A program made the position numbers and the translations under genes. A model generated the notes under the pieces. That model had not been told where the DNA came from. It ran no database searches and saw only the letters and a program-made list of their open reading frames with translations. Shown here piece by piece: positions 1 through 64,000 of a stretch of DNA of 64,000 nucleotides. This stretch comes from an uncultured Flavobacteriaceae bacterium (GTDB lineage Bacteria; Bacteroidota; Bacteroidia; Flavobacteriales; Flavobacteriaceae). How positions within the stretch are numbered: position 1 is the stretch's first letter; each line of letters starts with the position of its first letter. Location: contig CANLUS010000001.1 of assembly GCA_947494325.1 (NCBI GenBank), forward strand, positions 62,001 through 126,000. The letters run 5' to 3'.

Positions 1-2
1 CG

Positions 3-737
3 ACTCCTCATCGGATCATATCTCTTGTTCCTAGTCAAACAGAATTACTTGTTGATTTAGGATTGGAAGATCAAATCGTTGGAATTACTAAATTTTGTAT
101 TCACCCAGCTCAACTAAAAAAACTTAAAGCTATTGTTGGAGGGACAAAAAATGTAGATCTTCAAAAAATCAAAGCATTACAACCCGATATTATTATTTGC
201 AATAAAGAAGAAAACACGAAAGAAATGGTAAGTGCTTTACAGAAGATTGCTCCTGTATATGTTTCGGATATTTATAATATCGCTGATGTTACACAATTAT
301 TTTCTGATATGGGTTCTATTTTTAACCAGGTTTTAGTTGCCCGAAAATTACAGGAAGAACTACTTGAGAAAATGAATCACTTTAGGAGCTTCATAAAAAA
401 TAAGTCTCATAAAAACGTTGCCTACTTTATTTGGGCTAAACCATGGATGATCGTGGGAGGTGATAATTTTATAAATGAAGTTTTAAAGCTAAATAACTAT
501 CAAAATGCTTTTGAGTCTATTAGCAGGTATCCCGAGATTGACTTAAAGCAACTATCATCATTAAACCTAGATTTGATTTTATTATCCTCAGAACCTTATC
601 CCTTTAAAGAAAAACATGCATCCATCTTACAGCACTATAGTAACGCAGAAATCAAATTTGTCGATGGTGAATTTTTTAGCTGGTATGGTTCACGATTCTT
701 ACAGTCATTTGATTATTTTAAGACTTTACATACATAA
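3..737 (+). CDS. BtuF-like ABC transporter substrate-binding protein, 3' part (partial)
   Basis: The frame is open from the left edge of the window, so the signal peptide and true start lie outside; 244 residues remain. The visible part begins with RIISLVPSQTELL followed by a Leu-Gly-Leu turn, the usual N-terminal signature of the cobalamin/ferric-siderophore class of periplasmic binding proteins with a helical backbone (BtuF/FepB fold). Two lobes joined by a long helix (around residues 95-130 of the fragment) are consistent with that fold. It would deliver a corrinoid, haem or siderophore to an ABC importer in the inner membrane, but no permease or ATPase gene is visible here. The ligand cannot be told from sequence. 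Cobalamin is plausible because IcmF nearby needs it, but that link is inference. Confidence 0.8.
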   Translation, partial: TPHRIISLVPSQTELLVDLGLEDQIVGITKFCIHPAQLKKLKAIVGGTKNVDLQKIKALQPDIIICNKEENTKEMVSALQKIAPVYVSDIYNIADVTQLFSDMGSIFNQVLVARKLQEELLEKMNHFRSFIKNKSHKNVAYFIWAKPWMIVGGDNFINEVLKLNNYQNAFESISRYPEIDLKQLSSLNLDLILLSSEPYPFKEKHASILQHYSNAEIKFVDGEFFSWYGSRFLQSFDYFKTLHT

Positions 738-764
738 AAAACCACCTCAAATTGAGGTGGTTTT
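738..764. terminator. Bidirectional intrinsic terminator between the binding protein and susD-like gene
   Basis: An inverted repeat ACCACCTCAA / TTGAGGTGGT, flanked by A and T runs, starts directly after the stop codon at 735-737. It lies between two convergent genes and can work in both directions. Confidence 0.8.
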
Positions 765-788
765 CTATAATCAGTGTTACTCGTTATT

Positions 789-2279
789 TTATTGAGGATT
801 TTGCACCATATTAGGGTTAGCATCAAGCTCTTCACGAGGAATTAACCATTCCCATCGAATATCTCCGGCAGGCACTTCCAAAACATTATCTGCTAATGCA
901 GCCGTATGATTTGCACCTGTTCTGTCTAATGGTAAATTCAATCGCTTTAGATCTAAGAATCTAAACCCTTCACCCCACAGTTCTACTCTTCTTTGAATCA
1001 TAATCTCATCAATTAAAGCTTGACCTGTATTGGAAGACAGCGTATACGCATCATCTCGCGTTGTAACTAAGTCAAAAAGTGCTTGGGCAGCAGCACCATC
1101 ATTACCATTTCTTGCCTGAGCTTCTGCTTCAATCAAATACATTTCTGCAGCCCGCATGTGTGGCACATCCATACTACTATCTCCATTACTTGCAGCCAAA
1201 AACTTTTGGTTAGTATACGGTCTTCTTTGGTGAATATCCAATAAAGATTTACCTGAAGGTAGATTTAGATGTTCTCCTGTAGGATCCCATAAGCCCTTTC
1301 TAACGTCGGTAGCTGGAATCAAATCGTACAATGTTGAATTGATCGATCTAGGATTCCCTCGAATTGCTGAAGAGCTAAAGTTTCTAGAAATATAAGCTCC
1401 ATACGTTCCGAAACCGTCGTTTTGATCAGCTTGAATCTGACTAGCCCACATAAATTCTGGATTACTTTCAGATGAACTCTGAAATCCATTTGCATACGTT
1501 GCTTGATTCATCAGACTAAAATCAGCTCGTGCTTCTTGAGCAATTTGAGCTGCTAATGCCCAATTACCCATGGTCAATGCTACTCTTGCTTTTACTCCTT
1601 TGGCAACTGCTTGATTTATATGAGATTTATTCGCTCTTGGCAAACCTTCTAGCGCCAAAATCGCAGCATCTAAATCATTATTTATTTCAGTATACACTTC
1701 TTCAACAGTGTTTCTGGCCAATTGCTCTTCTAAGGCACTTTTCTTATAAGGTACGCCAAGTTGAGAATTACCACCGCCAGCAACATATCTTCCACCGTAC
1801 GTTTGTACCAATTGATAGTGTGACCAAGCTCTATAAGTTAAAGCTTGTCCTAAGATCTCATTCTTTTCTTCTTCAGGTCCCTCTGCGTCGGCAATTCCAT
1901 TTATCAATACATTTGCATTCGCAATGATTATATAATACGATCTCCAAGGAAATTCACTGTAAAAATCAGTATCACTTCTTCCTGCTGTCCATTTATAAAC
2001 CCTATTATGCCATTGTTCTCTATGCACAATTTGATCTTCTCCCATCAAATCCATGTGAATGTATATACCTCCAATTCCACAATTTCCTTGGATCGCATTC
2101 CAACGTGTATATAGCGATCTATGAATTCCATTGACTACCGCTTTTGCTGTTGCCGTTGAGGCGGTTGCCTCACTCGCAGCAACTTGATCGGAAGGTACTG
2201 TTTCCAAAAAGTCGTCCTTACAAGAGTTCATAAGAACTACTCCTAAAACGAGTATTAAAATTAATTTTGCTTTTTTCAT
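789..2279 (-). CDS. SusD/RagB family outer-membrane nutrient-binding lipoprotein
   Basis: A 496-residue SusD-like surface lipoprotein that caps a SusC transporter and captures substrate outside the cell. The N-terminus is a lipoprotein signal ending in LMNSC, with Cys20 as the lipidated residue, followed by acidic residues often linked to surface export in Bacteroidota. TPR-like helices fill the middle. The C-terminal part has the SusD signature RRVELWGEGFRFLDLKR (about residues 428-445), and the length is normal for the family. It lies 4 bp downstream of the susC-like gene in the same direction, so the two are surely cotranscribed. No glycoside hydrolase, peptidase or sulfatase accompanies the pair in the window, so the substrate is unknown. 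Confidence 0.95.
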   Translation of the reverse strand: MKKAKLILILVLGVVLMNSCKDDFLETVPSDQVAASEATASTATAKAVVNGIHRSLYTRWNAIQGNCGIGGIYIHMDLMGEDQIVHREQWHNRVYKWTAGRSDTDFYSEFPWRSYYIIIANANVLINGIADAEGPEEEKNEILGQALTYRAWSHYQLVQTYGGRYVAGGGNSQLGVPYKKSALEEQLARNTVEEVYTEINNDLDAAILALEGLPRANKSHINQAVAKGVKARVALTMGNWALAAQIAQEARADFSLMNQATYANGFQSSSESNPEFMWASQIQADQNDGFGTYGAYISRNFSSSAIRGNPRSINSTLYDLIPATDVRKGLWDPTGEHLNLPSGKSLLDIHQRRPYTNQKFLAASNGDSSMDVPHMRAAEMYLIEAEAQARNGNDGAAAQALFDLVTTRDDAYTLSSNTGQALIDEIMIQRRVELWGEGFRFLDLKRLNLPLDRTGANHTAALADNVLEVPAGDIRWEWLIPREELDANPNMVQNPQ

Positions 2280-2283
2280 TGTA

Positions 2284-5200
2284 TTATAATTTTAAGTTTA
2301 AACCAAATGATATAATCCTTGACGGTGTAAATACATTTGAAGTATTACCATTAAACTGCTGTTGTACGTTCAATCCTTTTCTTGCATTTATTGAAAATAC
2401 ATTCTCTGCAGTTGCGTATAATCTCAAATAAGAGACACCAATTTTTTCGGTGATAGCATCATTAAAAGTATAAGACAAGTTCGCTTGTCTCAAATTAATA
2501 AATGAAGCATCAGTTAACCATCTATCTGAGGTAGCGTCCCATTGAGATGCAAATGAAGCATCCAATCTAGGAATATCTGTAATATCACCAGGTTGTTGCC
2601 AGCGATCTAAAATATCTACGTGTCTTGCCGTTCCGTACGAGCCTGCACTTAAAATTCCTGCGTAATTAAAATCTAACGTTTCTCCACCTATTTGATATGT
2701 GAATAGTGTAGATAATGAAAAGTTCTTATAGGTAAATTCATTCGATATAGAACCTGTAAGATCAGGAATTGCAGTTCCAGCATAATGGAATCTTGCATTA
2801 TTAGAATTAGGAGTTACTGCTATTCCATCAACAGTTCTAACTCCTGTAGCATTTGGATCTTCAGCTACAAATAGACCTGAACCATCAGCAGGATCAACAC
2901 CATACCAATCACGTAACCAATAATCGAACAATCCTTTACCAACTTGTAATTTTTTAGTTCCATTAATAATTTCTCCTTGCGGAAGTTTCGTAAATTGATT
3001 CTCTATTGTAGCAGCATTTACCGTTAAGTTCCAAGTAAAGTTGTCATTCTTAATAATATCAGCCGACAAGCTCAACTCAATTCCACGATTGTATAAAGTT
3101 CCAATATTTTCAAGCTTGTTATCTGCACCATCAGAAAAGGCCACAGGAACATTAAAAATCAAGTTTTGTGATTCCTTGTTATAATACTCAACAGAACCTC
3201 TCAATCTATCAAAGAGACCGAACTCCACAGCAACATCAAAATTGGCACTTGTTTCCCATTCTAAATCAGGTGCTCCTAGACTCGATCTAATAACTCCTGG
3301 TTCATTTTGATTGTTATTATCTAATGCAAAAGTAGCTTGAGCTGGATTGTAAGAAGCAAAGCCATTTGCATCCAATATTCTACTATTTCCTAGCTCACCA
3401 TATGAAGCTCTTAACTTTAATTGGTTTATCCAAGAAACATCACCAATAAAGTCTTCTTTATCAACACTCCAAGAGCCTCCTACAGACCAAAAAGTACCCC
3501 ATCTTTTATCACTCGCAAATCGCGATGATCCATCGGTACGAATAGAACTACTCAAAAAGTACTTATTGTCATAATTATAATTCAGTCTACCAAAGTAACT
3601 ATCATCGGTTGCTTCATTTCTAATTGATCTAAGGTCAGTTGTTTCAACAAAATTGATCAATTCTAGATTACCTGCAGCAATTTGATTTCTTCGTGTTCCA
3701 TTCAAATCATCAATTTCTAACTGCTGGCTTTCATGACCTGCTAATACTTCAAAATTATGAACGTCATTAAAAGATTTTGTATAATTCAATAATTGATTAA
3801 ATCCGACTGTTCTAGTTCTAATAAATTGTTTAAATCCTAAACCTGTTGGTGCACCATCACCAATAACAGTATTCCAGAAAAAAGTATTGTAGAAGTTTTG
3901 TTCTTCATAACTTAAATTTGTTCTCAACGTCAAGCCCTTTGCCAACGTAATATCAGCATAAGTCTTTAAATTTATATTTGTTATTTCGTCAAAATCAACA
4001 TCTAATTGTCTTTCAAGAACCACGTGTCGACCAGTACTTGCCCCACTTGGTCTGTTGTCATTAATATCAAATTGTCTATTGCCGTTAGCATCTAATACGA
4101 AATCACCTGTTACTGGGTCATGCTCATAAATTGGATAGATAGGTCCGATTTCTCTCGTAAAACGGAAGGCATTTCTAAAACTATTTGTTCCTCCAAGTTG
4201 TCCTTGGTTACTTTCAGATTTACTAGCTGCAAGATTACCACCAACTTTTAACCATTTCTTAGCTTGATAATTCACATTTACTCTTGATGTAAATCGCTCA
4301 AAATCCGATTTTACCAAATAGCCTTCTTCATCTAAATAACCAAATGATGCAAAAAAGTCGGCGTTTTCAGTTCTTCCTTGGTAACTAACATCTGCTGTTC
4401 TTCTAATTCCAGTTCTTGTAATGGCACCTTCCCAGTCAAAATCATTATATAATAACGAAGCATTCGGGTTTATCAATCCATCAGTTCCTACAATCTGATT
4501 GTTTGGAACGTTAAATGGGTTGTAGCCCAAAATTCCAAAAATTCCATCACTAGCCGCCTGATTTGCTGCTGCTAAATCCGCCGCACTACTCGTACCAGGA
4601 ATCGCTGAAGTATTTCTTAGCGCCTCCCACATAATTGGATAATAATCGAAAGCATCGATACGATCATATTCAGGAATTGATCTATCAACCATACTTGTCG
4701 AAACATTTATCGAAAGTTCACCTCTGCCTGTTTTACCTCTTTTAGTAGTAACTAATACTACACCATTGGTAGCTTTATTACCATAAAGAGCAGTTGAAGA
4801 TGCATCCTTTAAGATAGTTATGTTTTCAATATCATTGGGATTGATACTTGCTAAATTTCCATTAATTGGAATTCCATCTACAACATATAAAGGAGCATTA
4901 GAAGCGGTAAAAGAACCGAATCCTCTAATTCGAATATTTTGGCCAGATCCTGGTTGTCCGCTTGCTGTTGCGATAACCCCTGGCGAAGCTCCTTCAATTG
5001 CAGTTGAAAGATTCGTAATTGATCGTTTTTCAATATCTCTCGTATTAATTTGGGTAACGGATCCTGTAATTGCCTCCTTACTAGATGTACCGTAAGCAAC
5101 AACAACTACCTCTTCTAAAATATTCCCTCCTTCGAGAGTAACATCAATTACGTTTGAAATTCCAACTGTTTTTTCTTGAGAAGTCATACCAACGAAACTA

Positions 5201-5415
5201 AATACAAGAATGTCACCTGTATTTGCTTTGATTGTATATTTTCCGTCAAAATCAGTTTCGGTACCTGTAGTCGTACCTTTGATAATAATACTTACTCCTG
5301 GTAATGGTCCTGTATCATCGGTAACAGTACCAGAAATAGTTTTCTCTTGTGCAAAAGTAAATTGCATAACAAACACTAATAATAGTGTTAAAAGACTAAA
5401 TCGCTTTGTTTTCAT
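2284..5415 (-). CDS. SusC/RagA family TonB-linked outer-membrane transporter
   Basis: A 1043-residue TonB-dependent outer-membrane receptor. After a signal peptide (about 1-22, ending TFAQ) comes a carboxypeptidase-regulatory-like beta-sandwich (about 24-95, GTVTDDTGPLPGVSI), then a TonB-box/linker region (EEVVVVAYGT), a plug domain (about 115-225, with YVVDGIPI and LKDASSTALYG) and a 22-strand barrel ending in a hydrophobic strand (FGLNLKL). It imports substrates captured by the SusD-like partner encoded immediately downstream, using energy from TonB-ExbB-ExbD. A 239-bp gap upstream separates it from a codirectional AraC-type membrane regulator, the likely controller. The length and domain order are normal. 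Confidence 0.96.
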   Translation of the reverse strand: MKTKRFSLLTLLLVFVMQFTFAQEKTISGTVTDDTGPLPGVSIIIKGTTTGTETDFDGKYTIKANTGDILVFSFVGMTSQEKTVGISNVIDVTLEGGNILEEVVVVAYGTSSKEAITGSVTQINTRDIEKRSITNLSTAIEGASPGVIATASGQPGSGQNIRIRGFGSFTASNAPLYVVDGIPINGNLASINPNDIENITILKDASSTALYGNKATNGVVLVTTKRGKTGRGELSINVSTSMVDRSIPEYDRIDAFDYYPIMWEALRNTSAIPGTSSAADLAAANQAASDGIFGILGYNPFNVPNNQIVGTDGLINPNASLLYNDFDWEGAITRTGIRRTADVSYQGRTENADFFASFGYLDEEGYLVKSDFERFTSRVNVNYQAKKWLKVGGNLAASKSESNQGQLGGTNSFRNAFRFTREIGPIYPIYEHDPVTGDFVLDANGNRQFDINDNRPSGASTGRHVVLERQLDVDFDEITNINLKTYADITLAKGLTLRTNLSYEEQNFYNTFFWNTVIGDGAPTGLGFKQFIRTRTVGFNQLLNYTKSFNDVHNFEVLAGHESQQLEIDDLNGTRRNQIAAGNLELINFVETTDLRSIRNEATDDSYFGRLNYNYDNKYFLSSSIRTDGSSRFASDKRWGTFWSVGGSWSVDKEDFIGDVSWINQLKLRASYGELGNSRILDANGFASYNPAQATFALDNNNQNEPGVIRSSLGAPDLEWETSANFDVAVEFGLFDRLRGSVEYYNKESQNLIFNVPVAFSDGADNKLENIGTLYNRGIELSLSADIIKNDNFTWNLTVNAATIENQFTKLPQGEIINGTKKLQVGKGLFDYWLRDWYGVDPADGSGLFVAEDPNATGVRTVDGIAVTPNSNNARFHYAGTAIPDLTGSISNEFTYKNFSLSTLFTYQIGGETLDFNYAGILSAGSYGTARHVDILDRWQQPGDITDIPRLDASFASQWDATSDRWLTDASFINLRQANLSYTFNDAITEKIGVSYLRLYATAENVFSINARKGLNVQQQFNGNTSNVFTPSRIISFGLNLKL

Positions 5416-5479
5416 ATTTAATTATTTGAATTAGTAAATAGAGATTCAAACTCTCTTAAGTTGTGTACTGATCAAATAA

Positions 5480-5555
5480 GGCAGGCAATAAATAAAATAC
5501 CTTTAATGAAGTCAAAGTTTAGTGGAAATTAAAAATAGATTCTTATTGCCTTGCC
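5480..5555 (-). promoter_or_regulatory. Long imperfect inverted repeat in the susC upstream region
   Basis: GGCAGGCAATAA at 5480-5491 is complementary to TTATTGCCTTGCC at 5543-5555 (one bulged base), with about 51 bases between the arms. It lies 65-140 bases upstream of the susC start codon. It could be an RNA hairpin in the leader or a pair of protein-binding half-sites. I find no clean TAnnTTTG element nearby. Confidence 0.4.
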
Positions 5556-5602
5556 ATAATTAATTCAAATACAAAAACAAAAAGACGTTTTTAGGTGGCA
5601 TC

Positions 5603-5619
5603 TATAGGTAAAACCTATA
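5603..5619. promoter_or_regulatory. 17-bp palindrome, candidate operator between regulator and susC
   Basis: TATAGGT-AAA-ACCTATA is a perfect 7-bp inverted repeat with a 3-bp spacer, 35 bp past the end of the AraC-type gene and about 190 bp upstream of susC. No T-run follows on either strand, so it does not look like a terminator. A role as a dimeric protein binding site is inference. Confidence 0.4.
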
Positions 5620-5654
5620 ATAATTAACTTAGCCGTGAAAGATTTACTATTTTT

Positions 5655-7190
5655 TTACGCGGACGTTGCGAGATCAACTCCGTTTATTTTTTTGATGTAC
5701 TGCGTTGGAGTAAGATGAGTCTCTTCCTTAAAGGCTTTGTTAAAAGTTACCTTGTTGTTAAAGCCTACATCATAAGCTACATCAATAATATTCAAATTAC
5801 TATGAAGATCATTTCTAAAAATCTCTTGTGCCTCTTTAATTCGATATTTATTAATAAGGTTGAAAAAGTTTAAATCAAAATGTTCATTAATAACTTGAGA
5901 GATATTATGCCTGGTTGTTCCTAACTTTTCAGCAAGGATATCCAAACTTATCGTGTTCATTTTATATACTTTTTCTTCGTTAAGTAATGAAAGTAATTGT
6001 TCCTTTAAATCATTCGAGAAATTTTCTGTTAGACCCGATTTTTGATATTTATGTAACTCCTGAGCAAATATGTATTTTTTACTGAAAACTCTTGGACTAA
6101 CATATGCGGTATACCCTACGTACAATACGATACTAACCAACACAAATACTTGAGAGTACAACATAAAATTATTGTCTCTCATAAAGACTACATGAGTCAC
6201 GAGAATAAACGCATAAATCATATAGGTTACTGCGTATAAAATGTTTAAAATAGACATGTTTCGTTGCCATTTCAAAATTTGATCATTGAATTTAGAAGCC
6301 TTTCTAGCACTTCGTAAATAAATTCGAATTGATAAGAATCCATATACTAATAAAGACACAGCCTTTATAAAAACAATCACTTCTAATGTAGTTGCAAAAT
6401 CTTGATCAACATTAAATATCTTATGCTGCTTTACTTCAGGCGAAAGCATATAAATAGGTATAAAATAAGCCACGATTACTAGTGTAGGAACGAGATGAAG
6501 AATATCTTTCCATTTAAAAGTATATCTCTCAGAAATTCGTTTAAAGTAAAAATACAGCAAGGGTCCATATAAAAAAGAAAAGGTAATTGTCGCCCAATAT
6601 GAATTTGGGAGATTAAATGAGTAATTCGTTAAATATAAAGACAAGTGTATCAAAAAAAGCGAATGTAATAGAACAAATGCACCAATTAACAAATTAGCAA
6701 TAGTATCACCTTTCTTTCTGAGATTTAAAACTAAAGCGATAAAAATGCCAATAATACCAGATGCAATAAAAAACAATATCCAGCTGTCTATTTTTGGTTT
6801 ATACGACGAAACCATGCTTTCGTATTCTTTTGAACCATTAATATTTCGTAAAGATTCATTATCTAGAATAGCAATATCGTAAGTTGACTTTATATACTTT
6901 ACCAAATATACTTTTGCCTGCGCAGCATTCCCTAAATAGGCATAACTCAAACCCATCTTTCTATAGTCACTACTTGTTAGATCAATATTCTCTAGAAGTT
7001 TCTTTTTATACCAAGCGACTACCTTTGAGGCATTATTTGCGGTAATTTCTTGAGTATTATAGGTAGCGTATAAACTATCAACCTGAGTTTCTTTCATAAA
7101 AGAATCGGGGTCGGATAGGTAGCTATCGGCGTTTGCGGTACAGACGCCGAAAACTAAGAATAACATATATATTATTCTTTTTGACTTCAT
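5655..7190 (-). CDS. Membrane-anchored AraC-family transcriptional regulator
   Basis: A 511-residue protein. It has a signal peptide (about 1-22), a helical periplasmic region of about 110 residues with TPR-like character (AYLGNAAQAKVYL), roughly seven transmembrane helices between residues 137 and 365, and a C-terminal AraC-type DNA-binding domain of two helix-turn-helix units (about 395-505, including IIDVAYDVGFNNKVTFNKAFKE and TPTQYIKKIN). The layout suggests that a ligand or envelope signal is sensed outside and passed directly to a DNA-binding domain tethered at the membrane. It lies upstream of, and in the same direction as, the susC/susD pair, which is its most likely target. The ligand is unknown. 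Confidence 0.88.
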   Translation of the reverse strand: MKSKRIIYMLFLVFGVCTANADSYLSDPDSFMKETQVDSLYATYNTQEITANNASKVVAWYKKKLLENIDLTSSDYRKMGLSYAYLGNAAQAKVYLVKYIKSTYDIAILDNESLRNINGSKEYESMVSSYKPKIDSWILFFIASGIIGIFIALVLNLRKKGDTIANLLIGAFVLLHSLFLIHLSLYLTNYSFNLPNSYWATITFSFLYGPLLYFYFKRISERYTFKWKDILHLVPTLVIVAYFIPIYMLSPEVKQHKIFNVDQDFATTLEVIVFIKAVSLLVYGFLSIRIYLRSARKASKFNDQILKWQRNMSILNILYAVTYMIYAFILVTHVVFMRDNNFMLYSQVFVLVSIVLYVGYTAYVSPRVFSKKYIFAQELHKYQKSGLTENFSNDLKEQLLSLLNEEKVYKMNTISLDILAEKLGTTRHNISQVINEHFDLNFFNLINKYRIKEAQEIFRNDLHSNLNIIDVAYDVGFNNKVTFNKAFKEETHLTPTQYIKKINGVDLATSA

Positions 7191-7411
7191 TGTTAAGGTA
7201 TGCTATTTGAATTCTTAAGTTAAAGATAGCATAAAATTAACTGAATACTTTGTTAAGACACTAGTTAATTATTTGTTAAACCACTCATAAACAGTAAGTC
7301 CCGATAATAACTTACTTTTAATGTCCTCTTTACTAACAATTTAAAATTTGTTAAATTGTTAATGAATTATTATTCGTAATTTGGCAATCCTACAGTCATT
7401 ATATTGAGTCT

Positions 7412-7738
7412 ATGATTTTAATATTAAAACATATAATTCCAAAAAATTATAGTGGTTTAGCAATATATCCTTTTATCTTCCTTAAAACCAAATCCCTAAG
7501 TGAGAATGAAGTTTTAATCAATCATGAACGTATTCATTTGAAACAACAGCTTGAATTATTATGGATATTTTTCTTCATATGGTATATATTAGAATTTATA
7601 GTTCATTTGATCCGATTTCGCAATTGGAAAAAAGCATACCACAGTATCAGTTTTGAAAAAGAAGCGTATCACAATGAGTCTGATTTAGATTATTTAAAAT
7701 ATCGGAAATTTTGGGATTTTCTTAAATATTTGAGATAA
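7412..7738 (+). CDS. Small membrane protein with HExxH motif
   Basis: A 108-residue protein of no family I can name with certainty. It has a hydrophobic N-terminus (GLAIYPFIFL), the sequence NHERIH with H38-E39-x-x-H42, which fits the zincin zinc-binding motif, a strongly hydrophobic helix at about 49-66 (LLWIFFFIWYILEF), and a Glu-rich segment (FEKEAYHNES, E82/E84) that could give a third ligand. It looks like a stripped-down membrane metallopeptidase core of the M48/M56 kind, but it is far shorter than those enzymes. It lies 51 bp upstream of the icmF-like gene on the same strand. Peptidase activity is inference only; the motif could instead be structural. Confidence 0.6.
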   Translation: MILILKHIIPKNYSGLAIYPFIFLKTKSLSENEVLINHERIHLKQQLELLWIFFFIWYILEFIVHLIRFRNWKKAYHSISFEKEAYHNESDLDYLKYRKFWDFLKYLR

Positions 7739-7789
7739 ATATACTCGATAATAAATCGTAAATTGCGCCATAAAATTAGTACTACATAA

Positions 7790-10700
7790 ATGGAGCAAAT
7801 TCATCCCTATACACCTAAACATAAAATACGAATTGTAACAGCAGCATCTTTGTTTGATGGTCACGATGCAGCCATTAATATTATGCGAAGAATTATTCAA
7901 GCCACTGGGGTGGAAGTTATTCATTTGGGACATGACAGAAGTGTTGAAGAAGTTGTAAATACTGCTATTCAAGAAGATGCCAATGCCATTGCTATGACTT
8001 CATATCAAGGAGGACATAATGAATATTTTAAGTATATGTATGATCTTCTAAAAGAAAAAGGCGCCTCCGGTATCAAGATTTTTGGTGGCGGTGGCGGTGT
8101 TATTTTGCCCGAAGAGATAAAAGACTTAATGCAATACGGTATTACGCGAATCTATTCACCAGATGATGGTCGTAAAATGGGTTTGCAAGGTATGATTAAT
8201 GATATGATCCAACAATGCGATTTTCCTACTGGTGAATCGATCGATTTTGAAATTGCCGATTTACGACATAAGAATGACGCACAGTTAGGAAAAGCAATTT
8301 CTGCTGCTGAAAATTTTTCAGAAAAACATGTCGATTTTATATCTGAAATTCGCGAAAAATCCTCAAGGTCTGTTATCCCAGTGCTAGGGATCACAGGTAC
8401 AGGAGGTTCTGGAAAATCTTCATCAGTAGATGAACTTGTGCGAAGATATTTAATTGATTTTCCTAGTAAAACTATTGCCATTGTTTCTGTAGATCCATCC
8501 AAGCGAAAAACTGGTGGCGCACTTTTAGGAGATCGCATTCGAATGAATGCTATTAAAAATGAACGTGTATATATGCGTTCACTTGCAACAAGACAATCTA
8601 ATTTAGCGCTGTCAAAACATGTAAGCGATGCTATAGATATTTTAAAAGTGGCAAATTTTGATTTAGTTATTTTAGAAACTTCTGGTATTGGGCAATCGGA
8701 TACAGAAATACTGGATCATTCAGATGTTTCTTTATATGTAATGACTCCGGAATACGGGGCTGCAACACAGCTCGAAAAAATCGATATGATTGACTTTGCC
8801 GATGTTATTGCTCTAAACAAATTCGATAAACGCGGTGCCTTAGATGCGCTTCGAGATGTTAAAAAACAGTACATGCGAAATCATAATTTATGGGATACTC
8901 CTATGGATGAGATGCCAGTTTACGGTACTATAGCTTCACAGTTTAATGATCCCGGAACCAATAGCTTATATCGCGTATTAATTGATAAGTTAAATGAAAA
9001 AACTAGCGCTAACTTTAAGAGTTCTTTTGGTCTTGAAAAAGATATTAGCGAAAAACAATTCATTATCCCTCCAAATAGAACACGTTATTTATCGGAAATT
9101 ACAGAAAACAATCGAGCCTATAATAAGTGGAGCGCCGAGCAACAGCAAGTTGCTCAGAAATTATACGGTATTTATAAGACAATTGAAACAGTCGCAAATG
9201 TTTCGGTTGAATTAACCACTACAGGTATTCAAGAAGAAACAATAGTAGGGAACGGTGAAAATGAGCAAAAAGACTTTCTTCAATTATTACTGAAGGAATT
9301 CTCTCGTATCAAAATGGATTTAAACCCTCATAATTGGGAAATTATTACCAATTGGAAATCGAAAAAGCAGCGCTATATTGATCCTGTATATTCATTTAAG
9401 GTACGTGATAAAGAAATTAAGATTCAAACGCATACCGAATCACTCTCACATCTTCAAATTCCGAAAATTGCCTTACCGAAGTATGAAGCTTGGGGTGATA
9501 TTCTTTTATGGAGTTTGCAAGAAAACGTACCTGGAGAATTTCCATATACTTCTGGTATTTATCCATTTAAACGAACTGGTGAAGATCCAACACGTATGTT
9601 TGCGGGTGAAGGAGGACCCGAACGTACCAATCGTCGTTTTCACTATGTAAGTTTGGGGATGGATGCAAAGCGATTATCAACAGCATTTGATTCTGTTACT
9701 CTTTATGGAAATGACCCTCATATTCGTCCAGATATTTACGGTAAAATTGGAAATGCAGGAGTTTCAATTTGCTGTTTAGACGATGCAAAGAAGCTATACT
9801 CTGGTTTCGAATTAACGAATTCCATGACTTCTGTTTCAATGACAATTAATGGCCCGGCGCCCATGCTGCTAGGTTTCTTTATGAACGCGGCTATCGATCA
9901 AGAATGTGAAAAGTATATTCGAGAGAATGACCTAGAGGCAGCAATTGAGAAAAAAATTAAAGAAATCTATACCAAAAAAGGGGTTCCAAGACCAACATAT
10001 CAGGGAGAACTTCCAGAAGGTAATAACGGATTAGGTTTAATGCTTTTGGGAGTGAGTGGAGATCAAGTACTTCCAAAAAACATCTATCAGCAAATTAAAA
10101 TGGAAACCATAGCCAAGGTAAGAGGTACCGTTCAGGCCGATATTTTAAAAGAAGATCAAGCGCAAAATACGTGTATTTTTTCAACAGAGTTTGCGCTGCG
10201 TTTAATGGGAGATGTTCAAGAATATTTTATTCAAAATAACATTCGAAATTTTTATTCTGTTTCTATTTCTGGATATCATATTGCCGAAGCAGGTGCGAAC
10301 CCTATTTCACAATTGGCTTTTACCCTATCTAACGGTTTCACCTTTGTTGAATATTACCTTTCTAGAGGAATGGATATCAATAAGTTTGGTCCGAATTTAT
10401 CATTCTTTTTCTCAAATGGTATTGACCCAGAATATGCGGTAATTGGTCGTGTTGCTCGAAAGATATGGGCAAAAGCAATGAAACAAAAATATGGTGCGAA
10501 TTCAAGAGCACAAATGCTTAAGTATCATATACAAACTTCGGGTCGATCATTACACGCCCAAGAAATTGATTTTAACGATATAAGAACAACACTACAAGCC
10601 CTCTACGCGATTTATGACAATTGTAATTCGTTACATACCAATGCATATGATGAAGCAATAACGACACCCACAGAAGAATCTGTTAGAAGGGCAATGGCAA

Positions 10701-11221
10701 TTCAATTAATTATCAATAAAGAATTAGGTCTAGCTAAAAATGAAAACCCAATTCAAGGTGCCTTTATTATTGAAGAATTAACTGATTTGGTTGAAGAAGC
10801 CGTTTATACCGAATTTGATAGAATTACAGAGCGAGGTGGTGTATTAGGTGCTATGGAAACGATGTATCAACGTTCTAAAATTCAAGAAGAAAGTTTGTAC
10901 TATGAAACTTTAAAGCATACTGGAGAATTTCCTATCATCGGTGTCAATACGTTTTTAAGCAGTAAAGGTTCACCTACCGTGCTACCAGCTGAAGTTATTC
11001 GAGCCACTGAAAAAGAAAAGAAATATCAGATCGAGGTTGTAGAAAATTTGAATATAGGAAACTCAGCAAATGCAGAGAAACAACTTAAATTATTACAAGA
11101 GAAATCTGTTCAAAACGAAAACATTTTTGAGCAATTAATGGAGGCAACTAAGGTATGCTCATTGGGGCAAATTACGAGCGCACTATTTGAAGTAGGCGGG
11201 CAGTATCGTAGAAACATGTAA
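7790..11221 (+). CDS. icmF: Fused isobutyryl-CoA mutase (IcmF), B12-dependent, with built-in G-protein chaperone
   Basis: An 1143-residue fusion in the order typical of IcmF. An N-terminal cobalamin-binding domain carries DGHDAAI (H25 would be the lower axial cobalt ligand). A MeaB-like GTPase follows, with P-loop GTGGSGKS at about 203-210 and NKFD near 343. A linker leads to the C-terminal acyl-CoA mutase TIM barrel, with the signature [21 protein letters not shown] and the radical-enzyme region around [13 protein letters not shown]. It interconverts isobutyryl-CoA and n-butyryl-CoA (some relatives act on isovaleryl- or pivalyl-CoA) using adenosylcobalamin; the GTPase domain manages cofactor loading. 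The length is full and no key motif is missing. Branched-chain amino acid or fatty acid catabolism is the likely setting. Confidence 0.95.
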
Positions 11222-11236
11222 GTAGGCACATTTTTA

Positions 11237-12529
11237 GTGAAAAGAACCTCAAAAAAAATACAACTCCAAAATGTTCGGGAATTCAAATCAAAATTATTTG
11301 ATTGGTCTCAACAATTTGAAGAAATAGCTTGGCTAGATAGTAATAATTATGAGCAACATTATAGCAGTTATGACCTTGTTCTCGCTATCGATGCACATAC
11401 AGTTTTACAAACAAATTATAACGATGCGTTTGATCAATTACAGCGGTTCAAAAATGAGGTTAACGACTATATTTTTGGATATCTAGGTTACGATTTAAAA
11501 AATGATATAGAAGCATTGACTTCCAAGAATCTTGACGGATTGGATTTTGCTGATCTCTATTTTTTTCAGCCAAAAAAAATCTTCTTTTTAAAGGGAAATG
11601 AGCTCGAAATTCAATATTTAAAACTTGATGAACAAAACATTGAATCAGATTTAAAAAGCATTTCAAATATTATAAAACCTACCCGTGCAGATGTCCATGA
11701 AGTAAAAATTCATAAACGAATTACCAAACCACAATATTTAGAGCAATTAAAAAAAATTCTCGATCACATACATAGAGGTGATATCTATGAAGTTAATTTT
11801 TGCCAAGAGTTTTATGCCGAAAATGCAAGTATCAATCCATTTGAAGTTTATAAAAAACTCAATAAAATTTCGAACCCTCCTTTTGCGAGCTTCCTTAGAA
11901 TAGATAAGAAGTATGTACTCTCGGCATCTCCTGAGCGATTTGTTCGTAAACAGCAACAGAAAATTATTTCACAACCCATCAAAGGAACTGCAAAACGACT
12001 TTCAAACCGAAGATTGGATCAGAAATTATCTCAAGATCTGGCACAAGATGAAAAAGAGCGTTCTGAGAACATCATGATTGTTGATCTGGTGCGCAACGAC
12101 TTATCAAAAACGGCCAATATAGGGTCGGTAAAAGTTGAAGAACTCTGTAAAGTATATTCTTTTGATCAGGTACATCAATTAATCTCTACTATAGTCTCAG
12201 AGGTTCCTAATGAAATTGACGCAGTAACTATTGTTAAAAGTTTATTTCCTATGGGAAGTATGACAGGCGCTCCTAAAGTTTCTGCCATGCAAATTATTGA
12301 AGCCTTAGAAAGCACTAAACGTGGGTTATACTCTGGTGCAATTGGCTATTTTACACCTACAAATGACTTCGATTTTAATGTAGTGATTCGAAGTATTTTG
12401 TATAACGAAACTCAAAAATACCTATCCTATTCTGTAGGTGGGGCGATCACTTCAAAATCTAACCCCGAAAAAGAGTATCAAGAATGCCTTTTAAAGGCTA
12501 TTGCGATGAAAACAGCATTGAAAAATTAA
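11237..12529 (+). CDS. pabB: Aminodeoxychorismate synthase component I
   Basis: A 430-residue member of the chorismate-utilising family. PIKGTAKR (Lys near 249) is the PabB version of the motif, where the Lys replaces the Ala of anthranilate synthase TrpE (PIAGT) and forms the covalent intermediate. Further motifs are ENIMIVDLVRNDL, LFPMGSMTGAPK and RGLYSGAIGYF. It makes 4-amino-4-deoxychorismate for folate synthesis with a glutamine amidotransferase (PabA) that is not in this window. The start is a GTG at 11237, 15 bp after the icmF stop, so cotranscription is likely. The gene ends in a 4-bp tail-to-tail overlap with the next, convergent gene. Confidence 0.92.
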   Translation: MKRTSKKIQLQNVREFKSKLFDWSQQFEEIAWLDSNNYEQHYSSYDLVLAIDAHTVLQTNYNDAFDQLQRFKNEVNDYIFGYLGYDLKNDIEALTSKNLDGLDFADLYFFQPKKIFFLKGNELEIQYLKLDEQNIESDLKSISNIIKPTRADVHEVKIHKRITKPQYLEQLKKILDHIHRGDIYEVNFCQEFYAENASINPFEVYKKLNKISNPPFASFLRIDKKYVLSASPERFVRKQQQKIISQPIKGTAKRLSNRRLDQKLSQDLAQDEKERSENIMIVDLVRNDLSKTANIGSVKVEELCKVYSFDQVHQLISTIVSEVPNEIDAVTIVKSLFPMGSMTGAPKVSAMQIIEALESTKRGLYSGAIGYFTPTNDFDFNVVIRSILYNETQKYLSYSVGGAITSKSNPEKEYQECLLKAIAMKTALKN

Positions 12530-12900
12530 AAATTACACGCGTTATCGCTTGTTTTCCAAACGACATTTCCAGATGACAAGGTCTCCGATGTAAAATTTCC
12601 ATCTCCAATAAAACCAATATTTTCTCCTTTACAATTATAAACTACAAACACAGAATTACAAACAGGACAGCAATCGGCAAAAATTATAATTGCTTCACCA
12701 TCATGAACAGCTTGACTTATATAAAGATATTTAGAAAATTCGGTACTATTTTGTTCTCTCTCCTCAATTTCAGCTTTTAACCAAGCTAAATCGGTTGTAG
12801 GGTCTCCAAAAGTGCATAAGGACTTAAATCCTATATCATTATCAGAATTGCATGAATATATCAGGAAACTGACCATTAAAAGTTTGATTAGGGTTTTCAT
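12526..12900 (-). CDS. Small Cys-rich lipoprotein, function unknown
   Basis: A 124-residue predicted lipoprotein whose signal ends FLIYSC (Cys17), so it is anchored in the envelope. The mature part of about 107 residues contains several cysteines: one near residue 29, a CCPVC cluster, one in YNCKG and one near the C-terminus (NACNF). These could form disulfides or bind a metal. I do not recognise a family. It is transcribed divergently from panD and its stop codon overlaps the end of pabB by 4 bp. Confidence 0.72.
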   Translation of the reverse strand: MKTLIKLLMVSFLIYSCNSDNDIGFKSLCTFGDPTTDLAWLKAEIEEREQNSTEFSKYLYISQAVHDGEAIIIFADCCPVCNSVFVVYNCKGENIGFIGDGNFTSETLSSGNVVWKTSDNACNF

Positions 12901-12970
12901 TTTACATGAGTTTTCTTGTCTTTATAGATTCTAAGAACTCAGAATGGTTGCTTTGTTCAGGTCATAATAA

Positions 12971-12994
12971 GCCAAATTTGGCATTAAAATTGCC
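12971..12994 (+). promoter_or_regulatory. Palindrome overlapping a sigma-54-like element upstream of panD
   Basis: GCCAAATTTGGC (12971-12982) is a perfect 12-bp palindrome. Overlapping it, TGGCATTAAAATTGCC (12979-12994) has the sigma-54 layout: GG and GC doublets 10 bp apart, with TGGCA and TTGC blocks. It lies about 75 bp upstream of panD. A -7-like TAATTTTG at 13032-13039 also precedes panD, so the gene may have two promoters, or the palindrome may be an operator for either divergent gene. Confidence 0.4.
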
Positions 12995-13031
12995 TTCATA
13001 GTTTTGATTAGGTTTATTCTTGTATATATAC

Positions 13032-13039
13032 TAATTTTG
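13032..13039 (+). promoter_or_regulatory. Bacteroidota -7 promoter element for panD
   Basis: TAATTTTG fits TAnnTTTG and lies 28 bp before the panD start codon. The nearest TTTTG (13002-13006) is about 25 bp upstream, longer than the usual spacing. Confidence 0.4.
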
Positions 13040-13067
13040 CCGAAAATTGATTAATCAAAAAAAGAAG

Positions 13068-13451
13068 ATGGATATAAACATGTTGAAATGTAAAATTCAC
13101 AATGCTACAGTAACTGAGGCCGATCTCAATTATGTAGGTAGTATTACTATTGATAGTAATTTACTAGACCAGTGTGGATTGTTGGAGTATGAAAAAGTGC
13201 AGGTGGTCAACAATAATAATGGAGCCAGAATAGAGACTTATACCTTTAGAGGTGAGCCAGGTAGTGGAATTATATGTTTAAATGGAGCCGCGGCGCGTCA
13301 TTTTGAAATTGGTGATACCGTAATTATCATGGCCTACGCTCAACTTTCGCAAGAAGAGGCAACATCACATAGACCAACCGTGGTATTAGTTGATGAAAAA
13401 AATAACATAACCAAGGTTGGCAATTACGAAGAGAACGGTATTATCAGTTAA
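13068..13451 (+). CDS. panD: Aspartate 1-decarboxylase
   Basis: Converts L-aspartate to beta-alanine for pantothenate and CoA synthesis. It is a pyruvoyl enzyme made as a proenzyme that cleaves itself between Gly24 and Ser25 (YVGSITID). Starting at the ATG at 13068 puts this Gly-Ser pair at exactly the positions known from the E. coli enzyme and gives 127 residues. A TTG at 13047 in the same frame would add seven residues and is less likely. Other family blocks are [10 protein letters not shown] and [14 protein letters not shown]. It is a single gene followed by its own terminator. Confidence 0.96.
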
Positions 13452-13479
13452 TTCTTCACACATAACCATGCTTAGAGCT

Positions 13480-13509
13480 ATTGAGAAACAAGGAGTTCTC
13501 AATATTTTT
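13480..13509 (+). terminator. Intrinsic terminator after panD
   Basis: ATTGAGAA and TTCTCAAT form a perfect 8-bp stem (13480-13487 / 13496-13503) with an 8-base loop, followed by a T-rich tail. Confidence 0.75.
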
Positions 13510-13542
13510 TAACATTCTTAGTGTTCATTTCACTGCTTTTGA

Positions 13543-13550
13543 TATTTTTG
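13543..13550 (+). promoter_or_regulatory. -7 promoter element for the alpha/beta hydrolase gene
   Basis: TATTTTTG matches TAnnTTTG, 17 bp before the ATG at 13568. No clear -33 TTG is visible at the right distance. Confidence 0.4.
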
Positions 13551-13567
13551 AGAGTAACAAGTACATT

Positions 13568-14395
13568 ATGGAGCATCAAGAATTTAATTTCACCTTTTAT
13601 AACACCGTTTTTTTTGGGCAATATTACAAATCAGAAAAGGTAAAAGGCGTCATTATTTTGGTACATGGAATGGGAGAACATTCTAGCAGATATGGTGATT
13701 ACCTCATTCCGAAATTTTTAGAGCACGGAATATCTGTAATTACATATGATCAATTTGGACATGGTAAAACTGGAGGAAAAAAAGGTCATAACCCTAATTT
13801 TGAAGCGTTACTGGAGACCGTAACGATAATCAAAAACAAAGCAAATGATATTTTCGGCGATGTACCTTTCTTTCTTTATGGACACAGTATGGGTGGTAAT
13901 GTTGTTTTGAACTACGCGCTCCGTAAAGAACATAATTTTAAAGGTATTATTGCGACTAGCCCTTTTCTTAGGATTTCTTTTGAACCACCAGCTTGGAAAT
14001 TGAGTATTGGTAAAATTATCCAAAAGATAGCCCCTTCTATTACCATGCCCAATGAACTCGATCCTACACACTTATCTCGAGATAGTCATGAAGTTCAGAA
14101 ATATATTGATGACCCTTTAGTGCATAATAAAATTAGCCCGAATTATTCGCTTACATTCTTTGAAACAGGAGAGTGGGCTATTCGCAAAGCGCAAGAACTA
14201 CAAACGCCGACCTTAGTGGTGCATGGTACAGACGATAAAATTACCGACCATAAAGCTTCAAAAGAGTTCGTTGAAAACACCAATGGTATTGCAAATTTGT
14301 CGCTGTTTAAAAATGGATATCATGAATTACATAATGATTTAGACAAGGAGCGATTTGCTGAAACGATCATAAGTTGGATTTCGAACACATTATAA
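13568..14395 (+). CDS. Alpha/beta hydrolase, monoacylglycerol-lipase-like
   Basis: A 275-residue serine hydrolase of the lysophospholipase/monoglyceride lipase type. It has the oxyanion-side motif VHGMGEHSSRY, the nucleophile elbow GHSMGG, the acid in VVHGTDDKITD and the catalytic His in GYHELHND. The lid region (about 130-190) is rich in Pro and hydrophobic residues. No signal peptide is visible when the ATG at 13568 is used. This start is preferred because a frame extended to 13481 would begin inside the panD terminator. The probable substrates are monoacylglycerols or lysophospholipids; the exact one is unknown. Confidence 0.88.
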   Translation: MEHQEFNFTFYNTVFFGQYYKSEKVKGVIILVHGMGEHSSRYGDYLIPKFLEHGISVITYDQFGHGKTGGKKGHNPNFEALLETVTIIKNKANDIFGDVPFFLYGHSMGGNVVLNYALRKEHNFKGIIATSPFLRISFEPPAWKLSIGKIIQKIAPSITMPNELDPTHLSRDSHEVQKYIDDPLVHNKISPNYSLTFFETGEWAIRKAQELQTPTLVVHGTDDKITDHKASKEFVENTNGIANLSLFKNGYHELHNDLDKERFAETIISWISNTL

Positions 14396-14559
14396 TGTTG
14401 ATTTTTTTGAAACTGGAACGGAATTTGATGCATATTGTTCTACCAATGAATAATTTAACGTTAAACTTTAACAGATTTGAAAAAATCTTTTAAACTATCA
14501 ATCGTTATAGGTTTCGGATAAATGGCAACGCAATAGTAATTCTATTAAATAAATTTGTA

Positions 14560-14567
14560 TATTTTTG
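14560..14567 (+). promoter_or_regulatory. -7 promoter element for the lytic transglycosylase operon
   Basis: TATTTTTG matches TAnnTTTG, 37 bp before the ATG at 14605. It is enclosed by GGCAAC (14524-14529) and GTTGCC (14567-14572), a short inverted repeat of unknown meaning. Confidence 0.4.
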
Positions 14568-14604
14568 TTGCCATCGCTGAAAACATTTGTTAATAACATA
14601 CGTA

Positions 14605-16158
14605 ATGAATAAACCCCTATCAATAGTATTCTTATTAGTATCGTTTGCGTGCTTTTCGCAAGACAATGGTAGTGTTACTCCCTTAGATTCTAAAGAAGTA
14701 CAGAAAAAAACCACCTTAGATCTTAAAGCAGCAAAAGAGAAAAAAGAAGCCGACTCATTAAAACTTATCAATCATAAAGAAGCTACCTTAATCGATAGCT
14801 TATGGTTGAATTCAATGTATAATTCTCCATTATTTGATAATGACCTGTTTGTATTACCTTCAAAAAAAATAGAAGATACAGTCGCAATAGATTTATCAAG
14901 TGAATTATTAAAAGAACGGCTAACCCATCTTGACAGTAAAACACCTTTTAACGTTGCGTATAATCCGTCTTTAGAACGTATTATTAAATCGTATTTAAAA
15001 CATCGTAAAGAATCATTAGCAAATCTAATGCAAAAGGCGAAGTATTATTTCCCGATGTTCGAAGAACATCTCGATAAATACGACTTACCATTAGAAATAA
15101 AATATTTGGCTATTGTCGAATCTGCGCTAAGACCACGTGCGCGCTCTAGAGTTGGTGCTTCAGGTTTATGGCAATTTATGTACTATACAGGAAAGCAATT
15201 TAACCTTGAAGTGAATTCTTATGTTGATGAACGACATGATCCTTTAAGAGCGACAGAGGCAGCTTGTAAATATTTGAGTAGTCTCTATAGTATATTTGGT
15301 GATTGGGATCTTGCTTTAGCCGCTTACAACTCAGGCCCGGGTAATGTATCGAAAGCCATTCGTCGTTCTGGTGGAAGCAGAAACTATTGGAACATCCGTA
15401 GCTACTTACCAAGAGAAACTGCGGGTTATTTACCGGCATTTTATGCAACATACTATATTTTAGAATACGCAAAGGAGCATAATCTACAATCTGATCAAAA
15501 TTATCTAAAGAATTTCGAAACCGATACTATAATCGTTAAAAGGCAGTTGACCTTTGATCAAATTAATAGAGTTTTAAAAACAGATGACGAATTATTAGAG
15601 TTTTTGAATCCTCAATATAAACTCAATATTATTCCTTTTATAAAGGGTAAAAATTACACCTTACGTTTACCTCAGCATTTAATTGGCAAGTTCGTTTCTA
15701 ATGAAGATCAAATTTATGCCTTCGCTGAAGCGGATGATGCGAAACGTGAAAAACCGTTGCCAAAACTATTTGAAAATCCTCAACGCATCCGTTATAGAGT
15801 AAGAAATGGTGATTATTTAGGTAAAATTGCCCAAAGATATGGTGTTGGCGTTTCGCAGATAAAACGTTGGAACGGATTGCGCAGTAGTCGATTAAAAATC
15901 GGCCAACGTTTAACGATATATCCTAGAAATTATACCTCGAGTAGAAAAAAAAGCACTAAAACTTCTTCGAAGAAAAAAGTTACTACAGCAACACCAAAAG
16001 GCAAGTATACCACGTATACAGTACAAAAAGGTGACTCGCTTTGGTTGATTTCAAAAAAATTTCCAAAAGTTTCTGTTAGTCAAATTAAAAAATGGAACAA
16101 TATTTGGAGTGTTAAAAGTTTGAAACCTGGCACTAAACTTAAAATATTTAAGGGCTAG
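14605..16158 (+). CDS. MltD-like membrane-bound lytic murein transglycosylase with two LysM domains
   Basis: A 517-residue secreted peptidoglycan enzyme. A signal peptide (MNKPLSIVFLLVSFACFSQ) is followed by about 100 residues of spacer, the SLT/goose-lysozyme-like catalytic domain (about 150-290, with catalytic Glu near 172 in AIVESALRP, then GASGLWQF, AAYNSGPGNV and TAGYLPAF), a linker, and two C-terminal LysM repeats (about 395-440 and 470-516) joined by a basic Lys/Ser-rich stretch. It cleaves glycan strands to 1,6-anhydro-muropeptides during wall growth or remodelling. The ATG at 14605 is chosen over a TTG at 14587 because it gives a clean signal peptide. A DUF4837 lipoprotein gene follows 30 bp downstream. 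Confidence 0.93.
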   Translation: MNKPLSIVFLLVSFACFSQDNGSVTPLDSKEVQKKTTLDLKAAKEKKEADSLKLINHKEATLIDSLWLNSMYNSPLFDNDLFVLPSKKIEDTVAIDLSSELLKERLTHLDSKTPFNVAYNPSLERIIKSYLKHRKESLANLMQKAKYYFPMFEEHLDKYDLPLEIKYLAIVESALRPRARSRVGASGLWQFMYYTGKQFNLEVNSYVDERHDPLRATEAACKYLSSLYSIFGDWDLALAAYNSGPGNVSKAIRRSGGSRNYWNIRSYLPRETAGYLPAFYATYYILEYAKEHNLQSDQNYLKNFETDTIIVKRQLTFDQINRVLKTDDELLEFLNPQYKLNIIPFIKGKNYTLRLPQHLIGKFVSNEDQIYAFAEADDAKREKPLPKLFENPQRIRYRVRNGDYLGKIAQRYGVGVSQIKRWNGLRSSRLKIGQRLTIYPRNYTSSRKKSTKTSSKKKVTTATPKGKYTTYTVQKGDSLWLISKKFPKVSVSQIKKWNNIWSVKSLKPGTKLKIFKG

Positions 16159-16188
16159 ACCATAACATTCTAACTTAAAACTCTAAAA

Positions 16189-17151
16189 ATGAAAAAAATC
16201 ATACTCTTTTCGCTTATCATATTATCTACAGTAGCATGTCAAAACAATGGCAAACTTGTACTTAAAAACTCTATGGGTAGAATCAATAGTTTAGTTATCG
16301 TTATTGATAATTCAGAGTGGCTAGGAAAACCAGGCGATGCTCTGCGCAAAATTATAGGCACTCCTGTTTTGGGACTTCCACAAGAAGAAAATCAGTTTTC
16401 TGTCACTCAAACTCCGGTGAAAGCTTTTAAAACTATCTTCCAAACCAGCAGAAATTTATTGTTGGTAGGCTATGGTAATGAGAATACCTATAAAATAAAA
16501 AAAGACATTTATGCGTCACCTCAAGTCGTGATGACCATTTTAGGAACAGATGAAGCCTCTTTACTTGCTCAGATTGAAAAATATAAAAAAGAGATCGTTG
16601 ACGTATTTAAGAAAGCTGACATCAAAGTATATCAAAAAAAATTAGGGCAAAGCTTAGTACAGAACGATACAATCAAAACGCTTAAAAAATTAAATGTAGC
16701 TTTAGAAATTCCAACAGATTATAGAAGGGTCGATGATACGGGCGATTTTTTGTGGTTTAGAAAACATATAGAAAAGGGAGACATGAACCTTCTTGTATAT
16801 GAGCTTCCGTTAAAAGATGTAATGACAATAGAAAATTCAATCGCTGCCGAAAGAGATACGATTGGTAAAAAATATATTCCCGGGCCATCTGATGGTTCAT
16901 ATATGATAACTGAGGCAGCCTATTCGCCCCATATTATTCCAACAGAACTTAATAAACTATCAGCTTACGAAACGAGAGGTAAATGGGAAGTGAAAAATGA
17001 TTTTATGGCGGGTCCTTTTCTTAACTATACCATAATCGACAAAGCGAATAATCGCTTATTAGTTTTAGAAGGCTTTACGTATGCTCCAAATGCCGACAAG
17101 CGTGATTATATGTTCGAGTTAGAAGCAATTATTAAAACGCTAAAGATCTAG
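16189..17151 (+). CDS. DUF4837 family lipoprotein
   Basis: A 320-residue protein with a lipoprotein signal ending LSTVAC (Cys17). I recognise it as DUF4837, a Bacteroidota family of unknown function. It lacks an obvious catalytic motif and seems to consist of alternating alpha/beta segments. It follows the lytic transglycosylase gene by 30 bp on the same strand, so a role near peptidoglycan or the envelope is plausible but not shown. Its stop codon overlaps the convergent apbE gene by 4 bp. Confidence 0.82.
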   Translation: MKKIILFSLIILSTVACQNNGKLVLKNSMGRINSLVIVIDNSEWLGKPGDALRKIIGTPVLGLPQEENQFSVTQTPVKAFKTIFQTSRNLLLVGYGNENTYKIKKDIYASPQVVMTILGTDEASLLAQIEKYKKEIVDVFKKADIKVYQKKLGQSLVQNDTIKTLKKLNVALEIPTDYRRVDDTGDFLWFRKHIEKGDMNLLVYELPLKDVMTIENSIAAERDTIGKKYIPGPSDGSYMITEAAYSPHIIPTELNKLSAYETRGKWEVKNDFMAGPFLNYTIIDKANNRLLVLEGFTYAPNADKRDYMFELEAIIKTLKI

Positions 17152-18149
17152 AAGTTATTCGAGCTAAACGTTTTCATTTCACCCTCTTTGGTTACATATA
17201 TTAAATACCCTTTTAAATTAGTGTATTTAGATAAAAATTGTTTTGCCTCTTCAAGAGGCATGGCCATTAATGCGGTCGCATAACCATCTGCATCAGCACA
17301 ATCTAATTCTGTAATTATTGAAACACTGAGCAAATTACTTTGCGTAGAATACCCTGTTTTGGGGTTTATAATATGAACATATTTCTCACCAGTGATACTA
17401 TCTATCTCAAACTTTCGATAACTACCAGAAGTCGCCATGGCTTGATTTTTTAGTTCAATAACTTTTCCTATTGATCGTGTTCCATCAAAATTAGGCTCTT
17501 CAATTCCTGTTCTCCAAGGTTTATTCGTAGCACTTTGCCCGCGAGTTCTAATCTCACCTCCAATTTCTACTAAATAATTCTCGACTTTTTGAGATTCTAA
17601 AAATCGACCAGCAATATCAACGGCATATCCTTTTGCAATCGCATTAAAATCAAAATACATTTGAGGGTTCTCTTTTGATATTTTACCATTTTTCAATTGT
17701 ACTTTATCAAAACCTACCAAATCTAACAGTTTCACAATATCAAGAGAATCAGGAATAGTACTTGCTTCCTCTGGCCCAAAATTCCATGCATTCACTAGCA
17801 CTCCAATGGTTGGATCGAATACACCTTCGGTTTCTTCAAAAATTCTTTCAGATTTTCTAAAAACCTCCTTAAAGTATTGATCAACAACGATTGTTGAATC
17901 CCCATTATTGATTTTTGAAATATCAGAATTCGTGATATAGGTTGATAATGACTTGTTTATTAAATGAAATAAACTATCTATTTGCTTTGTATAATCAATC
18001 TGGGTGCCATATGTAATATGAAAAGTGGTTCCAAATGCCACGCCTTCGAGTTTTGTGAACTCATTTATCTCTTGTATTTCAGCTTTTTCTTTACATGAAA
18101 ATGAACAAATTAATACGATAAATAAGCCTATATATTTCAATCTCTTCAT
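17148..18149 (-). CDS. apbE: FAD:protein FMN transferase (ApbE lipoprotein)
   Basis: A 333-residue periplasmic lipoprotein (signal ends CSFSC, Cys19). ApbE attaches FMN through a phosphoester bond to a Thr or Ser in target proteins, using FAD and Mg2+. Family blocks are FDFNAIAKGYAVD, VEIGGEIRTRG, MATSGSYRKF and HIINPKTGY. The best-known targets, NqrB and NqrC, are encoded about 11-13 kb downstream in this window, which makes them the likely substrates. It is transcribed divergently from the OmpA-like gene. Confidence 0.94.
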   Translation of the reverse strand: MKRLKYIGLFIVLICSFSCKEKAEIQEINEFTKLEGVAFGTTFHITYGTQIDYTKQIDSLFHLINKSLSTYITNSDISKINNGDSTIVVDQYFKEVFRKSERIFEETEGVFDPTIGVLVNAWNFGPEEASTIPDSLDIVKLLDLVGFDKVQLKNGKISKENPQMYFDFNAIAKGYAVDIAGRFLESQKVENYLVEIGGEIRTRGQSATNKPWRTGIEEPNFDGTRSIGKVIELKNQAMATSGSYRKFEIDSITGEKYVHIINPKTGYSTQSNLLSVSIITELDCADADGYATALMAMPLEEAKQFLSKYTNLKGYLIYVTKEGEMKTFSSNNF

Positions 18150-18179
18150 AATTGCTTTAGAATCTTAACTTAACATTGT

Positions 18180-18187
18180 CAAAGATA
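18180..18187 (-). promoter_or_regulatory. -7 promoter element for apbE
   Basis: Read on the minus strand this is TATCTTTG, a full TAnnTTTG match, 30 bp before the apbE start. The -33 element is not clear. Confidence 0.45.
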
Positions 18188-18275
18188 AAATTTAAAGTTT
18201 GTTAAATTCCTATTAAAATCAATTTCGCTTTCTTTATTTTTAATACCTTAGTCTCTTAAATTAAAAACTCTAATT

Positions 18276-19133
18276 ATGAAAAAAATTTTTATACTAGCCA
18301 TTAGCTCGACGCTGTTACTATCGTCTTGTGTTTCGCAAAAAAAGTTCGCTGAACTTCAAACCGAATTTGATGCGACCAAGCAACAATTAACTGATGCCAA
18401 TGGTAAAGTATTAGCTTGTCAAGTAGAAAAAGATAAGTTAGCAAATCAAATGGCTGCTTTAGAATCTCAAAATAAATTTTTAACAGAAAATAATGCGAGT
18501 AATATGCGTCAAATTGAAAACTTGACCATGTTATCTCAATCTGCTAGTAGTAATATTAAAGATGTCATTTCTCAATTAAGCGAAAAAGACAAATACATTA
18601 ATGGTATTCGTGGGGCAATGTCTCGAAAAGATTCTATTAATCTAGCCTTAGCGGTAAATTTAAAAAGCGCCTTGGCAGATGGTATCCAAGATGAAGATAT
18701 TATTGTAGATGTTGAAAAAACGGTCGTATATATTACTATTTCTGATAAACTATTATTCACTAGTGGAAGTTCAAATATTTCTGCAAAGGCAAAAGGTTTA
18801 CTAGCCAAAGTAGCTGCAGTAATAAAAGAAAAGCCAGAGATGGAAGTGATGGTTGAAGGATATACAGATAATGTGCCAATTAAAACGGCACGAACAAAAG
18901 ATAATTGGGATTTAAGTACGCAACGTGCTAACTCGGTAATTAGAGTATTACAAAATGACTATAAAATTGATCCTAAACGATTGATTTCGGCTGGTAGAAG
19001 TGAATATTTACCCTTAGCATCGAATGATACAGCGGAAGGTCGTTCTAGAAATAGAAGAACAAGATTTGTGATTTTACCTAAGTTAGATCAATTCTTTGAT
19101 ATATTAGAACAAAAGCCAGAGGCAGGTAAATAA
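18276..19133 (+). CDS. OmpA family lipoprotein (peptidoglycan-binding)
   Basis: A 285-residue lipoprotein (signal ends LLLSSC, Cys18). After the signal comes a heptad-rich, Gln/Asn-rich coiled coil (about 20-110), then a C-terminal OmpA/MotB domain (about 145-270) with the conserved blocks VEGYTDNVPI, LSTQRANSVIRVL and GRSEYLPLASNDTAEGRSRNRR. Such proteins tether the outer membrane to peptidoglycan. It stands alone between a divergent apbE gene and a terminator. Confidence 0.92.
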   Translation: MKKIFILAISSTLLLSSCVSQKKFAELQTEFDATKQQLTDANGKVLACQVEKDKLANQMAALESQNKFLTENNASNMRQIENLTMLSQSASSNIKDVISQLSEKDKYINGIRGAMSRKDSINLALAVNLKSALADGIQDEDIIVDVEKTVVYITISDKLLFTSGSSNISAKAKGLLAKVAAVIKEKPEMEVMVEGYTDNVPIKTARTKDNWDLSTQRANSVIRVLQNDYKIDPKRLISAGRSEYLPLASNDTAEGRSRNRRTRFVILPKLDQFFDILEQKPEAGK

Positions 19134-19153
19134 TCTCTGTAATAACAATAATT

Positions 19154-19185
19154 AAAAAGCCCATGATGTTATCATGGGCTTTTTT
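19154..19185. terminator. Bidirectional intrinsic terminator
   Basis: AAAAAGCCCATGAT and ATCATGGGCTTTTT form a 14-bp stem with a 3-base loop between two convergent genes. Confidence 0.9.
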
Positions 19186-19209
19186 AATTTTTAAAACAAA
19201 TAGTTAATG

Positions 19210-19536
19210 CTACACTTCAACAATTGAAGCACCTGGTGCATTATTCTTCACAGATTTTATACCGTTTTCCATCGTAGAAGTAGATGCGTATTGCTGGCTA
19301 CTACCGATAACCTGACCATTTGTAGATTTCAAATTAAAGAATGGCTTTCCGTTTTTTGCTTTCAATCTATCAAAGCATTTATCATCTTTACAATTCTTTT
19401 GTACAGATGCAATTCCGTTTTCACATCCTTTTTTTGATGAATACCCTTCACTAGCTAAGATATTTTGACCATTACTAGCTTTCAATCTAAATCTGAATTC
19501 CCCTCTTTTGTCTTTGTAAACTTCGAATTTTCCCAT
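19210..19536 (-). CDS. DUF1508 (YegP-type) protein with two repeats
   Basis: A 108-residue cytoplasmic protein with two tandem DUF1508 units (about 1-50 and 55-105). Each unit has the pattern F.L.a.NGQ.i..S..Y.s...ENGI.SV, seen here as KASNGQNILASEGY and KSTNGQVIGSSQQY. The family (YegP in E. coli) is small and of unclear function. The length and the double unit are normal for it. It is monocistronic, with a terminator just downstream. Confidence 0.9.
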   Translation of the reverse strand: MGKFEVYKDKRGEFRFRLKASNGQNILASEGYSSKKGCENGIASVQKNCKDDKCFDRLKAKNGKPFFNLKSTNGQVIGSSQQYASTSTMENGIKSVKNNAPGASIVEV

Positions 19537-19689
19537 CGTTTATTTTTTTTTAAAGTTTAGTTTAGTCTACAAGATATAAATTTCATTTTTAAAATTAAAA
19601 ATAAATGTTGTTGGATTTGTAAAATAGACATATTTACAGATAAAATTTCGATGAAATTAAGAGCTAAGTATCACTATTTTAGGTAAGAA

Positions 19690-20055
19690 TTATTCTAATA
19701 CTTTCACAAAATCGTCGAAAGCCACGTAATAAGGATTGTCTTTAAAAACAGGCATGTCAACACTCTCAGCATTGGCCAATCCCACTCCCGCAAACCAAAC
19801 ATGTGCGTTCTGTTTTTTGGCATGTTCTTTAAATGTCTCCATCCATATAGTATCAAAAGATTGATTTTCTTGCAAATTTGTTGTTGCTTTTACGAGAACA
19901 AATATGGTAGGTTCATTTTTTTTATAAAGTACGAACTGGGGGTGTTTTTTTAATTTGCTATTAATGGCCACAAATTCATAACCCATTTTCTGTAGTTTTT
20001 CACCTACAATATTCATGGCTAAATTATGAAGTTCTTGTGCTGATAAAGGTGTCAT
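19690..20055 (-). CDS. Conserved small protein, possible degenerate nuclease-like fold
   Basis: A 121-residue soluble protein whose N-terminal half has the pattern E-x(n)-GYEFV..N...HPQFV....IFVLVKA, resembling the core of restriction-endonuclease-like folds, but without an intact D...ExK triad (VLVKA stands where ExK would be). From memory, homologues in flavobacterial genomes are sometimes labelled NQR subunit F. Nothing here supports that: there is no 2Fe-2S cluster motif and no FAD/NADH domain, and the true nqrF is at 26.0-27.3 kb. It lies 7 bp downstream of the DEAD-box helicase gene in the same direction, so a link to RNA or DNA handling is possible. Confidence 0.7.
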   Translation of the reverse strand: MTPLSAQELHNLAMNIVGEKLQKMGYEFVAINSKLKKHPQFVLYKKNEPTIFVLVKATTNLQENQSFDTIWMETFKEHAKKQNAHVWFAGVGLANAESVDMPVFKDNPYYVAFDDFVKVLE

Positions 20056-20062
20056 CTAAAAA

Positions 20063-21421
20063 CTATTTCTTTTTATTACGTTTATTATAATTTTTGTCAC
20101 CTCTTGTTTTGGGCTTCTTATATTTCTTGGCGATTTCTCTCCGATAAGAACCTCCTTGATTCGTTTTACTATTTTTTTCACTCTTTTCGTGAAACGCCTC
20201 TCCCGAAACATACGTATTCGATCCTCTATTTCGTCGATTCTCTACTAAATCTTCTTTAGGACGCTCATCAGGGGTTAATTTGCTGGAAATTTCAACTTCT
20301 TCAGGAAAAGCTATCATCGGAATTTCGTAATTCATCAATTGCTCTATCCGTTCTTTGGCTTCATTTTCATTCTCGGTAACAAATAACAACGATTCACCTT
20401 CATGTTTTGCCCTACCCGTTCTCCCAATTCGATGCATATAATTTTCAGGGAATTTCGGAGTATCAAAATTGATAACATGGCTAATCTCGCTTAAATCTAG
20501 CCCTCTAGACATCACATCGGTAGCGATCAATATTCTATTATCTCCTTCATCAAATTGTTTAATAGAGCGCATCCTGTAGTTTTGCGTCTTATTAGAATGA
20601 ATTACACAACCCTCTGTTGGATACATTTCTTCTATAACCTCAAACAAACGATCCGCATCTTTTTTATGAGAGGTAAACACAAGTACTTTATGAAAAGTCT
20701 CTTTGTTGTGCAACAGGTGCACCAACAAATTAGCTTTGGTATAAAAGTTCTTAACAGAAAAGCACTGTTGATTTATATTATCAAGTGGCGTACCACTAAC
20801 CGCTATTGATATTTTTACTGGTGCAATAAAATAATCATCAATCAGAGCATCTACATCTTCTGTCATAGTTGCCGAAAACATAATGTTTTGACGCCTTTCG
20901 GGTAAGAGCTCGAATATGTTTTTTAATTGAAATCGAAATCCGAGATCAAGCATTACATCGACTTCATCAATTACCAATTTTTGTATCGATTTTAATTTTA
21001 ACGCTCTACTCAATGCCAAGTCATACAAACGACCCGGTGTAGCGACAACAATATCAGCGCCCTGAGCCATCGTTTGCTTTTGCGCATTGATGTTCACACC
21101 TCCATAAACCCCTACTGTGCGCACGTTCATATAGGCTGATAGCTTAGTTACCTCTTCAACAATTTGTAGCACAAGTTCACGAGTAGGTACTAGAATTAAT
21201 ACTCGAGGGTTGACTTGTTTTGAGAACTTCAGATCACGAAGAATTGGTAAAACAAATGCAAATGTTTTACCGGTACCTGTTTGTGCAATACCTACCATGT
21301 CTTTTCCCGAAAGTATTTTTGAAAAAGATTGTTCTTGAATTGGCGTTGGTTGTGTAAAGCCTAAATCGTCAAGAGCGTAATGCAATTGCTTCGATAAGTT
21401 TAAATCTTCGAACGTACTCAT
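20063..21421 (-). CDS. DEAD-box ATP-dependent RNA helicase (RhlE-like)
   Basis: A 452-residue helicase. The motifs in order are Q motif (FTQPTPIQEQSF), Walker A AQTGTGKT, PTRELV, the motif II variant DEVD (in VIDEVDVMLDLGF, where the family usually has DEAD), SAT, and in the second RecA domain VIHSNKTQ, ATDVMSRGLD and HRIGRTGRA. A basic Lys/Arg/Asn-rich tail of about 60 residues ends the protein and probably binds RNA. It would unwind RNA duplexes in ribosome assembly, mRNA decay or cold adaptation. The next gene follows after 7 bp. Confidence 0.94.
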   Translation of the reverse strand: MSTFEDLNLSKQLHYALDDLGFTQPTPIQEQSFSKILSGKDMVGIAQTGTGKTFAFVLPILRDLKFSKQVNPRVLILVPTRELVLQIVEEVTKLSAYMNVRTVGVYGGVNINAQKQTMAQGADIVVATPGRLYDLALSRALKLKSIQKLVIDEVDVMLDLGFRFQLKNIFELLPERRQNIMFSATMTEDVDALIDDYFIAPVKISIAVSGTPLDNINQQCFSVKNFYTKANLLVHLLHNKETFHKVLVFTSHKKDADRLFEVIEEMYPTEGCVIHSNKTQNYRMRSIKQFDEGDNRILIATDVMSRGLDLSEISHVINFDTPKFPENYMHRIGRTGRAKHEGESLLFVTENENEAKERIEQLMNYEIPMIAFPEEVEISSKLTPDERPKEDLVENRRNRGSNTYVSGEAFHEKSEKNSKTNQGGSYRREIAKKYKKPKTRGDKNYNKRNKKK

Positions 21422-21438
21422 GACTAGTTAAGTTTGTG

Positions 21439-21446
21439 CAAATTTA
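21439..21446 (-). promoter_or_regulatory. -7 promoter element for the DEAD-box helicase gene
   Basis: On the minus strand this reads TAAATTTG (TAnnTTTG), 17 bp before the start codon. Confidence 0.4.
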
Positions 21447-21572
21447 CTTAAAATTATACGTAGGCACTAGTTATAGATGGTTCGATTTATTTGCGTAACT
21501 TTAACTGCACCATGCTATTATACTTTTTATTGATAGGTGTTGCATATAGCAGAATCAACTAAGCCCTCAATC

Positions 21573-22322
21573 ATGCTCAAATTCTTCCGCAGAATCAGGC
21601 GAACCCTATTGTCTGAAAATAAATTCTCAAAATATATACTCTATGCAACAGGCGAAATCATTCTCGTAGTAATTGGTATTCTAATAGCACTTCAGATTAA
21701 TAATTGGAATGAAAAAAGAAAAGAGAACATTAAATTAAAAACAGCATTACAATCTGTATATAACGATTTAGTCTCTGACAGTTTACTTATTAATGAAGTA
21801 TTACCTCAAGTATACCGAAGAAATGTTATAACTACTAATTTATTGAAAAGGTCTTACGCAACAGAAGCGAATCTCGATACTTTAGTGAAAATTATGAAAT
21901 CTGAATTTCCAGTAAGATGGTATTCCTCACCACCTTTCAATACAAATACCTTTTCTAATTTAAAATCTACTGGCGCTTTTGATATTTTACCTTCAGAAGT
22001 CAAAAAACGATTATCAAACTATTATACGTCCATGGTATCAAATCAAGATTTAGTTGAAAAGACATTAGGTCAATATAGAATCCATTTAGACGATTTTGTA
22101 AAAAAATACAATATTATAGGTAGATTATACGATGAAAATTATAACAACAGTTATATATATAATCATACATGGACAAATATTGATAGCAAAGATTTCACAC
22201 CAAGAGTAGCCGTAATGTTAGCTGCTTATAATGTTTTATACTTAGTTGCAAAATCTGAACTAGAGACAAATCAGCAAAATATTAAAGAAATTCTACCACT
22301 GTTAAAACCTTATCTAGATTAA
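21573..22322 (+). CDS. DUF6090 family membrane-anchored protein, copy 1
   Basis: A 249-residue protein. The ATG at 21573 is chosen because the next residues (MLKFFRRIRR) match the starts of the three following paralogues; a GTG at 21537 would add 12 unrelated residues. It has a basic amphipathic N-terminus, one transmembrane helix (about 28-46, GEIILVVIGILIALQINNW), a charged stop (NEKRKEN) and a helical domain of about 190 residues that diverges from its neighbours. I recognise the N-terminal module as DUF6090; function is unknown. The orientation implies a long extracytoplasmic or cytoplasmic helical domain, which cannot be settled from sequence. Confidence 0.85.
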   Translation: MLKFFRRIRRTLLSENKFSKYILYATGEIILVVIGILIALQINNWNEKRKENIKLKTALQSVYNDLVSDSLLINEVLPQVYRRNVITTNLLKRSYATEANLDTLVKIMKSEFPVRWYSSPPFNTNTFSNLKSTGAFDILPSEVKKRLSNYYTSMVSNQDLVEKTLGQYRIHLDDFVKKYNIIGRLYDENYNNSYIYNHTWTNIDSKDFTPRVAVMLAAYNVLYLVAKSELETNQQNIKEILPLLKPYLD

Positions 22323-22328
22323 TAACTA

Positions 22329-23075
22329 ATGATTAAATTCTTCCGCAAAATTCGTCAAAACCTACTCATGGAAAATAAAACCTCTGAATACCTCAAATAC
22401 GCCATCGGCGAAATTATTTTAGTGGTTCTTGGGATTTTGATTGCACTTCAAATAAATAATTGGAATGAACATAAAAAAGAACGGGACAAAGAACGAGCTT
22501 TTTTAAAAGAAATAAACTTAGATTTCAAATCCAATAAAGCGCAATTAGACTCAATCATTAGCTATAATGAGATGAGTTTGCACGGTGGTACACGTGTATT
22601 AGACGCTATTGAAAATTTTGACTTAAAAAAACCCGAAATTAATGAGACGAACGCCCATTTTGCAGATAGTATAAAAAAATACTATCCCTTGCTATGGCGA
22701 AATAAATCGTTCAACCCAAAAAACGGTTCTGTCGAAGCCCTTTTAAATTCATCTTCTTTCGATTTAATTAAAAATGACACCTTAAGAAGAAATTTGATAT
22801 CTTGGAAAGATGTGTTGGGTGATTATCTAGAAGAAGAAGCCTTCGCTGTCAAATTTTTATTCGATGAGTATGGCCCATGGAGGAGAGCAAATTTTGATCC
22901 TGATATAGATGATGATCCAGAATATATCACTGCCTTCTTCAGTAAACAACATCGAAATTTCGTGAATAGAAGGTGTGGAGATTTATTTAATAATTTAAAG
23001 ACAGTAGAAGAAGAGGGTGTAATCGCTATGATCGACGCTATTATTAGACTAACTGAAGTGCGAGATAATGATTAA
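22329..23075 (+). CDS. DUF6090 family membrane-anchored protein, copy 2
   Basis: A 248-residue paralogue starting 6 bp after copy 1. It shares the module MIKFFRKIRQ, then a transmembrane helix with GEIILVVLGILIALQINNW, then NEHKKERDKERAFLKEI. The domain beyond residue 60 is mostly helical and acidic (for example DPDIDDDPEY) and differs from the other copies, apart from the recurring idea of a residue pair NPKNGSVEAL / SSSFDLI that parallels SNLKSTGAFDIL in copy 1. Function is unknown. It ends in an 8-bp overlap with copy 3, so translation of the two is probably coupled. Confidence 0.87.
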   Translation: MIKFFRKIRQNLLMENKTSEYLKYAIGEIILVVLGILIALQINNWNEHKKERDKERAFLKEINLDFKSNKAQLDSIISYNEMSLHGGTRVLDAIENFDLKKPEINETNAHFADSIKKYYPLLWRNKSFNPKNGSVEALLNSSSFDLIKNDTLRRNLISWKDVLGDYLEEEAFAVKFLFDEYGPWRRANFDPDIDDDPEYITAFFSKQHRNFVNRRCGDLFNNLKTVEEEGVIAMIDAIIRLTEVRDND

Positions 23076-23853
23076 ATTCTTTAGTAAAATACGCTATAAC
23101 CTTATGAGTAAAAACAAAACCACCAAATACTTTAAATATGCCATTGGCGAAATTGTTTTGGTGGTTCTTGGTATTCTTATTGCTTTACAGATTAACAATT
23201 GGAATGAAGACAGAAAAGAACGAGCACAAGAACAAGAATTACTCTTACAATTACAATCAGAATTCCAAAGTAATCTAGAGCAACTTGACCAAAAAACTGC
23301 TATGCGAGATCAAATGACTGATGCTGCATTAACGTTACTTCACAATATTGACCATCCGGAAACGAGAGATGCAGACTCTATTACAAAACACATAGGACTC
23401 ACAGCTGTAAATCCAACGTTCGACCCCATTATTAACGATATTAATAGCTCTGGAAGAATACAACTATTACAAAATATAGATCTAAAAGAACGACTTGCTA
23501 GATGGACAAGTGAAGTTATTCAGGTAACCGAAGAAGAGCAAGCTTGGGTATTCATTAGAGGAAATGAATATCTCCCGATGCTATCGCAAAAAGGCTTTAT
23601 GCGAAATGTTTTAAATCGTTATTGGAAGGATAATGTTCTTGCAGCTTTTCATTTAGATGAAGGCACTAAGACTGAAATTGATTTAGGAAATTCTAAAAAG
23701 GAAAATGTTATCTCATCTATTTTAGATGATCCTCTATTCGAGAGTTCTATTGCACAATGCGCTACTTATGCAAAACTCACAAATAGTCAAGCTGTGAGTT
23801 TACGTCACCGAATAGTCGAAATTTTAGAAATCATAAAACAAGAACTAAAGTAA
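23068..23853 (+). CDS. DUF6090 family membrane-anchored protein, copy 3
   Basis: A 261-residue paralogue whose ATG lies inside the end of copy 2 (8-bp overlap). The conserved N-terminal module is MIKFFSKIRY, a transmembrane helix with GEIVLVVLGILIALQINNW and the charged NEDRKERAQEQELLLQL. The following domain has INDINSSGRIQLLQNIDLKERL, again a short Ser-Gly block followed by a hydrophobic helix at the place seen in copies 1 and 2, so the ectodomains may share a fold despite low identity. Function is unknown. Its stop overlaps the start of copy 4 by one base (TAATG). Confidence 0.87.
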   Translation: MIKFFSKIRYNLMSKNKTTKYFKYAIGEIVLVVLGILIALQINNWNEDRKERAQEQELLLQLQSEFQSNLEQLDQKTAMRDQMTDAALTLLHNIDHPETRDADSITKHIGLTAVNPTFDPIINDINSSGRIQLLQNIDLKERLARWTSEVIQVTEEEQAWVFIRGNEYLPMLSQKGFMRNVLNRYWKDNVLAAFHLDEGTKTEIDLGNSKKENVISSILDDPLFESSIAQCATYAKLTNSQAVSLRHRIVEILEIIKQELK

Positions 23854-24899
23854 TGATTAAATTCTTTCGAAAAATTCGTCGAAACTTAGTTATGGAAAGC
23901 AACACAGGCAAGTACTTCAAATACGCCATAGGCGAAATCATCCTTGTTGTTATTGGTATTCTCATTGCATTACAAATTAATAATTGGCACGAAAACCGAC
24001 AAAAAGCGAATGAAATCGAAAGCTTAATGCAGGTTTTTGAAAACGAATTAAACAAAAATATTGAAGCCTGTAATCTATTCATAGAATATGGATTTGAGAC
24101 TGATTCTATCTCTTCATTATACAAGAATGAAAAAATAACAAAACAGATGCTGGCCGACGATCCATATTTAGAATGGGGATTTGGTACCAATACGCAGCAA
24201 TTCGCAGATGATCGTTTAAGTGAATTAATTTCAGTAGAAAAGCGTTTGCCAAATAAATACAAAAAGTTAATTACTGACTTAAAAGAATTAAAAAGACGTA
24301 TTGAATCTCAACGGAGTTGGGAAAAAAAGGCAGTAGACTTAAGTCTCTCTCGATTTAAAGAAATGACAGACACTTTACCGTGGATGTTCAAATACGACTC
24401 AATTTCAAGAGATAAAGCACGAGACTACTACTTAACAGATGAGATTTACAAAAACAAAGTACTGCATTATAACACATTACAACTTAGCGAGAATGTGTGG
24501 GATGCCACGCTTATTAGGTCCAGTTCTGTCGTTCTATTATGGCAACTGAAAAAGATTAGAACAAAAAATAATGCACTCGATTTGAAATCTTTCTTAATTA
24601 GTAAAGGCTTGGAACCTTTTGAAGAATTGGATTGCAGCGAAAGACCATTTAAAAATCGAGAATCTATAAGTTTCGGAAGAAACTTTATTCTTTATAACAA
24701 CTCTGATAAAGAAGTTTTATTTAACGTTATTGAAACATCCGGAGAGCTGATTTCAACTGGGCGCTTAAAATCAAAGTCAATACTTTTTAATGAATCGGTA
24801 AATCTCTCAACTAACCGCTTAATAGAGCGAGTAGATGACTCAGGTTCTTGTGTAAAAGTATATCGCTATACCAAAGAAGATTTCCTTATTTTCGATTAA
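23853..24899 (+). CDS. DUF6090 family membrane-anchored protein, copy 4 (longest)
   Basis: A 348-residue paralogue, about 90 residues longer than its neighbours. The N-terminal module is conserved (MIKFFRKIRR, then a transmembrane helix with GEIILVVIGILIALQINNW, then HENRQKANEIESL). The helical domain to about residue 245 matches the general pattern (TQQFADDRLSELISVEKRLPNKYKKL). An extra C-terminal segment (about 260-348) is richer in beta-type residues and has two Cys (LDCSERP and GSCVKV). It is the last gene of the coupled cluster; the convergent msrA gene begins 6 bp beyond its stop. Function is unknown. Confidence 0.87.
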   Translation: MIKFFRKIRRNLVMESNTGKYFKYAIGEIILVVIGILIALQINNWHENRQKANEIESLMQVFENELNKNIEACNLFIEYGFETDSISSLYKNEKITKQMLADDPYLEWGFGTNTQQFADDRLSELISVEKRLPNKYKKLITDLKELKRRIESQRSWEKKAVDLSLSRFKEMTDTLPWMFKYDSISRDKARDYYLTDEIYKNKVLHYNTLQLSENVWDATLIRSSSVVLLWQLKKIRTKNNALDLKSFLISKGLEPFEELDCSERPFKNRESISFGRNFILYNNSDKEVLFNVIETSGELISTGRLKSKSILFNESVNLSTNRLIERVDDSGSCVKVYRYTKEDFLIFD

Positions 24900-24905
24900 A
24901 TAATT

Positions 24906-25604
24906 CTAATGTTTCTTCGAAATCAATTCTGGAAATTTTTTCTGAAAACGTTTCAATCTAGGTATGGAAACACCCTGAATATAACGATTATTTGGATGTA
25001 AACGCTCATAGTTTTGGTGGTAATCTTCGGCAATCCAGAACTTTTGAAAAGGATACACCTCGGCCGCAATTTTAGCTTTTAATTCATCAACCAATGCTTT
25101 TTTCTTTTTCAAAATAATCTCTTTCTGTTCGGCATTTTGAAAAAATAGAATTGATCGATATTGAGAGCCTCTATCTGGTCCTTGCCCATTTACTTGCGTT
25201 GGATTTTGAGAGCCAAAATATACATCGACCAATGTTGCAAATGAAACTACTTTTGGATCATAAATTACTTCTACAGCCTCAGCATGCCCAGTTCGCCCAG
25301 TGTTACTACCTTCATACGTTGGATTTTCAGTAAATCCTCCAGAATAACCATTAATAACTTCAGTCACACCATTTACGCTCTCATAAATAGCTTCAACACA
25401 CCAAAAACAACCACTTGCAAAATAGGCTTTCGCCAGGCCCTTTTCAAGTGGAACTGTCACTGGGTCTAAAGTCAATAGCTCCAATTGCTTTTTCTCGATA
25501 GTACTCATTTTCTTTTGAGCAGATTTCTGTTCGCTCTGCGCTTTACCTTGGCAACTGATTGTTATAAAAACTACAGCTAGTAAAAGTGATTTGATGGTAT
25601 TCAT
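24906..25604 (-). CDS. msrA: Peptide-methionine (S)-S-oxide reductase, exported lipoprotein form
   Basis: A 232-residue MsrA. It repairs oxidised methionine (the S-sulfoxide) in proteins. The catalytic motif ASGCFWCVEAIY is at about 63-74, with the nucleophile being the Cys of GCFW. Other blocks are GYSGGFTENPTYE, TGHAEAVEVIYDP and AEDYHQNYE. A lipoprotein-like signal (VVFITISCQGKAQ) precedes the domain, so this copy works in the envelope. It is a single gene on the minus strand with its own -7 element. Confidence 0.96.
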   Translation of the reverse strand: MNTIKSLLLAVVFITISCQGKAQSEQKSAQKKMSTIEKKQLELLTLDPVTVPLEKGLAKAYFASGCFWCVEAIYESVNGVTEVINGYSGGFTENPTYEGSNTGRTGHAEAVEVIYDPKVVSFATLVDVYFGSQNPTQVNGQGPDRGSQYRSILFFQNAEQKEIILKKKKALVDELKAKIAAEVYPFQKFWIAEDYHQNYERLHPNNRYIQGVSIPRLKRFQKKFPELISKKH

Positions 25605-25653
25605 TAAAATATGATTTTTTTCGATTTGTCGTTAAAATAGATAAAAACTAACT

Positions 25654-25661
25654 CAAAGATA
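25654..25661 (-). promoter_or_regulatory. -7 promoter element for msrA
   Basis: TATCTTTG on the minus strand, a full TAnnTTTG match 50 bp before the start codon. The expected -33 zone overlaps the upstream terminator hairpin. Confidence 0.45.
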
Positions 25662-25665
25662 TCAT

Positions 25666-25695
25666 AAAATAAAAAACCAACTCATGAGAGTTGGT
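25666..25695 (-). terminator. Intrinsic terminator after the zinc-ribbon gene
   Basis: On the minus strand ACCAACTC and GAGTTGGT (arms at 25688-25695 and 25676-25683) form an 8-bp stem with a 4-base loop followed by TTTTTT. Confidence 0.75.
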
Positions 25696-25722
25696 CTATT
25701 ATATAATCTTGGTATGATTAAC

Positions 25723-25893
25723 TTATTTAAAATTGAATTTAATCAAACCCAATACGGTATGTAGCAAATTAATTTTAAAATGCTTTTTATTACACCCATA
25801 ACAAATATACCTGCGACTATCGGGTAAGAGTGTTTTTTGATACTTTTTACGTTGAATCCTCTCCAATTGAGAATAACATGTAGGGCAATTCAT
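25723..25893 (-). CDS. Small zinc-ribbon protein
   Basis: A 56-residue protein if started at the ATG at 25893 (MNCPTC). The in-frame extension to 25941 adds 16 residues with no family resemblance. It has two CxxC pairs (CPTC near residues 3-6 and CYGC near 47 bases before the basic end), spaced like a four-Cys zinc ribbon, with a basic linker (RIQRKKYQK). Similar mini-proteins are common in Flavobacteriaceae; the role is unknown. Terminators lie on both sides, so it is its own transcription unit. Confidence 0.65.
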   Translation of the reverse strand: MNCPTCYSQLERIQRKKYQKTLLPDSRRYICYGCNKKHFKINLLHTVLGLIKFNFK

Positions 25894-25945
25894 AATGTTT
25901 AGCTTTGTACTACTAACGTAGTGATAGTCAAAATATTTCATAACA

Positions 25946-25975
25946 TAAAAAAACCTGACTTAAATAAGTCAGGTT
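25946..25975 (-). terminator. Intrinsic terminator after the nqr operon
   Basis: AACCTGACTTA (25952-25962) and TAAGTCAGGTT (25965-25975) form an 11-bp stem; on the minus strand a T-run follows. It lies about 60 bp past the nqrF stop. Confidence 0.85.
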
Positions 25976-26037
25976 CTATAGTTTATAACTCCGGTAATCA
26001 ATGTATTGTAAATATCAACACATCAAACTCTTTGTGC

Positions 26038-27345
26038 CTATCCACCAAAGTCGTCAAATCGAATACTTTCGTCAGGGATTCCAAAATCTTCTCCCATTTT
26101 TTGAACCGCCTTGTTCATTAATGGAGGTCCACAGAAATACAATTCGATGTCTTCTGGAGATTCATGATGATTTAGATAATTATCGATTACACAATTGTGT
26201 ATAAAACCTACGAAACCATCTCCTTCACCATCGATACCATCTTTCACTTTCCAATTGTCTTCTTCTAAAGGTTCTGATAATGCCAAGTAGAATTTAAAGT
26301 TTGGAAAATCTTTCTCTAATTTATAAAAGTGATCTAGGTAGAATAATTCTCGCTTAGAACGTCCACCGTACCAATACGTCACTTTTCTTCCTGTCTTTAA
26401 AGTTCTGAATAGATGATATAAATGTGAACGCATTGGTGCCATACCGGCTCCACCACCTACATATAACATTTCAGAGTCTGATTCATTGATGAAAAATTCA
26501 CCATAAGGGCCTGAAATAGTTACTTTGTCTCCTGGTTTCTGTGCGAAAATATAAGAAGATGCAACGCCTGGATTCACATCCATCCAACCATTTTTTGCTC
26601 TATCCCATGGTGGGGTAGCAATACGAACATTTAACATTATCTCTCTTCCTTCTGCAGGATACGAAGCCATAGAATAAGCACGCTCTACAGTTTCATTGTT
26701 CTTCATAACCAATGGCCATAAACCAAACTTATCCCATTCTGCCTGAAATTTATCTGGTGTTTCGTGCTCTTCGGGATGTGCAGTAATGTCCATATCCTTA
26801 TAATTGATCGTACACTCAGGAATTTCAATTTGAATGTATCCACCTGCTTTATACCCCATATCTTCAGGAATTTCAACAACAAACTCCTTAATAAAAGAGG
26901 CCACATTATAATTTCTTACTACTGTTGCTTCCCATTTCTTAATACCAAAAACCTCTTCAGGAATAGTGATATTCATGTCTTGTTTTACCTTTACCTGACA
27001 AGACAAACGAGCTCCAGCTTTTAACTCCTTACGCGTAAAATGCGGCGTTTCTGTTGGTAGCGCCTCACCACCACCTTCTAACACATGACATTCACATTGA
27101 ATACAGGTACCTCCTCCTCCACAAGCAGAAGGCAAAAATATTTTTTGTGCCCCTAAAGTTGATAATAGAGAATCACCTGAAGCTACTTCAATTTCCTTTT
27201 CACCATTGATCGTAATCTTTACTGGACCTGAAGGTGATAATTTTTGTTTTACAAATAATAAAAGACCAACTAACAATAATGTAATTGCTAAAAATGCGCC
27301 TACTGTTGCTAAAATTGTTCCTGTTGTACTAACTTCTAAAAACAT
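26038..27345 (-). CDS. nqrF: Na+-translocating NADH:quinone reductase subunit F
   Basis: A 435-residue subunit that accepts electrons from NADH. An N-terminal membrane helix (about 9-32) anchors a 2Fe-2S ferredoxin domain with Cys75, Cys81, Cys84 and Cys116 ([12 protein letters not shown] and LSCQ). An FAD domain with RAYSMASYP and an NADH domain with [13 protein letters not shown] and [11 protein letters not shown] follow; the C-terminus ends FGG. It passes electrons through FAD and the Fe-S centre to the membrane subunits. It is the last gene of the six-gene operon, 1 bp after nqrE. Confidence 0.97.
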
Positions 27346-27346
27346 A

Positions 27347-28090
27347 TTATTGATTTAAAGCTGTTGTTGTTTTTGCTGATTTTTCTTCTTCTTTCTTGAC
27401 TACATCTTCCTTCTTTTTATCTTCTACCTTGATAGCCTGTTCAACCTTTTCTTTTTTATTTCCATCATCGCTACCTGTTAACATTCCTCCGAAACTCATA
27501 AATCCAATGGCCATCAGCCCTGTAAGTATAAATGTGATTCCAAGACCTCTAAGTGGTGCAGGAACAGAAGAATATCTAATTTTTTCACGAATTGCAGCAA
27601 TTGCAAGAATTGCTAAGAACCATCCAATACCTGAACTTATACCATAATTTAATGCCATTCCTAAGGTAGGTATCTCACGAGATTGCATAAACAAAGAACC
27701 TCCCAAAATCGCACAGTTTACTGCGATCAACGGTAAGAATATACCAAGTGAGTTATATAAGGCCGGAGAAAACTTCTCAACGACTATTTCTACCAATTGC
27801 ACCATGGTAGCAATCGTGGCAATAAACATGATAAATGATAAGAAACTTAAGTCATAACTTGCGTATTCTGGACCTAAGGTTTTTGCCAAGGCTCCTGGCT
27901 GTAAAATATATTGATCTAATAACCAGTTTAATGGAACGGTAACGGCCAATACAAAGATCACCGCTGCTCCCAAACCTACAGCCGTAGCCACTTTTTTAGA
28001 TACTGCTAGGTAAGAACACATTCCTAAAAATGTGGCGAATACCATATTATCTATAAAGATTGATTTAAAAAATAACTCTAAATGTTCCAT
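27347..28090 (-). CDS. nqrE: Na+-translocating NADH:quinone reductase subunit E
   Basis: A 247-residue integral membrane subunit with six transmembrane helices and the conserved Cys-containing segments ([13 protein letters not shown] and [13 protein letters not shown]) that bind the intramembrane iron centre shared with NqrD. It is about 45 residues longer than the usual 198-205 because of a charged Lys/Glu-rich tail (after about residue 205, [10 protein letters not shown]...). It lies in the operon between nqrD (4 bp) and nqrF (1 bp). Confidence 0.96.
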
Positions 28091-28094
28091 ATCT

Positions 28095-28787
28095 TTATTC
28101 TTGTTCGATTAATGCTTTGTTTCTACTTCGCTGAACCCATATGATAAGTCCGACGACAATTAACGCCATGGGAGAGTATAACATAAATCCGTTATTCTCA
28201 TATCCGAAAGCGAACAGACCTGTTTTTTCCACAGGATCGCCTAATACTTTAAATCCTAGTAAGGTACCAGAACCTAATAACTCTCTAAAAAATCCTACAA
28301 TAATTAAAATTGCACCGTAACCGGCAGCATTTCCAATACCATCTAGGAATGATTTCCAAGGGCCATTTGCTAGAGCGAAGGCTTCAAAACGTCCCATTAT
28401 AATACAGTTAGTAATAATTAATCCAATAAATACGGATAGTTCTTTACTCAACGAATAGGCATATGCTTTTAATACTAAATCAACTATAATTACTAAGGCA
28501 GCAACTACGATTAATTGTACGATAATTCTAATTTTAGAAGGAATAATATTACGCATCAATGAAATCACTACGTTACCAACACCTAGTACAAATATTACGG
28601 CGATGGTCATTACAATTGACGCTTTTAATTGCGCAGTAATTGCCAATGCTGAACATATCCCAAGTACTTGAATCGTAATTGGATTATTATCCGTTAACGG
28701 ATCAGTAATTAGCTTTCTATTCTTCTTTGAAAATAAAGGCTCACTGGGTGCCTTTTTTACTTTTTCTTGTTCTGCTACTTCTGCCAT
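28095..28787 (-). CDS. nqrD: Na+-translocating NADH:quinone reductase subunit D
   Basis: A 230-residue integral membrane subunit homologous to NqrE, arranged in inverted topology. It has the conserved segments QVLGICSALAIT and ITNCIIMGRFEAFA, each with a Cys that helps bind the intramembrane Fe centre. A soluble N-terminal extension of about 25 residues (rich in Lys and Glu) precedes the first helix. It lies 6 bp from nqrC and 4 bp from nqrE. Confidence 0.96.
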   Translation of the reverse strand: MAEVAEQEKVKKAPSEPLFSKKNRKLITDPLTDNNPITIQVLGICSALAITAQLKASIVMTIAVIFVLGVGNVVISLMRNIIPSKIRIIVQLIVVAALVIIVDLVLKAYAYSLSKELSVFIGLIITNCIIMGRFEAFALANGPWKSFLDGIGNAAGYGAILIIVGFFRELLGSGTLLGFKVLGDPVEKTGLFAFGYENNGFMLYSPMALIVVGLIIWVQRSRNKALIEQE

Positions 28788-28793
28788 CTAATC

Positions 28794-29558
28794 TTATTTT
28801 AATGTGTTAAAGTATGGTAAGTACATTGCTAAATCTTTTTTAATCATCACGGTTACTCCGTCTCCTGTAATAGTAGCTCCTGCAATCGCATCTACTTCAT
28901 TATCAGTCTTATCATCGTTCTTCGGATCTGCATTCCCTTTCGCTACCACAATTCCTTTAAATTGATCGCCACTGTAAATTAGTTCGTCGGCGAAATCTTG
29001 ATAGAAAAATGGCTCCTTAATATTGGCTCCTAGTCCAGGAGTTTCTCCTTTATGGTCAAAGAACACACCTTTTACTGTTCTGAGATCTTCTTTTAGTGCC
29101 ACGAATCCCCAAATCGCATCCCATAATCCTACACCTCGCATTGGAACGATATAGAATTTTTCACCGTCTTTCTCTCCAATAAACAAAGGCAATTTTCTGA
29201 CGTAGGAAGCATCTGATTTTACTTGATCGCTTTCCTTTTTGATATCTATTAAATAAGCTTCCTTATCTTCAGTTGCTTTATCACCTTCGATGACCAGCTG
29301 CGTTGTTATATATTTGTCAAATTCTGTCGTCACTTTGTCTGTCGAAACAAAACTTGTCGCATCATCAGCATTTCCAGAAAGCGTTGCTTCATTAACACCC
29401 ATGGCAAACAAAATATTTTGTTGCTTTTCTAATTTCTTATTCAACGTAATTGTTGGATTAAAATAAGATGCCGTAAATGCCAGTAAAGAACCCACCACTA
29501 AAACCATACCTATGGCAAATAAAATGGTGTATGTATTACTATCAGTATTTCTAGCCAT
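28794..29558 (-). CDS. nqrC: Na+-translocating NADH:quinone reductase subunit C
   Basis: A 254-residue subunit with one N-terminal transmembrane helix and a periplasmic FMN-binding domain. The flavinylation site is DAIAGATITG, with Thr229 as the expected residue carrying covalent FMN. The residue before Gly is Ala, where most relatives have Ser or Thr. The conserved GLWDAIWGFVAL and GETPGLG blocks are present. Its flavin is added by ApbE (gene at 17.1-18.1 kb). Confidence 0.96.
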   Translation of the reverse strand: MARNTDSNTYTILFAIGMVLVVGSLLAFTASYFNPTITLNKKLEKQQNILFAMGVNEATLSGNADDATSFVSTDKVTTEFDKYITTQLVIEGDKATEDKEAYLIDIKKESDQVKSDASYVRKLPLFIGEKDGEKFYIVPMRGVGLWDAIWGFVALKEDLRTVKGVFFDHKGETPGLGANIKEPFFYQDFADELIYSGDQFKGIVVAKGNADPKNDDKTDNEVDAIAGATITGDGVTVMIKKDLAMYLPYFNTLK

Positions 29559-29561
29559 AAC

Positions 29562-30788
29562 TTATGCTGTTTTTGCTTTTAAACGTTTTTGTCTTCTTTT
29601 TACATTTCCTTGAACCACGTAATGGTCGATTGTTGGAGCGAATACATTCATTAATAGAATTGCCAACATTACTCCTTCTGGATAGGCCGGATTAAATACT
29701 CGAATTGCAATCGATATAAAACCTATTAAAAATCCGTAAATCCATTTTCCTTTATTGGTTTGCGATGCTGTTACCGGGTCTGTTGCCATATAAACAACAC
29801 CAAAAGCAAAACCACCAACTAATAAGTGTTTCCAAAATTCTAAGCTCATAAGACCGTAGAATTTACTCCCTGAGGTAATAATATCTGCATCTACTACACT
29901 ATTGAATAAAAAGCCCATTACCAAAGCACCTATTACAGCACTTAACATAATTCTCCAACTACCTATCTTGGTAAAGATTAAAAATAACCCCCCTAATAAT
30001 ATTAATAAGGTTGATGTTTCACCAATTGAACCTGGTATAAATCCAAAGAACATTTCGCTAACATCGTAATTATAGGGTTGTGTTTTTGCTAAACTACCCA
30101 GAACAGTTTCTCCAGAAATAGCGTCTAAATTTTCACCTGCTGCAATTAACTGATCTCTTTCAACGGCTCCTTTTACCCATACTTTATCTCCACTCATCCA
30201 AGTAGGATAAGCAAAGAACAAAAAGGCTCTAATAGTCAATGCCGGATTCAAAATGTTCATTCCGGTACCACCAAATACTTCTTTGCCAATTACCACACCA
30301 AAAACAACAGCTACAGACAACATCCATAATGGTGTATCGATAGGCACAATTAATGGTACTAACATTCCAGTAACTAGATATCCCTCTTCTACTTCATGTC
30401 CTTTAATTACTGCAAAAATAAATTCAACCAAGAGTCCAACTCCATATGACACAATCACTAATGGAATAATCTTCCAAAAGCCAACCATAAAATTATCGAT
30501 ACTCCAAAATTCTCCACTAAAGAAGCCGCTTGAAACTGACTGAATATCACCTAAAGCCAAGTGATGTTGATATCCTGCATTGAACATACCAAATAATAAA
30601 CATGGTACTAATGACATGATTACAATATTCATGGTACGCTTTAAATCATCGGCTGCTTTTATATGTGTACCGTTATGCGTAGTTTCATTCGGTAAATACA
30701 AAAATGTATGAATTGCATTAAAAGCAGGGGCCATTTTAGTGCCTTTGTATTTCTCTTTTAAATTGTGTAAGTTTTGTTTTAATCCCAT
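29562..30788 (-). CDS. nqrB: Na+-translocating NADH:quinone reductase subunit B
   Basis: A 408-residue membrane subunit with about ten transmembrane helices; it carries covalent FMN and riboflavin and forms the Na+ path. Core blocks include GKEVFGGTGMNILNPAL and GGFAFGVVYMATDPVTA. The flavinylation motif reads DAISGETVLG, with Thr228 in the acceptor position but Glu227 where the usual motif has Ala. The rest is normal. It lies 4 bp after nqrA and 3 bp before nqrC. Confidence 0.96.
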   Translation of the reverse strand: MGLKQNLHNLKEKYKGTKMAPAFNAIHTFLYLPNETTHNGTHIKAADDLKRTMNIVIMSLVPCLLFGMFNAGYQHHLALGDIQSVSSGFFSGEFWSIDNFMVGFWKIIPLVIVSYGVGLLVEFIFAVIKGHEVEEGYLVTGMLVPLIVPIDTPLWMLSVAVVFGVVIGKEVFGGTGMNILNPALTIRAFLFFAYPTWMSGDKVWVKGAVERDQLIAAGENLDAISGETVLGSLAKTQPYNYDVSEMFFGFIPGSIGETSTLLILLGGLFLIFTKIGSWRIMLSAVIGALVMGFLFNSVVDADIITSGSKFYGLMSLEFWKHLLVGGFAFGVVYMATDPVTASQTNKGKWIYGFLIGFISIAIRVFNPAYPEGVMLAILLMNVFAPTIDHYVVQGNVKRRQKRLKAKTA

Positions 30789-30792
30789 AATA

Positions 30793-32142
30793 TTAACCTA
30801 TTTCCTCTAGCATTAAATCTAATCCTTCTCTTATAATTTGTTGATGCGGTTGCTTAGAAACACAAATAAATTCTGTTAACGCAAAATCTTCTGGTGCTAC
30901 CTCATACATTCCGAGCGCTTCCATTTCATCTAAATCTTTATACAAACACGCTTTTAGAATTTGCATCGGATAAATATCTAATGGGAAAACTTGTTCATAA
31001 GCACCGGTTAGTACAAAAGCTCTGTGTTCACCATTAGTGTTTGTATTTAAATCGAATTTTTTATTCGGAGTTAACCATGAAAAGGTCAATGCTCTAGAAT
31101 TTGATATTTTATTAAAAACAGGTTTATTCCAACCAAAGAATTCATAATCATCACCTTCTGGTATTGCCGTAATTTGATTGTCATAAAACCCTAAGAAACC
31201 ATTTTTGTTTACTTGAGTACCAGACAATACGTTACCGCTAATGATGCGCTCATTGGTTTCGTCTAAATTCGTAGTTACAATATCGGCAATCGTTGCTCCA
31301 ATCAAGACTTCAACATACGATGGATTGCTAAATTTAGATCCTGTGAGTGCCACTGTTCGTTTTGCATTGAACTTTCCTGTCAATAATAATTCACCGATGA
31401 TAACCAAATCTTGAGGTGTAACTACCCAAACAACCTCTCCTTTATTTATTGGATCAATTTTACCTATTTGCGTACTTACATTACCACTCGGGTGCGGTCC
31501 AGAAACTTTGTGCAAAGAAACTCCGTTCAGTCCAGCCAACGGAGAATTTCCGTTCTTTGAGACACTTACGTGAATCTTTCCTTCAGTTAATTTTGTTAAT
31601 GCAGTCACAGCAGCTTGCAATTCAGCCTCTTTGCCTTGTAATGTATAATCTAAATCAGCGGCCAATGGTGCACTAGCATATGCGGAAATAAAGATTGCTT
31701 TTGGTTGACCCTCCGGATTCGCAACAACATCATACGGACGTTGTTTTATGAACGGCCAGCATCCTGCGGCTAAAAGATGTGCTTTCACTTCTTCACCTGA
31801 CAAAGCCGAGGCGTCTTTTTTACCAAAATCTTTGAACTGTTGTTTTTTGTCTGCTAAGATTTTAATTTCCAGAACTTTACGTTTTGCCCCACGTACAATT
31901 TCAATTACTTCACCACTTACCGGAGAAGGAAATAAAAGTGCTTCATTCGCTTTATTGTAAAAAAGGGCTTCACCAGCTTGTACTTCTTCACCAACTTTTA
32001 CTAATAATTTTGGGGTAATTTTATGGAAATCGTCGGGCTTTACGGCATACACACTACCTAAAGGAATTGTAGCTGTTGTTTTGTCTGCCTCGCCCACCAG
32101 CTTAACATCTAAGCCTTTTTTGATACGAATGTCTTGTGACAT
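30793..32142 (-). CDS. nqrA: Na+-translocating NADH:quinone reductase subunit A
   Basis: A 449-residue cytoplasmic/peripheral subunit implicated in quinone binding. The start MSQDIRIKKGLDVKLVGEA at 32142 matches the normal NqrA N-terminus; an in-frame TTG 39 bp upstream is less likely. Blocks include GDEVQ-like turn GEEVQAGEALFY, FPSPVSGEV, GPHPSGNVSTQIGKIDP and TEFICVSKQPHQQIIREGLDLM. It is the first gene of nqrABCDEF, with short spacings of 1-6 bp throughout, which indicates one polycistronic mRNA. Confidence 0.96.
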   Translation of the reverse strand: MSQDIRIKKGLDVKLVGEADKTTATIPLGSVYAVKPDDFHKITPKLLVKVGEEVQAGEALFYNKANEALLFPSPVSGEVIEIVRGAKRKVLEIKILADKKQQFKDFGKKDASALSGEEVKAHLLAAGCWPFIKQRPYDVVANPEGQPKAIFISAYASAPLAADLDYTLQGKEAELQAAVTALTKLTEGKIHVSVSKNGNSPLAGLNGVSLHKVSGPHPSGNVSTQIGKIDPINKGEVVWVVTPQDLVIIGELLLTGKFNAKRTVALTGSKFSNPSYVEVLIGATIADIVTTNLDETNERIISGNVLSGTQVNKNGFLGFYDNQITAIPEGDDYEFFGWNKPVFNKISNSRALTFSWLTPNKKFDLNTNTNGEHRAFVLTGAYEQVFPLDIYPMQILKACLYKDLDEMEALGMYEVAPEDFALTEFICVSKQPHQQIIREGLDLMLEEIG

Positions 32143-32178
32143 ATTAAAAATTTGAGTTAATTGTCTTTTAAAACGCTG

Positions 32179-32186
32179 CAAATTTA
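32179..32186 (-). promoter_or_regulatory. -7 promoter element for the nqr operon
   Basis: TAAATTTG on the minus strand, a full TAnnTTTG match 36 bp before the nqrA start codon. Confidence 0.45.
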
Positions 32187-32338
32187 AAAATTTTGACGGT
32201 GTTATGTAAGTATTTAGAGCCTTAGATTCTTTATTTATATTAATTCTAAATAAAGCCTAGGTAAGGTCTAATTCCCTTTTAGTATTTTTACAAACCAAAA
32301 CGGTACAACATTTGATTCACACACTTCAAAAAACTGCA

Positions 32339-33598
32339 ATGTTCAGCATTACAAACAACATTTTATCAATTTTAGTATGTATTTGTTTCGTTAAGGTTGG
32401 TTTCACGCAACAAAAAGCGGTTATAAATCCGCCAAGTAACATCAAGTCTGTGGTATTAAGTCCATTGACGGCGAATGAATATGCACCCATTATTAAGTTA
32501 GGAGCTCCTTTAGTATTGAGTTTTGATGATCTCGATGCACAGCAGGAACAGTATCGCTATAAAATTGAGCATTATGATTATAATTGGGAGTCGTCAAATT
32601 TAAATGCAACTGAATTTTTGAATGGTTTCAATGATGATTTGATACGCAATTTCGAAAATTCCTTCAATACCCTTCAAGACTATACGCATTATACCGTTAG
32701 AATTCCGAACGACAACATTAGTATAAAAATAAGTGGTAATTATGTCATCAGTGTGATGGACGAAGATGATGTTGTAGTTTTCTCAAAACCATTTATTGTG
32801 TATGATCCTTTAGTCGATGTTGGCGTAAGCACTCACAGAAGTAGGGATATCTCTACAATCAATACGAAGCAAAACATTCAATTTGTTATTAGCTATCCGA
32901 ATCTAGCAATCAACAATCCAAGTAATGAGCTTAAGGTGGCAGTTTATCAAAATAATGATTGGAATACTGTTATCAAGAATATGAAACCACAATTTATGAG
33001 AGGCACACAATTGTTGTACAAATACAATTCGAATATAAATTTTTGGGCAGGAAACGAATTTTTGTTTTTTGACACGAAGCAGATTCGCAATGCCTCAAAC
33101 AATATTTATAGAACTGAGCTAAAAGATATATTCAATACATATCTCTATTCGGACGAACCGCGCCTTCAAACACCCTACACCTTAAATCCTGATATCAACG
33201 GTAATTTTGTTCTAAGAACTATCGACAACGATGATGTTCAACTTGAGGGTGACTATACACTTGTTCATTTTAATTTACTAGCTACCAAAGAACTAAAAAG
33301 TGATCCAGTTTATGTTTATGGAAACTTCAATGATTGGCAGCTAAATGACGACAACAAGATGATTTACAATAAGAAAACTAAATCGTACCAAACTCAACTA
33401 TTATTGAAACAAGGTTTTTATAATTACAAATATGTAACACTTGAAAAAGACGGTACAGTAAATCATCAAGCTATTGACGGTTCTCATTTTCAAACCGAAA
33501 ATAATTATACTGCTATTGTGTATTATCGCCCCTTTGGCACGCGCTATGATCAAGTCATTGGTGTTGGCAGCGGTAATTCTGAAAGTTTACGCAACTAA
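32339..33598 (+). CDS. Type IX secretion system plug protein (DUF5103)
   Basis: A 419-residue exported protein (signal peptide about 1-25, ending GFTQ). I recognise it as DUF5103, the family to which the Plug subunit of the SprA translocon of the flavobacterial type IX secretion system belongs. Plug closes the periplasmic side of the SprA barrel when no substrate is passing. The protein is made of beta domains; the C-terminal one (about 315-395, YGNFNDWQLNDDN and QGFYNYKYV) resembles an E-set/carbohydrate-binding-module-48 fold. The ATG at 32339 gives the better signal peptide than a TTG at 32312. No other T9SS gene lies beside it. Confidence 0.85.
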   Translation: MFSITNNILSILVCICFVKVGFTQQKAVINPPSNIKSVVLSPLTANEYAPIIKLGAPLVLSFDDLDAQQEQYRYKIEHYDYNWESSNLNATEFLNGFNDDLIRNFENSFNTLQDYTHYTVRIPNDNISIKISGNYVISVMDEDDVVVFSKPFIVYDPLVDVGVSTHRSRDISTINTKQNIQFVISYPNLAINNPSNELKVAVYQNNDWNTVIKNMKPQFMRGTQLLYKYNSNINFWAGNEFLFFDTKQIRNASNNIYRTELKDIFNTYLYSDEPRLQTPYTLNPDINGNFVLRTIDNDDVQLEGDYTLVHFNLLATKELKSDPVYVYGNFNDWQLNDDNKMIYNKKTKSYQTQLLLKQGFYNYKYVTLEKDGTVNHQAIDGSHFQTENNYTAIVYYRPFGTRYDQVIGVGSGNSESLRN

Positions 33599-33630
33599 AT
33601 GCGACTATAGACATCTAACAATTAGTGAAG

Positions 33631-33660
33631 TTGCTAATTATAAAACAATTAGTATCTTTG
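33631..33660 (+). promoter_or_regulatory. Complete Bacteroidota promoter for apaG
   Basis: TTG at 33631-33633, 19 bp, then TATCTTTG at 33653-33660 matches both the -33 and -7 elements with ideal spacing. The apaG ATG is 27 bp further on. This is the best-formed promoter I find in the window. Confidence 0.7.
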
Positions 33661-33687
33661 TTTCACACTTTAAGTTAGTAGATAACT

Positions 33688-34074
33688 ATGGTTCAGCAAG
33701 TAACAAATGGTATTAAAATTTCTGTAAAGACAAATTTTGAAGGTTCTTCCTATCAGAATTATAGAATGCTTTTTTCATTTAGCTACAGCATTACTATAGA
33801 AAATCAGAGCAACGATTCGGTTCAATTAGTGAGCCGTCATTGGAAAATTTTCGATTCGCTTAAGAATATTGAAATTGTTGAAGGAGAAGGTGTTATAGGT
33901 GAAAAACCAATACTAAAACCAAAGAAAAGCTACACCTATCGTTCCTATTGCAATTTAACATCACAAACAGGCTCTATGCGTGGATTTTTTAACATGATTA
34001 ATTTCACCTCTACAAAAAAGTTCAAAGTAAAAATTCCATCTTTTCAATTAAATGTCCCGGCTATTTTAAATTAA
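33688..34074 (+). CDS. apaG: ApaG domain protein
   Basis: A 128-residue single-domain protein of the ApaG/F-box-associated fibronectin-III-like fold. Family blocks are YSITIENQSNDSVQLVSRHWKI, where the ArgHisTrp triple is diagnostic, GVIGEKPILKPKKSYTY and TGSMRGFF. ApaG is widespread; links to Mg2+/Co2+ resistance and nucleotide (Ap4A) metabolism are known, but its exact role is unsettled. It has its own promoter and is followed 47 bp on by the DUF3667 gene. Confidence 0.94.
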   Translation: MVQQVTNGIKISVKTNFEGSSYQNYRMLFSFSYSITIENQSNDSVQLVSRHWKIFDSLKNIEIVEGEGVIGEKPILKPKKSYTYRSYCNLTSQTGSMRGFFNMINFTSTKKFKVKIPSFQLNVPAILN

Positions 34075-34121
34075 AAGCAAGAAGGTTTTTCTGTTTTTCT
34101 TAAAAAAACTATTTTTAACCG

Positions 34122-35276
34122 ATGTTAAAGTTGTTTAAAAAGAATAAAAAAGAAAAGCTCCCTGCTCGACTGCGAGGCAACTCCTGTTTAAACTGCAATG
34201 TTCCATTAGAAGGAGAAGAAAATTTTTGTCCAAATTGTGGACAACGAAACAACATCAATCAACTTAGTTTTAAACTTTTTGTCGAGGAATTTTTTGGCGA
34301 TGTTTTTTCATATGACTCTAGACTATGGGGTACGGTTTTTCCTTTGATTCTTAAACCAGGTAAAGTTGCCTATGAATTTGTTTCAGGTAAACGTAAAGAA
34401 TTTATCAATCCTTTTCGAACTTACTTAACAGTATCTTTACTATTCTTTGTAGTACTAGGTCTTGTCAAAACGATTCAACAATATAACGGAGACGGTACGC
34501 AAACCTCAAAAATTTCATTGTTTAATTTTGGTGATAATGATGATGATGACAAGGATGATTTAACTACTGCTCAAAAAGATTCGATAGTAAAGAATACTTT
34601 AACCAACGTTCAAAATAATGCAGACGTCAATCTCGACTCTATTTTAACAGCGAATAATGTAAACTTAGACAGCATTGATCTAGATAAAGTATCTATTGAT
34701 TCGGCAAAACAAAAGATTCGTCAACAAAGCTCATTTGTAAAAAAAGTTACTGCTTTTTATGATTATCATGAATTGAATCAAGATCATTCTCCTGCGCAAG
34801 CGTTTGATAGTTTAGGATATGAAAACACCTTTTGGAATCGGTTTTATTACGACAAGTCTATAAGCGTTTACAAAATGCAGCAGGATGGTGATAGCTTTAT
34901 TGACCAACTTCTTTCAGGGATATCCATTGCTGTATTTTTATTTCTACCCATTTTCGCCTTGTTTTTCAAACTCATTTATATTCGACGAAAATATACATAT
35001 ATGGAACATCTTGTATTTGTATTTTATACACAATCAGTGTTCTTTTTATTAATGTTGTTATTCTTTATTGCCTATACCCTTTCGAATGAAGAAGGTAGTT
35101 TAATTGCTATATTCTTTTTATTGTTCGCTGTATACATCTACCTAGCTATGAGACGATTTTATCAACAAGGATGGTTTAAGACATTTGTAAAATTTACCAT
35201 GGTAAATTTTTCCTTTATGATTATGTCATCAATTGGCGTCTTAATTCTGACAATGATTTCTTTTATATTCTATTAG
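34122..35276 (+). CDS. DUF3667 membrane protein with N-terminal zinc ribbon
   Basis: A 384-residue protein. Residues 20-42 form a CxxC...CxxC zinc ribbon (CLNC and CPNC). Next comes the DUF3667 core (about 45-95, with FGDVFSYDSRLWGTV and GKRKEFINPFRTYL). After a transmembrane helix there is an acidic, Asp/Asn-rich extramembrane region of about 130 residues (about 125-255), then four further transmembrane helices. The role of DUF3667 is unknown. It ends 1 bp from the convergent gene that follows. Confidence 0.87.
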   Translation: MLKLFKKNKKEKLPARLRGNSCLNCNVPLEGEENFCPNCGQRNNINQLSFKLFVEEFFGDVFSYDSRLWGTVFPLILKPGKVAYEFVSGKRKEFINPFRTYLTVSLLFFVVLGLVKTIQQYNGDGTQTSKISLFNFGDNDDDDKDDLTTAQKDSIVKNTLTNVQNNADVNLDSILTANNVNLDSIDLDKVSIDSAKQKIRQQSSFVKKVTAFYDYHELNQDHSPAQAFDSLGYENTFWNRFYYDKSISVYKMQQDGDSFIDQLLSGISIAVFLFLPIFALFFKLIYIRRKYTYMEHLVFVFYTQSVFFLLMLLFFIAYTLSNEEGSLIAIFFLLFAVYIYLAMRRFYQQGWFKTFVKFTMVNFSFMIMSSIGVLILTMISFIFY

Positions 35277-35277
35277 T

Positions 35278-36615
35278 CTAAGGTATTGCAAGCTGCGGAA
35301 GGAAATTACGTGAATCTTCTTTCAAATGGATTTGCAGAAAGAATTCATCATCAGAGGTTAATTCAACTGAAGTATCTTTAATGAATTTAAGGTAATTATC
35401 CTTTGCAGAAACCTGAGAAAATTCAAGTGGATTTTTTATATATTTTTCCATATCCAAAAAGGCCCTAAACTTAATTTTAGCCTCTTTATTCGCCCTAACA
35501 TCGAGTTGATTTTTAGTGAAAATATATAGTTCATCATGTTGCTTTTTCACAAACATTTTATAGAGCGGAATACTCGTGAAAAGTGTATCCTTATCTATAG
35601 ATCTGATGGCGTTATTTTCCATAAAATACGTATACAAGCTACCTTTACTACCAAGTATAAAATTGACATCAGGCGTTCTAAGTTCCTGAACTGATTTTTT
35701 CTCGATTTTATTAAAATCATCATCGTACTCATAGGTCACTATTGTGTCAATTGTTTTGTCAACAGAATTTAAATCTATAACTACCCTCCCATCCCATTTG
35801 TCTATAATTGAATCAAGAGACAGTTTCGTAAAATCATTAAATTTCTTTCCGTTTTTATGAGACGACAGGGATTTAAAAAGGGTATGTTTTTTGTTGACCT
35901 TAGCCGCCATAAATCCAACTGAATTCTCAGAATTATCAACATATATATCATCCAAAAATAACTCAGAAATTAGCGTCCCTTTAATTTCAAGTAGCCCATT
36001 TTCAAAATTCGCTTCTAAGAAATCCGCTTTGGCACTTGAATATGTAATGTCGCTTTGTGAATTAGCAATCGATTGTAGCAAATAATCATTCTTTTCATAA
36101 AAACTAGTTTCTTGGAAAAGATTTTCAAAGACCTGAACGACAGATTCCTCACGTTGTTTCTTAATTGCAATCACTATTTTTCCATTCAAAATACCGATGG
36201 TTATTCTATCTTTATTGAATAACTTTAAATTATCGCTTGTTACTTCTTTGAATCCTTCTTGTAACAAATAGCGTTGAAGCTTATCACCATTCTTTACATT
36301 GACAAAATTGCTAAACCAAGCGCTTTTATATGTAGATGTATTCGTGAAAAATAAGAGGTTTTTTGGTATAGAAACAGTTTTTCTTAATGATTCTTTTTCT
36401 TTCTTTTTGGTCTTAAAGTTGATGTATTTCGAAGGGTTCTTTATAGCATCGACCAAAAAATGATGTTCTATTTGACGTAAATCAACATGTATAATTTCCG
36501 TTGCACTTTTAGGTATTTTACCATCTAACACCACCCCTAGTTTATATCTAAAAATATAGATCGCTATAAGTACAATACAAATAGTAACGAAAAGAGATCC
36601 GAGTTTTTTTCTCAT
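35278..36615 (-). CDS. Membrane-anchored envelope protein, unknown (cluster member 3)
   Basis: A 445-residue protein with one N-terminal transmembrane helix (about 7-23) and a large extracytoplasmic domain. The first part (IPKSATEIIHVDLRQIEHH) parallels the start of the mature protein encoded upstream (IPNSAEAVVSINGNRLVE), and both contain a TYEYDDDF/TSYEYDEDY segment followed by a PD(V/F) beta strand and a (V/M)IGSK.G block. The two are therefore likely distant paralogues of a DUF4836-like family. No catalytic motif is visible. It is the last gene of a three-gene unit, 10 bp after its neighbour. Confidence 0.78.
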   Translation of the reverse strand: MRKKLGSLFVTICIVLIAIYIFRYKLGVVLDGKIPKSATEIIHVDLRQIEHHFLVDAIKNPSKYINFKTKKKEKESLRKTVSIPKNLLFFTNTSTYKSAWFSNFVNVKNGDKLQRYLLQEGFKEVTSDNLKLFNKDRITIGILNGKIVIAIKKQREESVVQVFENLFQETSFYEKNDYLLQSIANSQSDITYSSAKADFLEANFENGLLEIKGTLISELFLDDIYVDNSENSVGFMAAKVNKKHTLFKSLSSHKNGKKFNDFTKLSLDSIIDKWDGRVVIDLNSVDKTIDTIVTYEYDDDFNKIEKKSVQELRTPDVNFILGSKGSLYTYFMENNAIRSIDKDTLFTSIPLYKMFVKKQHDELYIFTKNQLDVRANKEAKIKFRAFLDMEKYIKNPLEFSQVSAKDNYLKFIKDTSVELTSDDEFFLQIHLKEDSRNFLPQLAIP

Positions 36616-36625
36616 CTGCTAATTA

Positions 36626-38341
36626 TTACTTAGCTGCAAATTCAATAAAGTTTAAAAAAGTTTTTAGTGAATTCCCCTGAGAACTTGAAGTATTAATCTT
36701 CATTTCAGAACGCATTTTATTCCCTTTCATCTTCGAAGATTTGAAATACGCATCTTTAAAATTCTCTTTCGCATAGTTCATAAATCCTTGTTCTTTTTTA
36801 CTCAATTCTGATGCTGGGATTCTCGACATAATCTTTTCACCATTCACATAAAAAGCAGATACGTTTTTTTGCATCATTTTTTGATGCTTTCCTAGGTTTT
36901 TAACAAAACGATCATTTACAATATTCGAAATCTTGGTTTCAGAAGTTGTAAAAAATAAAATATCGTTTTTCACTACCGCATATAGATCAACTGGTATCTC
37001 ATTTTTAGGAACATTTACCTTATAATAGCCCGCCTTATTTTCTATAAGCTCATACTTAATTCCAAGACGTGCTGCTTTGTTTAGTAATTTCCCTTTTTTA
37101 GATCCTATCATCATGGTAAAATCAGGCACTACATCATTTTTCGTTTTCGTAACTTCCTTTCTTTTATAATCTTCGTCATATTCATACGAGGTATAAGTCA
37201 CTTCTTTTTCTCCGAAATCATTCAAAACGAATAACATATCACCGGTCATTAATTCACCAATAGCTTCTTCATCTAATAAAAGCCCCATGAAGTCACCGCT
37301 TAAATCCATTTCTTGCTTGTACTGAGGCATCATACCACCATACATACTTGTCATTAAAGTAGGATATTCTTCGAACAGAGCTTGCATATTCATTGAGAAG
37401 CTCATATATGCCAATGCATCGTTCTGATTAAAATAATTAAAGAAATTTTTGTTCATTTTTGAATTATACACTTTTTTAAAGGCCTTTTCCCATTGAGAAC
37501 TCACTTCCATTTCCATGGTCATTCTTGTCGCATCTTTATCAAAATATAAATTGGCCACAACACTTTTAAATCCATTATACATATTGCCTTGAAGTCCGGC
37601 GAGCGAACTCATCCCAGACATACCATAAATACTTGACATAAAACCATTCATGAGGCCACCATAATTTTTGACCCAAACAGATGCAGCAGCATCTTTATCT
37701 TTACTCGCTAGGTATTTTTTATTATTTAAAATTGAACTTCCGCCATTTCCATTAAAAATTGATAATCCATAGGCCTTGGCCCATCGCGAAGCTATCCTTT
37801 TCTTGATCGTATAATACGATTCATCTTCAGTTTCAGCTTGAGCTTTAAAACGCTCCTCATTATCTTTAAAGAAATTATACGGCTTTTCATACCCGGAAAC
37901 TAGCAACATTTGGTCATTCCAAATGGCAACAGAACTATGATCAACCATTATTTGAACCCCACCTTCTGAAATAATATTTTCTTTATTTTTCGGAGACATC
38001 AAACTTTCAAACATATTCTTATCAGTTAATTTTACCAAAAAATTATGGTAACTAATACTGTCTGTTCTTTTATGAAAATAAAATGCCTTTGAGTTTAAGT
38101 CTATTCCTATCTCCTTTACACTTTTCATCTTACTACCCTCGTCCTTTTTTCTACTCAACTCTTTAAACATCATTTGAGCAAAATTGTAATTGTCAAATTC
38201 GGGAACAGAGACCAACTCAACTAAGCGGTTTCCGTTTATTGAAACGACAGCTTCCGCACTGTTAGGAATTTTACTTTCTAAATTTTGTGCAATAGTTGTA
38301 AACGATACACAAATAGCAACAATAAATAATATCTTTTTCAT
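36626..38341 (-). CDS. DUF4836-like periplasmic protein (cluster member 2)
   Basis: A 571-residue exported protein (signal peptide about 1-18, TTIAQ). I recognise the overall pattern of DUF4836: an N-terminal IPNSAEAVVSINGNRL strand, a Ser/Gly/Met-rich middle (YGMSGMSSLAGL), and a block of paired beta/alpha units with long amphipathic helices. The fold may be SRPBCC- or lipoprotein-carrier-like, but I cannot support that from sequence. It lies 5 bp downstream of the lipoprotein gene and 10 bp upstream of its apparent paralogue. Function is unknown. Confidence 0.8.
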   Translation of the reverse strand: MKKILFIVAICVSFTTIAQNLESKIPNSAEAVVSINGNRLVELVSVPEFDNYNFAQMMFKELSRKKDEGSKMKSVKEIGIDLNSKAFYFHKRTDSISYHNFLVKLTDKNMFESLMSPKNKENIISEGGVQIMVDHSSVAIWNDQMLLVSGYEKPYNFFKDNEERFKAQAETEDESYYTIKKRIASRWAKAYGLSIFNGNGGSSILNNKKYLASKDKDAAASVWVKNYGGLMNGFMSSIYGMSGMSSLAGLQGNMYNGFKSVVANLYFDKDATRMTMEMEVSSQWEKAFKKVYNSKMNKNFFNYFNQNDALAYMSFSMNMQALFEEYPTLMTSMYGGMMPQYKQEMDLSGDFMGLLLDEEAIGELMTGDMLFVLNDFGEKEVTYTSYEYDEDYKRKEVTKTKNDVVPDFTMMIGSKKGKLLNKAARLGIKYELIENKAGYYKVNVPKNEIPVDLYAVVKNDILFFTTSETKISNIVNDRFVKNLGKHQKMMQKNVSAFYVNGEKIMSRIPASELSKKEQGFMNYAKENFKDAYFKSSKMKGNKMRSEMKINTSSSQGNSLKTFLNFIEFAAK

Positions 38342-38346
38342 ATTGG

Positions 38347-39018
38347 TTAGTTCTGGAGTTTGATTTGGTTTTTTATTGAATTTTTATTTTTAATAATATC
38401 TTGAGCATTTACTCGTAACATGATTGCTTTTTTACTGCCTGCAATTTTAGCCGTTGCATTTTGCGACGAAATAATTGGTGTTTCAAAACGATAAATAGTG
38501 GTCATGGTAGCAGTTTCGAAGACCTTTCGATCTTCCATATTCGTTTTTTTAAACTCTTTTGAAATATCGTAATGATAATTTCTTGTAAACGTATTTTTAC
38601 TTTGATCGAAACTGAAATGCTTTTGTTTTTTTATTAAAGTCGCATCCTTTTTTGTGCTAAAATTCGAGATGACTGTATTAAGTGCATCAACATCTGTAAA
38701 ATCACAAGAAACGGTAAATATGTACTCGGTAAAGTTTATTGAATTCTTAACATTTGAAATACCTTGAATTCTTTTTATTTTTTCAATAGCCTGCGTTATA
38801 TGAGATTTAATCTCTTGTTTTGAAGGTACCTTATAATTATTCACGCTGTCAAGCAACATCATAGAATTTAGCTTAGTCTTACTCTTGCTTAAATTCATGG
38901 TAAGCGTCACATGACCCGATCCATCTTTATTAAAGCTAACTTCCTCTATAATTTCGAAACAGCTTGTACAAAGAAATAACAGCGCGATAAAAATATAATT
39001 AATCCCCTTTTTAGACAT
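38347..39018 (-). CDS. Lipoprotein of unknown function (cluster member 1)
   Basis: A 223-residue lipoprotein (signal ends LFLCTSC, Cys20). The mature part begins FEIIEEVSFNKDGSGHVTLTMNLS, similar to the pattern I have seen in Bacteroidota lipoproteins with a two-strand start and no known activity. The remainder is predicted alpha/beta. It is the first gene of the unit at 35.3-39.0 kb, so the three proteins probably work together in the envelope. Confidence 0.78.
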   Translation of the reverse strand: MSKKGINYIFIALLFLCTSCFEIIEEVSFNKDGSGHVTLTMNLSKSKTKLNSMMLLDSVNNYKVPSKQEIKSHITQAIEKIKRIQGISNVKNSINFTEYIFTVSCDFTDVDALNTVISNFSTKKDATLIKKQKHFSFDQSKNTFTRNYHYDISKEFKKTNMEDRKVFETATMTTIYRFETPIISSQNATAKIAGSKKAIMLRVNAQDIIKNKNSIKNQIKLQN

Positions 39019-39071
39019 AGCAACTTATTAGTAGCAAATTTAAGAAAATAGTTACAATAACGTTCTTCTTA

Positions 39072-39776
39072 CTAAATAATTACTTCCGATATTTCTTTTG
39101 TCATAATATCTTCATAAAGCATCTTTATACATTCACCTTTTTTCTCAATAGAAGTAATACTTACCGTACCTCCCATACCTCTGTTCATTAGAACATCTAT
39201 ATAAGGATCACCAACACCCGCATTATGATGAAAAGTTAACATACTGTCTTGCGATTTTTCATTTTCCGTATGCCACCCTGTAAACCACTCTTTTCGCAAC
39301 TTTTTTACCCCATCATCGTATAATGTTGATGATGACCAAATATGTTCTTCTTGTGTCATTAATTTTGTATGCTTATTGACACCATCCCAAACAAATTCTA
39401 GTAATTCTAAAGAATGGTTCCAATCAACAATAGTAAGTGTAAATTGTTCAACTCCGAGTAAATCAACGGCATCTAATCCTTGATGAATGTCATTCGCTTT
39501 TAGCAACTCTTTGACGATTAAGCCTCTACTTCTTTTATATGTTAGTCTAGAAGTATGGTATTCAAAGCCTCCATTTAGCAAACAAATGAGCCTTTTCTTG
39601 TCGCTCGTACCTATCCATGTACCTCCCGCTTTCCCATCTTTTGGATACCATAAATCAACACCATCTTCGTTTTTCTTTCTAGGATGTTCGGCTTTTTTCC
39701 GTGAAAACGGAATATCTCTACTAGAGGTTAAAATAAAATCAGATTTCCCCAAAGGAATATAGGTTACTGTACACAT
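39072..39776 (-). CDS. TANGO2/NRDE-like protein
   Basis: A 234-residue protein related to the NRDE/TANGO2 family. The ATG at 39776 makes Cys the second residue (MCTVTY), as in the family, where the Cys could become the N-terminal nucleophile of an Ntn-hydrolase-like fold. A TTG four codons upstream is rejected for that reason. Later blocks are GGTWIGTS and CLLNGGFEYH. The eponymous Asn-Arg-Asp-Glu is SRDI here, so Asn and Glu have changed. TANGO2 proteins are linked to haem or acyl-CoA handling in eukaryotes; the bacterial role is unknown. Confidence 0.82.
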   Translation of the reverse strand: MCTVTYIPLGKSDFILTSSRDIPFSRKKAEHPRKKNEDGVDLWYPKDGKAGGTWIGTSDKKRLICLLNGGFEYHTSRLTYKRSRGLIVKELLKANDIHQGLDAVDLLGVEQFTLTIVDWNHSLELLEFVWDGVNKHTKLMTQEEHIWSSSTLYDDGVKKLRKEWFTGWHTENEKSQDSMLTFHHNAGVGDPYIDVLMNRGMGGTVSITSIEKKGECIKMLYEDIMTKEISEVII

Positions 39777-39901
39777 AAAATAGTTCAATCATTTCGTTAC
39801 TTATTTGTAAAAGTAGTTCTGATAAACCGCTCAATAAAATGACAAATAAGTTGTAACTTCGCGGTTCAAAAATAGACTTTTTACATAAAAAATATACAAA
39901 A

Positions 39902-41530
39902 ATGGCAAGCGGATTTTATAAAGTACCGAAAGCAGTTAACGAACCTGTAAAATCGTATAAACCAAATAGTCCTGAACGCAACGAATTACTTGCAACTTAT
40001 AAAAAAATGTATAATGAAACGGTTGACATTCCTTTTTATATTGGTGGTGAAGAAATAAGAACTGGCAACACCGTTTCGATTCATCCTCCACATGACCATC
40101 AGCATACCGTTGGGCAGTATCATAAAGCTGAGAAAAAGCATGTTGAGCAAGCCATTGCTAATGCCCTAGAAGCACGTGAAGCATGGTCTAAAACATCTTG
40201 GGAACATCGCGCAGCGATTTTTTTAAAAGCAGCTGAGTTACTTGCAGGTCCATATAGAGCAAAAATGAATGCTTCAACAATGATCGCACAATCTAAAAAT
40301 GTAATGCAAGCAGAAATTGATGCGGCCTGCGAGATGATTGATTTCTTTAGGTTCAACGTAGAGTTTATGACAGAAATCTATGCGAATCAGCCTGAATCTG
40401 CACCTGGTATTTGGAATCGAATGGAATACCGTCCGCTGGAAGGGTTTACATATGCAATAACACCATTTAATTTTACGTCTATCGCTGCCAACTTATGTGC
40501 TGCACCAGTAATGATGGGTAATGTATGTGTGTGGAAACCTTCTGATAGTCAAGTATATTCTGCACAGGTAATCGTAGAATTATTTAAGGAAGCAGGTGTT
40601 CCTGATGGAGTCATCAATGTAGTATACGGTGATCCTGTAATGATTAGTGATACTATTTTGAGTCATAAAAATTTTGCCGGATTACATTTCACAGGCTCTA
40701 CTAACATTTTTAAATTATTATGGAAGCAAATTGGAGATAATATAAATACGTATAGAACATATCCTCGTATTGTTGGCGAAACAGGTGGTAAAGATTTTAT
40801 CTGGGCTCATGCGTCTGCTAACGCTTTACAAGTGGCCACAGCGATAACTCGAGGCGCTTTTGAATATCAAGGACAAAAGTGTTCTGCTGCCTCTCGCGCA
40901 TATATTCCAAAAAGTTTATGGAGCGATGTAAAGGAACACGTAGTTAATCAGGTCAAAACTATAAAAATGGGTAGCCCAGATGATACCTCCAATTTTGTGA
41001 ATGCGGTAATTCATGAAGCTTCTTTTGATAAGATTTCAAGCTATATTGACAAGGCCAAAGCTGATGCAAATGCAGAAATCGTTATCGGAGGGAATCATGA
41101 CAAATCGAAAGGATATTTTATTGAGCCTACTGTTATTCTAGCTAAAGATGCTCAGTACGCAACAATGTGTACTGAATTGTTTGGCCCAGTTATTACGATC
41201 TATGTATACGATGACAGTGATTGGAAAGCATCATTGGTCACGGTAGATACAACCTCTGAATATGCTTTAACTGGAGCTATTTTTAGTGGAGATAGATACG
41301 TGATTGATTATGCAACAGACGCCTTAGAAAATGCGGCTGGAAATTTCTATATAAATGACAAACCAACCGGAGCAGTTGTTGGTCAACAACCATTTGGTGG
41401 CGCACGAGGCTCAGGAACAAATGATAAAGCTGGTTCTGTATGGAATTTATTACGTTGGACATCTAATCGTACCATCAAGGAAGCCTTGGTGCCTCCAACC
41501 GATTATAAATACCCATTTTTAGAACAATAA
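39902..41530 (+). CDS. pruA: L-glutamate gamma-semialdehyde dehydrogenase (P5C dehydrogenase)
   Basis: A 542-residue aldehyde dehydrogenase of the monofunctional P5CDH type, the last step of proline (and arginine/ornithine) breakdown to glutamate, using NAD+. It has FNFTSIAANL, the Rossmann segment HFTGST, the general-base Glu in VGETGGKDF and the nucleophile Cys in YQGQKCSAASR. The C-terminal GGARGSGTNDKAG loop is typical for this subgroup. The ATG at 39902 follows the only plausible ribosome-entry region. No proline dehydrogenase gene is next to it. A terminator follows. Confidence 0.95.
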   Translation: MASGFYKVPKAVNEPVKSYKPNSPERNELLATYKKMYNETVDIPFYIGGEEIRTGNTVSIHPPHDHQHTVGQYHKAEKKHVEQAIANALEAREAWSKTSWEHRAAIFLKAAELLAGPYRAKMNASTMIAQSKNVMQAEIDAACEMIDFFRFNVEFMTEIYANQPESAPGIWNRMEYRPLEGFTYAITPFNFTSIAANLCAAPVMMGNVCVWKPSDSQVYSAQVIVELFKEAGVPDGVINVVYGDPVMISDTILSHKNFAGLHFTGSTNIFKLLWKQIGDNINTYRTYPRIVGETGGKDFIWAHASANALQVATAITRGAFEYQGQKCSAASRAYIPKSLWSDVKEHVVNQVKTIKMGSPDDTSNFVNAVIHEASFDKISSYIDKAKADANAEIVIGGNHDKSKGYFIEPTVILAKDAQYATMCTELFGPVITIYVYDDSDWKASLVTVDTTSEYALTGAIFSGDRYVIDYATDALENAAGNFYINDKPTGAVVGQQPFGGARGSGTNDKAGSVWNLLRWTSNRTIKEALVPPTDYKYPFLEQ

Positions 41531-41550
41531 AAACGTATTATTTAAAAATA

Positions 41551-41587
41551 AAAAGCCTTAATCTTATGATTAAGGCTTTCTTTTTTT
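41551..41587. terminator. Bidirectional intrinsic terminator
   Basis: AAAGCCTTAATC (41552-41563) and GATTAAGGCTTT (41568-41579) form a 12-bp stem with a 4-base loop, flanked by A and T runs, between two convergent genes. Confidence 0.9.
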
Positions 41588-41596
41588 CATAAACAA

Positions 41597-42226
41597 CTAC
41601 GGTTTATACTTTAATGGAATATGCACCACTTTCTTCGTTTCAAAAAAGTCTTCCGAAAAGTAATCTTGCAAGTTATAGAGTGTTGTTTTTGGAAAGTTTA
41701 CTAACTCATTCGTTAAATCTCCTCCTTTTAAATATAAAATCCCATTCGATAATTCGTGCTGTTGCTTTTTCGCAACCTTTTTACGGGTCCATTTCACAAA
41801 GTCATCCATGTTAGTCACGGCTCGACTTACAATAAAATCGAATTCTCCCTTCACCTTTTCGGCGCGCTCGTGAGATGCAGTAACGTTTTTCAAACCTATA
41901 CTATTTGCAACTTCGGTCACTACTTTTATCTTTTTTCCAATCGAATCTACTAAGTGAAACTTCGTAGCAGGAAATAGAATAGCCAATGGTATACCAGGGA
42001 AACCACCACCCGTACCCACATCAAGTACCCGTGCTTTTGGTTTAAAACTTTGCACTTTAACAATTCCGAGAGAATGCAAAACATGCCTCAAATATAATTC
42101 ATCAATATCCTTTCTAGAGATTACATTTATCTGGGCATTCCATTCCTTATATAACCCTTCTAATTGTTCAAATTGACTCAGTTGATCTTCGGTTAAACTT
42201 TTGAAATATTTTTTAATCAGTTCCAT
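41597..42226 (-). CDS. rsmG: 16S rRNA (guanine527-N7)-methyltransferase RsmG
   Basis: A 209-residue SAM-dependent methyltransferase (GidB). It has the SAM loop VLDVGTGGGFPGIPLAI, the preceding LYLRHVLHSL helix and FDFIVSRAVTNM. It modifies G527 in the 530 loop of 16S rRNA; loss gives low-level streptomycin resistance in other bacteria. It is a single gene, divergent from the desaturase gene. Confidence 0.96.
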   Translation of the reverse strand: MELIKKYFKSLTEDQLSQFEQLEGLYKEWNAQINVISRKDIDELYLRHVLHSLGIVKVQSFKPKARVLDVGTGGGFPGIPLAILFPATKFHLVDSIGKKIKVVTEVANSIGLKNVTASHERAEKVKGEFDFIVSRAVTNMDDFVKWTRKKVAKKQQHELSNGILYLKGGDLTNELVNFPKTTLYNLQDYFSEDFFETKKVVHIPLKYKP

Positions 42227-42237
42227 AATTCGAATTG

Positions 42238-42245
42238 CAAAACTA
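42238..42245 (-). promoter_or_regulatory. -7 promoter element for rsmG
   Basis: TAGTTTTG on the minus strand matches TAnnTTTG and lies only 11 bp before the start codon, so the mRNA would be nearly leaderless. Confidence 0.35.
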
Positions 42246-42307
42246 AACTATATTGTTAAAAATTGTATAAATTGCCCACTAAAACATCTTTGAATTTATA
42301 AATGATG

Positions 42308-42315
42308 TACTTTTG
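42308..42315 (+). promoter_or_regulatory. -7 promoter element for the desaturase gene
   Basis: TACTTTTG matches TAnnTTTG, 29 bp before the start codon. Confidence 0.45.
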
Positions 42316-42344
42316 CAACTTATATATTAAGATAACAACTCACT

Positions 42345-43445
42345 ATGTCAAATAATATCTCTGTAAAATTTTCTAAGGTAGATTCTGCGAAATTTTTTAG
42401 AACATTAAATAAAAGGATTAACGAATATTTTAAGGAGAAAAAAGTTAAAAAAACTGGTAATTGGAAACTGTATTTCAAAACGGTTATCATGTTCGCTTTG
42501 TTAATTACTCCTTTGATTTTATTACTTACCTTGAGCTTACCTGTATGGACTCAAATACTTTTTATGGTGATTACTGGTATAGGGATCGCCGGGGTTGGAA
42601 TGAATGTTATGCACGATGCCAATCATGAGTCTTTTTCAAGCAAAAAATGGGTAAATAAACTCATGGGAAGTAGTATCCATATCCTTGCCGGAAATGATTA
42701 TAATTGGAAAGTTCAACATAACGTTTTGCATCATACTTACACGAACATTCAGGGGCATGACGAAGATATTGATGCTGGTAGAGTAATTCGTTTTTCAAGA
42801 CATGCAGAGTGGTATAAAATGCATAAATATCAGCAATATTATTCTATTTTTCTTTACGGATTGCTAACAATTAACTGGGCAATAACAACTGATTTCAAAC
42901 AAACATATTTATACCTTAAAAGAAAATTATCATATGGTAAGATGCCTAGTCCAGCAACGCAATGGACGAAATTAATCATTGGCAAAATTGTATATTACTC
43001 TCTTTGGGTGGTACTACCCTTAGCGATTGGTGGTTATACTTGGTGGCAAGTTCTAATAGGCTTCTTCATTATGCACTATACAGCAGGAATTATTTTGAGT
43101 GTTGTTTTTCAATTGGCACATGTGATGCCAGATACAGACATGCCAGTACCTGATAGTGATGGCAATATGAAAAATACATGGGCCATTCATCAATTATTTA
43201 CCACAGCCAATTTTGCCCCAAAGAACAAAATTGTAGGTTGGTTTACTGGTGGTTTGAACAGACAAATTGAGCATCATTTATTTTCTCATATTAGTCATGT
43301 ACATTATAAAGATTTAGCTAAAATAGTAAAGAAAACAGCACTAGAGTTCAATCTGCCTTATAACGAATATAAAACGACACGAGCTGCAATTATTTCTCAT
43401 TTTCAGCAGTTAAAAGAATTAGGTAAAAAGCCTGCTATGGCTTAA
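42345..43445 (+). CDS. Membrane fatty acid desaturase
   Basis: A 366-residue di-iron desaturase. The three histidine boxes are HDANHESF, HNVLHHTYTN and QIEHHLFSH, in the order and spacing of membrane desaturases. The third box begins with Gln rather than His, as in front-end (delta-5/delta-6 type) desaturases. About four transmembrane helices lie around residues 48-85 and 195-260. It introduces a cis double bond into an acyl chain, most likely for membrane fluidity; regioselectivity cannot be read from sequence. No cytochrome b5 domain is fused. It is a single gene followed by a terminator. Confidence 0.92.
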   Translation: MSNNISVKFSKVDSAKFFRTLNKRINEYFKEKKVKKTGNWKLYFKTVIMFALLITPLILLLTLSLPVWTQILFMVITGIGIAGVGMNVMHDANHESFSSKKWVNKLMGSSIHILAGNDYNWKVQHNVLHHTYTNIQGHDEDIDAGRVIRFSRHAEWYKMHKYQQYYSIFLYGLLTINWAITTDFKQTYLYLKRKLSYGKMPSPATQWTKLIIGKIVYYSLWVVLPLAIGGYTWWQVLIGFFIMHYTAGIILSVVFQLAHVMPDTDMPVPDSDGNMKNTWAIHQLFTTANFAPKNKIVGWFTGGLNRQIEHHLFSHISHVHYKDLAKIVKKTALEFNLPYNEYKTTRAAIISHFQQLKELGKKPAMA

Positions 43446-43465
43446 TTAAATTTTACTTTATAACC

Positions 43466-43519
43466 AAAAGCGTTTGAAATTTAACTTTTTGATACGAAAA
43501 GGATTTTAAACGCTTTTTT
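43466..43519 (+). terminator. Probable terminator after the desaturase gene
   Basis: AAAAGCGTTT (43466-43475) and AAACGCTTTT (43508-43517) form a 10-bp stem with a long loop (about 32 bases) and end in a T-run. Confidence 0.55.
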
Positions 43520-43535
43520 ATTGCATTAATATTTC

Positions 43536-43543
43536 TACTTTTG
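43536..43543 (+). promoter_or_regulatory. -7 promoter element for the aminotransferase gene
   Basis: TACTTTTG matches TAnnTTTG, 27 bp before the ATG at 43571. Confidence 0.45.
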
Positions 43544-43570
43544 AGACTTAATTTTTTAGGACTCAATATC

Positions 43571-44758
43571 ATGCAACAACTTTCTGATAGAATCAATAAC
43601 TTACCAATTTCTCAAACATTAGCAATGGCTGCAAAAGCCAGAGAATTAAAGAATCAAGGGAAAGACATTATAAGTTTAAGTTTAGGTGAACCAGATTTTA
43701 ACACACCCGATTTCATTAAAGAAGCAGCAAAACAGGCGATTGATGACAATTACAATTCTTACACTCCGGTAAATGGATATTTAGAATTACGTGAAGCTAT
43801 ATGCAGAAAATTTAAAAGAGATAACGGTCTGACCTATGACGAAAGCCAAATAGTAGTATCTACAGGCGCAAAGCAATCTATTGCTAATGTTGCGCAAGTA
43901 TTATTAAATCCAGGAGATGAAGTATTACTTCCAGCGCCATATTGGGTAAGTTATTCTGCCATTGCAACCTTGTCGGAAGCCAACTTCGTTGAAATTCCTT
44001 CTTCTATAGATACTGACTTTAAAATTACTCCAGAGCAATTAGAAGCTGCAATAACACCTAAAACAAAAATGATTTTTTTTAACTCTCCGAACAATCCTAG
44101 TGGATCCATGTACACAGAGAGTGACTATAGAGCATTAGCTAAAGTGCTAGAAAAATATCCTAATATTTTTATCTTATCTGATGAGATTTATGAACATATT
44201 AACTACAGTACGCCAACATTTAGTTTTGCCGCTATAGAGAATATGTATGATAGAACTATTACGGTGAATGGCGTAGCAAAAGCTTTTGCCATGACTGGAT
44301 GGAGAATAGGATATATAGGTGCACCTAGTTGGATTGCGAAAGCCTGTACCAAAATGCAGGGTCAAATTACCTCTGGAGCCAATTGTATAGCGCAGCGTGC
44401 AACGATTACGGCTTTAGACGCTCCAGTCTCTAATATTCAGTACATGGTGGATGAGTTTAAATCACGTAGAGACCTTGTTCTGGGCATGATCAAAGATATC
44501 GATGGAATGAATGCGAATGTACCAAATGGTGCTTTTTACGTTTTTCCAGATGTTTCATCTTTTTTCGGAAAAACATTGCACGGAACAACTATAAATAACG
44601 CATCTGATTTTGCTTTATTCATATTAGATAAGGCCAATGTAGCCACCGTTACGGGAGATGCTTTTGGAGCTCCAAACAATATTAGAATTTCATATGCTGC
44701 TTCGACAGAAGAACTTACTGAAGCTTTTAAACGAATTAAAGAGGTTTTAGAATCATAA
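43571..44758 (+). CDS. Class I/II PLP-dependent aminotransferase (aspartate aminotransferase type)
   Basis: A 395-residue transaminase of the Igamma/AspC-like group. It has SLGEPDFNTP at the N-terminus, ISTGAKQS-like PLP phosphate contacts (VVSTGAKQSI), NSPNNPSGSMY, the DEIYE motif (LSDEIYEHI), the PLP lysine in NGVAKAFAMTGWRIGY and the arginine in NIRISYAAS that binds the substrate carboxylate. It is expected to move amino groups between aspartate and 2-oxoglutarate. The ATG at 43571 (MQQLSDRI) is the standard start; an upstream TTG at 43541 would lie inside the -7 element. A thioesterase gene follows 4 bp later. Confidence 0.94.
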   Translation: MQQLSDRINNLPISQTLAMAAKARELKNQGKDIISLSLGEPDFNTPDFIKEAAKQAIDDNYNSYTPVNGYLELREAICRKFKRDNGLTYDESQIVVSTGAKQSIANVAQVLLNPGDEVLLPAPYWVSYSAIATLSEANFVEIPSSIDTDFKITPEQLEAAITPKTKMIFFNSPNNPSGSMYTESDYRALAKVLEKYPNIFILSDEIYEHINYSTPTFSFAAIENMYDRTITVNGVAKAFAMTGWRIGYIGAPSWIAKACTKMQGQITSGANCIAQRATITALDAPVSNIQYMVDEFKSRRDLVLGMIKDIDGMNANVPNGAFYVFPDVSSFFGKTLHGTTINNASDFALFILDKANVATVTGDAFGAPNNIRISYAASTEELTEAFKRIKEVLES

Positions 44759-44762
44759 AATA

Positions 44763-45212
44763 ATGGCATACACTGTTAGTTTCAAGAGTAAATGGGCGGA
44801 TTTCGATGCGAATAAACACATGCGTCATAGCGCGTATAATGACTACGCTGCCGAGTGTCGAATACGTTTTTTTAATACGCATGGTCTACCTCCAGAATTC
44901 CTAGAAAAACACAACTTTGGCCCAATACTTTTCGAAGAAAACACACGTTTCTATCGAGAAATTAAAATGGGTGAAAGCCTTTCCGTAGAAGTACGGTTAT
45001 CGGCGACATCTAACAAAGGAGAACGTTTTAAAATGGTACATCACCTTTATCGAGAAGATGCGATTTTGGCGGCAGAGATTCATGTTTATATCGCCTGGAT
45101 AGATCTATCTAAACGCAAACTTATGGCACCTCCTCAAGAAGCGATAGAAATGCTTCAACATTTAGAAAAAACGGAAGGATTCGAGGAAATTACTTTAAAA
45201 AAACGATCTTGA
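44763..45212 (+). CDS. Acyl-CoA thioesterase (4HBT hot-dog fold)
   Basis: A 149-residue hot-dog-fold thioesterase of the 4-hydroxybenzoyl-CoA/YbgC type. The segment WADFDANKHMRHSAYNDYAAECR carries the catalytic-region Asp and conserved His and Tyr residues; GESLSVEVRL and AAEIHVYIAWIDL form the central strands. It would hydrolyse an acyl-CoA, with unknown chain preference. It starts 4 bp after the aminotransferase stop and its own stop overlaps the next start, so all three genes probably form an operon. Confidence 0.92.
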   Translation: MAYTVSFKSKWADFDANKHMRHSAYNDYAAECRIRFFNTHGLPPEFLEKHNFGPILFEENTRFYREIKMGESLSVEVRLSATSNKGERFKMVHHLYREDAILAAEIHVYIAWIDLSKRKLMAPPQEAIEMLQHLEKTEGFEEITLKKRS

Positions 45213-46030
45213 AAAATCGAAAATTAACGTACACACTATTAATCGCCATAGTGATCATGGCTTTTTACACCTTTGATTTATTTTACCCAGATGAAGCCTC
45301 GAAAAAAAACGAGTATCCTCAAGAAATAATTGAAAATGAAGACAAAACATCTAAGCAATTTGATTATTTACCAACTTCTACAACGAATCAAATTGTTAAA
45401 CATAACTTCTTAACATTATCATATAACGAACAATTCGAACAAGCCGAATGGGTTGCTTATGAACTAAAAGCTTCACATATCTCAAGAACGAATAGGAAAC
45501 GACCCTATTTCATATATGATAAAAAAGTAAAAACTAAGTCAGCCAATTATAGAAATTACAAAGGTTCTGGTTATGATAGAGGGCATTTATGCCCGGCAGG
45601 TGACAGAAAATTCTCCGAGCGAGCGTTTAACGAAACTTTTTTTACTTCTAATATTTCTCCTCAAAAACATGATTTCAATTCAGGAATATGGAATCGCTTA
45701 GAGCAAAAAACACGTTATTGGGCTACCAAAGACAAGCAATTATTCGTTATTACAGGAGGAATTTTGAAAAGAGGCTTAAAAACAATTGGACAAGAAAAAG
45801 TTGCTGTACCCAATCAATTTTATAAAATATTATTGGACTATTCTAAACCTCAAATAAAAGCAATCGCTTTTTTAATACCTCATCAGAAGTCTAACAGCCC
45901 ACTTTATAAATTTGTGGTTTCTATTGATGAAATAGAAGCATTAACTTCTATTGATTTCTTTCCAAATTTACCTGATGAATTAGAAAATTCTCTAGAGAAA
46001 TCATCAAACTACAAAAATTGGAGCTTTTAA
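45209..46030 (+). CDS. DNA/RNA non-specific endonuclease (NUC1 family), exported
   Basis: A 273-residue endonuclease with the active-site signature YDRGHLCPAGD (the DRGH His is the general base) and the metal-binding Asn and Glu region ISPQKHDFNSGIWNRLE. An N-terminal hydrophobic helix (about 8-22) anchors or exports it, so it acts outside the cytoplasm, likely to scavenge extracellular DNA and phosphate or degrade debris. The start is a TTG at 45209 that overlaps the thioesterase stop (TTGA), because the next in-frame ATG falls inside the hydrophobic segment. Confidence 0.92.
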   Translation: MKNRKLTYTLLIAIVIMAFYTFDLFYPDEASKKNEYPQEIIENEDKTSKQFDYLPTSTTNQIVKHNFLTLSYNEQFEQAEWVAYELKASHISRTNRKRPYFIYDKKVKTKSANYRNYKGSGYDRGHLCPAGDRKFSERAFNETFFTSNISPQKHDFNSGIWNRLEQKTRYWATKDKQLFVITGGILKRGLKTIGQEKVAVPNQFYKILLDYSKPQIKAIAFLIPHQKSNSPLYKFVVSIDEIEALTSIDFFPNLPDELENSLEKSSNYKNWSF

Positions 46031-46127
46031 ATTCAACTACACTTCTGTATACTAAGTAGTTACATTTTAACTTCTAAGAATTATTTTATACCTTGTTAAG
46101 CTATTAACCAATTAACTTTATAAAATT

Positions 46128-46547
46128 ATGTTTTCAAAATCTAATTTAATTTCGACAATTGTTACGGCCATTTGGTCATGTATGGGAGGGTTTTTATTAT
46201 GGGGTGTTCTCATTGATCCTTTCTTGCAAGGTCATCTTGGTAGTGCCACGGGCCTCATGAAAGAACCAATCGATGTAATGTATTTAGTCATTGGATGTGT
46301 CATTCAAGGTTTTGCCTTTTCAACCATTTACAGTAAATGGGGATCAAATGAGTATAGTGCCGGAAATGGTTTAACGTTTGGAATCTGGGTCGGAATTCTT
46401 GCTGGATTCGGTAATGGACTTATCGATTATGCAACAAGTAATATGCTTGATCTTACAGGCGCCTTAACAAACGGACTTATCTATGTTGTCTTTTTTGCTA
46501 TTATGGGAGCCATTGCCGGTATCGTATTTAAAATGACCTCTAAATAA
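46128..46547 (+). CDS. Small integral membrane protein, unknown
   Basis: A 139-residue protein with four transmembrane helices (about 6-28, 48-67, 82-100 and 112-134). It contains small-residue packing motifs (GGFLLWG, GILAGFGNGLIDYA, GAIAGIVF). I do not recognise the family. A 97-bp gap upstream and a strong terminator downstream mean it is a single transcription unit. No charged residue pattern points to transport. Confidence 0.75.
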   Translation: MFSKSNLISTIVTAIWSCMGGFLLWGVLIDPFLQGHLGSATGLMKEPIDVMYLVIGCVIQGFAFSTIYSKWGSNEYSAGNGLTFGIWVGILAGFGNGLIDYATSNMLDLTGALTNGLIYVVFFAIMGAIAGIVFKMTSK

Positions 46548-46564
46548 CCAATAATATTCAAGCC

Positions 46565-46601
46565 AAAAAATGCTTCTAGAAATCTAGAAGCATTTTTTTT
46601 T
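46565..46601. terminator. Strong bidirectional intrinsic terminator
   Basis: AAAAAATGCTTCTAG (46565-46579) and CTAGAAGCATTTTTT (46584-46598) form a 15-bp stem with a 4-base loop, with A and T runs on both sides. Confidence 0.9.
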
Positions 46602-46617
46602 ATACTATTTTCAAAAA

Positions 46618-46743
46618 CTATGAGTTTTTCAAAGCCTTCAATAAATTAGTCGTTGCTTTATGTTGATTTGTAAATACTAAAAAGAACAACAAAGGTAAAG
46701 TTGATATGTAGTTGATAATCAACAACGTTAATTTCTGGATCAT
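46618..46743 (-). CDS. Possible 41-residue membrane protein
   Basis: An ATG-started frame on the minus strand. The translation begins MIQKLTLLIINYISTLPL, continues with a Leu/Phe-rich stretch, then QHKATTNLLKALKNS and stop. It would be one amphipathic to transmembrane helix with a basic tail. Its stop lies 20 bases before the bidirectional terminator, which in this orientation would end exactly such a message. No clear TAnnTTTG or ribosome-binding site is seen upstream, so this is a candidate only. Confidence 0.35.
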   Translation of the reverse strand: MIQKLTLLIINYISTLPLLFFLVFTNQHKATTNLLKALKNS

Positions 46744-46889
46744 ACTATTCGGTTTTATAAATTTCTCTGAGGGGTAAAATAGGTAACGTTTAAAATTTCA
46801 TTTTATTGTACAGTTGTGCAAAAATTTGAAAATGACTAAGTGATTTAATTCTTCACATAATTTGTATATTTGTCAAACTTTCAAAAAAA
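46744..46889. other. Remaining non-coding part of the 342-bp gap before pyrH
   Basis: The gap from 46548 to 46889 holds the terminator (46565-46601), the possible small gene (46618-46743) and the pyrH promoter region. In the remaining bases I see only AT-rich sequence and no RNA gene. Confidence 0.6.
46865..46872 (+). promoter_or_regulatory. -7 promoter element for pyrH
   Basis: TATATTTG matches TAnnTTTG, 17 bp before the pyrH start codon. Confidence 0.5.
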
Positions 46890-47597
46890 ATGCACTACAA
46901 GAGAATTCTATTAAAATTAAGTGGAGAAGCGTTAATGGGTGAGCGCCAATATGGTATAGACCCGAAACGTTTGGCAGAATATGCTGAAGATATCAAAACA
47001 ATTACTCGAGAAGGCGTCGAAGTAGCTATTGTAATTGGTGGTGGAAATATTTTTAGAGGTGTAGCAGGAGCCAGTAATGGTATGGATCGTGTGCAAGCTG
47101 ATTATATGGGTATGTTGGCCACAGTTATCAATGGCTTAGCCCTTCAAAGTGCTTTAGAAGATGCTGATGTTCCAACACGATTACAAACGGCAATTAAAAT
47201 TGAAGCAATTGCAGAGCCGTATATAAAAAGAAAAGCGGTGCGTCATTTAGAAAAAGGCCGCGTAGTTATTTTTGGTTCTGGGACGGGAAATCCATTTTTT
47301 ACGACAGATTCTGCTGCGGTTCTAAGAGCGATTGAAGTAAGTGCAGATGTAATTTTAAAAGGCACTAGGGTAGATGGTATTTATGATTCTGATCCTGAAA
47401 AAAATGCAGGCGCTATCAAATTTGACAACTTATCTTTTGATGAAGTTTTGAAAAAGGGACTTAAAATTATGGATACAACAGCGTTTACCTTGAGCCAAGA
47501 AAATGAATTACCAATTATTGTTTTTGATATGAATACTCCTGGTAATTTATTACGAGTGGTTTCCGGCGAGAACATTGGAACAAAAGTCGTAAATTAG
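46890..47597 (+). CDS. pyrH: UMP kinase
   Basis: A 235-residue bacterial-type UMP kinase (amino acid kinase fold), which makes UDP for nucleic acid, wall and sugar-nucleotide synthesis. Key blocks are [13 protein letters not shown] (phosphate-binding Lys and Gly), [26 protein letters not shown], the UMP-binding [22 protein letters not shown] region and [13 protein letters not shown]. The length is normal. It is followed by frr, the usual neighbour in bacteria. Confidence 0.97.
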
Positions 47598-47606
47598 GTT
47601 TATATT

Positions 47607-47637
47607 TATATTTGTGGCTTACTTTTTGTAAGCTACA
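47607..47637 (+). promoter_or_regulatory. -7 element and hairpin between pyrH and frr
   Basis: TATATTTG at 47607-47614 matches TAnnTTTG, and GGCTTAC / GTAAGCT (about 47617-47635) forms a short hairpin with a T5 loop. frr may thus have its own promoter, or the hairpin may pause or trim the mRNA. Confidence 0.35.
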
Positions 47638-47659
47638 TTGCAATTGAAATTTTTGTAAC

Positions 47660-48214
47660 ATGAATGAAGAAATTGAATTTATAATAGATACTGCAAAAGA
47701 GCAGATGGAAAACGCCATTGATCATCTAAAGAAAGAATTGGCAAATATTAGAGCTGGAAAGGCATCTCCTTCAATGCTAAGAAGTGTAATGGTCGATTAT
47801 TACGGTTCGCAAACACCATTAGCACAAGTAGCTAATGTAAATACTCCAGATGCCCGCACCATTACTGTTCAGCCGTGGGAAAAAAACATGTTGCAGGAAA
47901 TTGAACGCGGCATAATGATATCAAATTTAGGTTTTAACCCAATGAACAACGGTGAAAGTATTATAATCAATGTTCCAGCTTTGACTGAAGAAAGAAGAAG
48001 AGAGTTAGCAAAACAAGCGAAGGCAGAAACCGAAAATGATAAAGTGAGTGTTCGAAACGCACGAAAGGATGCTAACAATGACATTAAAAAAGTTGATGTT
48101 TCTGACGATATGAAAAAAAATTCGGAAGCCGAAATTCAAGAACTTACCAACAAGTACATTAAAATAATAGACGATTTATACGCTAAAAAAGAGATCGAAA
48201 TAATGACGGTTTAA
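47660..48214 (+). CDS. frr: Ribosome recycling factor
   Basis: A 184-residue RRF, which with EF-G splits the post-termination ribosome. It has the typical coiled-coil domain I and the conserved LKKELANIRAGKASPSML segment, the domain II block VNTPDARTITVQPWEKNML, the nucleotide-independent helix NLGFNPMNNGESIIINVPALTEERR, and AKQAKAETENDKVSVRNARKDANN. Length and order are standard. It is linked to pyrH. Confidence 0.97.
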   Translation: MNEEIEFIIDTAKEQMENAIDHLKKELANIRAGKASPSMLRSVMVDYYGSQTPLAQVANVNTPDARTITVQPWEKNMLQEIERGIMISNLGFNPMNNGESIIINVPALTEERRRELAKQAKAETENDKVSVRNARKDANNDIKKVDVSDDMKKNSEAEIQELTNKYIKIIDDLYAKKEIEIMTV

Positions 48215-48252
48215 TTCCAAAGACTCTCTATGACCACATATAAATTTTTGTT

Positions 48253-48284
48253 AAAAGCAGCCATTTAGGTTGCTTTTTGTTTTT
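48253..48284 (+). terminator. Intrinsic terminator after frr
   Basis: AAAAGCAGCC (48253-48262) pairs with GGTTGCTTTT (48268-48277, one G-U pair) around a 5-base loop, followed by a T-rich tail. Confidence 0.75.
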
Positions 48285-48317
48285 AACATTAGTTTATTTG
48301 ATTTACCAAAAATTAAA

Positions 48318-50834
48318 ATGAAAAAGATAATTTTTCTTATTTTTCTAATTCTCCCACTATACTTACCCGCCCAATCTTCATTCTCAGGGATGATAAAAAA
48401 TAGTCAAACAAACGAACCTTTACCCTTTGCTAAAATTACTATCAATGATGCACACTTCGAGATGAGTGATTCAGAAGGAACATTTTTAATTACTTCAAAG
48501 AAATCGGTCACTGAAATAATTGTTTCATATGTCGGATTTAGAACCAGGAGAGTTCCAATTAAAAACAATACAAAATTTATTTCAGTCAAACTTGAACCAT
48601 TCACAGAAAGCCCGACTATAGATGCAATCAATACTTCGAAAGATCCAGCAAAAAAGATCATACAAAAAGCAATTGAAAATAAGAACAAAAACAATATTTC
48701 AAAATCATTAAACTCTTTTGAATACAGGGTTTATAATAAACTATTAGTAACTGCAAACCCAGATTCTATTGATGGAAAATTAGATTCTGTTTTTGTATTG
48801 CGTAATGATAAAAGCATATTCAAAAATATAGATTCAACCAACTATAAATTCAAGAATCAAATCCAGAAACAGCATCTATATATTAGTGAAAAAGTTGCAC
48901 AGCATAAATTTAAAAGAGGTAAAAATAAAAAAGAAATTATTTTAGGTTCTCGGATGGCTGGCTTTAATGATCCTGTATATGAAGTATTAGCCTTAAATAT
49001 AGAAGATTTAAGTTTTTATGACGAAGTCTATACCTTACTAGGTACAAATTATATTAACCCATTAGCAAAAAATGCATTAAAAAAGTATAATTACAAAATT
49101 TTAGACACAGTAACTCGAGGTAAGCATCGCGCTTACATAATTTACTACAAACCCAAACGAAAGAATGAATTCGTAGGCCTTGAAGGCGTTTTGTTTATAA
49201 ACTCAGAAAGTTATGCCGTAGAAGAAGGGATAGCTGAACTAAAAGGTATCATTAATGTTAAGGCCTCACAAAGTTTTAAATTTTTACCAGAGCATCAAAT
49301 TTGGTTTCCAAATGAAATGCAAATTTCAATCCGCAAAGGAACTACCAAAGAAACCATAAAACTCTTTGCCGGCGCCTTACGTTTCGCAGATGGGATACAA
49401 CAAAATGATTCGATTTCAACTACCAAAACCAAGAATCCCAGTGACTTATCCTATCTTGTTTCGAAAAGTAATATTGTTGGGATTAGAATCAATGAACCAG
49501 TAAAAATAATCAATTCAGCATCGACAATAGAAATTAACAGAAATGCAAGTAAGAGAGACTTTTCATTTTGGAATACCTATCGAACCGATACCATTTCTAA
49601 AAAAGGACTTCGTACATTTAAAGTAATTGATAGTTTTTCCAAAAAAGAGAAAATCGAAAAAAAGTTAAATATTGGTCGAAAATTAGTCAAAGGTTATTTC
49701 CCTACAAAGTTGTTTGATTTTGATTTGAGTCAATTGATTAATTTTAATGGTTATGAAGGTTTTCGCCTTGGATTTGGAGGTCAAACAAATGCTGCTTTTT
49801 CAGAAAAAGTTCGATTTGAAGGGTATACGGCGTATGGTTTTAAGGACACTAAATTTAAATATCATGGAGCTTCATCAATTCGAGTAAACGAACAAAACAA
49901 TACATGGATCGGTGTTGGCTACACGAATGATCTAGAAGAAGCAGCAAAATTAGACTTTTTATTCGATGACACCTCTTTTTCTTTGATCAATCCTAGAAAC
50001 CTGAACATTGGGCAATTTTACAATTACGAAACGTTTGAAGTCAATGCAGGCAATGATATATTACCTAATTTAGAATCAAAGTTGAAGTTAAGTCATGGGA
50101 CATATGAGCCAAAATTTGACTATCAGTTCATAAATACGACCCAACAATTAACTAACTATAAGTTAACCTTAGCAACCTTCGCAATTAAGTGGACTCCATT
50201 TAGCCGATATATGAATTCACCCATTGGGAAATTAGCAATTAAAAATAGTACTCCGAAAATTACTGCTCAAATCACAAAAAGTTTCCCTTCTATTTTAAAA
50301 GGAGATTTCAATTTTACTCAAATAAATTTCAAATTTGAACATACCGTAAAGGCAATCAAAAACAGTTCGACTTCTTTTTTGATACAAGGAGGAATCATTA
50401 GTGGTGATACACCACTTTCTCATTTATATAATGCGACACCAAATTATGCATTAAAAAATCCATGGCGAAAGCGAATCAATTTTTCGGGCACAAATGCTTT
50501 TGAAACCATGTCTTTTAATGAATTCATATCAGACACTTATGTAATGTTGCAGGCGAGGCATAATTTTGATCGGTTTAAAATTAGCCGAAAATTCAAACCA
50601 CGCCTGAGCTTAATTTCTCGATTTGCAATTGGGGATATTCAAAATCCTAACTTTCAACAAGGCGTAAATTTTGAAAGAATGAATAAAGGATATTTAGAAT
50701 CAGGTTTTGTACTCAATCACTTGTTTAAAGATTTTGGCATCAGTTCATTTTATCGATACGGAGCATATAGTAATGCTAAATTTTCAGATAATTTGGCCGT
50801 AAAATTAACCTATGTTTTAAGTTTAGGATTCTAA
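48318..50834 (+). CDS. DUF5686 outer-membrane protein with carboxypeptidase-regulatory-like domain
   Basis: An 838-residue exported protein. The ATG at 48318 gives a clean signal peptide (MKKIIFLIFLILPLYLPAQ); an upstream in-frame start lies in the frr terminator. Residues about 22-95 form a CarboxypepD_reg-like beta sandwich (NEPLPFAKITINDA and SYVGFRTRRVPI). The remainder is DUF5686, with a long periplasmic alpha/beta part and a C-terminal beta-barrel (many alternating aromatic strands, ending LTYVLSLGF with a terminal Phe, as in barrel proteins). It is probably an outer-membrane assembly or transport component of unknown substrate. The RND exporter gene follows 56 bp later. Confidence 0.9.
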   Translation: MKKIIFLIFLILPLYLPAQSSFSGMIKNSQTNEPLPFAKITINDAHFEMSDSEGTFLITSKKSVTEIIVSYVGFRTRRVPIKNNTKFISVKLEPFTESPTIDAINTSKDPAKKIIQKAIENKNKNNISKSLNSFEYRVYNKLLVTANPDSIDGKLDSVFVLRNDKSIFKNIDSTNYKFKNQIQKQHLYISEKVAQHKFKRGKNKKEIILGSRMAGFNDPVYEVLALNIEDLSFYDEVYTLLGTNYINPLAKNALKKYNYKILDTVTRGKHRAYIIYYKPKRKNEFVGLEGVLFINSESYAVEEGIAELKGIINVKASQSFKFLPEHQIWFPNEMQISIRKGTTKETIKLFAGALRFADGIQQNDSISTTKTKNPSDLSYLVSKSNIVGIRINEPVKIINSASTIEINRNASKRDFSFWNTYRTDTISKKGLRTFKVIDSFSKKEKIEKKLNIGRKLVKGYFPTKLFDFDLSQLINFNGYEGFRLGFGGQTNAAFSEKVRFEGYTAYGFKDTKFKYHGASSIRVNEQNNTWIGVGYTNDLEEAAKLDFLFDDTSFSLINPRNLNIGQFYNYETFEVNAGNDILPNLESKLKLSHGTYEPKFDYQFINTTQQLTNYKLTLATFAIKWTPFSRYMNSPIGKLAIKNSTPKITAQITKSFPSILKGDFNFTQINFKFEHTVKAIKNSSTSFLIQGGIISGDTPLSHLYNATPNYALKNPWRKRINFSGTNAFETMSFNEFISDTYVMLQARHNFDRFKISRKFKPRLSLISRFAIGDIQNPNFQQGVNFERMNKGYLESGFVLNHLFKDFGISSFYRYGAYSNAKFSDNLAVKLTYVLSLGF

Positions 50835-50854
50835 ATTTTACTAAACTATTTTAG

Positions 50855-50862
50855 TACCTTTG
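50855..50862 (+). promoter_or_regulatory. -7 promoter element for the RND exporter gene
   Basis: TACCTTTG matches TAnnTTTG, 28 bp before the start codon. Confidence 0.45.
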
Positions 50863-50890
50863 TTATTCTTATTAAAATTGTGCATCGTTA

Positions 50891-53305
50891 ATGAACTTTT
50901 GGTCTGTAGTTTCTAGAATCATCCTGAAAGGAAGAATAGTCATTTTACTATTAATAGCTGCAGCTACTTACTTTTTATACACTCAAACTGAACATATTAA
51001 ATTTTCGCACACAGAAGCGAATCTTTTACCTTCCGACCACCCGGTTAATGTAGAGTATGATAAATTTCTAAGTATTTTCGGAGAGGAGGGTAACATCATT
51101 ATTCTGGCAGTACAAGATTCTAGTATTTTTAAGGTTGATAACTTTAATAAGTGGAATGCCTTATCTAAGGATTTAGGAAGCTATACAGAAGAAGTTGATT
51201 TTACAGTTTCTATAGGAGATATTAAGAAATTGAAGAAAGATGAAGTTAATAAAAAATTCACTGTAGAACCTCTCTATAAAACGAACCCTAAAACCGATGA
51301 AGATGTTCAAGATATTAAGGATGAACTTTTTGAAAACCTACCCTTTTTCGACAACTTCTTATTCAACAAAGAGACTGGAACGATTCGTACGGTTATCTAT
51401 ATCAAAAAAGACATTGTCAACGATATCAAACGTAAAGACTTTGTTTTTGATGTTTTAAACCCAACTATTAAGGAATTTGAAGACGCAAATGGTGTAGATG
51501 TAAGAATTTCGGGGATGCCATATATAAGAACTATGAATGCTCAAAACATAGTTGATGAAATTGGGCTCTTCGTTGGACTTGCATTATTAGTCACTTCCTT
51601 AATCTTTTTCTTTTTCTTTCGCTCATTTAGAGCCACCTTCATTACAATGCTCGTTGTTTGTGTCGGTGTGATTTGGGCATTAGGTTTTATAGGGTTGTTC
51701 CGTTATGAAATATCAGTGCTCATGGCACTTATTCCACCCCTTATTATCGTAATTGGTGTTCCTAATTGTATTTTTTTAATAAATAAATATCAGCATGAAG
51801 TAAAAAGTCATGGCAATCAAGCCAAGTCTTTACAGCGTGTAATTTCAAAAATTGGTAATGCAACACTCATGACCAATGTTACGACGGCATCAGGTTTCGC
51901 TACTTTTATATTTACTAAAAGTCAGTTGCTCAACGAATTTGGGATTATAGCTTCTATAAATATTCTAGTAATATTTATGCTGTCTTTATTAATCATTCCT
52001 ATCATTTATAGTTTTCTGCCAAAACCAAAAACCAAGCATTTAAAACACTTAGAAAAACGTTGGATAGAACGCATTGTTGATTGGATGGAGAACATTGTTC
52101 GTCATAAAAGAATTGCGGTGTATATCTCTACTGTAATTGTTATTATCACCAGTATTATTGGTGTTTATATGATTCGAGTTTCTGGGAGTTTAATTGAAGA
52201 TATGCCAAAAGGAGAACCTTTCTTTAAAGATATTGTTTTCTTCGAACAGGAATTTGGCGGTATTATGCCATTAGAAATAATTATCGATACAAAACGTAAA
52301 AAAGGAGTTATTAAGCTTTCGACCTTAAAACGGATGGATAAGTTGAATGAAATTATTGACGAAATACCGGAGTTATCACCGTCCGTTTCGGTTCTAAATC
52401 TTGTGAAATATTCGAAACAAGCGTACTATAACGGAAACCCAAAATATTATCAACTGCCCAGTGGTCAAGAACGTGCTTTTATTTTAGAATTTACCAAAAA
52501 TTCAGATGCCAACTCTGATTTGTTGAAAAACTTCGTTGATTCTACAGGACAATATGCTCGAATAACAACGTTTATGAAGGATATTGGCACCGAGAAAATG
52601 GAAAGAATTGAAGAACGACTTCAAGCCAGAATTGACAAAGAATTTCCAAAAGAGCGATATGACGTAAAAATGACTGGAAAAGCACTCGTTTTTCTTAAAG
52701 GCACGAATTACTTAATTAAAAATCTTGTGGTATCATTATCACTCGCTATTTTGCTCATCGCCATTTTTATGGCGTGGATGTTTAGATCATATCAGATGAT
52801 CATCATCTCTTTAATTCCAAATATTTTACCTTTATTATTAACGGCTGGTTTAATGGGCTTTTTAGGAGTAGCCATAAAACCATCAACAATACTTGTTTTT
52901 AGTATTGCATTTGGTATCTCTGTAGACGATACCATTCACTTTTTAGCCAAATATAGGCAAGAGTTACAAGCGAATAATTGGAAGGTAAAAAAATCTGTAT
53001 ACGGGGCTTTACGAGAGACGGGAGTGAGTATGTTTTACACTTCAATTGTATTATTTTTTGGTTTCTTGGTGTTCATTGTCTCTAGTTTTGGCGGTACAAT
53101 AGCATTAGGCGGTTTGGTTTCAGTAACTTTATTATTAGCAATGGTATCGAATTTATTATTATTACCTTCATTGCTACTTTCACTTGAACAAAGCATTGCA
53201 AATAAAAAAGTGTTCAAAGAGCCTGCTATCAAAATTTTACCAAAAGCAGAAGAAGAGTTAGATAAAGAAATGGATGAAGGCCCAACTGAGAATCTTAAGA
53301 ACTAA
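50891..53305 (+). CDS. RND/MMPL-family exporter (HAE3-like)
   Basis: An 804-residue inner-membrane transporter with twelve transmembrane helices in two halves: one helix, a large periplasmic loop (about 35-215) and five helices, repeated. The second half contains ISVDDTIHFLAKY, where the membrane-embedded Asp pair is expected to carry protons, and the first half has the matching VIGVPNCIFLINKY with no Asp. The MMPL/HAE3 group exports lipids, hopanoids or sterol-like molecules. No membrane-fusion protein or TolC-type gene adjoins it, which fits this group. It lies 3 bp before rfbA, with which it may be cotranscribed. Confidence 0.9.
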   Translation: MNFWSVVSRIILKGRIVILLLIAAATYFLYTQTEHIKFSHTEANLLPSDHPVNVEYDKFLSIFGEEGNIIILAVQDSSIFKVDNFNKWNALSKDLGSYTEEVDFTVSIGDIKKLKKDEVNKKFTVEPLYKTNPKTDEDVQDIKDELFENLPFFDNFLFNKETGTIRTVIYIKKDIVNDIKRKDFVFDVLNPTIKEFEDANGVDVRISGMPYIRTMNAQNIVDEIGLFVGLALLVTSLIFFFFFRSFRATFITMLVVCVGVIWALGFIGLFRYEISVLMALIPPLIIVIGVPNCIFLINKYQHEVKSHGNQAKSLQRVISKIGNATLMTNVTTASGFATFIFTKSQLLNEFGIIASINILVIFMLSLLIIPIIYSFLPKPKTKHLKHLEKRWIERIVDWMENIVRHKRIAVYISTVIVIITSIIGVYMIRVSGSLIEDMPKGEPFFKDIVFFEQEFGGIMPLEIIIDTKRKKGVIKLSTLKRMDKLNEIIDEIPELSPSVSVLNLVKYSKQAYYNGNPKYYQLPSGQERAFILEFTKNSDANSDLLKNFVDSTGQYARITTFMKDIGTEKMERIEERLQARIDKEFPKERYDVKMTGKALVFLKGTNYLIKNLVVSLSLAILLIAIFMAWMFRSYQMIIISLIPNILPLLLTAGLMGFLGVAIKPSTILVFSIAFGISVDDTIHFLAKYRQELQANNWKVKKSVYGALRETGVSMFYTSIVLFFGFLVFIVSSFGGTIALGGLVSVTLLLAMVSNLLLLPSLLLSLEQSIANKKVFKEPAIKILPKAEEELDKEMDEGPTENLKN

Positions 53306-53308
53306 ATA

Positions 53309-54169
53309 ATGAAAGGAATTATTCTAGCTGGCGGAAGTGGCACAAGATTGCATCCTTTAACCCTTGCGGTAAGTAAGCAATTAATGCCTATTTATGACAA
53401 GCCAATGATCTATTATCCATTATCCACCTTGATGTTAGCAGGCATTAAGGACATTCTAATAATATCTACACCGCACGACCTACCATTATTTGAGCGTTTA
53501 TTAGGAAATGGTTCTAAACTTGGATGCAACTTTCAATATGAAGCACAAGAAACCCCAAATGGTTTAGCTCAAGCCTTCGTTATTGGAGAGAAATTTATTG
53601 GTAATGATAGTGTAGCTTTAATTCTAGGAGATAATATTTTTTACGGAACTGGATTACAGCACATTCTGCAAAACGCCACCAATATAAAAGGTGGAATGGT
53701 CTTCGCATATCATGTAAATGATCCTGAACGTTATGGTGTTGTTGAGTTTGATAGAAACAATAATGTTATATCTATTGAAGAAAAACCTACGAAACCCAAG
53801 TCGAATTATGCGGTACCAGGAATTTACTTCTACGAAAATAGCGTAGTTAGCATTGCTAAAAACCTCCAACCTTCCTCACGTGGTGAATATGAAATTACCG
53901 ACATAAACAAAGCGTTTTTAGAAGAACAAAAGCTTACTGTTAGCATTCTAGACAAAGGTACTGCATGGCTTGATACTGGTACTTTTCAATCATTAATGCA
54001 AGCACAACAATTTGTGCAGGTAATTGAAGAGAGACAAGGGTTAAAAATTGGTTGTATTGAAGAAGTAGCTTACAACAAGGGATTTATTTCTTCTGAACAA
54101 TTGGAAAATATTGCGTCGCCATTATTAAAAAGTGGTTATGGAAAATATTTGATGAATCTATTAAAATAG
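53309..54169 (+). CDS. rfbA: Glucose-1-phosphate thymidylyltransferase
   Basis: A 286-residue RmlA/RfbA, which makes dTDP-glucose from dTTP and glucose-1-phosphate, the first step to dTDP-rhamnose and related sugars. Motifs are the nucleotide loop [11 protein letters not shown] with [46 protein letters not shown] and [13 protein letters not shown]. Length and motifs are normal. No rfbB, rfbC or rfbD follows, so the pathway partners are elsewhere. It is 3 bp from the exporter gene. Confidence 0.96.
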
Positions 54170-54248
54170 ACTGTATTTTTATATTTCTTTGACGTTGTTA
54201 ACTATCAAAAATCATACCTTTTAATTCGGCAATCGTAAAATCAATCAT

Positions 54249-54256
54249 TATCTTTG
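54249..54256 (+). promoter_or_regulatory. -7 promoter element for asnS
   Basis: TATCTTTG, a full TAnnTTTG match, 23-30 bp before the start codon. A TTCG lies near the expected -33 position (one mismatch to TTG). Confidence 0.5.
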
Positions 54257-54279
54257 TACTTCAATAAATTTTGATCACA

Positions 54280-55710
54280 ATGCAAATGAACGTAGTTGAT
54301 TTATTACAATCAAATAAATTTTCACAAGAAGTACATTTAAAGGGATGGGTTAGAACATTTAGAGCGAATCGTTTCATTGCCTTAAATGATGGATCTACTA
54401 TCAATAATATTCAATGTGTAGTTGATTTCGAAGCAACAGATGAAAGCTTGCTAAAAAGGATTACTACAGGTGCAGCAGTAGAAATTAAAGGTATCTTGAT
54501 TGAGAGTCAGGGGAAAGGACAAACGGTAGAGATACAGGTTAACACTATTGAAATTCTCGGTGATTCTAATCCCGAAGAATACCCTATACAACCAAAAAAA
54601 CATAGTTTCGAATTTTTACGCGAAAATGCGCATCTTAGAGCGCGTACTAACACTTTCGGCGCTGTTATGCGCGTTCGTTCAATGCTATCATTTGCGGTAC
54701 ATAAATATTTTACAGAAAACGGATTCTACAACTTTCATGCTCCAATTATTACGGGTTCGGATGCTGAAGGTGCAGGAGAAATGTTTAGAGTAACTACGAT
54801 ACCGGCCGATTCTCCTTCTAAAAATGAAGATGGATCAATTGACTATAGAAATGATTTTTTCGGAAAAGAAACTAATCTCACCGTTTCGGGACAATTAGAA
54901 GCCGAAACTTATGCAATGGCTTTGGGCAAAGTATATACATTCGGACCAACATTTAGAGCTGAAAATTCTAATACAACAAGACATTTGGCAGAGTTTTGGA
55001 TGATAGAACCTGAAGTGGCCTTTATGGATTTAAATGGCAACATGGAATTGGCTGAAGATTTTATTAAATCGGTGGTTACATATGCGCTTGAGCATTGTAA
55101 AGAAGATATTGAATTTTTAGATCAACGTCTTACAAAAGAGGAAAGTACAAAACCAATGATAGAAAGGAGTGATATGTCCTTGTTAGAAAAATTGAATTTT
55201 GTTGTTGAGAATGATTTCAAACGTATTAGTTATACTGAAGCAATTGATATTTTAAAGAACTCAAAACCTAATAAAAAGAAGAAATTTAAGTTTCCGATAC
55301 ATGAATGGGGGGCAGATTTACAAAGCGAACATGAACGTTTTCTTGTGGAAAAGCACTTCAAATGCCCGGTTATTTTGTTTGATTATCCTGCGAATATAAA
55401 GGCTTTTTATATGCGCCTCAATGAAGATGGAAAAACAGTAAGAGCAATGGATGTATTGTTTCCGGGTATTGGTGAGATTGCAGGTGGTTCCCAGAGAGAA
55501 GAGCGTTTAGATGTATTGAAGGAAAAAATAAAAGCCTTAGATATTGACGAAAAAGAACTTTGGTGGTATTTAGATTTAAGGAAATTTGGTACGGCAGAAC
55601 ATTCTGGTTTCGGCCTAGGATTTGAACGTTTAGTTCAATTTACGACGGGTATGAGTAATATTAGAGACGTAATTCCGTTTCCTAGAACACCACAGAACGC
55701 AGAGTTTTAA
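54280..55710 (+). CDS. asnS: Asparaginyl-tRNA synthetase
   Basis: A 476-residue class IIb aminoacyl-tRNA synthetase. It has an N-terminal OB-fold anticodon-binding domain (about 15-105), motif 1 around [18 protein letters not shown], motif 2 ([22 protein letters not shown]) and motif 3 ([27 protein letters not shown]). The Asn-type features, not AspRS, are supported by length and by the motif 2 loop. The start is either the ATG at 54280 or the one at 54286; the former is used here. Confidence 0.96.
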
Positions 55711-55739
55711 GAATAAGAAATGATCAAAATATAAGAAAT

Positions 55740-57242
55740 ATGAAAAAGTTAATTCTAATTACAATGAGCATGCTCACCTTTTCTTTTACCTTTTCTCAGG
55801 TTGAAGAGGTTGAAATTGAAGAAACCGTTATAGAGAGTACTGAATCTAATGTAAACTCTTTATACAGTAAAAGTACTTCCGATATTGTAACAGGAGAAAT
55901 AGATAATACCCTTTTAATTTTTAAAGGAAGAAACACCTCTTTATATGGATTAAAGGATAAAAATAATAACGTTTTAGTGAAACCTATTTTCAGCTCTATT
56001 ACGACCTATGGTTCTACTAAAGATCGTATTTTAGCGCGCTTTGATTGGAAAAAGAATGGTGTAATCGATAGTAAAGGAAATATCATAATACCATTTGAAT
56101 ACTCGGGCATTTCAAAAAATAAAAATCAGTTTATTGCAACAAAAAATAATCAAAAACAATTGCTTGATTATTACGGAAAACCTTTACTTAAGAATACATA
56201 TGAAGATCTTTACTATTTAAATCAAAAATATATTAAGGTAAAAAGTAATGGTCTATATGGTATTTTAAAATTAAATGGAGAAGAGATGTTTCCTGCGGAG
56301 TACGAGGAAATCAATCATTATTCTTCTCAAGATTGGTTCTTATTGAATCAAAATGGAAAAACGATCATTAAAAATAGCGAAGGGAAAAGAGTTTTCGGAA
56401 AACAGTATACAAGTATTTCGAAATTAGATTATGACTTTAAATACATTCTTGCAGAAAAAAATGGAAAGTACGGTATTATCAATAAATATAATGACATTGT
56501 AGCACCATTTATTTTTGACACGGTTAGTAAAGAATATGACAATCGATTGTTTACGGTACAAGAGAATGGAAAATGGGGTGTATATAGTATTCTTTTCGAT
56601 ACTTACATTGTGAAACCAGAATATGATGCAATACAAAAGGTATCAAGCGGCTACTATGTATTGGACAAACAATCAAGCAAAACATTTATCAATTTATTGT
56701 CTAATAAGAAAGTTGATTTTTCTAATTATGACAAAATAAATAATTACGTCTCTTATAACATTGTTAGAGTTGAAAATAACAGTTTAAAAGGTGGTGTAGA
56801 TGTCAATAGCGGAAAATTAATTATTCCTTTAAAATATCAATATTTAGATATTTCTTCTAATTATATCAAGGCAAGATTACCAAACACAAAACTATCTGAT
56901 GTTTATGATACTAAAGGTAAATTATTGTTTGAAAATGTTACACAGATTAATCGTCTAAAAGATTATTTCTACCGCGTATCAAGTAATGGAAAAGTTGGTG
57001 TAATCAGTAGAAATAAAATTATTATCGATGCTAAATACGATTTTATTAAAGGTTTTAAGAATTTAGCTGCCTTTGTAGTGAAACAAAATGAAAAATATGG
57101 ATTGGTTGATCATGATAACCAATTCTTAATACCGCTAGGAAAATCTAAAATTACGGTCGATGAAGCAAAAAATGTGGTACATTGGAAAGACAAAAAATAT
57201 ATGGTCAGCTTAGGTAAATTGGTTGCAATAAAACAGAAGTAA
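55740..57242 (+). CDS. Exported WG-repeat protein
   Basis: A 500-residue exported protein (signal peptide about 1-19, SFTFSQ). At least eight WG (KWG) repeats of about 45-50 residues are seen, for example NGLYGILKLNGEEMFPAEYEEI, GKYGIINKYNDIVAPFIFD, GKWGVYSILF and GKVGVISRNKIIIDAKYDFI. These form beta-propeller-like or solenoid blades used for binding. The role is unknown. It lies between asnS and rpoN on the same strand (29 bp and 3 bp gaps), so it may be cotranscribed with rpoN. Confidence 0.85.
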   Translation: MKKLILITMSMLTFSFTFSQVEEVEIEETVIESTESNVNSLYSKSTSDIVTGEIDNTLLIFKGRNTSLYGLKDKNNNVLVKPIFSSITTYGSTKDRILARFDWKKNGVIDSKGNIIIPFEYSGISKNKNQFIATKNNQKQLLDYYGKPLLKNTYEDLYYLNQKYIKVKSNGLYGILKLNGEEMFPAEYEEINHYSSQDWFLLNQNGKTIIKNSEGKRVFGKQYTSISKLDYDFKYILAEKNGKYGIINKYNDIVAPFIFDTVSKEYDNRLFTVQENGKWGVYSILFDTYIVKPEYDAIQKVSSGYYVLDKQSSKTFINLLSNKKVDFSNYDKINNYVSYNIVRVENNSLKGGVDVNSGKLIIPLKYQYLDISSNYIKARLPNTKLSDVYDTKGKLLFENVTQINRLKDYFYRVSSNGKVGVISRNKIIIDAKYDFIKGFKNLAAFVVKQNEKYGLVDHDNQFLIPLGKSKITVDEAKNVVHWKDKKYMVSLGKLVAIKQK

Positions 57243-57245
57243 TAT

Positions 57246-58697
57246 ATGCTTAAACAAAATCTTCATTATAAATTATTACAGAAATTATCGCCTCAACAAA
57301 TTCAGTTGATGAAGTTAATTCAATTGCCAACGCAAGCTTTTGAAGATAAAATAAAGCAAGAAATTGAAGAAAATCCGGCGCTAGAATCTGGTAAGGAAGC
57401 CAAAGATGCTACCGATGAAGAGGCTAGAAATGAATATGAAGATGCTGGAAACGAAACTATTGAAACAGACATCAATATTGATGACTATTTAAGTGACGAT
57501 GAAACGCCCAGCTACAAATTACAAGCCAATAATTATAGCGATAGTGATGATGACAAACATATTCCGTATGCATCGGGAACATCATTTAATCAACATTTAA
57601 AAGCTCAATTAAACACAGTCATTCTAAGTGAGCACGAACGTCAAATTGCTGAATTTTTAGTAGGAAGTATTGATGAAAGCGGGTATATAAGAAGATCTAT
57701 CGAGGATATTGTCGATGATTTAGCTTTTACAGCGAATATTTATACCACTGAGGACGAAGTGTCGAGCATGTTAAAAATAGTGCATCAACTAGATCCAGCT
57801 GGAGTAGGTGCCACCACGTTGGAGGAATGTTTATTGATACAGCTCAAAAGAAAAAGAGAAAAAGAGGAACGTGATTTAGCCATCGAAATTTTAGAAAATG
57901 CTTTTGATCACTTTGTTAAAAAGCACTACAAAAAGTTACTTCAAAAATTTAATATTACTGAAGATCAATTAAAGGGTGCAATCCAGGAAATTGAAAAGCT
58001 AAACCCAAAACCGGGGGGATCATATGCTGGAAGTAATAAAATAGTAGAGCAAATTGTACCTGACTTTTCGATTAAAATTATTGAGGGTCAATTGGAGCTG
58101 ACCCTAAATTCTCGGAATGCTCCCGAGCTCCATATCTCATCGGAATATAACAATATGTTAAAGGGATATAAAGAATCGAAAGACAAATCTAAATCTCAGA
58201 AAGACGCTGTTTTATTTATCAAACAAAAATTAGATGCAGCCAAATGGTTTATTGACGCAATTAAACAACGTCAGCAAACGTTGTTGTTAACCATGAATGC
58301 AATTATGCATAGACAAGAGGCCTATTTCTTATCTGGAGATGAGCGTAAGTTAAAACCGATGATCTTAAAAGATATCGCTGATAAAATAAATATGGATGTC
58401 TCTACGGTATCGAGGGTGGCAAATAGTAAATATGTCGATACTCCTTACGGAACAAAACTGATTAAAGAATTCTTTTCAGAATCAATGAAAAACGATCAAG
58501 GAGAAGATATTTCGACCCGCGAAATAAAAAAAATCCTTCAAACCGTTATTGAAGAAGAGAATAAAAAGAAACCTTTAACTGATGATAAGCTCTCGGCTAT
58601 ATTAAAAGAAAAGGGATATTTAATTGCACGAAGAACTGTAGCTAAATATAGAGAACAGCTAGATATTCCTGTAGCTCGGTTACGTAAAGAAATATAA
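57246..58697 (+). CDS. rpoN: RNA polymerase sigma-54 factor
   Basis: A 483-residue sigma-54. Region I is Gln/Leu rich (LLQKLSPQQIQLMKLIQLPTQAFEDKIKQEIEENPALE), region II is acidic (about 55-100), then the core-binding domain, the helix-turn-helix (ISTREIKKILQ region) and the RpoN box ARRTVAKYREQL near the C-terminus, which contacts the -24 promoter element. Sigma-54 needs an AAA+ activator, none of which is in the window. It starts 3 bp after the WG-repeat gene and ends 2 bp before the PAP2-like gene. Confidence 0.97.
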   Translation: MLKQNLHYKLLQKLSPQQIQLMKLIQLPTQAFEDKIKQEIEENPALESGKEAKDATDEEARNEYEDAGNETIETDINIDDYLSDDETPSYKLQANNYSDSDDDKHIPYASGTSFNQHLKAQLNTVILSEHERQIAEFLVGSIDESGYIRRSIEDIVDDLAFTANIYTTEDEVSSMLKIVHQLDPAGVGATTLEECLLIQLKRKREKEERDLAIEILENAFDHFVKKHYKKLLQKFNITEDQLKGAIQEIEKLNPKPGGSYAGSNKIVEQIVPDFSIKIIEGQLELTLNSRNAPELHISSEYNNMLKGYKESKDKSKSQKDAVLFIKQKLDAAKWFIDAIKQRQQTLLLTMNAIMHRQEAYFLSGDERKLKPMILKDIADKINMDVSTVSRVANSKYVDTPYGTKLIKEFFSESMKNDQGEDISTREIKKILQTVIEEENKKKPLTDDKLSAILKEKGYLIARRTVAKYREQLDIPVARLRKEI

Positions 58698-58699
58698 CT

Positions 58700-59314
58700 A
58701 TGTTATTTCACAGAGCCATTTCCTACATTTTTCATCCTATTGTGTTTTCTATAATTGCGACACTACTCTATTTCATAGCCTTGCCCAGTCACATTACTAA
58801 GCAATCTGAATATTATATTTTGATTCTTATATTTTTGGCCACTTACGTCACTCCATTACTATTATTAGCCTTTTTAAAAGGTTTTAAAATGATTCAAAGC
58901 TATCATTTAGAATCGATAAATGAACGTAAATTTCCAACGTTATTTATGATCGTTTTATTTGGTCTATTGGGTAAGAAACTACTTGAAGTTCGCGCACTTG
59001 ACTTATTGGCTTATTCATTCTTTGCCTGTGCTCTGGCCTTACTATGTGTGTATATGCTTTTTTTTGCAAATCTAAAAACAAGTTTACACACCATGAGTAT
59101 TGCTGGGTTAATTGGCTTTACTTGCGTTGTAAGTTATCAATACAAACTGAATCTATTACTACCTCTTATGGTATTATTTCTTCTTGCGGGAATTATTTCA
59201 ACGGCGAGATTAAAGTTACAAGCGCATAAACCAAAAGAAGTATACATTGGTTTTTTGATTGGTTTTAGCACACAGTTAGTGACATATTATATATGTAGTA
59301 CTTATAATATATAA
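58700..59314 (+). CDS. PAP2-like integral membrane protein
   Basis: A 204-residue protein with about six transmembrane helices. It shows traces of the phosphatidic acid phosphatase type 2 layout: KTSLHTMSIAGLIGF where the SGH motif would be, and ARLKLQAHKPKEVYIGFLIG where the usual SRx5Hx3D block would be, but with Glu in place of the catalytic-relay Asp. It could be a lipid or isoprenoid diphosphate phosphatase with relaxed motifs, or a non-catalytic relative. Its 3' end overlaps the convergent gene by 13 bp. Confidence 0.7.
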   Translation: MLFHRAISYIFHPIVFSIIATLLYFIALPSHITKQSEYYILILIFLATYVTPLLLLAFLKGFKMIQSYHLESINERKFPTLFMIVLFGLLGKKLLEVRALDLLAYSFFACALALLCVYMLFFANLKTSLHTMSIAGLIGFTCVVSYQYKLNLLLPLMVLFLLAGIISTARLKLQAHKPKEVYIGFLIGFSTQLVTYYICSTYNI

Positions 59315-59979
59315 AAGATAAGTCCAATTCTTAAGTCTCTTCCTCCTATTGGTGTTTCTGCCGGACTTATTAATGCCTCGGATGAAAATATATCGTTCAG
59401 TCCGTAATATACATTCAGATTCCAAGTTCCAAAACCAGCTCCAAGGGTCAACCCATATTGAAATTTATTAATTTCTTTTATTCCTCTAACTCTTAAAACA
59501 CCATCCTTCTTAAGTTTTGCATTAGATGCAAAAACATATCCCATCTTAACTCCAGTATATATTCTCCAAAATTTATATCTAGTAGCGGTAGATGTTCTCC
59601 ATCTAATCTCAATTGGTAACTCTATAGTATGCATTGAAAATTTATTTCTATCAAATGACCTAACCTCTTCAAATGTAGTAATTCCACCTGTTTCTTCAAT
59701 TTTCAAATCTTGAAAATAGGTATTTCTCCCGTAACCGAGCCCAATTCCAAAACCAAAATCTCTCTTTTTATTTACAGGAAGATCCTTAATGTATCCAAAA
59801 AAAATACCGTTTGATAAACCATTCTGACTAATCCCAGTTGGTAAGTTATACAAGGAATTATAAGTCGCTCCAATATAGAATTGATCTTCTAAATAGGCCT
59901 TACTACTTATAGAGTCCTTAGATTGAGCCAATGACATGTTCGTCATAATAACAGTCAGGATAAGGATAATTTTTTTCAT
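59302..59979 (-). CDS. PorT-like outer-membrane beta-barrel protein
   Basis: A 225-residue exported protein (signal peptide about 1-18, NMSLAQ). Strands with alternating aromatic and small residues (FGFGIGLGYGRNTYF, ITGVKMGYVFA-like segment, GLTLGAGFGTWNLNVYYGL) end in a terminal strand LRIGLIFYIL, the pattern of small eight-strand barrels related to PorT of the type IX secretion system. It lies between the rpoN group and the ExbB/ExbD cluster; its function is not proven. Confidence 0.78.
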   Translation of the reverse strand: MKKIILILTVIMTNMSLAQSKDSISSKAYLEDQFYIGATYNSLYNLPTGISQNGLSNGIFFGYIKDLPVNKKRDFGFGIGLGYGRNTYFQDLKIEETGGITTFEEVRSFDRNKFSMHTIELPIEIRWRTSTATRYKFWRIYTGVKMGYVFASNAKLKKDGVLRVRGIKEINKFQYGLTLGAGFGTWNLNVYYGLNDIFSSEALISPAETPIGGRDLRIGLIFYIL

Positions 59980-60010
59980 TCTGATTTGACGAGTATACTT
60001 TTATAAAATA

Positions 60011-60041
60011 AAAAAAGGCAATCGGTTAGATTGCCTTTTTT
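60011..60041 (-). terminator. Intrinsic terminator after the ExbB/ExbD cluster
   Basis: AAAAAAGGCAATC (60011-60023) and GATTGCCTTTTTT (60029-60041) form a 13-bp stem with a 5-base loop. Confidence 0.88.
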
Positions 60042-60056
60042 AATTATAAAAACCGA

Positions 60057-60527
60057 TTAGTTTTTAATATTGTCTAGAGCACTACCCTTACGAGTAGAAT
60101 AATTAAGCTTTAATGCATTAACATCTCTCAGTTCAATTTTTATATCGGTAATAGTTCCAACATTGGCGTCCATATCAGCTTTGATTGAAGTTGTCATCAA
60201 TGGAATATCCTTTTGCGTACGCTTTCTTCTTTCTTCAAAAATGAAAGCTGGTACGTCCGAAACCTTAGAAATTCTATCATTCAACTGAATCAAATCACCT
60301 GGAGAACCGTCTTTTGCTTTACCAACGTAGATATAACTCACCAAACTCTTCTTCTCTAATTTCTTAACCTCCGTTGCCTTAGGCAATACAGGTTGTTGAA
60401 TCTTCAATGATGTTTCACGCATCACCGTTGTCACCATAAAAAAGAATAATAACATAAAAACAATATCCGGTAAGGAGGCCGTAGAAATACCAGGCGTTCC
60501 TTTTTTCTTTTTTCCAAATTTAGCCAT
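60057..60527 (-). CDS. ExbD/TolR family biopolymer transport protein (second copy)
   Basis: A 156-residue single-span protein. The transmembrane helix contains the proton-relaying Asp in SLPDIVFMLLFFFMVTT, and the remainder is a periplasmic ExbD/TolR domain. With ExbB/TolQ it uses proton flow to power TonB- or Tol-like processes. It is the last of four genes, 8 bp after the first exbD. Confidence 0.93.
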   Translation of the reverse strand: MAKFGKKKKGTPGISTASLPDIVFMLLFFFMVTTVMRETSLKIQQPVLPKATEVKKLEKKSLVSYIYVGKAKDGSPGDLIQLNDRISKVSDVPAFIFEERRKRTQKDIPLMTTSIKADMDANVGTITDIKIELRDVNALKLNYSTRKGSALDNIKN

Positions 60528-60535
60528 ACTTATTC

Positions 60536-61126
60536 TTATTTAGTTGGTTCAGCCTCAGAGATAATTTGAGGGTAAATATTTATTTTAATATCTTTCTGCT
60601 GCTCATAGTTAAGTCTATCAAAATCCTTGCCATATTTCTTGTTCGAATAGCGATTTCTAAGCACTGTATATGCTCCTACTAGTTCATTTTGAACTGAGAT
60701 ATAAGTAGCGTACGATGTTCCTCTATCACTCTGTAAAGAAATAATTGCCTTTTTTGGATGATCTGATGATGCTGGATCTTTTGCTCCTTCACACCAACTA
60801 CAAACGCTTAGGTCTTGACTTGCCATATCTGCAGCAGAACCTCCACCATTATCAATAAAATTAATCGCAGCTTCACGCAAATCTTCCACTTTCATATATT
60901 GATCACCTTCAACTAAGATCTCGTTACGTCTATTAACATTAACTTCGAAAACATTCTTCTCTTTTAATACCGGAGGTACTACATCTTCTGGCTGTTTCTC
61001 AGGTAATTTTCGAGAAATACCAGTATCTACATCCATTGTTGTTGTTACTAAAAAGAAAATCAATAACAAGAACGCTATATCGGCCATAGAACCTGCATTA
61101 ATTTCTGGGGTGTCTCTTCTAGCCAT
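60536..61126 (-). CDS. ExbD/TolR family protein with CxxC insertion (first copy)
   Basis: A 196-residue ExbD-type protein. The transmembrane Asp is at residue 16 (MADIAFLLLIFFLV). The periplasmic domain has an insertion of about 25 residues carrying CSWC (Cys109/Cys112) next to a basic DHPKKA segment, which is not part of the standard ExbD/TolR domain. The cysteines could form a disulfide in the periplasm. It lies 6 bp after the 164-residue membrane protein gene. Confidence 0.93.
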   Translation of the reverse strand: MARRDTPEINAGSMADIAFLLLIFFLVTTTMDVDTGISRKLPEKQPEDVVPPVLKEKNVFEVNVNRRNEILVEGDQYMKVEDLREAAINFIDNGGGSAADMASQDLSVCSWCEGAKDPASSDHPKKAIISLQSDRGTSYATYISVQNELVGAYTVLRNRYSNKKYGKDFDRLNYEQQKDIKINIYPQIISEAEPTK

Positions 61127-61132
61127 AGTTCT

Positions 61133-61627
61133 TTATTTTACTAAATTCTTAACGATTCCAAAACCAATGATTCCTAAACCAGCAGCTCCTAATATTCCAG
61201 TAAATGTAATCAAACCACTTACCCATTTCGTTACTGATTTTGCCTCTTCACCTGTGAGAATTTTTCCAGAAGTATCTTTAATTTCAATTACTTCTCCTAA
61301 AGCACCTGTTGCCAAGTCATCTGAAGCTGTAAAATGAGTCACTAGTAAAAGTGCTACCAGAATTCCTACACCTATTAAGGTCTTTTTTAAGTTTTGAGGA
61401 TTCTTTACTAAACCTGCAATCGATAAAATAATCGCTGTTGCAGCAACCAATACCAAAATAAAAATAGCAAACCCTACAAAAGGTCCAATGATACTGTTTT
61501 GAGCAGCCTCGTCAATTTTTAAAGTGTCGTCGCCTACCATAATAATCCTTACCATGAAGAAAGCTCCAATAAGGCTAATGATAGCGGCCACTATCGTTAA
61601 TATTTTTGATAATTTATTATTGTCCAT
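61133..61627 (-). CDS. Membrane protein of the ExbB/ExbD cluster, unknown
   Basis: A 164-residue protein with four transmembrane helices (about 9-29, 47-72, 84-101 and 134-158), the last after a short Asp/Glu-containing loop (TGALGEVIEIKDTSGKILTG). I do not recognise the family. Its fixed place between exbB (8 bp) and exbD (6 bp) suggests an added subunit of the motor. Confidence 0.82.
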   Translation of the reverse strand: MDNNKLSKILTIVAAIISLIGAFFMVRIIMVGDDTLKIDEAAQNSIIGPFVGFAIFILVLVAATAIILSIAGLVKNPQNLKKTLIGVGILVALLLVTHFTASDDLATGALGEVIEIKDTSGKILTGEEAKSVTKWVSGLITFTGILGAAGLGIIGFGIVKNLVK

Positions 61628-61635
61628 GTTATCTC

Positions 61636-62370
61636 TTATTTTTTATGTCTAACCAAAAGGTCAACAAGCGTTATTGAAGCATCTTCCATATTATTTACAA
61701 TACCATCTACTTTCGAGATAATATAATTGTAAAAAATTTGAAGGATAATCGCTACAACTAAACCAAATACAGTCGTTAATAAGGCTACTTTAATACCACC
61801 CGCAACAATAGAAGGAGAAATATCCCCTGCTGCTGCAATTGCATCAAACGCTCCAATCATACCAATTACTGTCCCCATGAACCCAAGCATTGGTGCCAAA
61901 GCGATAAATAATGATAACCAAGAAATATTCTTTTCTAATAATCCCATCTGAACACCTCCATAGCTCACAACTGCTTTTTCAGCTTGATCTACTCCTTCGT
62001 CCATTCTATCTAATCCTTGATAAAAGATAGATGCAACAGGTCCTTTTGTATTTCTACAAACTTCTTTTGCTGCTTCTACACCTCCAGAAGATAATGCATC
62101 TTCAACACTAGCAACTAATTTATTAGTATTTGTAGTAGCCATGTTTAAGTATATAATTCTTTCTATTGCAATAGCTAATCCTAAGATCAAACAAACCAAA
62201 ACAATTCCCATAAAAAATGGACCTCCTTCTATAAAACGTTGTTTCAACTCTTGGTGAAATGTTTTTTCAACTGCTGCTGCCTCTTCAGTTTGAATTACAG
62301 CTGCAAAACTGTTTTGAACTGAACCTAAAAATAATCCTGTCATTGCTAGGATAGTAAATGCTTTTTTCAT
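61636..62370 (-). CDS. ExbB/TolQ/MotA family proton channel
   Basis: A 244-residue motor subunit. A signal-like hydrophobic N-terminus (about 1-23) is followed by a short periplasmic segment and three transmembrane helices; the channel region shows ISWLSLFIALAPMLGFMGTVIGMIGAFD and GIKVALLTTVFGLVVAIILQIFYNYI, the ExbB signatures. It forms the pentameric channel around the ExbD helices. It is the first gene of the four-gene cluster. Confidence 0.95.
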   Translation of the reverse strand: MKKAFTILAMTGLFLGSVQNSFAAVIQTEEAAAVEKTFHQELKQRFIEGGPFFMGIVLVCLILGLAIAIERIIYLNMATTNTNKLVASVEDALSSGGVEAAKEVCRNTKGPVASIFYQGLDRMDEGVDQAEKAVVSYGGVQMGLLEKNISWLSLFIALAPMLGFMGTVIGMIGAFDAIAAAGDISPSIVAGGIKVALLTTVFGLVVAIILQIFYNYIISKVDGIVNNMEDASITLVDLLVRHKK

Positions 62371-62407
62371 TGTGTGAATCTTAATTAATTAAATTAGTTA
62401 TTGGGTT

Positions 62408-62436
62408 TAAAGATATAAATTTTTTATTAAAAACAA
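62408..62436 (-). promoter_or_regulatory. Putative promoter of the ExbB/ExbD cluster
   Basis: On the minus strand TTG (62434-62436), 18 bp, then TATCTTTA (62408-62415), one mismatch from TAnnTTTG. It lies 38 bp before the exbB start codon, directly downstream of the tRNA gene. Confidence 0.4.
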
Positions 62437-62445
62437 CAATCTCAG

Positions 62446-62532
62446 CAGAGAGAAAGGGATTCGAACCCTTGTTATAATTTCTTATAAACACGCTTTCCAA
62501 GCGTGCGCCTTAAACCACTCGGCCACCTCTCT
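62446..62532 (-). tRNA. tRNA-Ser (anticodon GGA)
   Basis: An 87-nt class II tRNA. The acceptor strands AGAGAGG and TCTCTCT pair (one G-U), the D arm is GGCCGAGTGGTTTAAGGC, the anticodon stem CACGC/GCGTG encloses loop TTGGAAA with anticodon GGA, a long variable arm follows, and the T arm is AAGGGTTCGAATCCCTT. The discriminator is G, as expected for tRNA-Ser; CCA is not encoded. Confidence 0.97.
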
Positions 62533-62605
62533 AAATGTTAATTTTTAACTTTAGGACTGCCAAGTAACAAAAAATTATTTACTAAATAAAAAATTATCGA
62601 AAAAA

Positions 62606-63640
62606 CTAGCTCATTTCTCCGCGAAGGGCAGTTTCAAAAATTGACTTAAAATTGGCTTTTGGAATATTCTCTCCCAATAAATACATCAACTTAGCTACAG
62701 CAGATTCAGTTGTAATGTCTTTACCGCTAATAAGACCTATACGCTCTAATTGAACACTAGTTTCATAATGTCCTAAAATTACACTCCCACCTGCACACTG
62801 CGTTACATCTACAATAGGAATGCCTTTCTGTAATGTTTCTTTTAACAATTTAATGAACCATTTTTCTGTTGGCGCATTACCAGATCCATATGCCTCTAAA
62901 ATGACTCCTTTTAAGGTTGGTATTTTTAAAACACTCTCAACAACATTTTTAGTAATTCCTGGAAACAGCTTTAATATGACAATGTTCTCTTCTAATTTCT
63001 TTCTTATCTTAAGTTCACTCCCATTGAATTGATGATATGTTAAGCTTTCATTAAATTTTAAATGCACACCACTTTCAGCTAACGGTGGATAGTTCGGAGA
63101 GGTAAATGCTTCAAATTGCTCTGCATTAATTTTGGTAGTCCTATTTGCTCTATATAGTTTATACTCAAAATAAAGACCTACCTCTTTAACATGTGGTTCA
63201 TCCGTTTTTTCGTTTCGAGAAGCCGCAATCTGAACTGCTGTAATCAGATTCTCTTTAGCATCAGTTCTGAGGTCTCCAATAGGTAGTTGAGAACCCGTAA
63301 AAATAATAGGTTTCGTTAAATTCTCAATCATAAAACTTATAGCAGATGACGTGTAAGACATGGTATCAGATCCGGTAAGTACTACAAATCCATCTTTCTT
63401 CGAATAATATTGTTCTATTATCTCAACAATATCTACCCAATACCGTGTATTCATATTCGACGAATCAATAGGTTCTTCAAAAGAAACTGCCTCGATATTG
63501 CAATTGAGTTGATTCAATTCTGGTATCTTATCATATAAATGATTAAAATCAAATGCTTTCAAAGCATTCGACTCATAATCTTTTATCATACCAATGGTTC
63601 CACCAGTGTAAATCAATAATATTTCGGGAGTTGTTGTCAT
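62606..63640 (-). CDS. ansA: Type I L-asparaginase
   Basis: A 344-residue cytoplasmic L-asparaginase, which converts L-asparagine to aspartate and ammonia. The two Thr-containing motifs are YTGGTIGM (nucleophile Thr) and VLTGSDTMSYTSSA (the second catalytic Thr with its Asp). No signal peptide is seen, consistent with the type I cytoplasmic form. It is a single gene, transcribed divergently from the partial protease gene at the right edge. Confidence 0.95.
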   Translation of the reverse strand: MTTTPEILLIYTGGTIGMIKDYESNALKAFDFNHLYDKIPELNQLNCNIEAVSFEEPIDSSNMNTRYWVDIVEIIEQYYSKKDGFVVLTGSDTMSYTSSAISFMIENLTKPIIFTGSQLPIGDLRTDAKENLITAVQIAASRNEKTDEPHVKEVGLYFEYKLYRANRTTKINAEQFEAFTSPNYPPLAESGVHLKFNESLTYHQFNGSELKIRKKLEENIVILKLFPGITKNVVESVLKIPTLKGVILEAYGSGNAPTEKWFIKLLKETLQKGIPIVDVTQCAGGSVILGHYETSVQLERIGLISGKDITTESAVAKLMYLLGENIPKANFKSIFETALRGEMS

Positions 63641-63740
63641 ATTGTCATAATAACTTCAATAAATTATAATTATTTGTAAATCAATTAGTTAAGTGAATTA
63701 AATTGTAGTTTAACAAAGAAATAGCACTTCCTATTTTATT

Positions 63741-63756
63741 TGGAATAGTTTATGCG
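63741..63756 (+). promoter_or_regulatory. Possible sigma-54-like element upstream of the zinc protease gene
   Basis: TGGAATAGTTTATGCG has GG and GC doublets 10 bp apart, as in -24/-12 promoters, but three consensus positions differ. It lies 44 bp before the ATG at 63800. Confidence 0.25.
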
Positions 63757-63799
63757 GTAAATTTACAAGAATATTACAATAAACCTTAAAATTTAAATT

Positions 63800-64000
63800 A
63801 TGATTGGATTCTATATACTCATCGGAGCTATCTCATTGGTAAGCTGGTTGATAAGCAATAAACTAAAGAGTAAATTTAAGCATTATTCAAAAGTTCAATT
63901 AACAAACGGCATGAGTGGTGCTGAAATTGCAGAAAAAATGTTGGCGGATCATGGTATTTCGAATGTCAAGGTGATTTCTACACCAGGTATGTTAACAGAT
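63800..64000 (+). CDS. YugP-type zinc metallopeptidase, 5' part (partial)
   Basis: The first 67 residues of a gene that runs off the window. The translation starts MIGFYILIGAISLVSWLISN (a transmembrane helix), then NKLKSKFKHYSKVQLTNGMSG and AEIAEKMLADHGISNVKV, which is the standard opening of the YugP-like neutral zinc metallopeptidases (PF04298). The HExxH site would lie beyond the edge. Confidence 0.8.
   Translation, partial: MIGFYILIGAISLVSWLISNKLKSKFKHYSKVQLTNGMSGAEIAEKMLADHGISNVKVISTPGMLTD

Follow-up and report, generated by a model that had tools for sequence, protein, structure and literature searches.

Four adjacent DUF6090 genes of an uncultured Flavobacteriaceae bacterium encode proteins whose outer domains (ectodomains) differ behind like N-terminal anchors. 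With a probability of roughly 0.55, we consider this quartet a chromosomal array of modular single-pass inner-membrane proteins, in which the constant anchor would serve as a docking surface and recombination hinge and the ectodomains would be swappable. As for function, we infer that the ectodomains would most likely be a set of modules that bind or neutralise targets in the periplasm, with one target per ectodomain.

Organization of the quartet

The quartet lies in a window of 64,000 nucleotides, the whole stretch of DNA that was analysed. The features are given by their window positions.

20063..21421, minus strand: RhlE-like DEAD-box helicase gene, flank; locus marker in genomes G151 and G152
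21573..22322, plus strand: DUF6090 gene 1, 249 aa; gene-1-type anchor MLKFFRRIRRTLLSENKFS...GEIILVVIGILIALQINNW and ectodomain
21573..21713, plus strand: gene 1 anchor, codons 1-47; directly downstream, at about 21724, the identity to the sister species drops sharply (proposed recombination hinge)
22329..23075, plus strand: DUF6090 gene 2, 248 aa
22329..22469, plus strand: gene 2 anchor
23068..23853, plus strand: DUF6090 gene 3, 261 aa; 8 nt overlap with gene 2
23068..23208, plus strand: gene 3 anchor
23853..24899, plus strand: DUF6090 gene 4, long form, 348 aa; 1 nt overlap with gene 3
23853..23993, plus strand: gene 4 anchor
24906..25604, minus strand: presumably MsrA-like gene, opposite flank; locus marker in G151 and G152

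The anchor was defined as residues 1-47; for gene 1 it begins at the ATG at 21573, and a mechanical ORF caller had placed the start at a GTG at 21537. A preliminary description of the locus had recognised four adjacent genes with a common anchor and diverged domains, which the open reading frames and the identities confirm: the anchors share 70-81% of their amino acids (residues 1-47), and the ectodomains 18-31% in pairwise global alignment. The reported spacing of +6, -8 and -1 bp, from which coupled translation had been proposed, was reproduced exactly from the ORF coordinates. The domains behind residue 47 comprise 201-301 residues, slightly more than the 190-290 given before, and the term "nearly identical" suits the transmembrane core of the anchors, GEI(I/V)LVV(I/L)GILIALQINNW, but less so residues 10-24. 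Likewise, the assignment to DUF6090 holds for genes 1-3 (PF19578, 35.3, 39.7 and 36.6 bits in Pfam), whereas gene 4, at 22.6 bits, stays just below the gathering cut-off of 23.5. All four proteins carry the N-terminal part of this profile, but genes 2-4 show hardly any match to the rest of it, and gene 4, consisting of the anchor, a helical part and a C-terminal beta domain (about residues 255-348), adds the latter to the family layout. The family name itself states that the function is unknown. Against an anchor HMM the quartet gave E values of 1.1e-32 to 8.6e-31, a circular result, as the model was built from 20 sequences of the same genome, quartet included; the likeness of the anchors is plain from their alignment. 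Scanned against NCBIfam models, the four proteins gave a single match, of gene 4 to RmuC at E 0.0035.

Comparison with sister species

At the same locus, the window genome (G000) has four anchor genes, here W1-W4, G152 has five, R1-R5, and G151 has one. Between W1 and R1, the upstream DNA and the anchor are 90-97% identical, and identity falls to 39-60% behind about codon 50 (60-nt blocks). W4 and R5 share 92.2% of their anchor nucleotides (dS 0.18) and 24.2% of their ectodomain amino acids. The pattern is reversed for W2 and R3, in which the ectodomains are 95.5% identical (dN 0.019, dS 0.24) and the anchors have a dS of 0.97. W3 and R4 are conserved over their full length, with dN 0.034 and dS 0.22 in the ectodomain. 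Judged by these rates, the orthologous ectodomains of W2/R3 and W3/R4 are under purifying selection. The single gene of G151 combines a gene-1-type anchor (93.6% amino acid identity to W1, 78.7% to W2) with a gene-2-type ectodomain (83.6% to W2, 20.1% to W1).

The comparison suggests that outer domains have been exchanged behind a constant anchor, presumably by recombination. The conserved anchor-coding stretch would act as the hinge, and whole ectodomains, as specificity modules, would be exchanged, gained and lost behind it. The clear boundary stems from one locus and one close pair, G000 and G152; the G151 chimera represents a second event at this locus. A second locus, compared between G034 and G168, has five and two copies and is too diverged to show boundaries (the G034 neighbourhood was checked by BLAST). 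The pattern taken as a sign of recent anchor exchange, anchors at least 90% identical in DNA (dS 0.16-0.61) with dissimilar ectodomains, was found in 14 of 1214 within-group pairs, from 10 of 52 groups, a few of whose loci overlap; the other 1200 paralogue pairs do not show it.

The swapped ectodomains and the copy numbers of four, five and one agree with the earlier idea of a diversifying set with a conserved anchor and an exchangeable partner, and the single-copy orthologues of fixed sequence that would have spoken against it were not seen in the relatives compared. The same preliminary description had also considered a hetero-oligomeric membrane complex; an obligate one is unsupported, because neither the number nor the identity of the members is kept between the sister species.

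Conservation of the anchor

The pairwise dN of the quartet anchors is 0.13-0.25, with dS of 1.4-3.4 or saturated. The anchors are synonymously old and are therefore maintained by selection on the protein. The information content is 3.60 bits per column in the anchor compared with 1.36 and 1.24 behind it, a contrast that is partly built in, because the relatives were fetched through the anchor and the ectodomain columns are poorly aligned. Conservation within the anchor is periodic at 100 degrees, which was equalled in 5 of 2000 shuffles. Y21, Y24, G27, E28, G35 and A39 are invariant in 77 anchor-collected sequences; G35xxxA39 sits in the transmembrane helix, with a spacing that we take to be that of helix-packing motifs. 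A prepilin-like signal was dropped as a reading of the anchor, because its glutamate immediately follows the glycine, unlike in type IV pilins.

Each protein begins with a short segment, basic and amphipathic, that would be cytoplasmic. A single transmembrane helix with helically periodic conserved residues follows and leads into a helical bundle. By the positive-inside rule, the bundle of such a single-pass inner-membrane protein should lie in the periplasm. The most likely reason for the selection on the anchor is docking, either to a membrane partner shared by all the proteins or between the anchors themselves. Such a partner is our supposition; none was found in this analysis.

Ectodomain family and predicted fold

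An iterated HMM joined the ectodomains of 97 of 104 collected proteins, and by this measure those of genes 1-3 are not unrelated but form one diverged helical family. The long-form ectodomain of gene 4 joined only its G152 counterpart in the 104-protein set, outside the main family; in other genera, long-form relatives match across 200 or more residues at 30-39%. Two long forms have extensions of other kinds, SusF/SusE-like (weak, E 0.045) and TPR.

The AF2 model of gene 2 (alignment of 77 rows) is all helical, with pLDDT 90.6 and pTM 0.81, and a single long helix spanning residues 18-95 extends out of the membrane. Foldseek searches with gene 2 against the PDB and viral models, and with gene 4 against the PDB, returned nothing at E 0.001 or better; the top PDB rows for gene 4 were all weak (pilin FctB, E 0.0074; VHL-type sandwiches, best E 0.017). 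The VIA-align neighbours of gene 2 are helical bundles of many kinds, including chemoreceptor ligand domains (apo-Tar 4z9j, Z 8.4 over 141 residues, rmsd 3.6; Tsr 2d4u, Z 8.1). A transmembrane helix continuing into a helical bundle is common to Tar, Tsr and the gene 2 model, but DUF6090 proteins do not have the cytoplasmic signalling part, and the similarity does not exceed that seen among unrelated bundles. Designed de novo bundles reach a higher Z, as much as 12.2, and a Z below about 13 may in helical bundles reflect merely a common arrangement. Searches of 50,697 phage and 72,556 plasmid records with gene 2 gave no homologue.

Distribution across Flavobacteriaceae

The DUF6090 family is matched in 91 of 149 Flavobacteriaceae genomes. 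The window genome has 29 anchor matches; the counts in 13 genomes of the genus are 29, 0, 0, 8, 16, 1, 8, 8, 0, 11, 0, 4 and 2, at a completeness of 68-100%; one genome with no match is 99% complete. Close spacing is the rule in the family: among 131 adjacent pairs in the 80 named loci, 94 are at most 20 bp apart, with -8 in 39 and -4 in 16. For the loci, the best 80 of 558 confirmed stretches were kept; for one comparison eight genomes were chosen by hand, several for their high counts. Of 97 runs across the named loci, 53 consist of a single gene, some of them truncated where the locus ends, and the longest array has 26 anchor genes in a row in one relative.

In other Flavobacteriaceae, related modules form tandem arrays at constant positions. 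In six loci, one aldehyde dehydrogenase (by BLAST 77-89% identical to the copy at locus L144) is found downstream of runs of 3, 1, 2, 7, 3 and 4 copies, and four of these runs immediately follow a RidA-like gene. We take this enzyme pair to belong to kynurenine degradation. Amino-acid and nitrogen catabolism looked like a theme among the neighbours, but it is not claimed, because no control set was scanned, and no neighbour theme pointing to a target was found. The neighbours carry 114 Pfam families; none of the 25 listed is a toxin family. PADLOC, run on 104 neighbours, matched four to PD-T4-2_B and one each to five further models.

Cassette arrays in the window genome

Twenty of the 29 anchor matches sit in integron-like cassette arrays on five contigs, treated as one array by assumption, and 18 of these 20 copies start 31-55 nt behind a cassette core. 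The quartet itself is not in an array. The attC core motif GTTGTGCTTCATTA has no match within the 64-kb window, four attC types gave no BLAST match, and no recombinase or intergenic motif was seen beside the quartet.

Self-complementary ends were found in 61 of 82 tested cassettes (shuffled mean 7.7, at most 14); the other 21 do not have 7 nt of self-complementarity, possibly because the site list missed intermediate sites. Sites with paired R''/R' and L''/L' boxes, as in attC, stand between the cassettes, and two-sided changes occur in 10 of 20 pairs (35 of 104 sites aligned, excluding those of the 345-bp-element type and those whose R'' motif was not clear). The Xer-like array recombinase (L034:2786-3961) is followed by the cassettes on the same strand. 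It does not contain the extra domain of IntI, having 26 residues in place of the 69 of IntI4 (2a3v), and it scores below the cut-offs for both the integron integrase TIGR02249 (205.6 of 265 bits) and XerA (213.3 of 220 bits). The arrays are integron-like, with a recombinase that departs from IntI. Like Vibrio superintegron-type integrons, they carry attC-like sites, but their recombinase has no full IntI4 insert, falls below the integrase cut-off and has the same orientation as the cassettes.

Of the 133 chosen array ORFs, 130 are co-oriented, a choice that favoured that strand, and 130 have less than 41% GC. Pfam scanning of 101 of the 113 non-DUF6090 cassette ORFs (those of at least 100 aa; 90 rescanned in two halves) gave 55 families, mostly with one member each, including one CdiI_3 immunity protein, one RHS-repeat protein and one HEPN protein; PADLOC matched one of the 101. 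Some observations speak against an integron. Of 13 regions beside recombinase relatives, picked by hand from 67 matches and mostly from complete genomes, eight have three or more repeated attC-like elements, one has a single element and four have none; these four include the region of the closest relative, from G125 (68%), and one of them is just 5.3 kb long. In the same genus, only G151 has the recombinase (79%); in G152, which carries the five-gene locus, no match exceeds 38%.

The recombinase-associated acquired interbacterial defence (rAID) arrays of Bacteroidales, as outlined in their description (PMC12247911), likewise have a tyrosine recombinase upstream of co-oriented short genes and conserved intergenic motifs. 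The window-genome arrays share this layout, including the GC content below 41%, and the likeness is one of arrangement. The quartet differs from rAID in having no adjacent recombinase or intergenic motif, and the cassette content is not mainly of known immunity families.

Alternative explanations

The sequence-based patterns above could also arise by ordinary paralogue expansion, in which anchors are kept for membrane insertion and ectodomains drift with no special exchange. Many Bacteroidota families are expanded, and most paralogue-pair anchors are below 90% DNA identity and therefore old. We nevertheless regard this account as improbable, since it does not predict the sharp W1/R1 boundary with background identity on one side, the reversed pattern in gene 2 or the G151 chimera, and the six invariant anchor residues are not obviously needed for plain membrane insertion. 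A fixed hetero-oligomeric complex of the four products would fit the overlapping genes, the periodic conservation and the invariant G35xxxA39, but with five or one members in the sister species, two of four ectodomains differing in G152 and so many single-gene runs in the family, it is unlikely, and we give it very little weight.

The other two alternatives concern what swappable ectodomains would do; the preliminary description had named receptor, adhesin, toxin-immunity and signalling arrays as parallels, and the results for neighbours, Pfam, PADLOC and folds do not discriminate among these. It is possible, though less than likely, that the proteins form an immunity or exclusion repertoire, each ectodomain neutralising one incoming periplasmic or inner-membrane toxin, in the manner of the orphan immunity genes in rAID arrays, or blocking one phage. 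Whole-module turnover, the range of 0-29 copies per genome in the genus, the 20 relatives in recombinase-linked arrays of short, AT-rich, co-oriented genes resembling the described rAID (PMC12247911) and the CdiI_3, RHS-repeat and HEPN cassettes speak for this. Against it, no PADLOC model of anti-phage defence matched the four quartet proteins at E up to 1, matches among cassettes and neighbours are sparse, the neighbour families shown include no toxin, gene 2 (alone searched) found no phage or plasmid homologue, and the two orthologous ectodomain pairs show no positive selection by point change. Doubtful in our view is a role as ligand-binding adaptors, whose bundles would bind small molecules or envelope proteins while the anchor signals to one shared transducer. 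The long helix leading from the membrane into a bundle, the Tar and Tsr neighbours, the aldehyde dehydrogenase and RidA-like loci and the SusF/SusE-like and TPR extensions would suit it, but designed bundles outscore the chemoreceptors, no transducer was found, and there is no output domain, because only about 20 residues are cytoplasmic.

Significance

No mention of "DUF6090" or of six motif strings was found in the literature searched. The IntegronFinder 2.0 paper names Salinibacter ruber M1 as its complete integron in Bacteroidetes proper (PMC9024848). In our view, arrays such as those of the window genome could escape a search that depends on IntI-type integrases. Only tentatively, and at less than even odds, do we propose an unreported Flavobacteriaceae integron class whose Xer/XerA-like recombinase lacks the IntI insert, and of which the rAID of gut Bacteroidales may be a branch. 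DUF6090 would be its largest recognised cargo: related modules would travel as cassettes, and the anchor, as docking surface and hinge, would feed swappable ectodomains into coupled arrays such as the quartet. The comparison of sister species suggests a toolkit-like set of interchangeable outer domains behind a nearly fixed anchor. Should the anchor prove to be a shared docking site, a single partner would suffice for dozens of interchangeable ectodomains, and function would therefore be testable by exchanging them.

Anchors and ectodomains of the quartet

The four DUF6090 genes of the quartet are co-directional open reading frames (ORFs) with the spacing given in the preliminary description (+6, -8 and -1).

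Genes of the quartet
21573-22322, co-directional with genes 2-4: gene 1, DUF6090 by Pfam
22329-23075, co-directional with genes 1, 3 and 4: gene 2, DUF6090 by Pfam
23068-23853, co-directional with genes 1, 2 and 4: gene 3, DUF6090 by Pfam
23853-24899, co-directional with genes 1-3: gene 4, just below the Pfam DUF6090 cut-off

The common N-terminal element and the divergent domains proposed there were both recovered: all four genes start with one anchor of 47 residues (70-81% pairwise protein identity), in which a basic start is followed by a Y..Y pair and GEI(I/V)LVV(I/L)GILIALQINNW, and the ectodomains behind it are 18-31% identical. The likeness of the anchors appears to be maintained by selection on the protein rather than being the trace of recent copying because, at this identity, their pairwise dS is 1.4-3.4 or saturated. 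No attC-like site was found at the quartet when the window was searched with the core motif and by BLAST of four attC types.

Both sister species, G151 and G152, retain the flanks of the locus, namely an RhlE-like helicase (93% and 91%) and an MsrA-like gene (86% and 87%). G152 has five anchor genes and one other gene between them, and G151 a single anchor gene. Gene 1 and its G152 counterpart are 90-97% identical in 60-nt blocks over the upstream DNA and anchor, falling to 39-60% shortly after codon 50 and staying at that level up to the gene end. Similarly, gene 4 and the G152 gene R5 share an anchor (92.2% of nucleotides, dS 0.18) with ectodomains of 24.2% amino acid identity. The reverse is seen for gene 2 and R3, with an ectodomain of 95.5% (dS 0.24) and an anchor dS of 0.97, and in the lone G151 gene an anchor of the gene 1 type (93.6% identical to that of gene 1) precedes an ectodomain of the gene 2 type (83.6% to that of gene 2). 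Gene 3 is conserved over its whole length (ectodomain 93.9%). The identity patterns of genes 1, 2 and 4 and of the G151 gene suggest that recombination at the anchor would have exchanged ectodomains; we assign no order or direction to the events. Family-wide, anchors of at least 90% DNA identity with dissimilar ectodomains occurred in 14 of 1214 within-group pairs, drawn from 10 of the 52 groups (with some overlap among a few), so that such exchanges probably recur, though the majority of pairs are old.

Two orthologous ectodomain pairs gave dN/dS of about 0.08 and 0.15, and the diversity of the locus therefore seems to come more from whole-module exchange than from rapid point change. Of the two ideas put forward in the preliminary description, the diversifying set thus stands, in the form of module exchange, whereas a fixed heteromer of the four products is unlikely with four, five and one anchor genes in the three species.

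Structure and constraint

The AF2 model of gene 2 (77 rows; pLDDT 90.6, pTM 0.81) is entirely helical, with a short helix at 2-14 and a single helix, 18-95, predicted to cross the membrane into a bundle. It had no match at E 0.001 in the PDB or among viral models; its structural neighbours are diverse helical bundles, including chemoreceptor domains, with Z in a range of little meaning. The gene 4 model (11 rows, pLDDT 80.4) has an extra C-terminal beta domain and likewise no match among PDB chains at E 0.001. Of the 104 collected proteins, an iterated HMM linked 97 by their ectodomains, genes 1-3 included; in the collected set the gene 4 ectodomain had R5 as its only partner, and long forms from other genera align with gene 4. 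Sequence information amounts to 3.60 bits per column in the anchor versus 1.36 and 1.24 behind it, a contrast inflated because the sequences were gathered via the anchor and the ectodomains align poorly. Conserved anchor positions show helical periodicity, with a moment reached by 5 of 2000 shuffles.

Cassette arrays in the same genome

Searched with an anchor profile, the window's own genome (G000) gave 29 places at E 1e-5 or better, one being a fragment interrupted by a stop. Contigs C3 (477-515 kb), C6, C10, C11 and C20 together carry twenty copies, and repeats of about 125 bp separate the genes there. The start of 18 of these copies is 31-55 nt behind a GTTNNNN core, and the other two come after another DUF6090 gene.

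Arrays and a repeated element in G000
C6:1-3961, C3:466-519 kb, C10, C11, C20 (L027-L034, L036): integron-like arrays, 104 attC-like site matches
11 places, e.g. C3:478930, C11:9229, C10:29951 (L028, L029, L031-L033): 345-bp element

The sites show the anatomy of integron attC, as judged from cassette-end complementarity and two-sided changes in the folded sites. Complementarity of at least 7 nt between the start of a cassette and its own end was seen in 61 of 82 consecutive site pairs, against a mean of 7.7 and a maximum of 14 for shuffled pairings. The folded alignment, which took in 35 of the 104 sites, has 20 base pairs, 10 with two-sided changes, such as GC to UA in the L''/L' arm (16/35 sequences). 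Among ORFs of at least 60 aa chosen in the arrays, 130 of 133 lie on one strand, which the choice favoured; 20 encode DUF6090 proteins and 130 have a GC content below 41%.

The 345-bp element, beginning GATGGAACACATTCGCC, has nested inverted repeats and a near-identical end, lies at cassette junctions and immediately precedes a DUF6090 cassette at 6 of its 11 places. It is a candidate miniature element, either cassette-like or targeting attC. At C1:492415-496373 (L037), incomplete attC-like fragments close to a single DUF6090 gene are perhaps a decayed cassette cluster.

On C6, a tyrosine recombinase of 391 aa is followed, in the same orientation, by DUF6090 genes as first and second cassettes. 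It has 26 residues where the reference integron integrase IntI4 has 69, lacking the IntI insert, and falls below the NCBIfam cut-offs for both integron integrase and XerA; it is a Xer-like recombinase. Part of PMC8138268 describes the insert as essential for integron function, yet incompletely conserved in an integron-like subgroup. Relatives at E 1e-60 occur in 65 of 149 Flavobacteriaceae genomes, including its own, and at least three repeated elements lie beside them in 8 of 13 regions examined.

Among the papers listed on integrons in Flavobacteriia, judged by title and abstract beginning, none dealt with such chromosomal arrays. Excerpts of the IntegronFinder 2.0 paper (PMC9024848) name Salinibacter ruber M1 for Bacteroidetes proper, those of PMC9892861 a Polaribacter phage with attC sites, and those of PMC8618304 and PMC2426708 list Bacteroidota or Bacteroidetes/Chlorobi among integron-bearing groups; 'Bacteroid' and 'Flavobact' are both absent from the main text of PMC8352920 and PMC10963911.

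The family in other genomes

PF19578 matches occur in 91 of 149 Flavobacteriaceae genomes, with counts taken from at most 21 scored candidates. Eight genomes, hand-chosen and several because of high counts, have 4, 28, 18, 41, 47, 10, 5 and 11 anchor copies. A run in one of these, G069, packs 26 anchor genes into 21 kb, 20 of the 25 intervals between neighbours being no longer than 20 bp. Several anchors at L101 (G069:C15) carry short insertions near residues 14-20 (SPASPAG, AGQAG, LPASKGG), a pattern that would fit in-frame translation of a small repeat element. Among the best 80 of 558 loci, 228 anchor genes form 131 adjacent same-strand pairs, of which 94 have gaps of 20 bp or less; the commonest gap is -8 (39 pairs), followed by -4 (16). 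The records of these 80 are mostly Flavobacteriaceae (Winogradskyella, Polaribacter, Maribacter, Lacinutrix and others), with further ones from Algoriphagus, Saprospiraceae, Portibacter and one MAG titled Gammaproteobacteria. Some long DUF6090 proteins (L061, L070) have other C-terminal domains, with matches to TPR repeats at E 5.5e-8 and, weakly, to SusF/SusE at E 0.045.

DUF6090 runs recur at fixed genomic places. Upstream of one aldehyde dehydrogenase, six loci carry runs of 3, 1, 2, 7, 3 and 4 copies, a conserved niche with variable DUF6090 content; a RidA-like gene (84-85%) directly precedes the run in four.

Aldehyde dehydrogenase loci
L144, L148, L152, L165, L173, L198: enzyme 77-89% identical to the L144 copy

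In G034, five copies stand between its Nqr genes (NqrF-like, 92% to the window's) and relatives (47% and 49%) of two genes just beyond the window's quartet, so an array occupies the same neighbourhood in another genus. In G168, of the same genus as G034, two copies adjoin the same flanking transporter-like gene.

Possible function

Searches for 'DUF6090' and six motif strings found no paper in the literature searched. The products may be immunity or exclusion modules, as module turnover and the resemblance of the cassette arrays to the recombinase-associated acquired interbacterial defence (rAID) arrays of Bacteroidales, in the part of PMC12247911 describing them, would suggest, although no clear toxin, defence or phage association was found in PADLOC scans of the quartet, neighbours and cassettes, in the Pfam families of the neighbours, or in phage and plasmid records searched with gene 2. 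About equally likely, the exchanged ectodomains may serve as ligand-binding modules.
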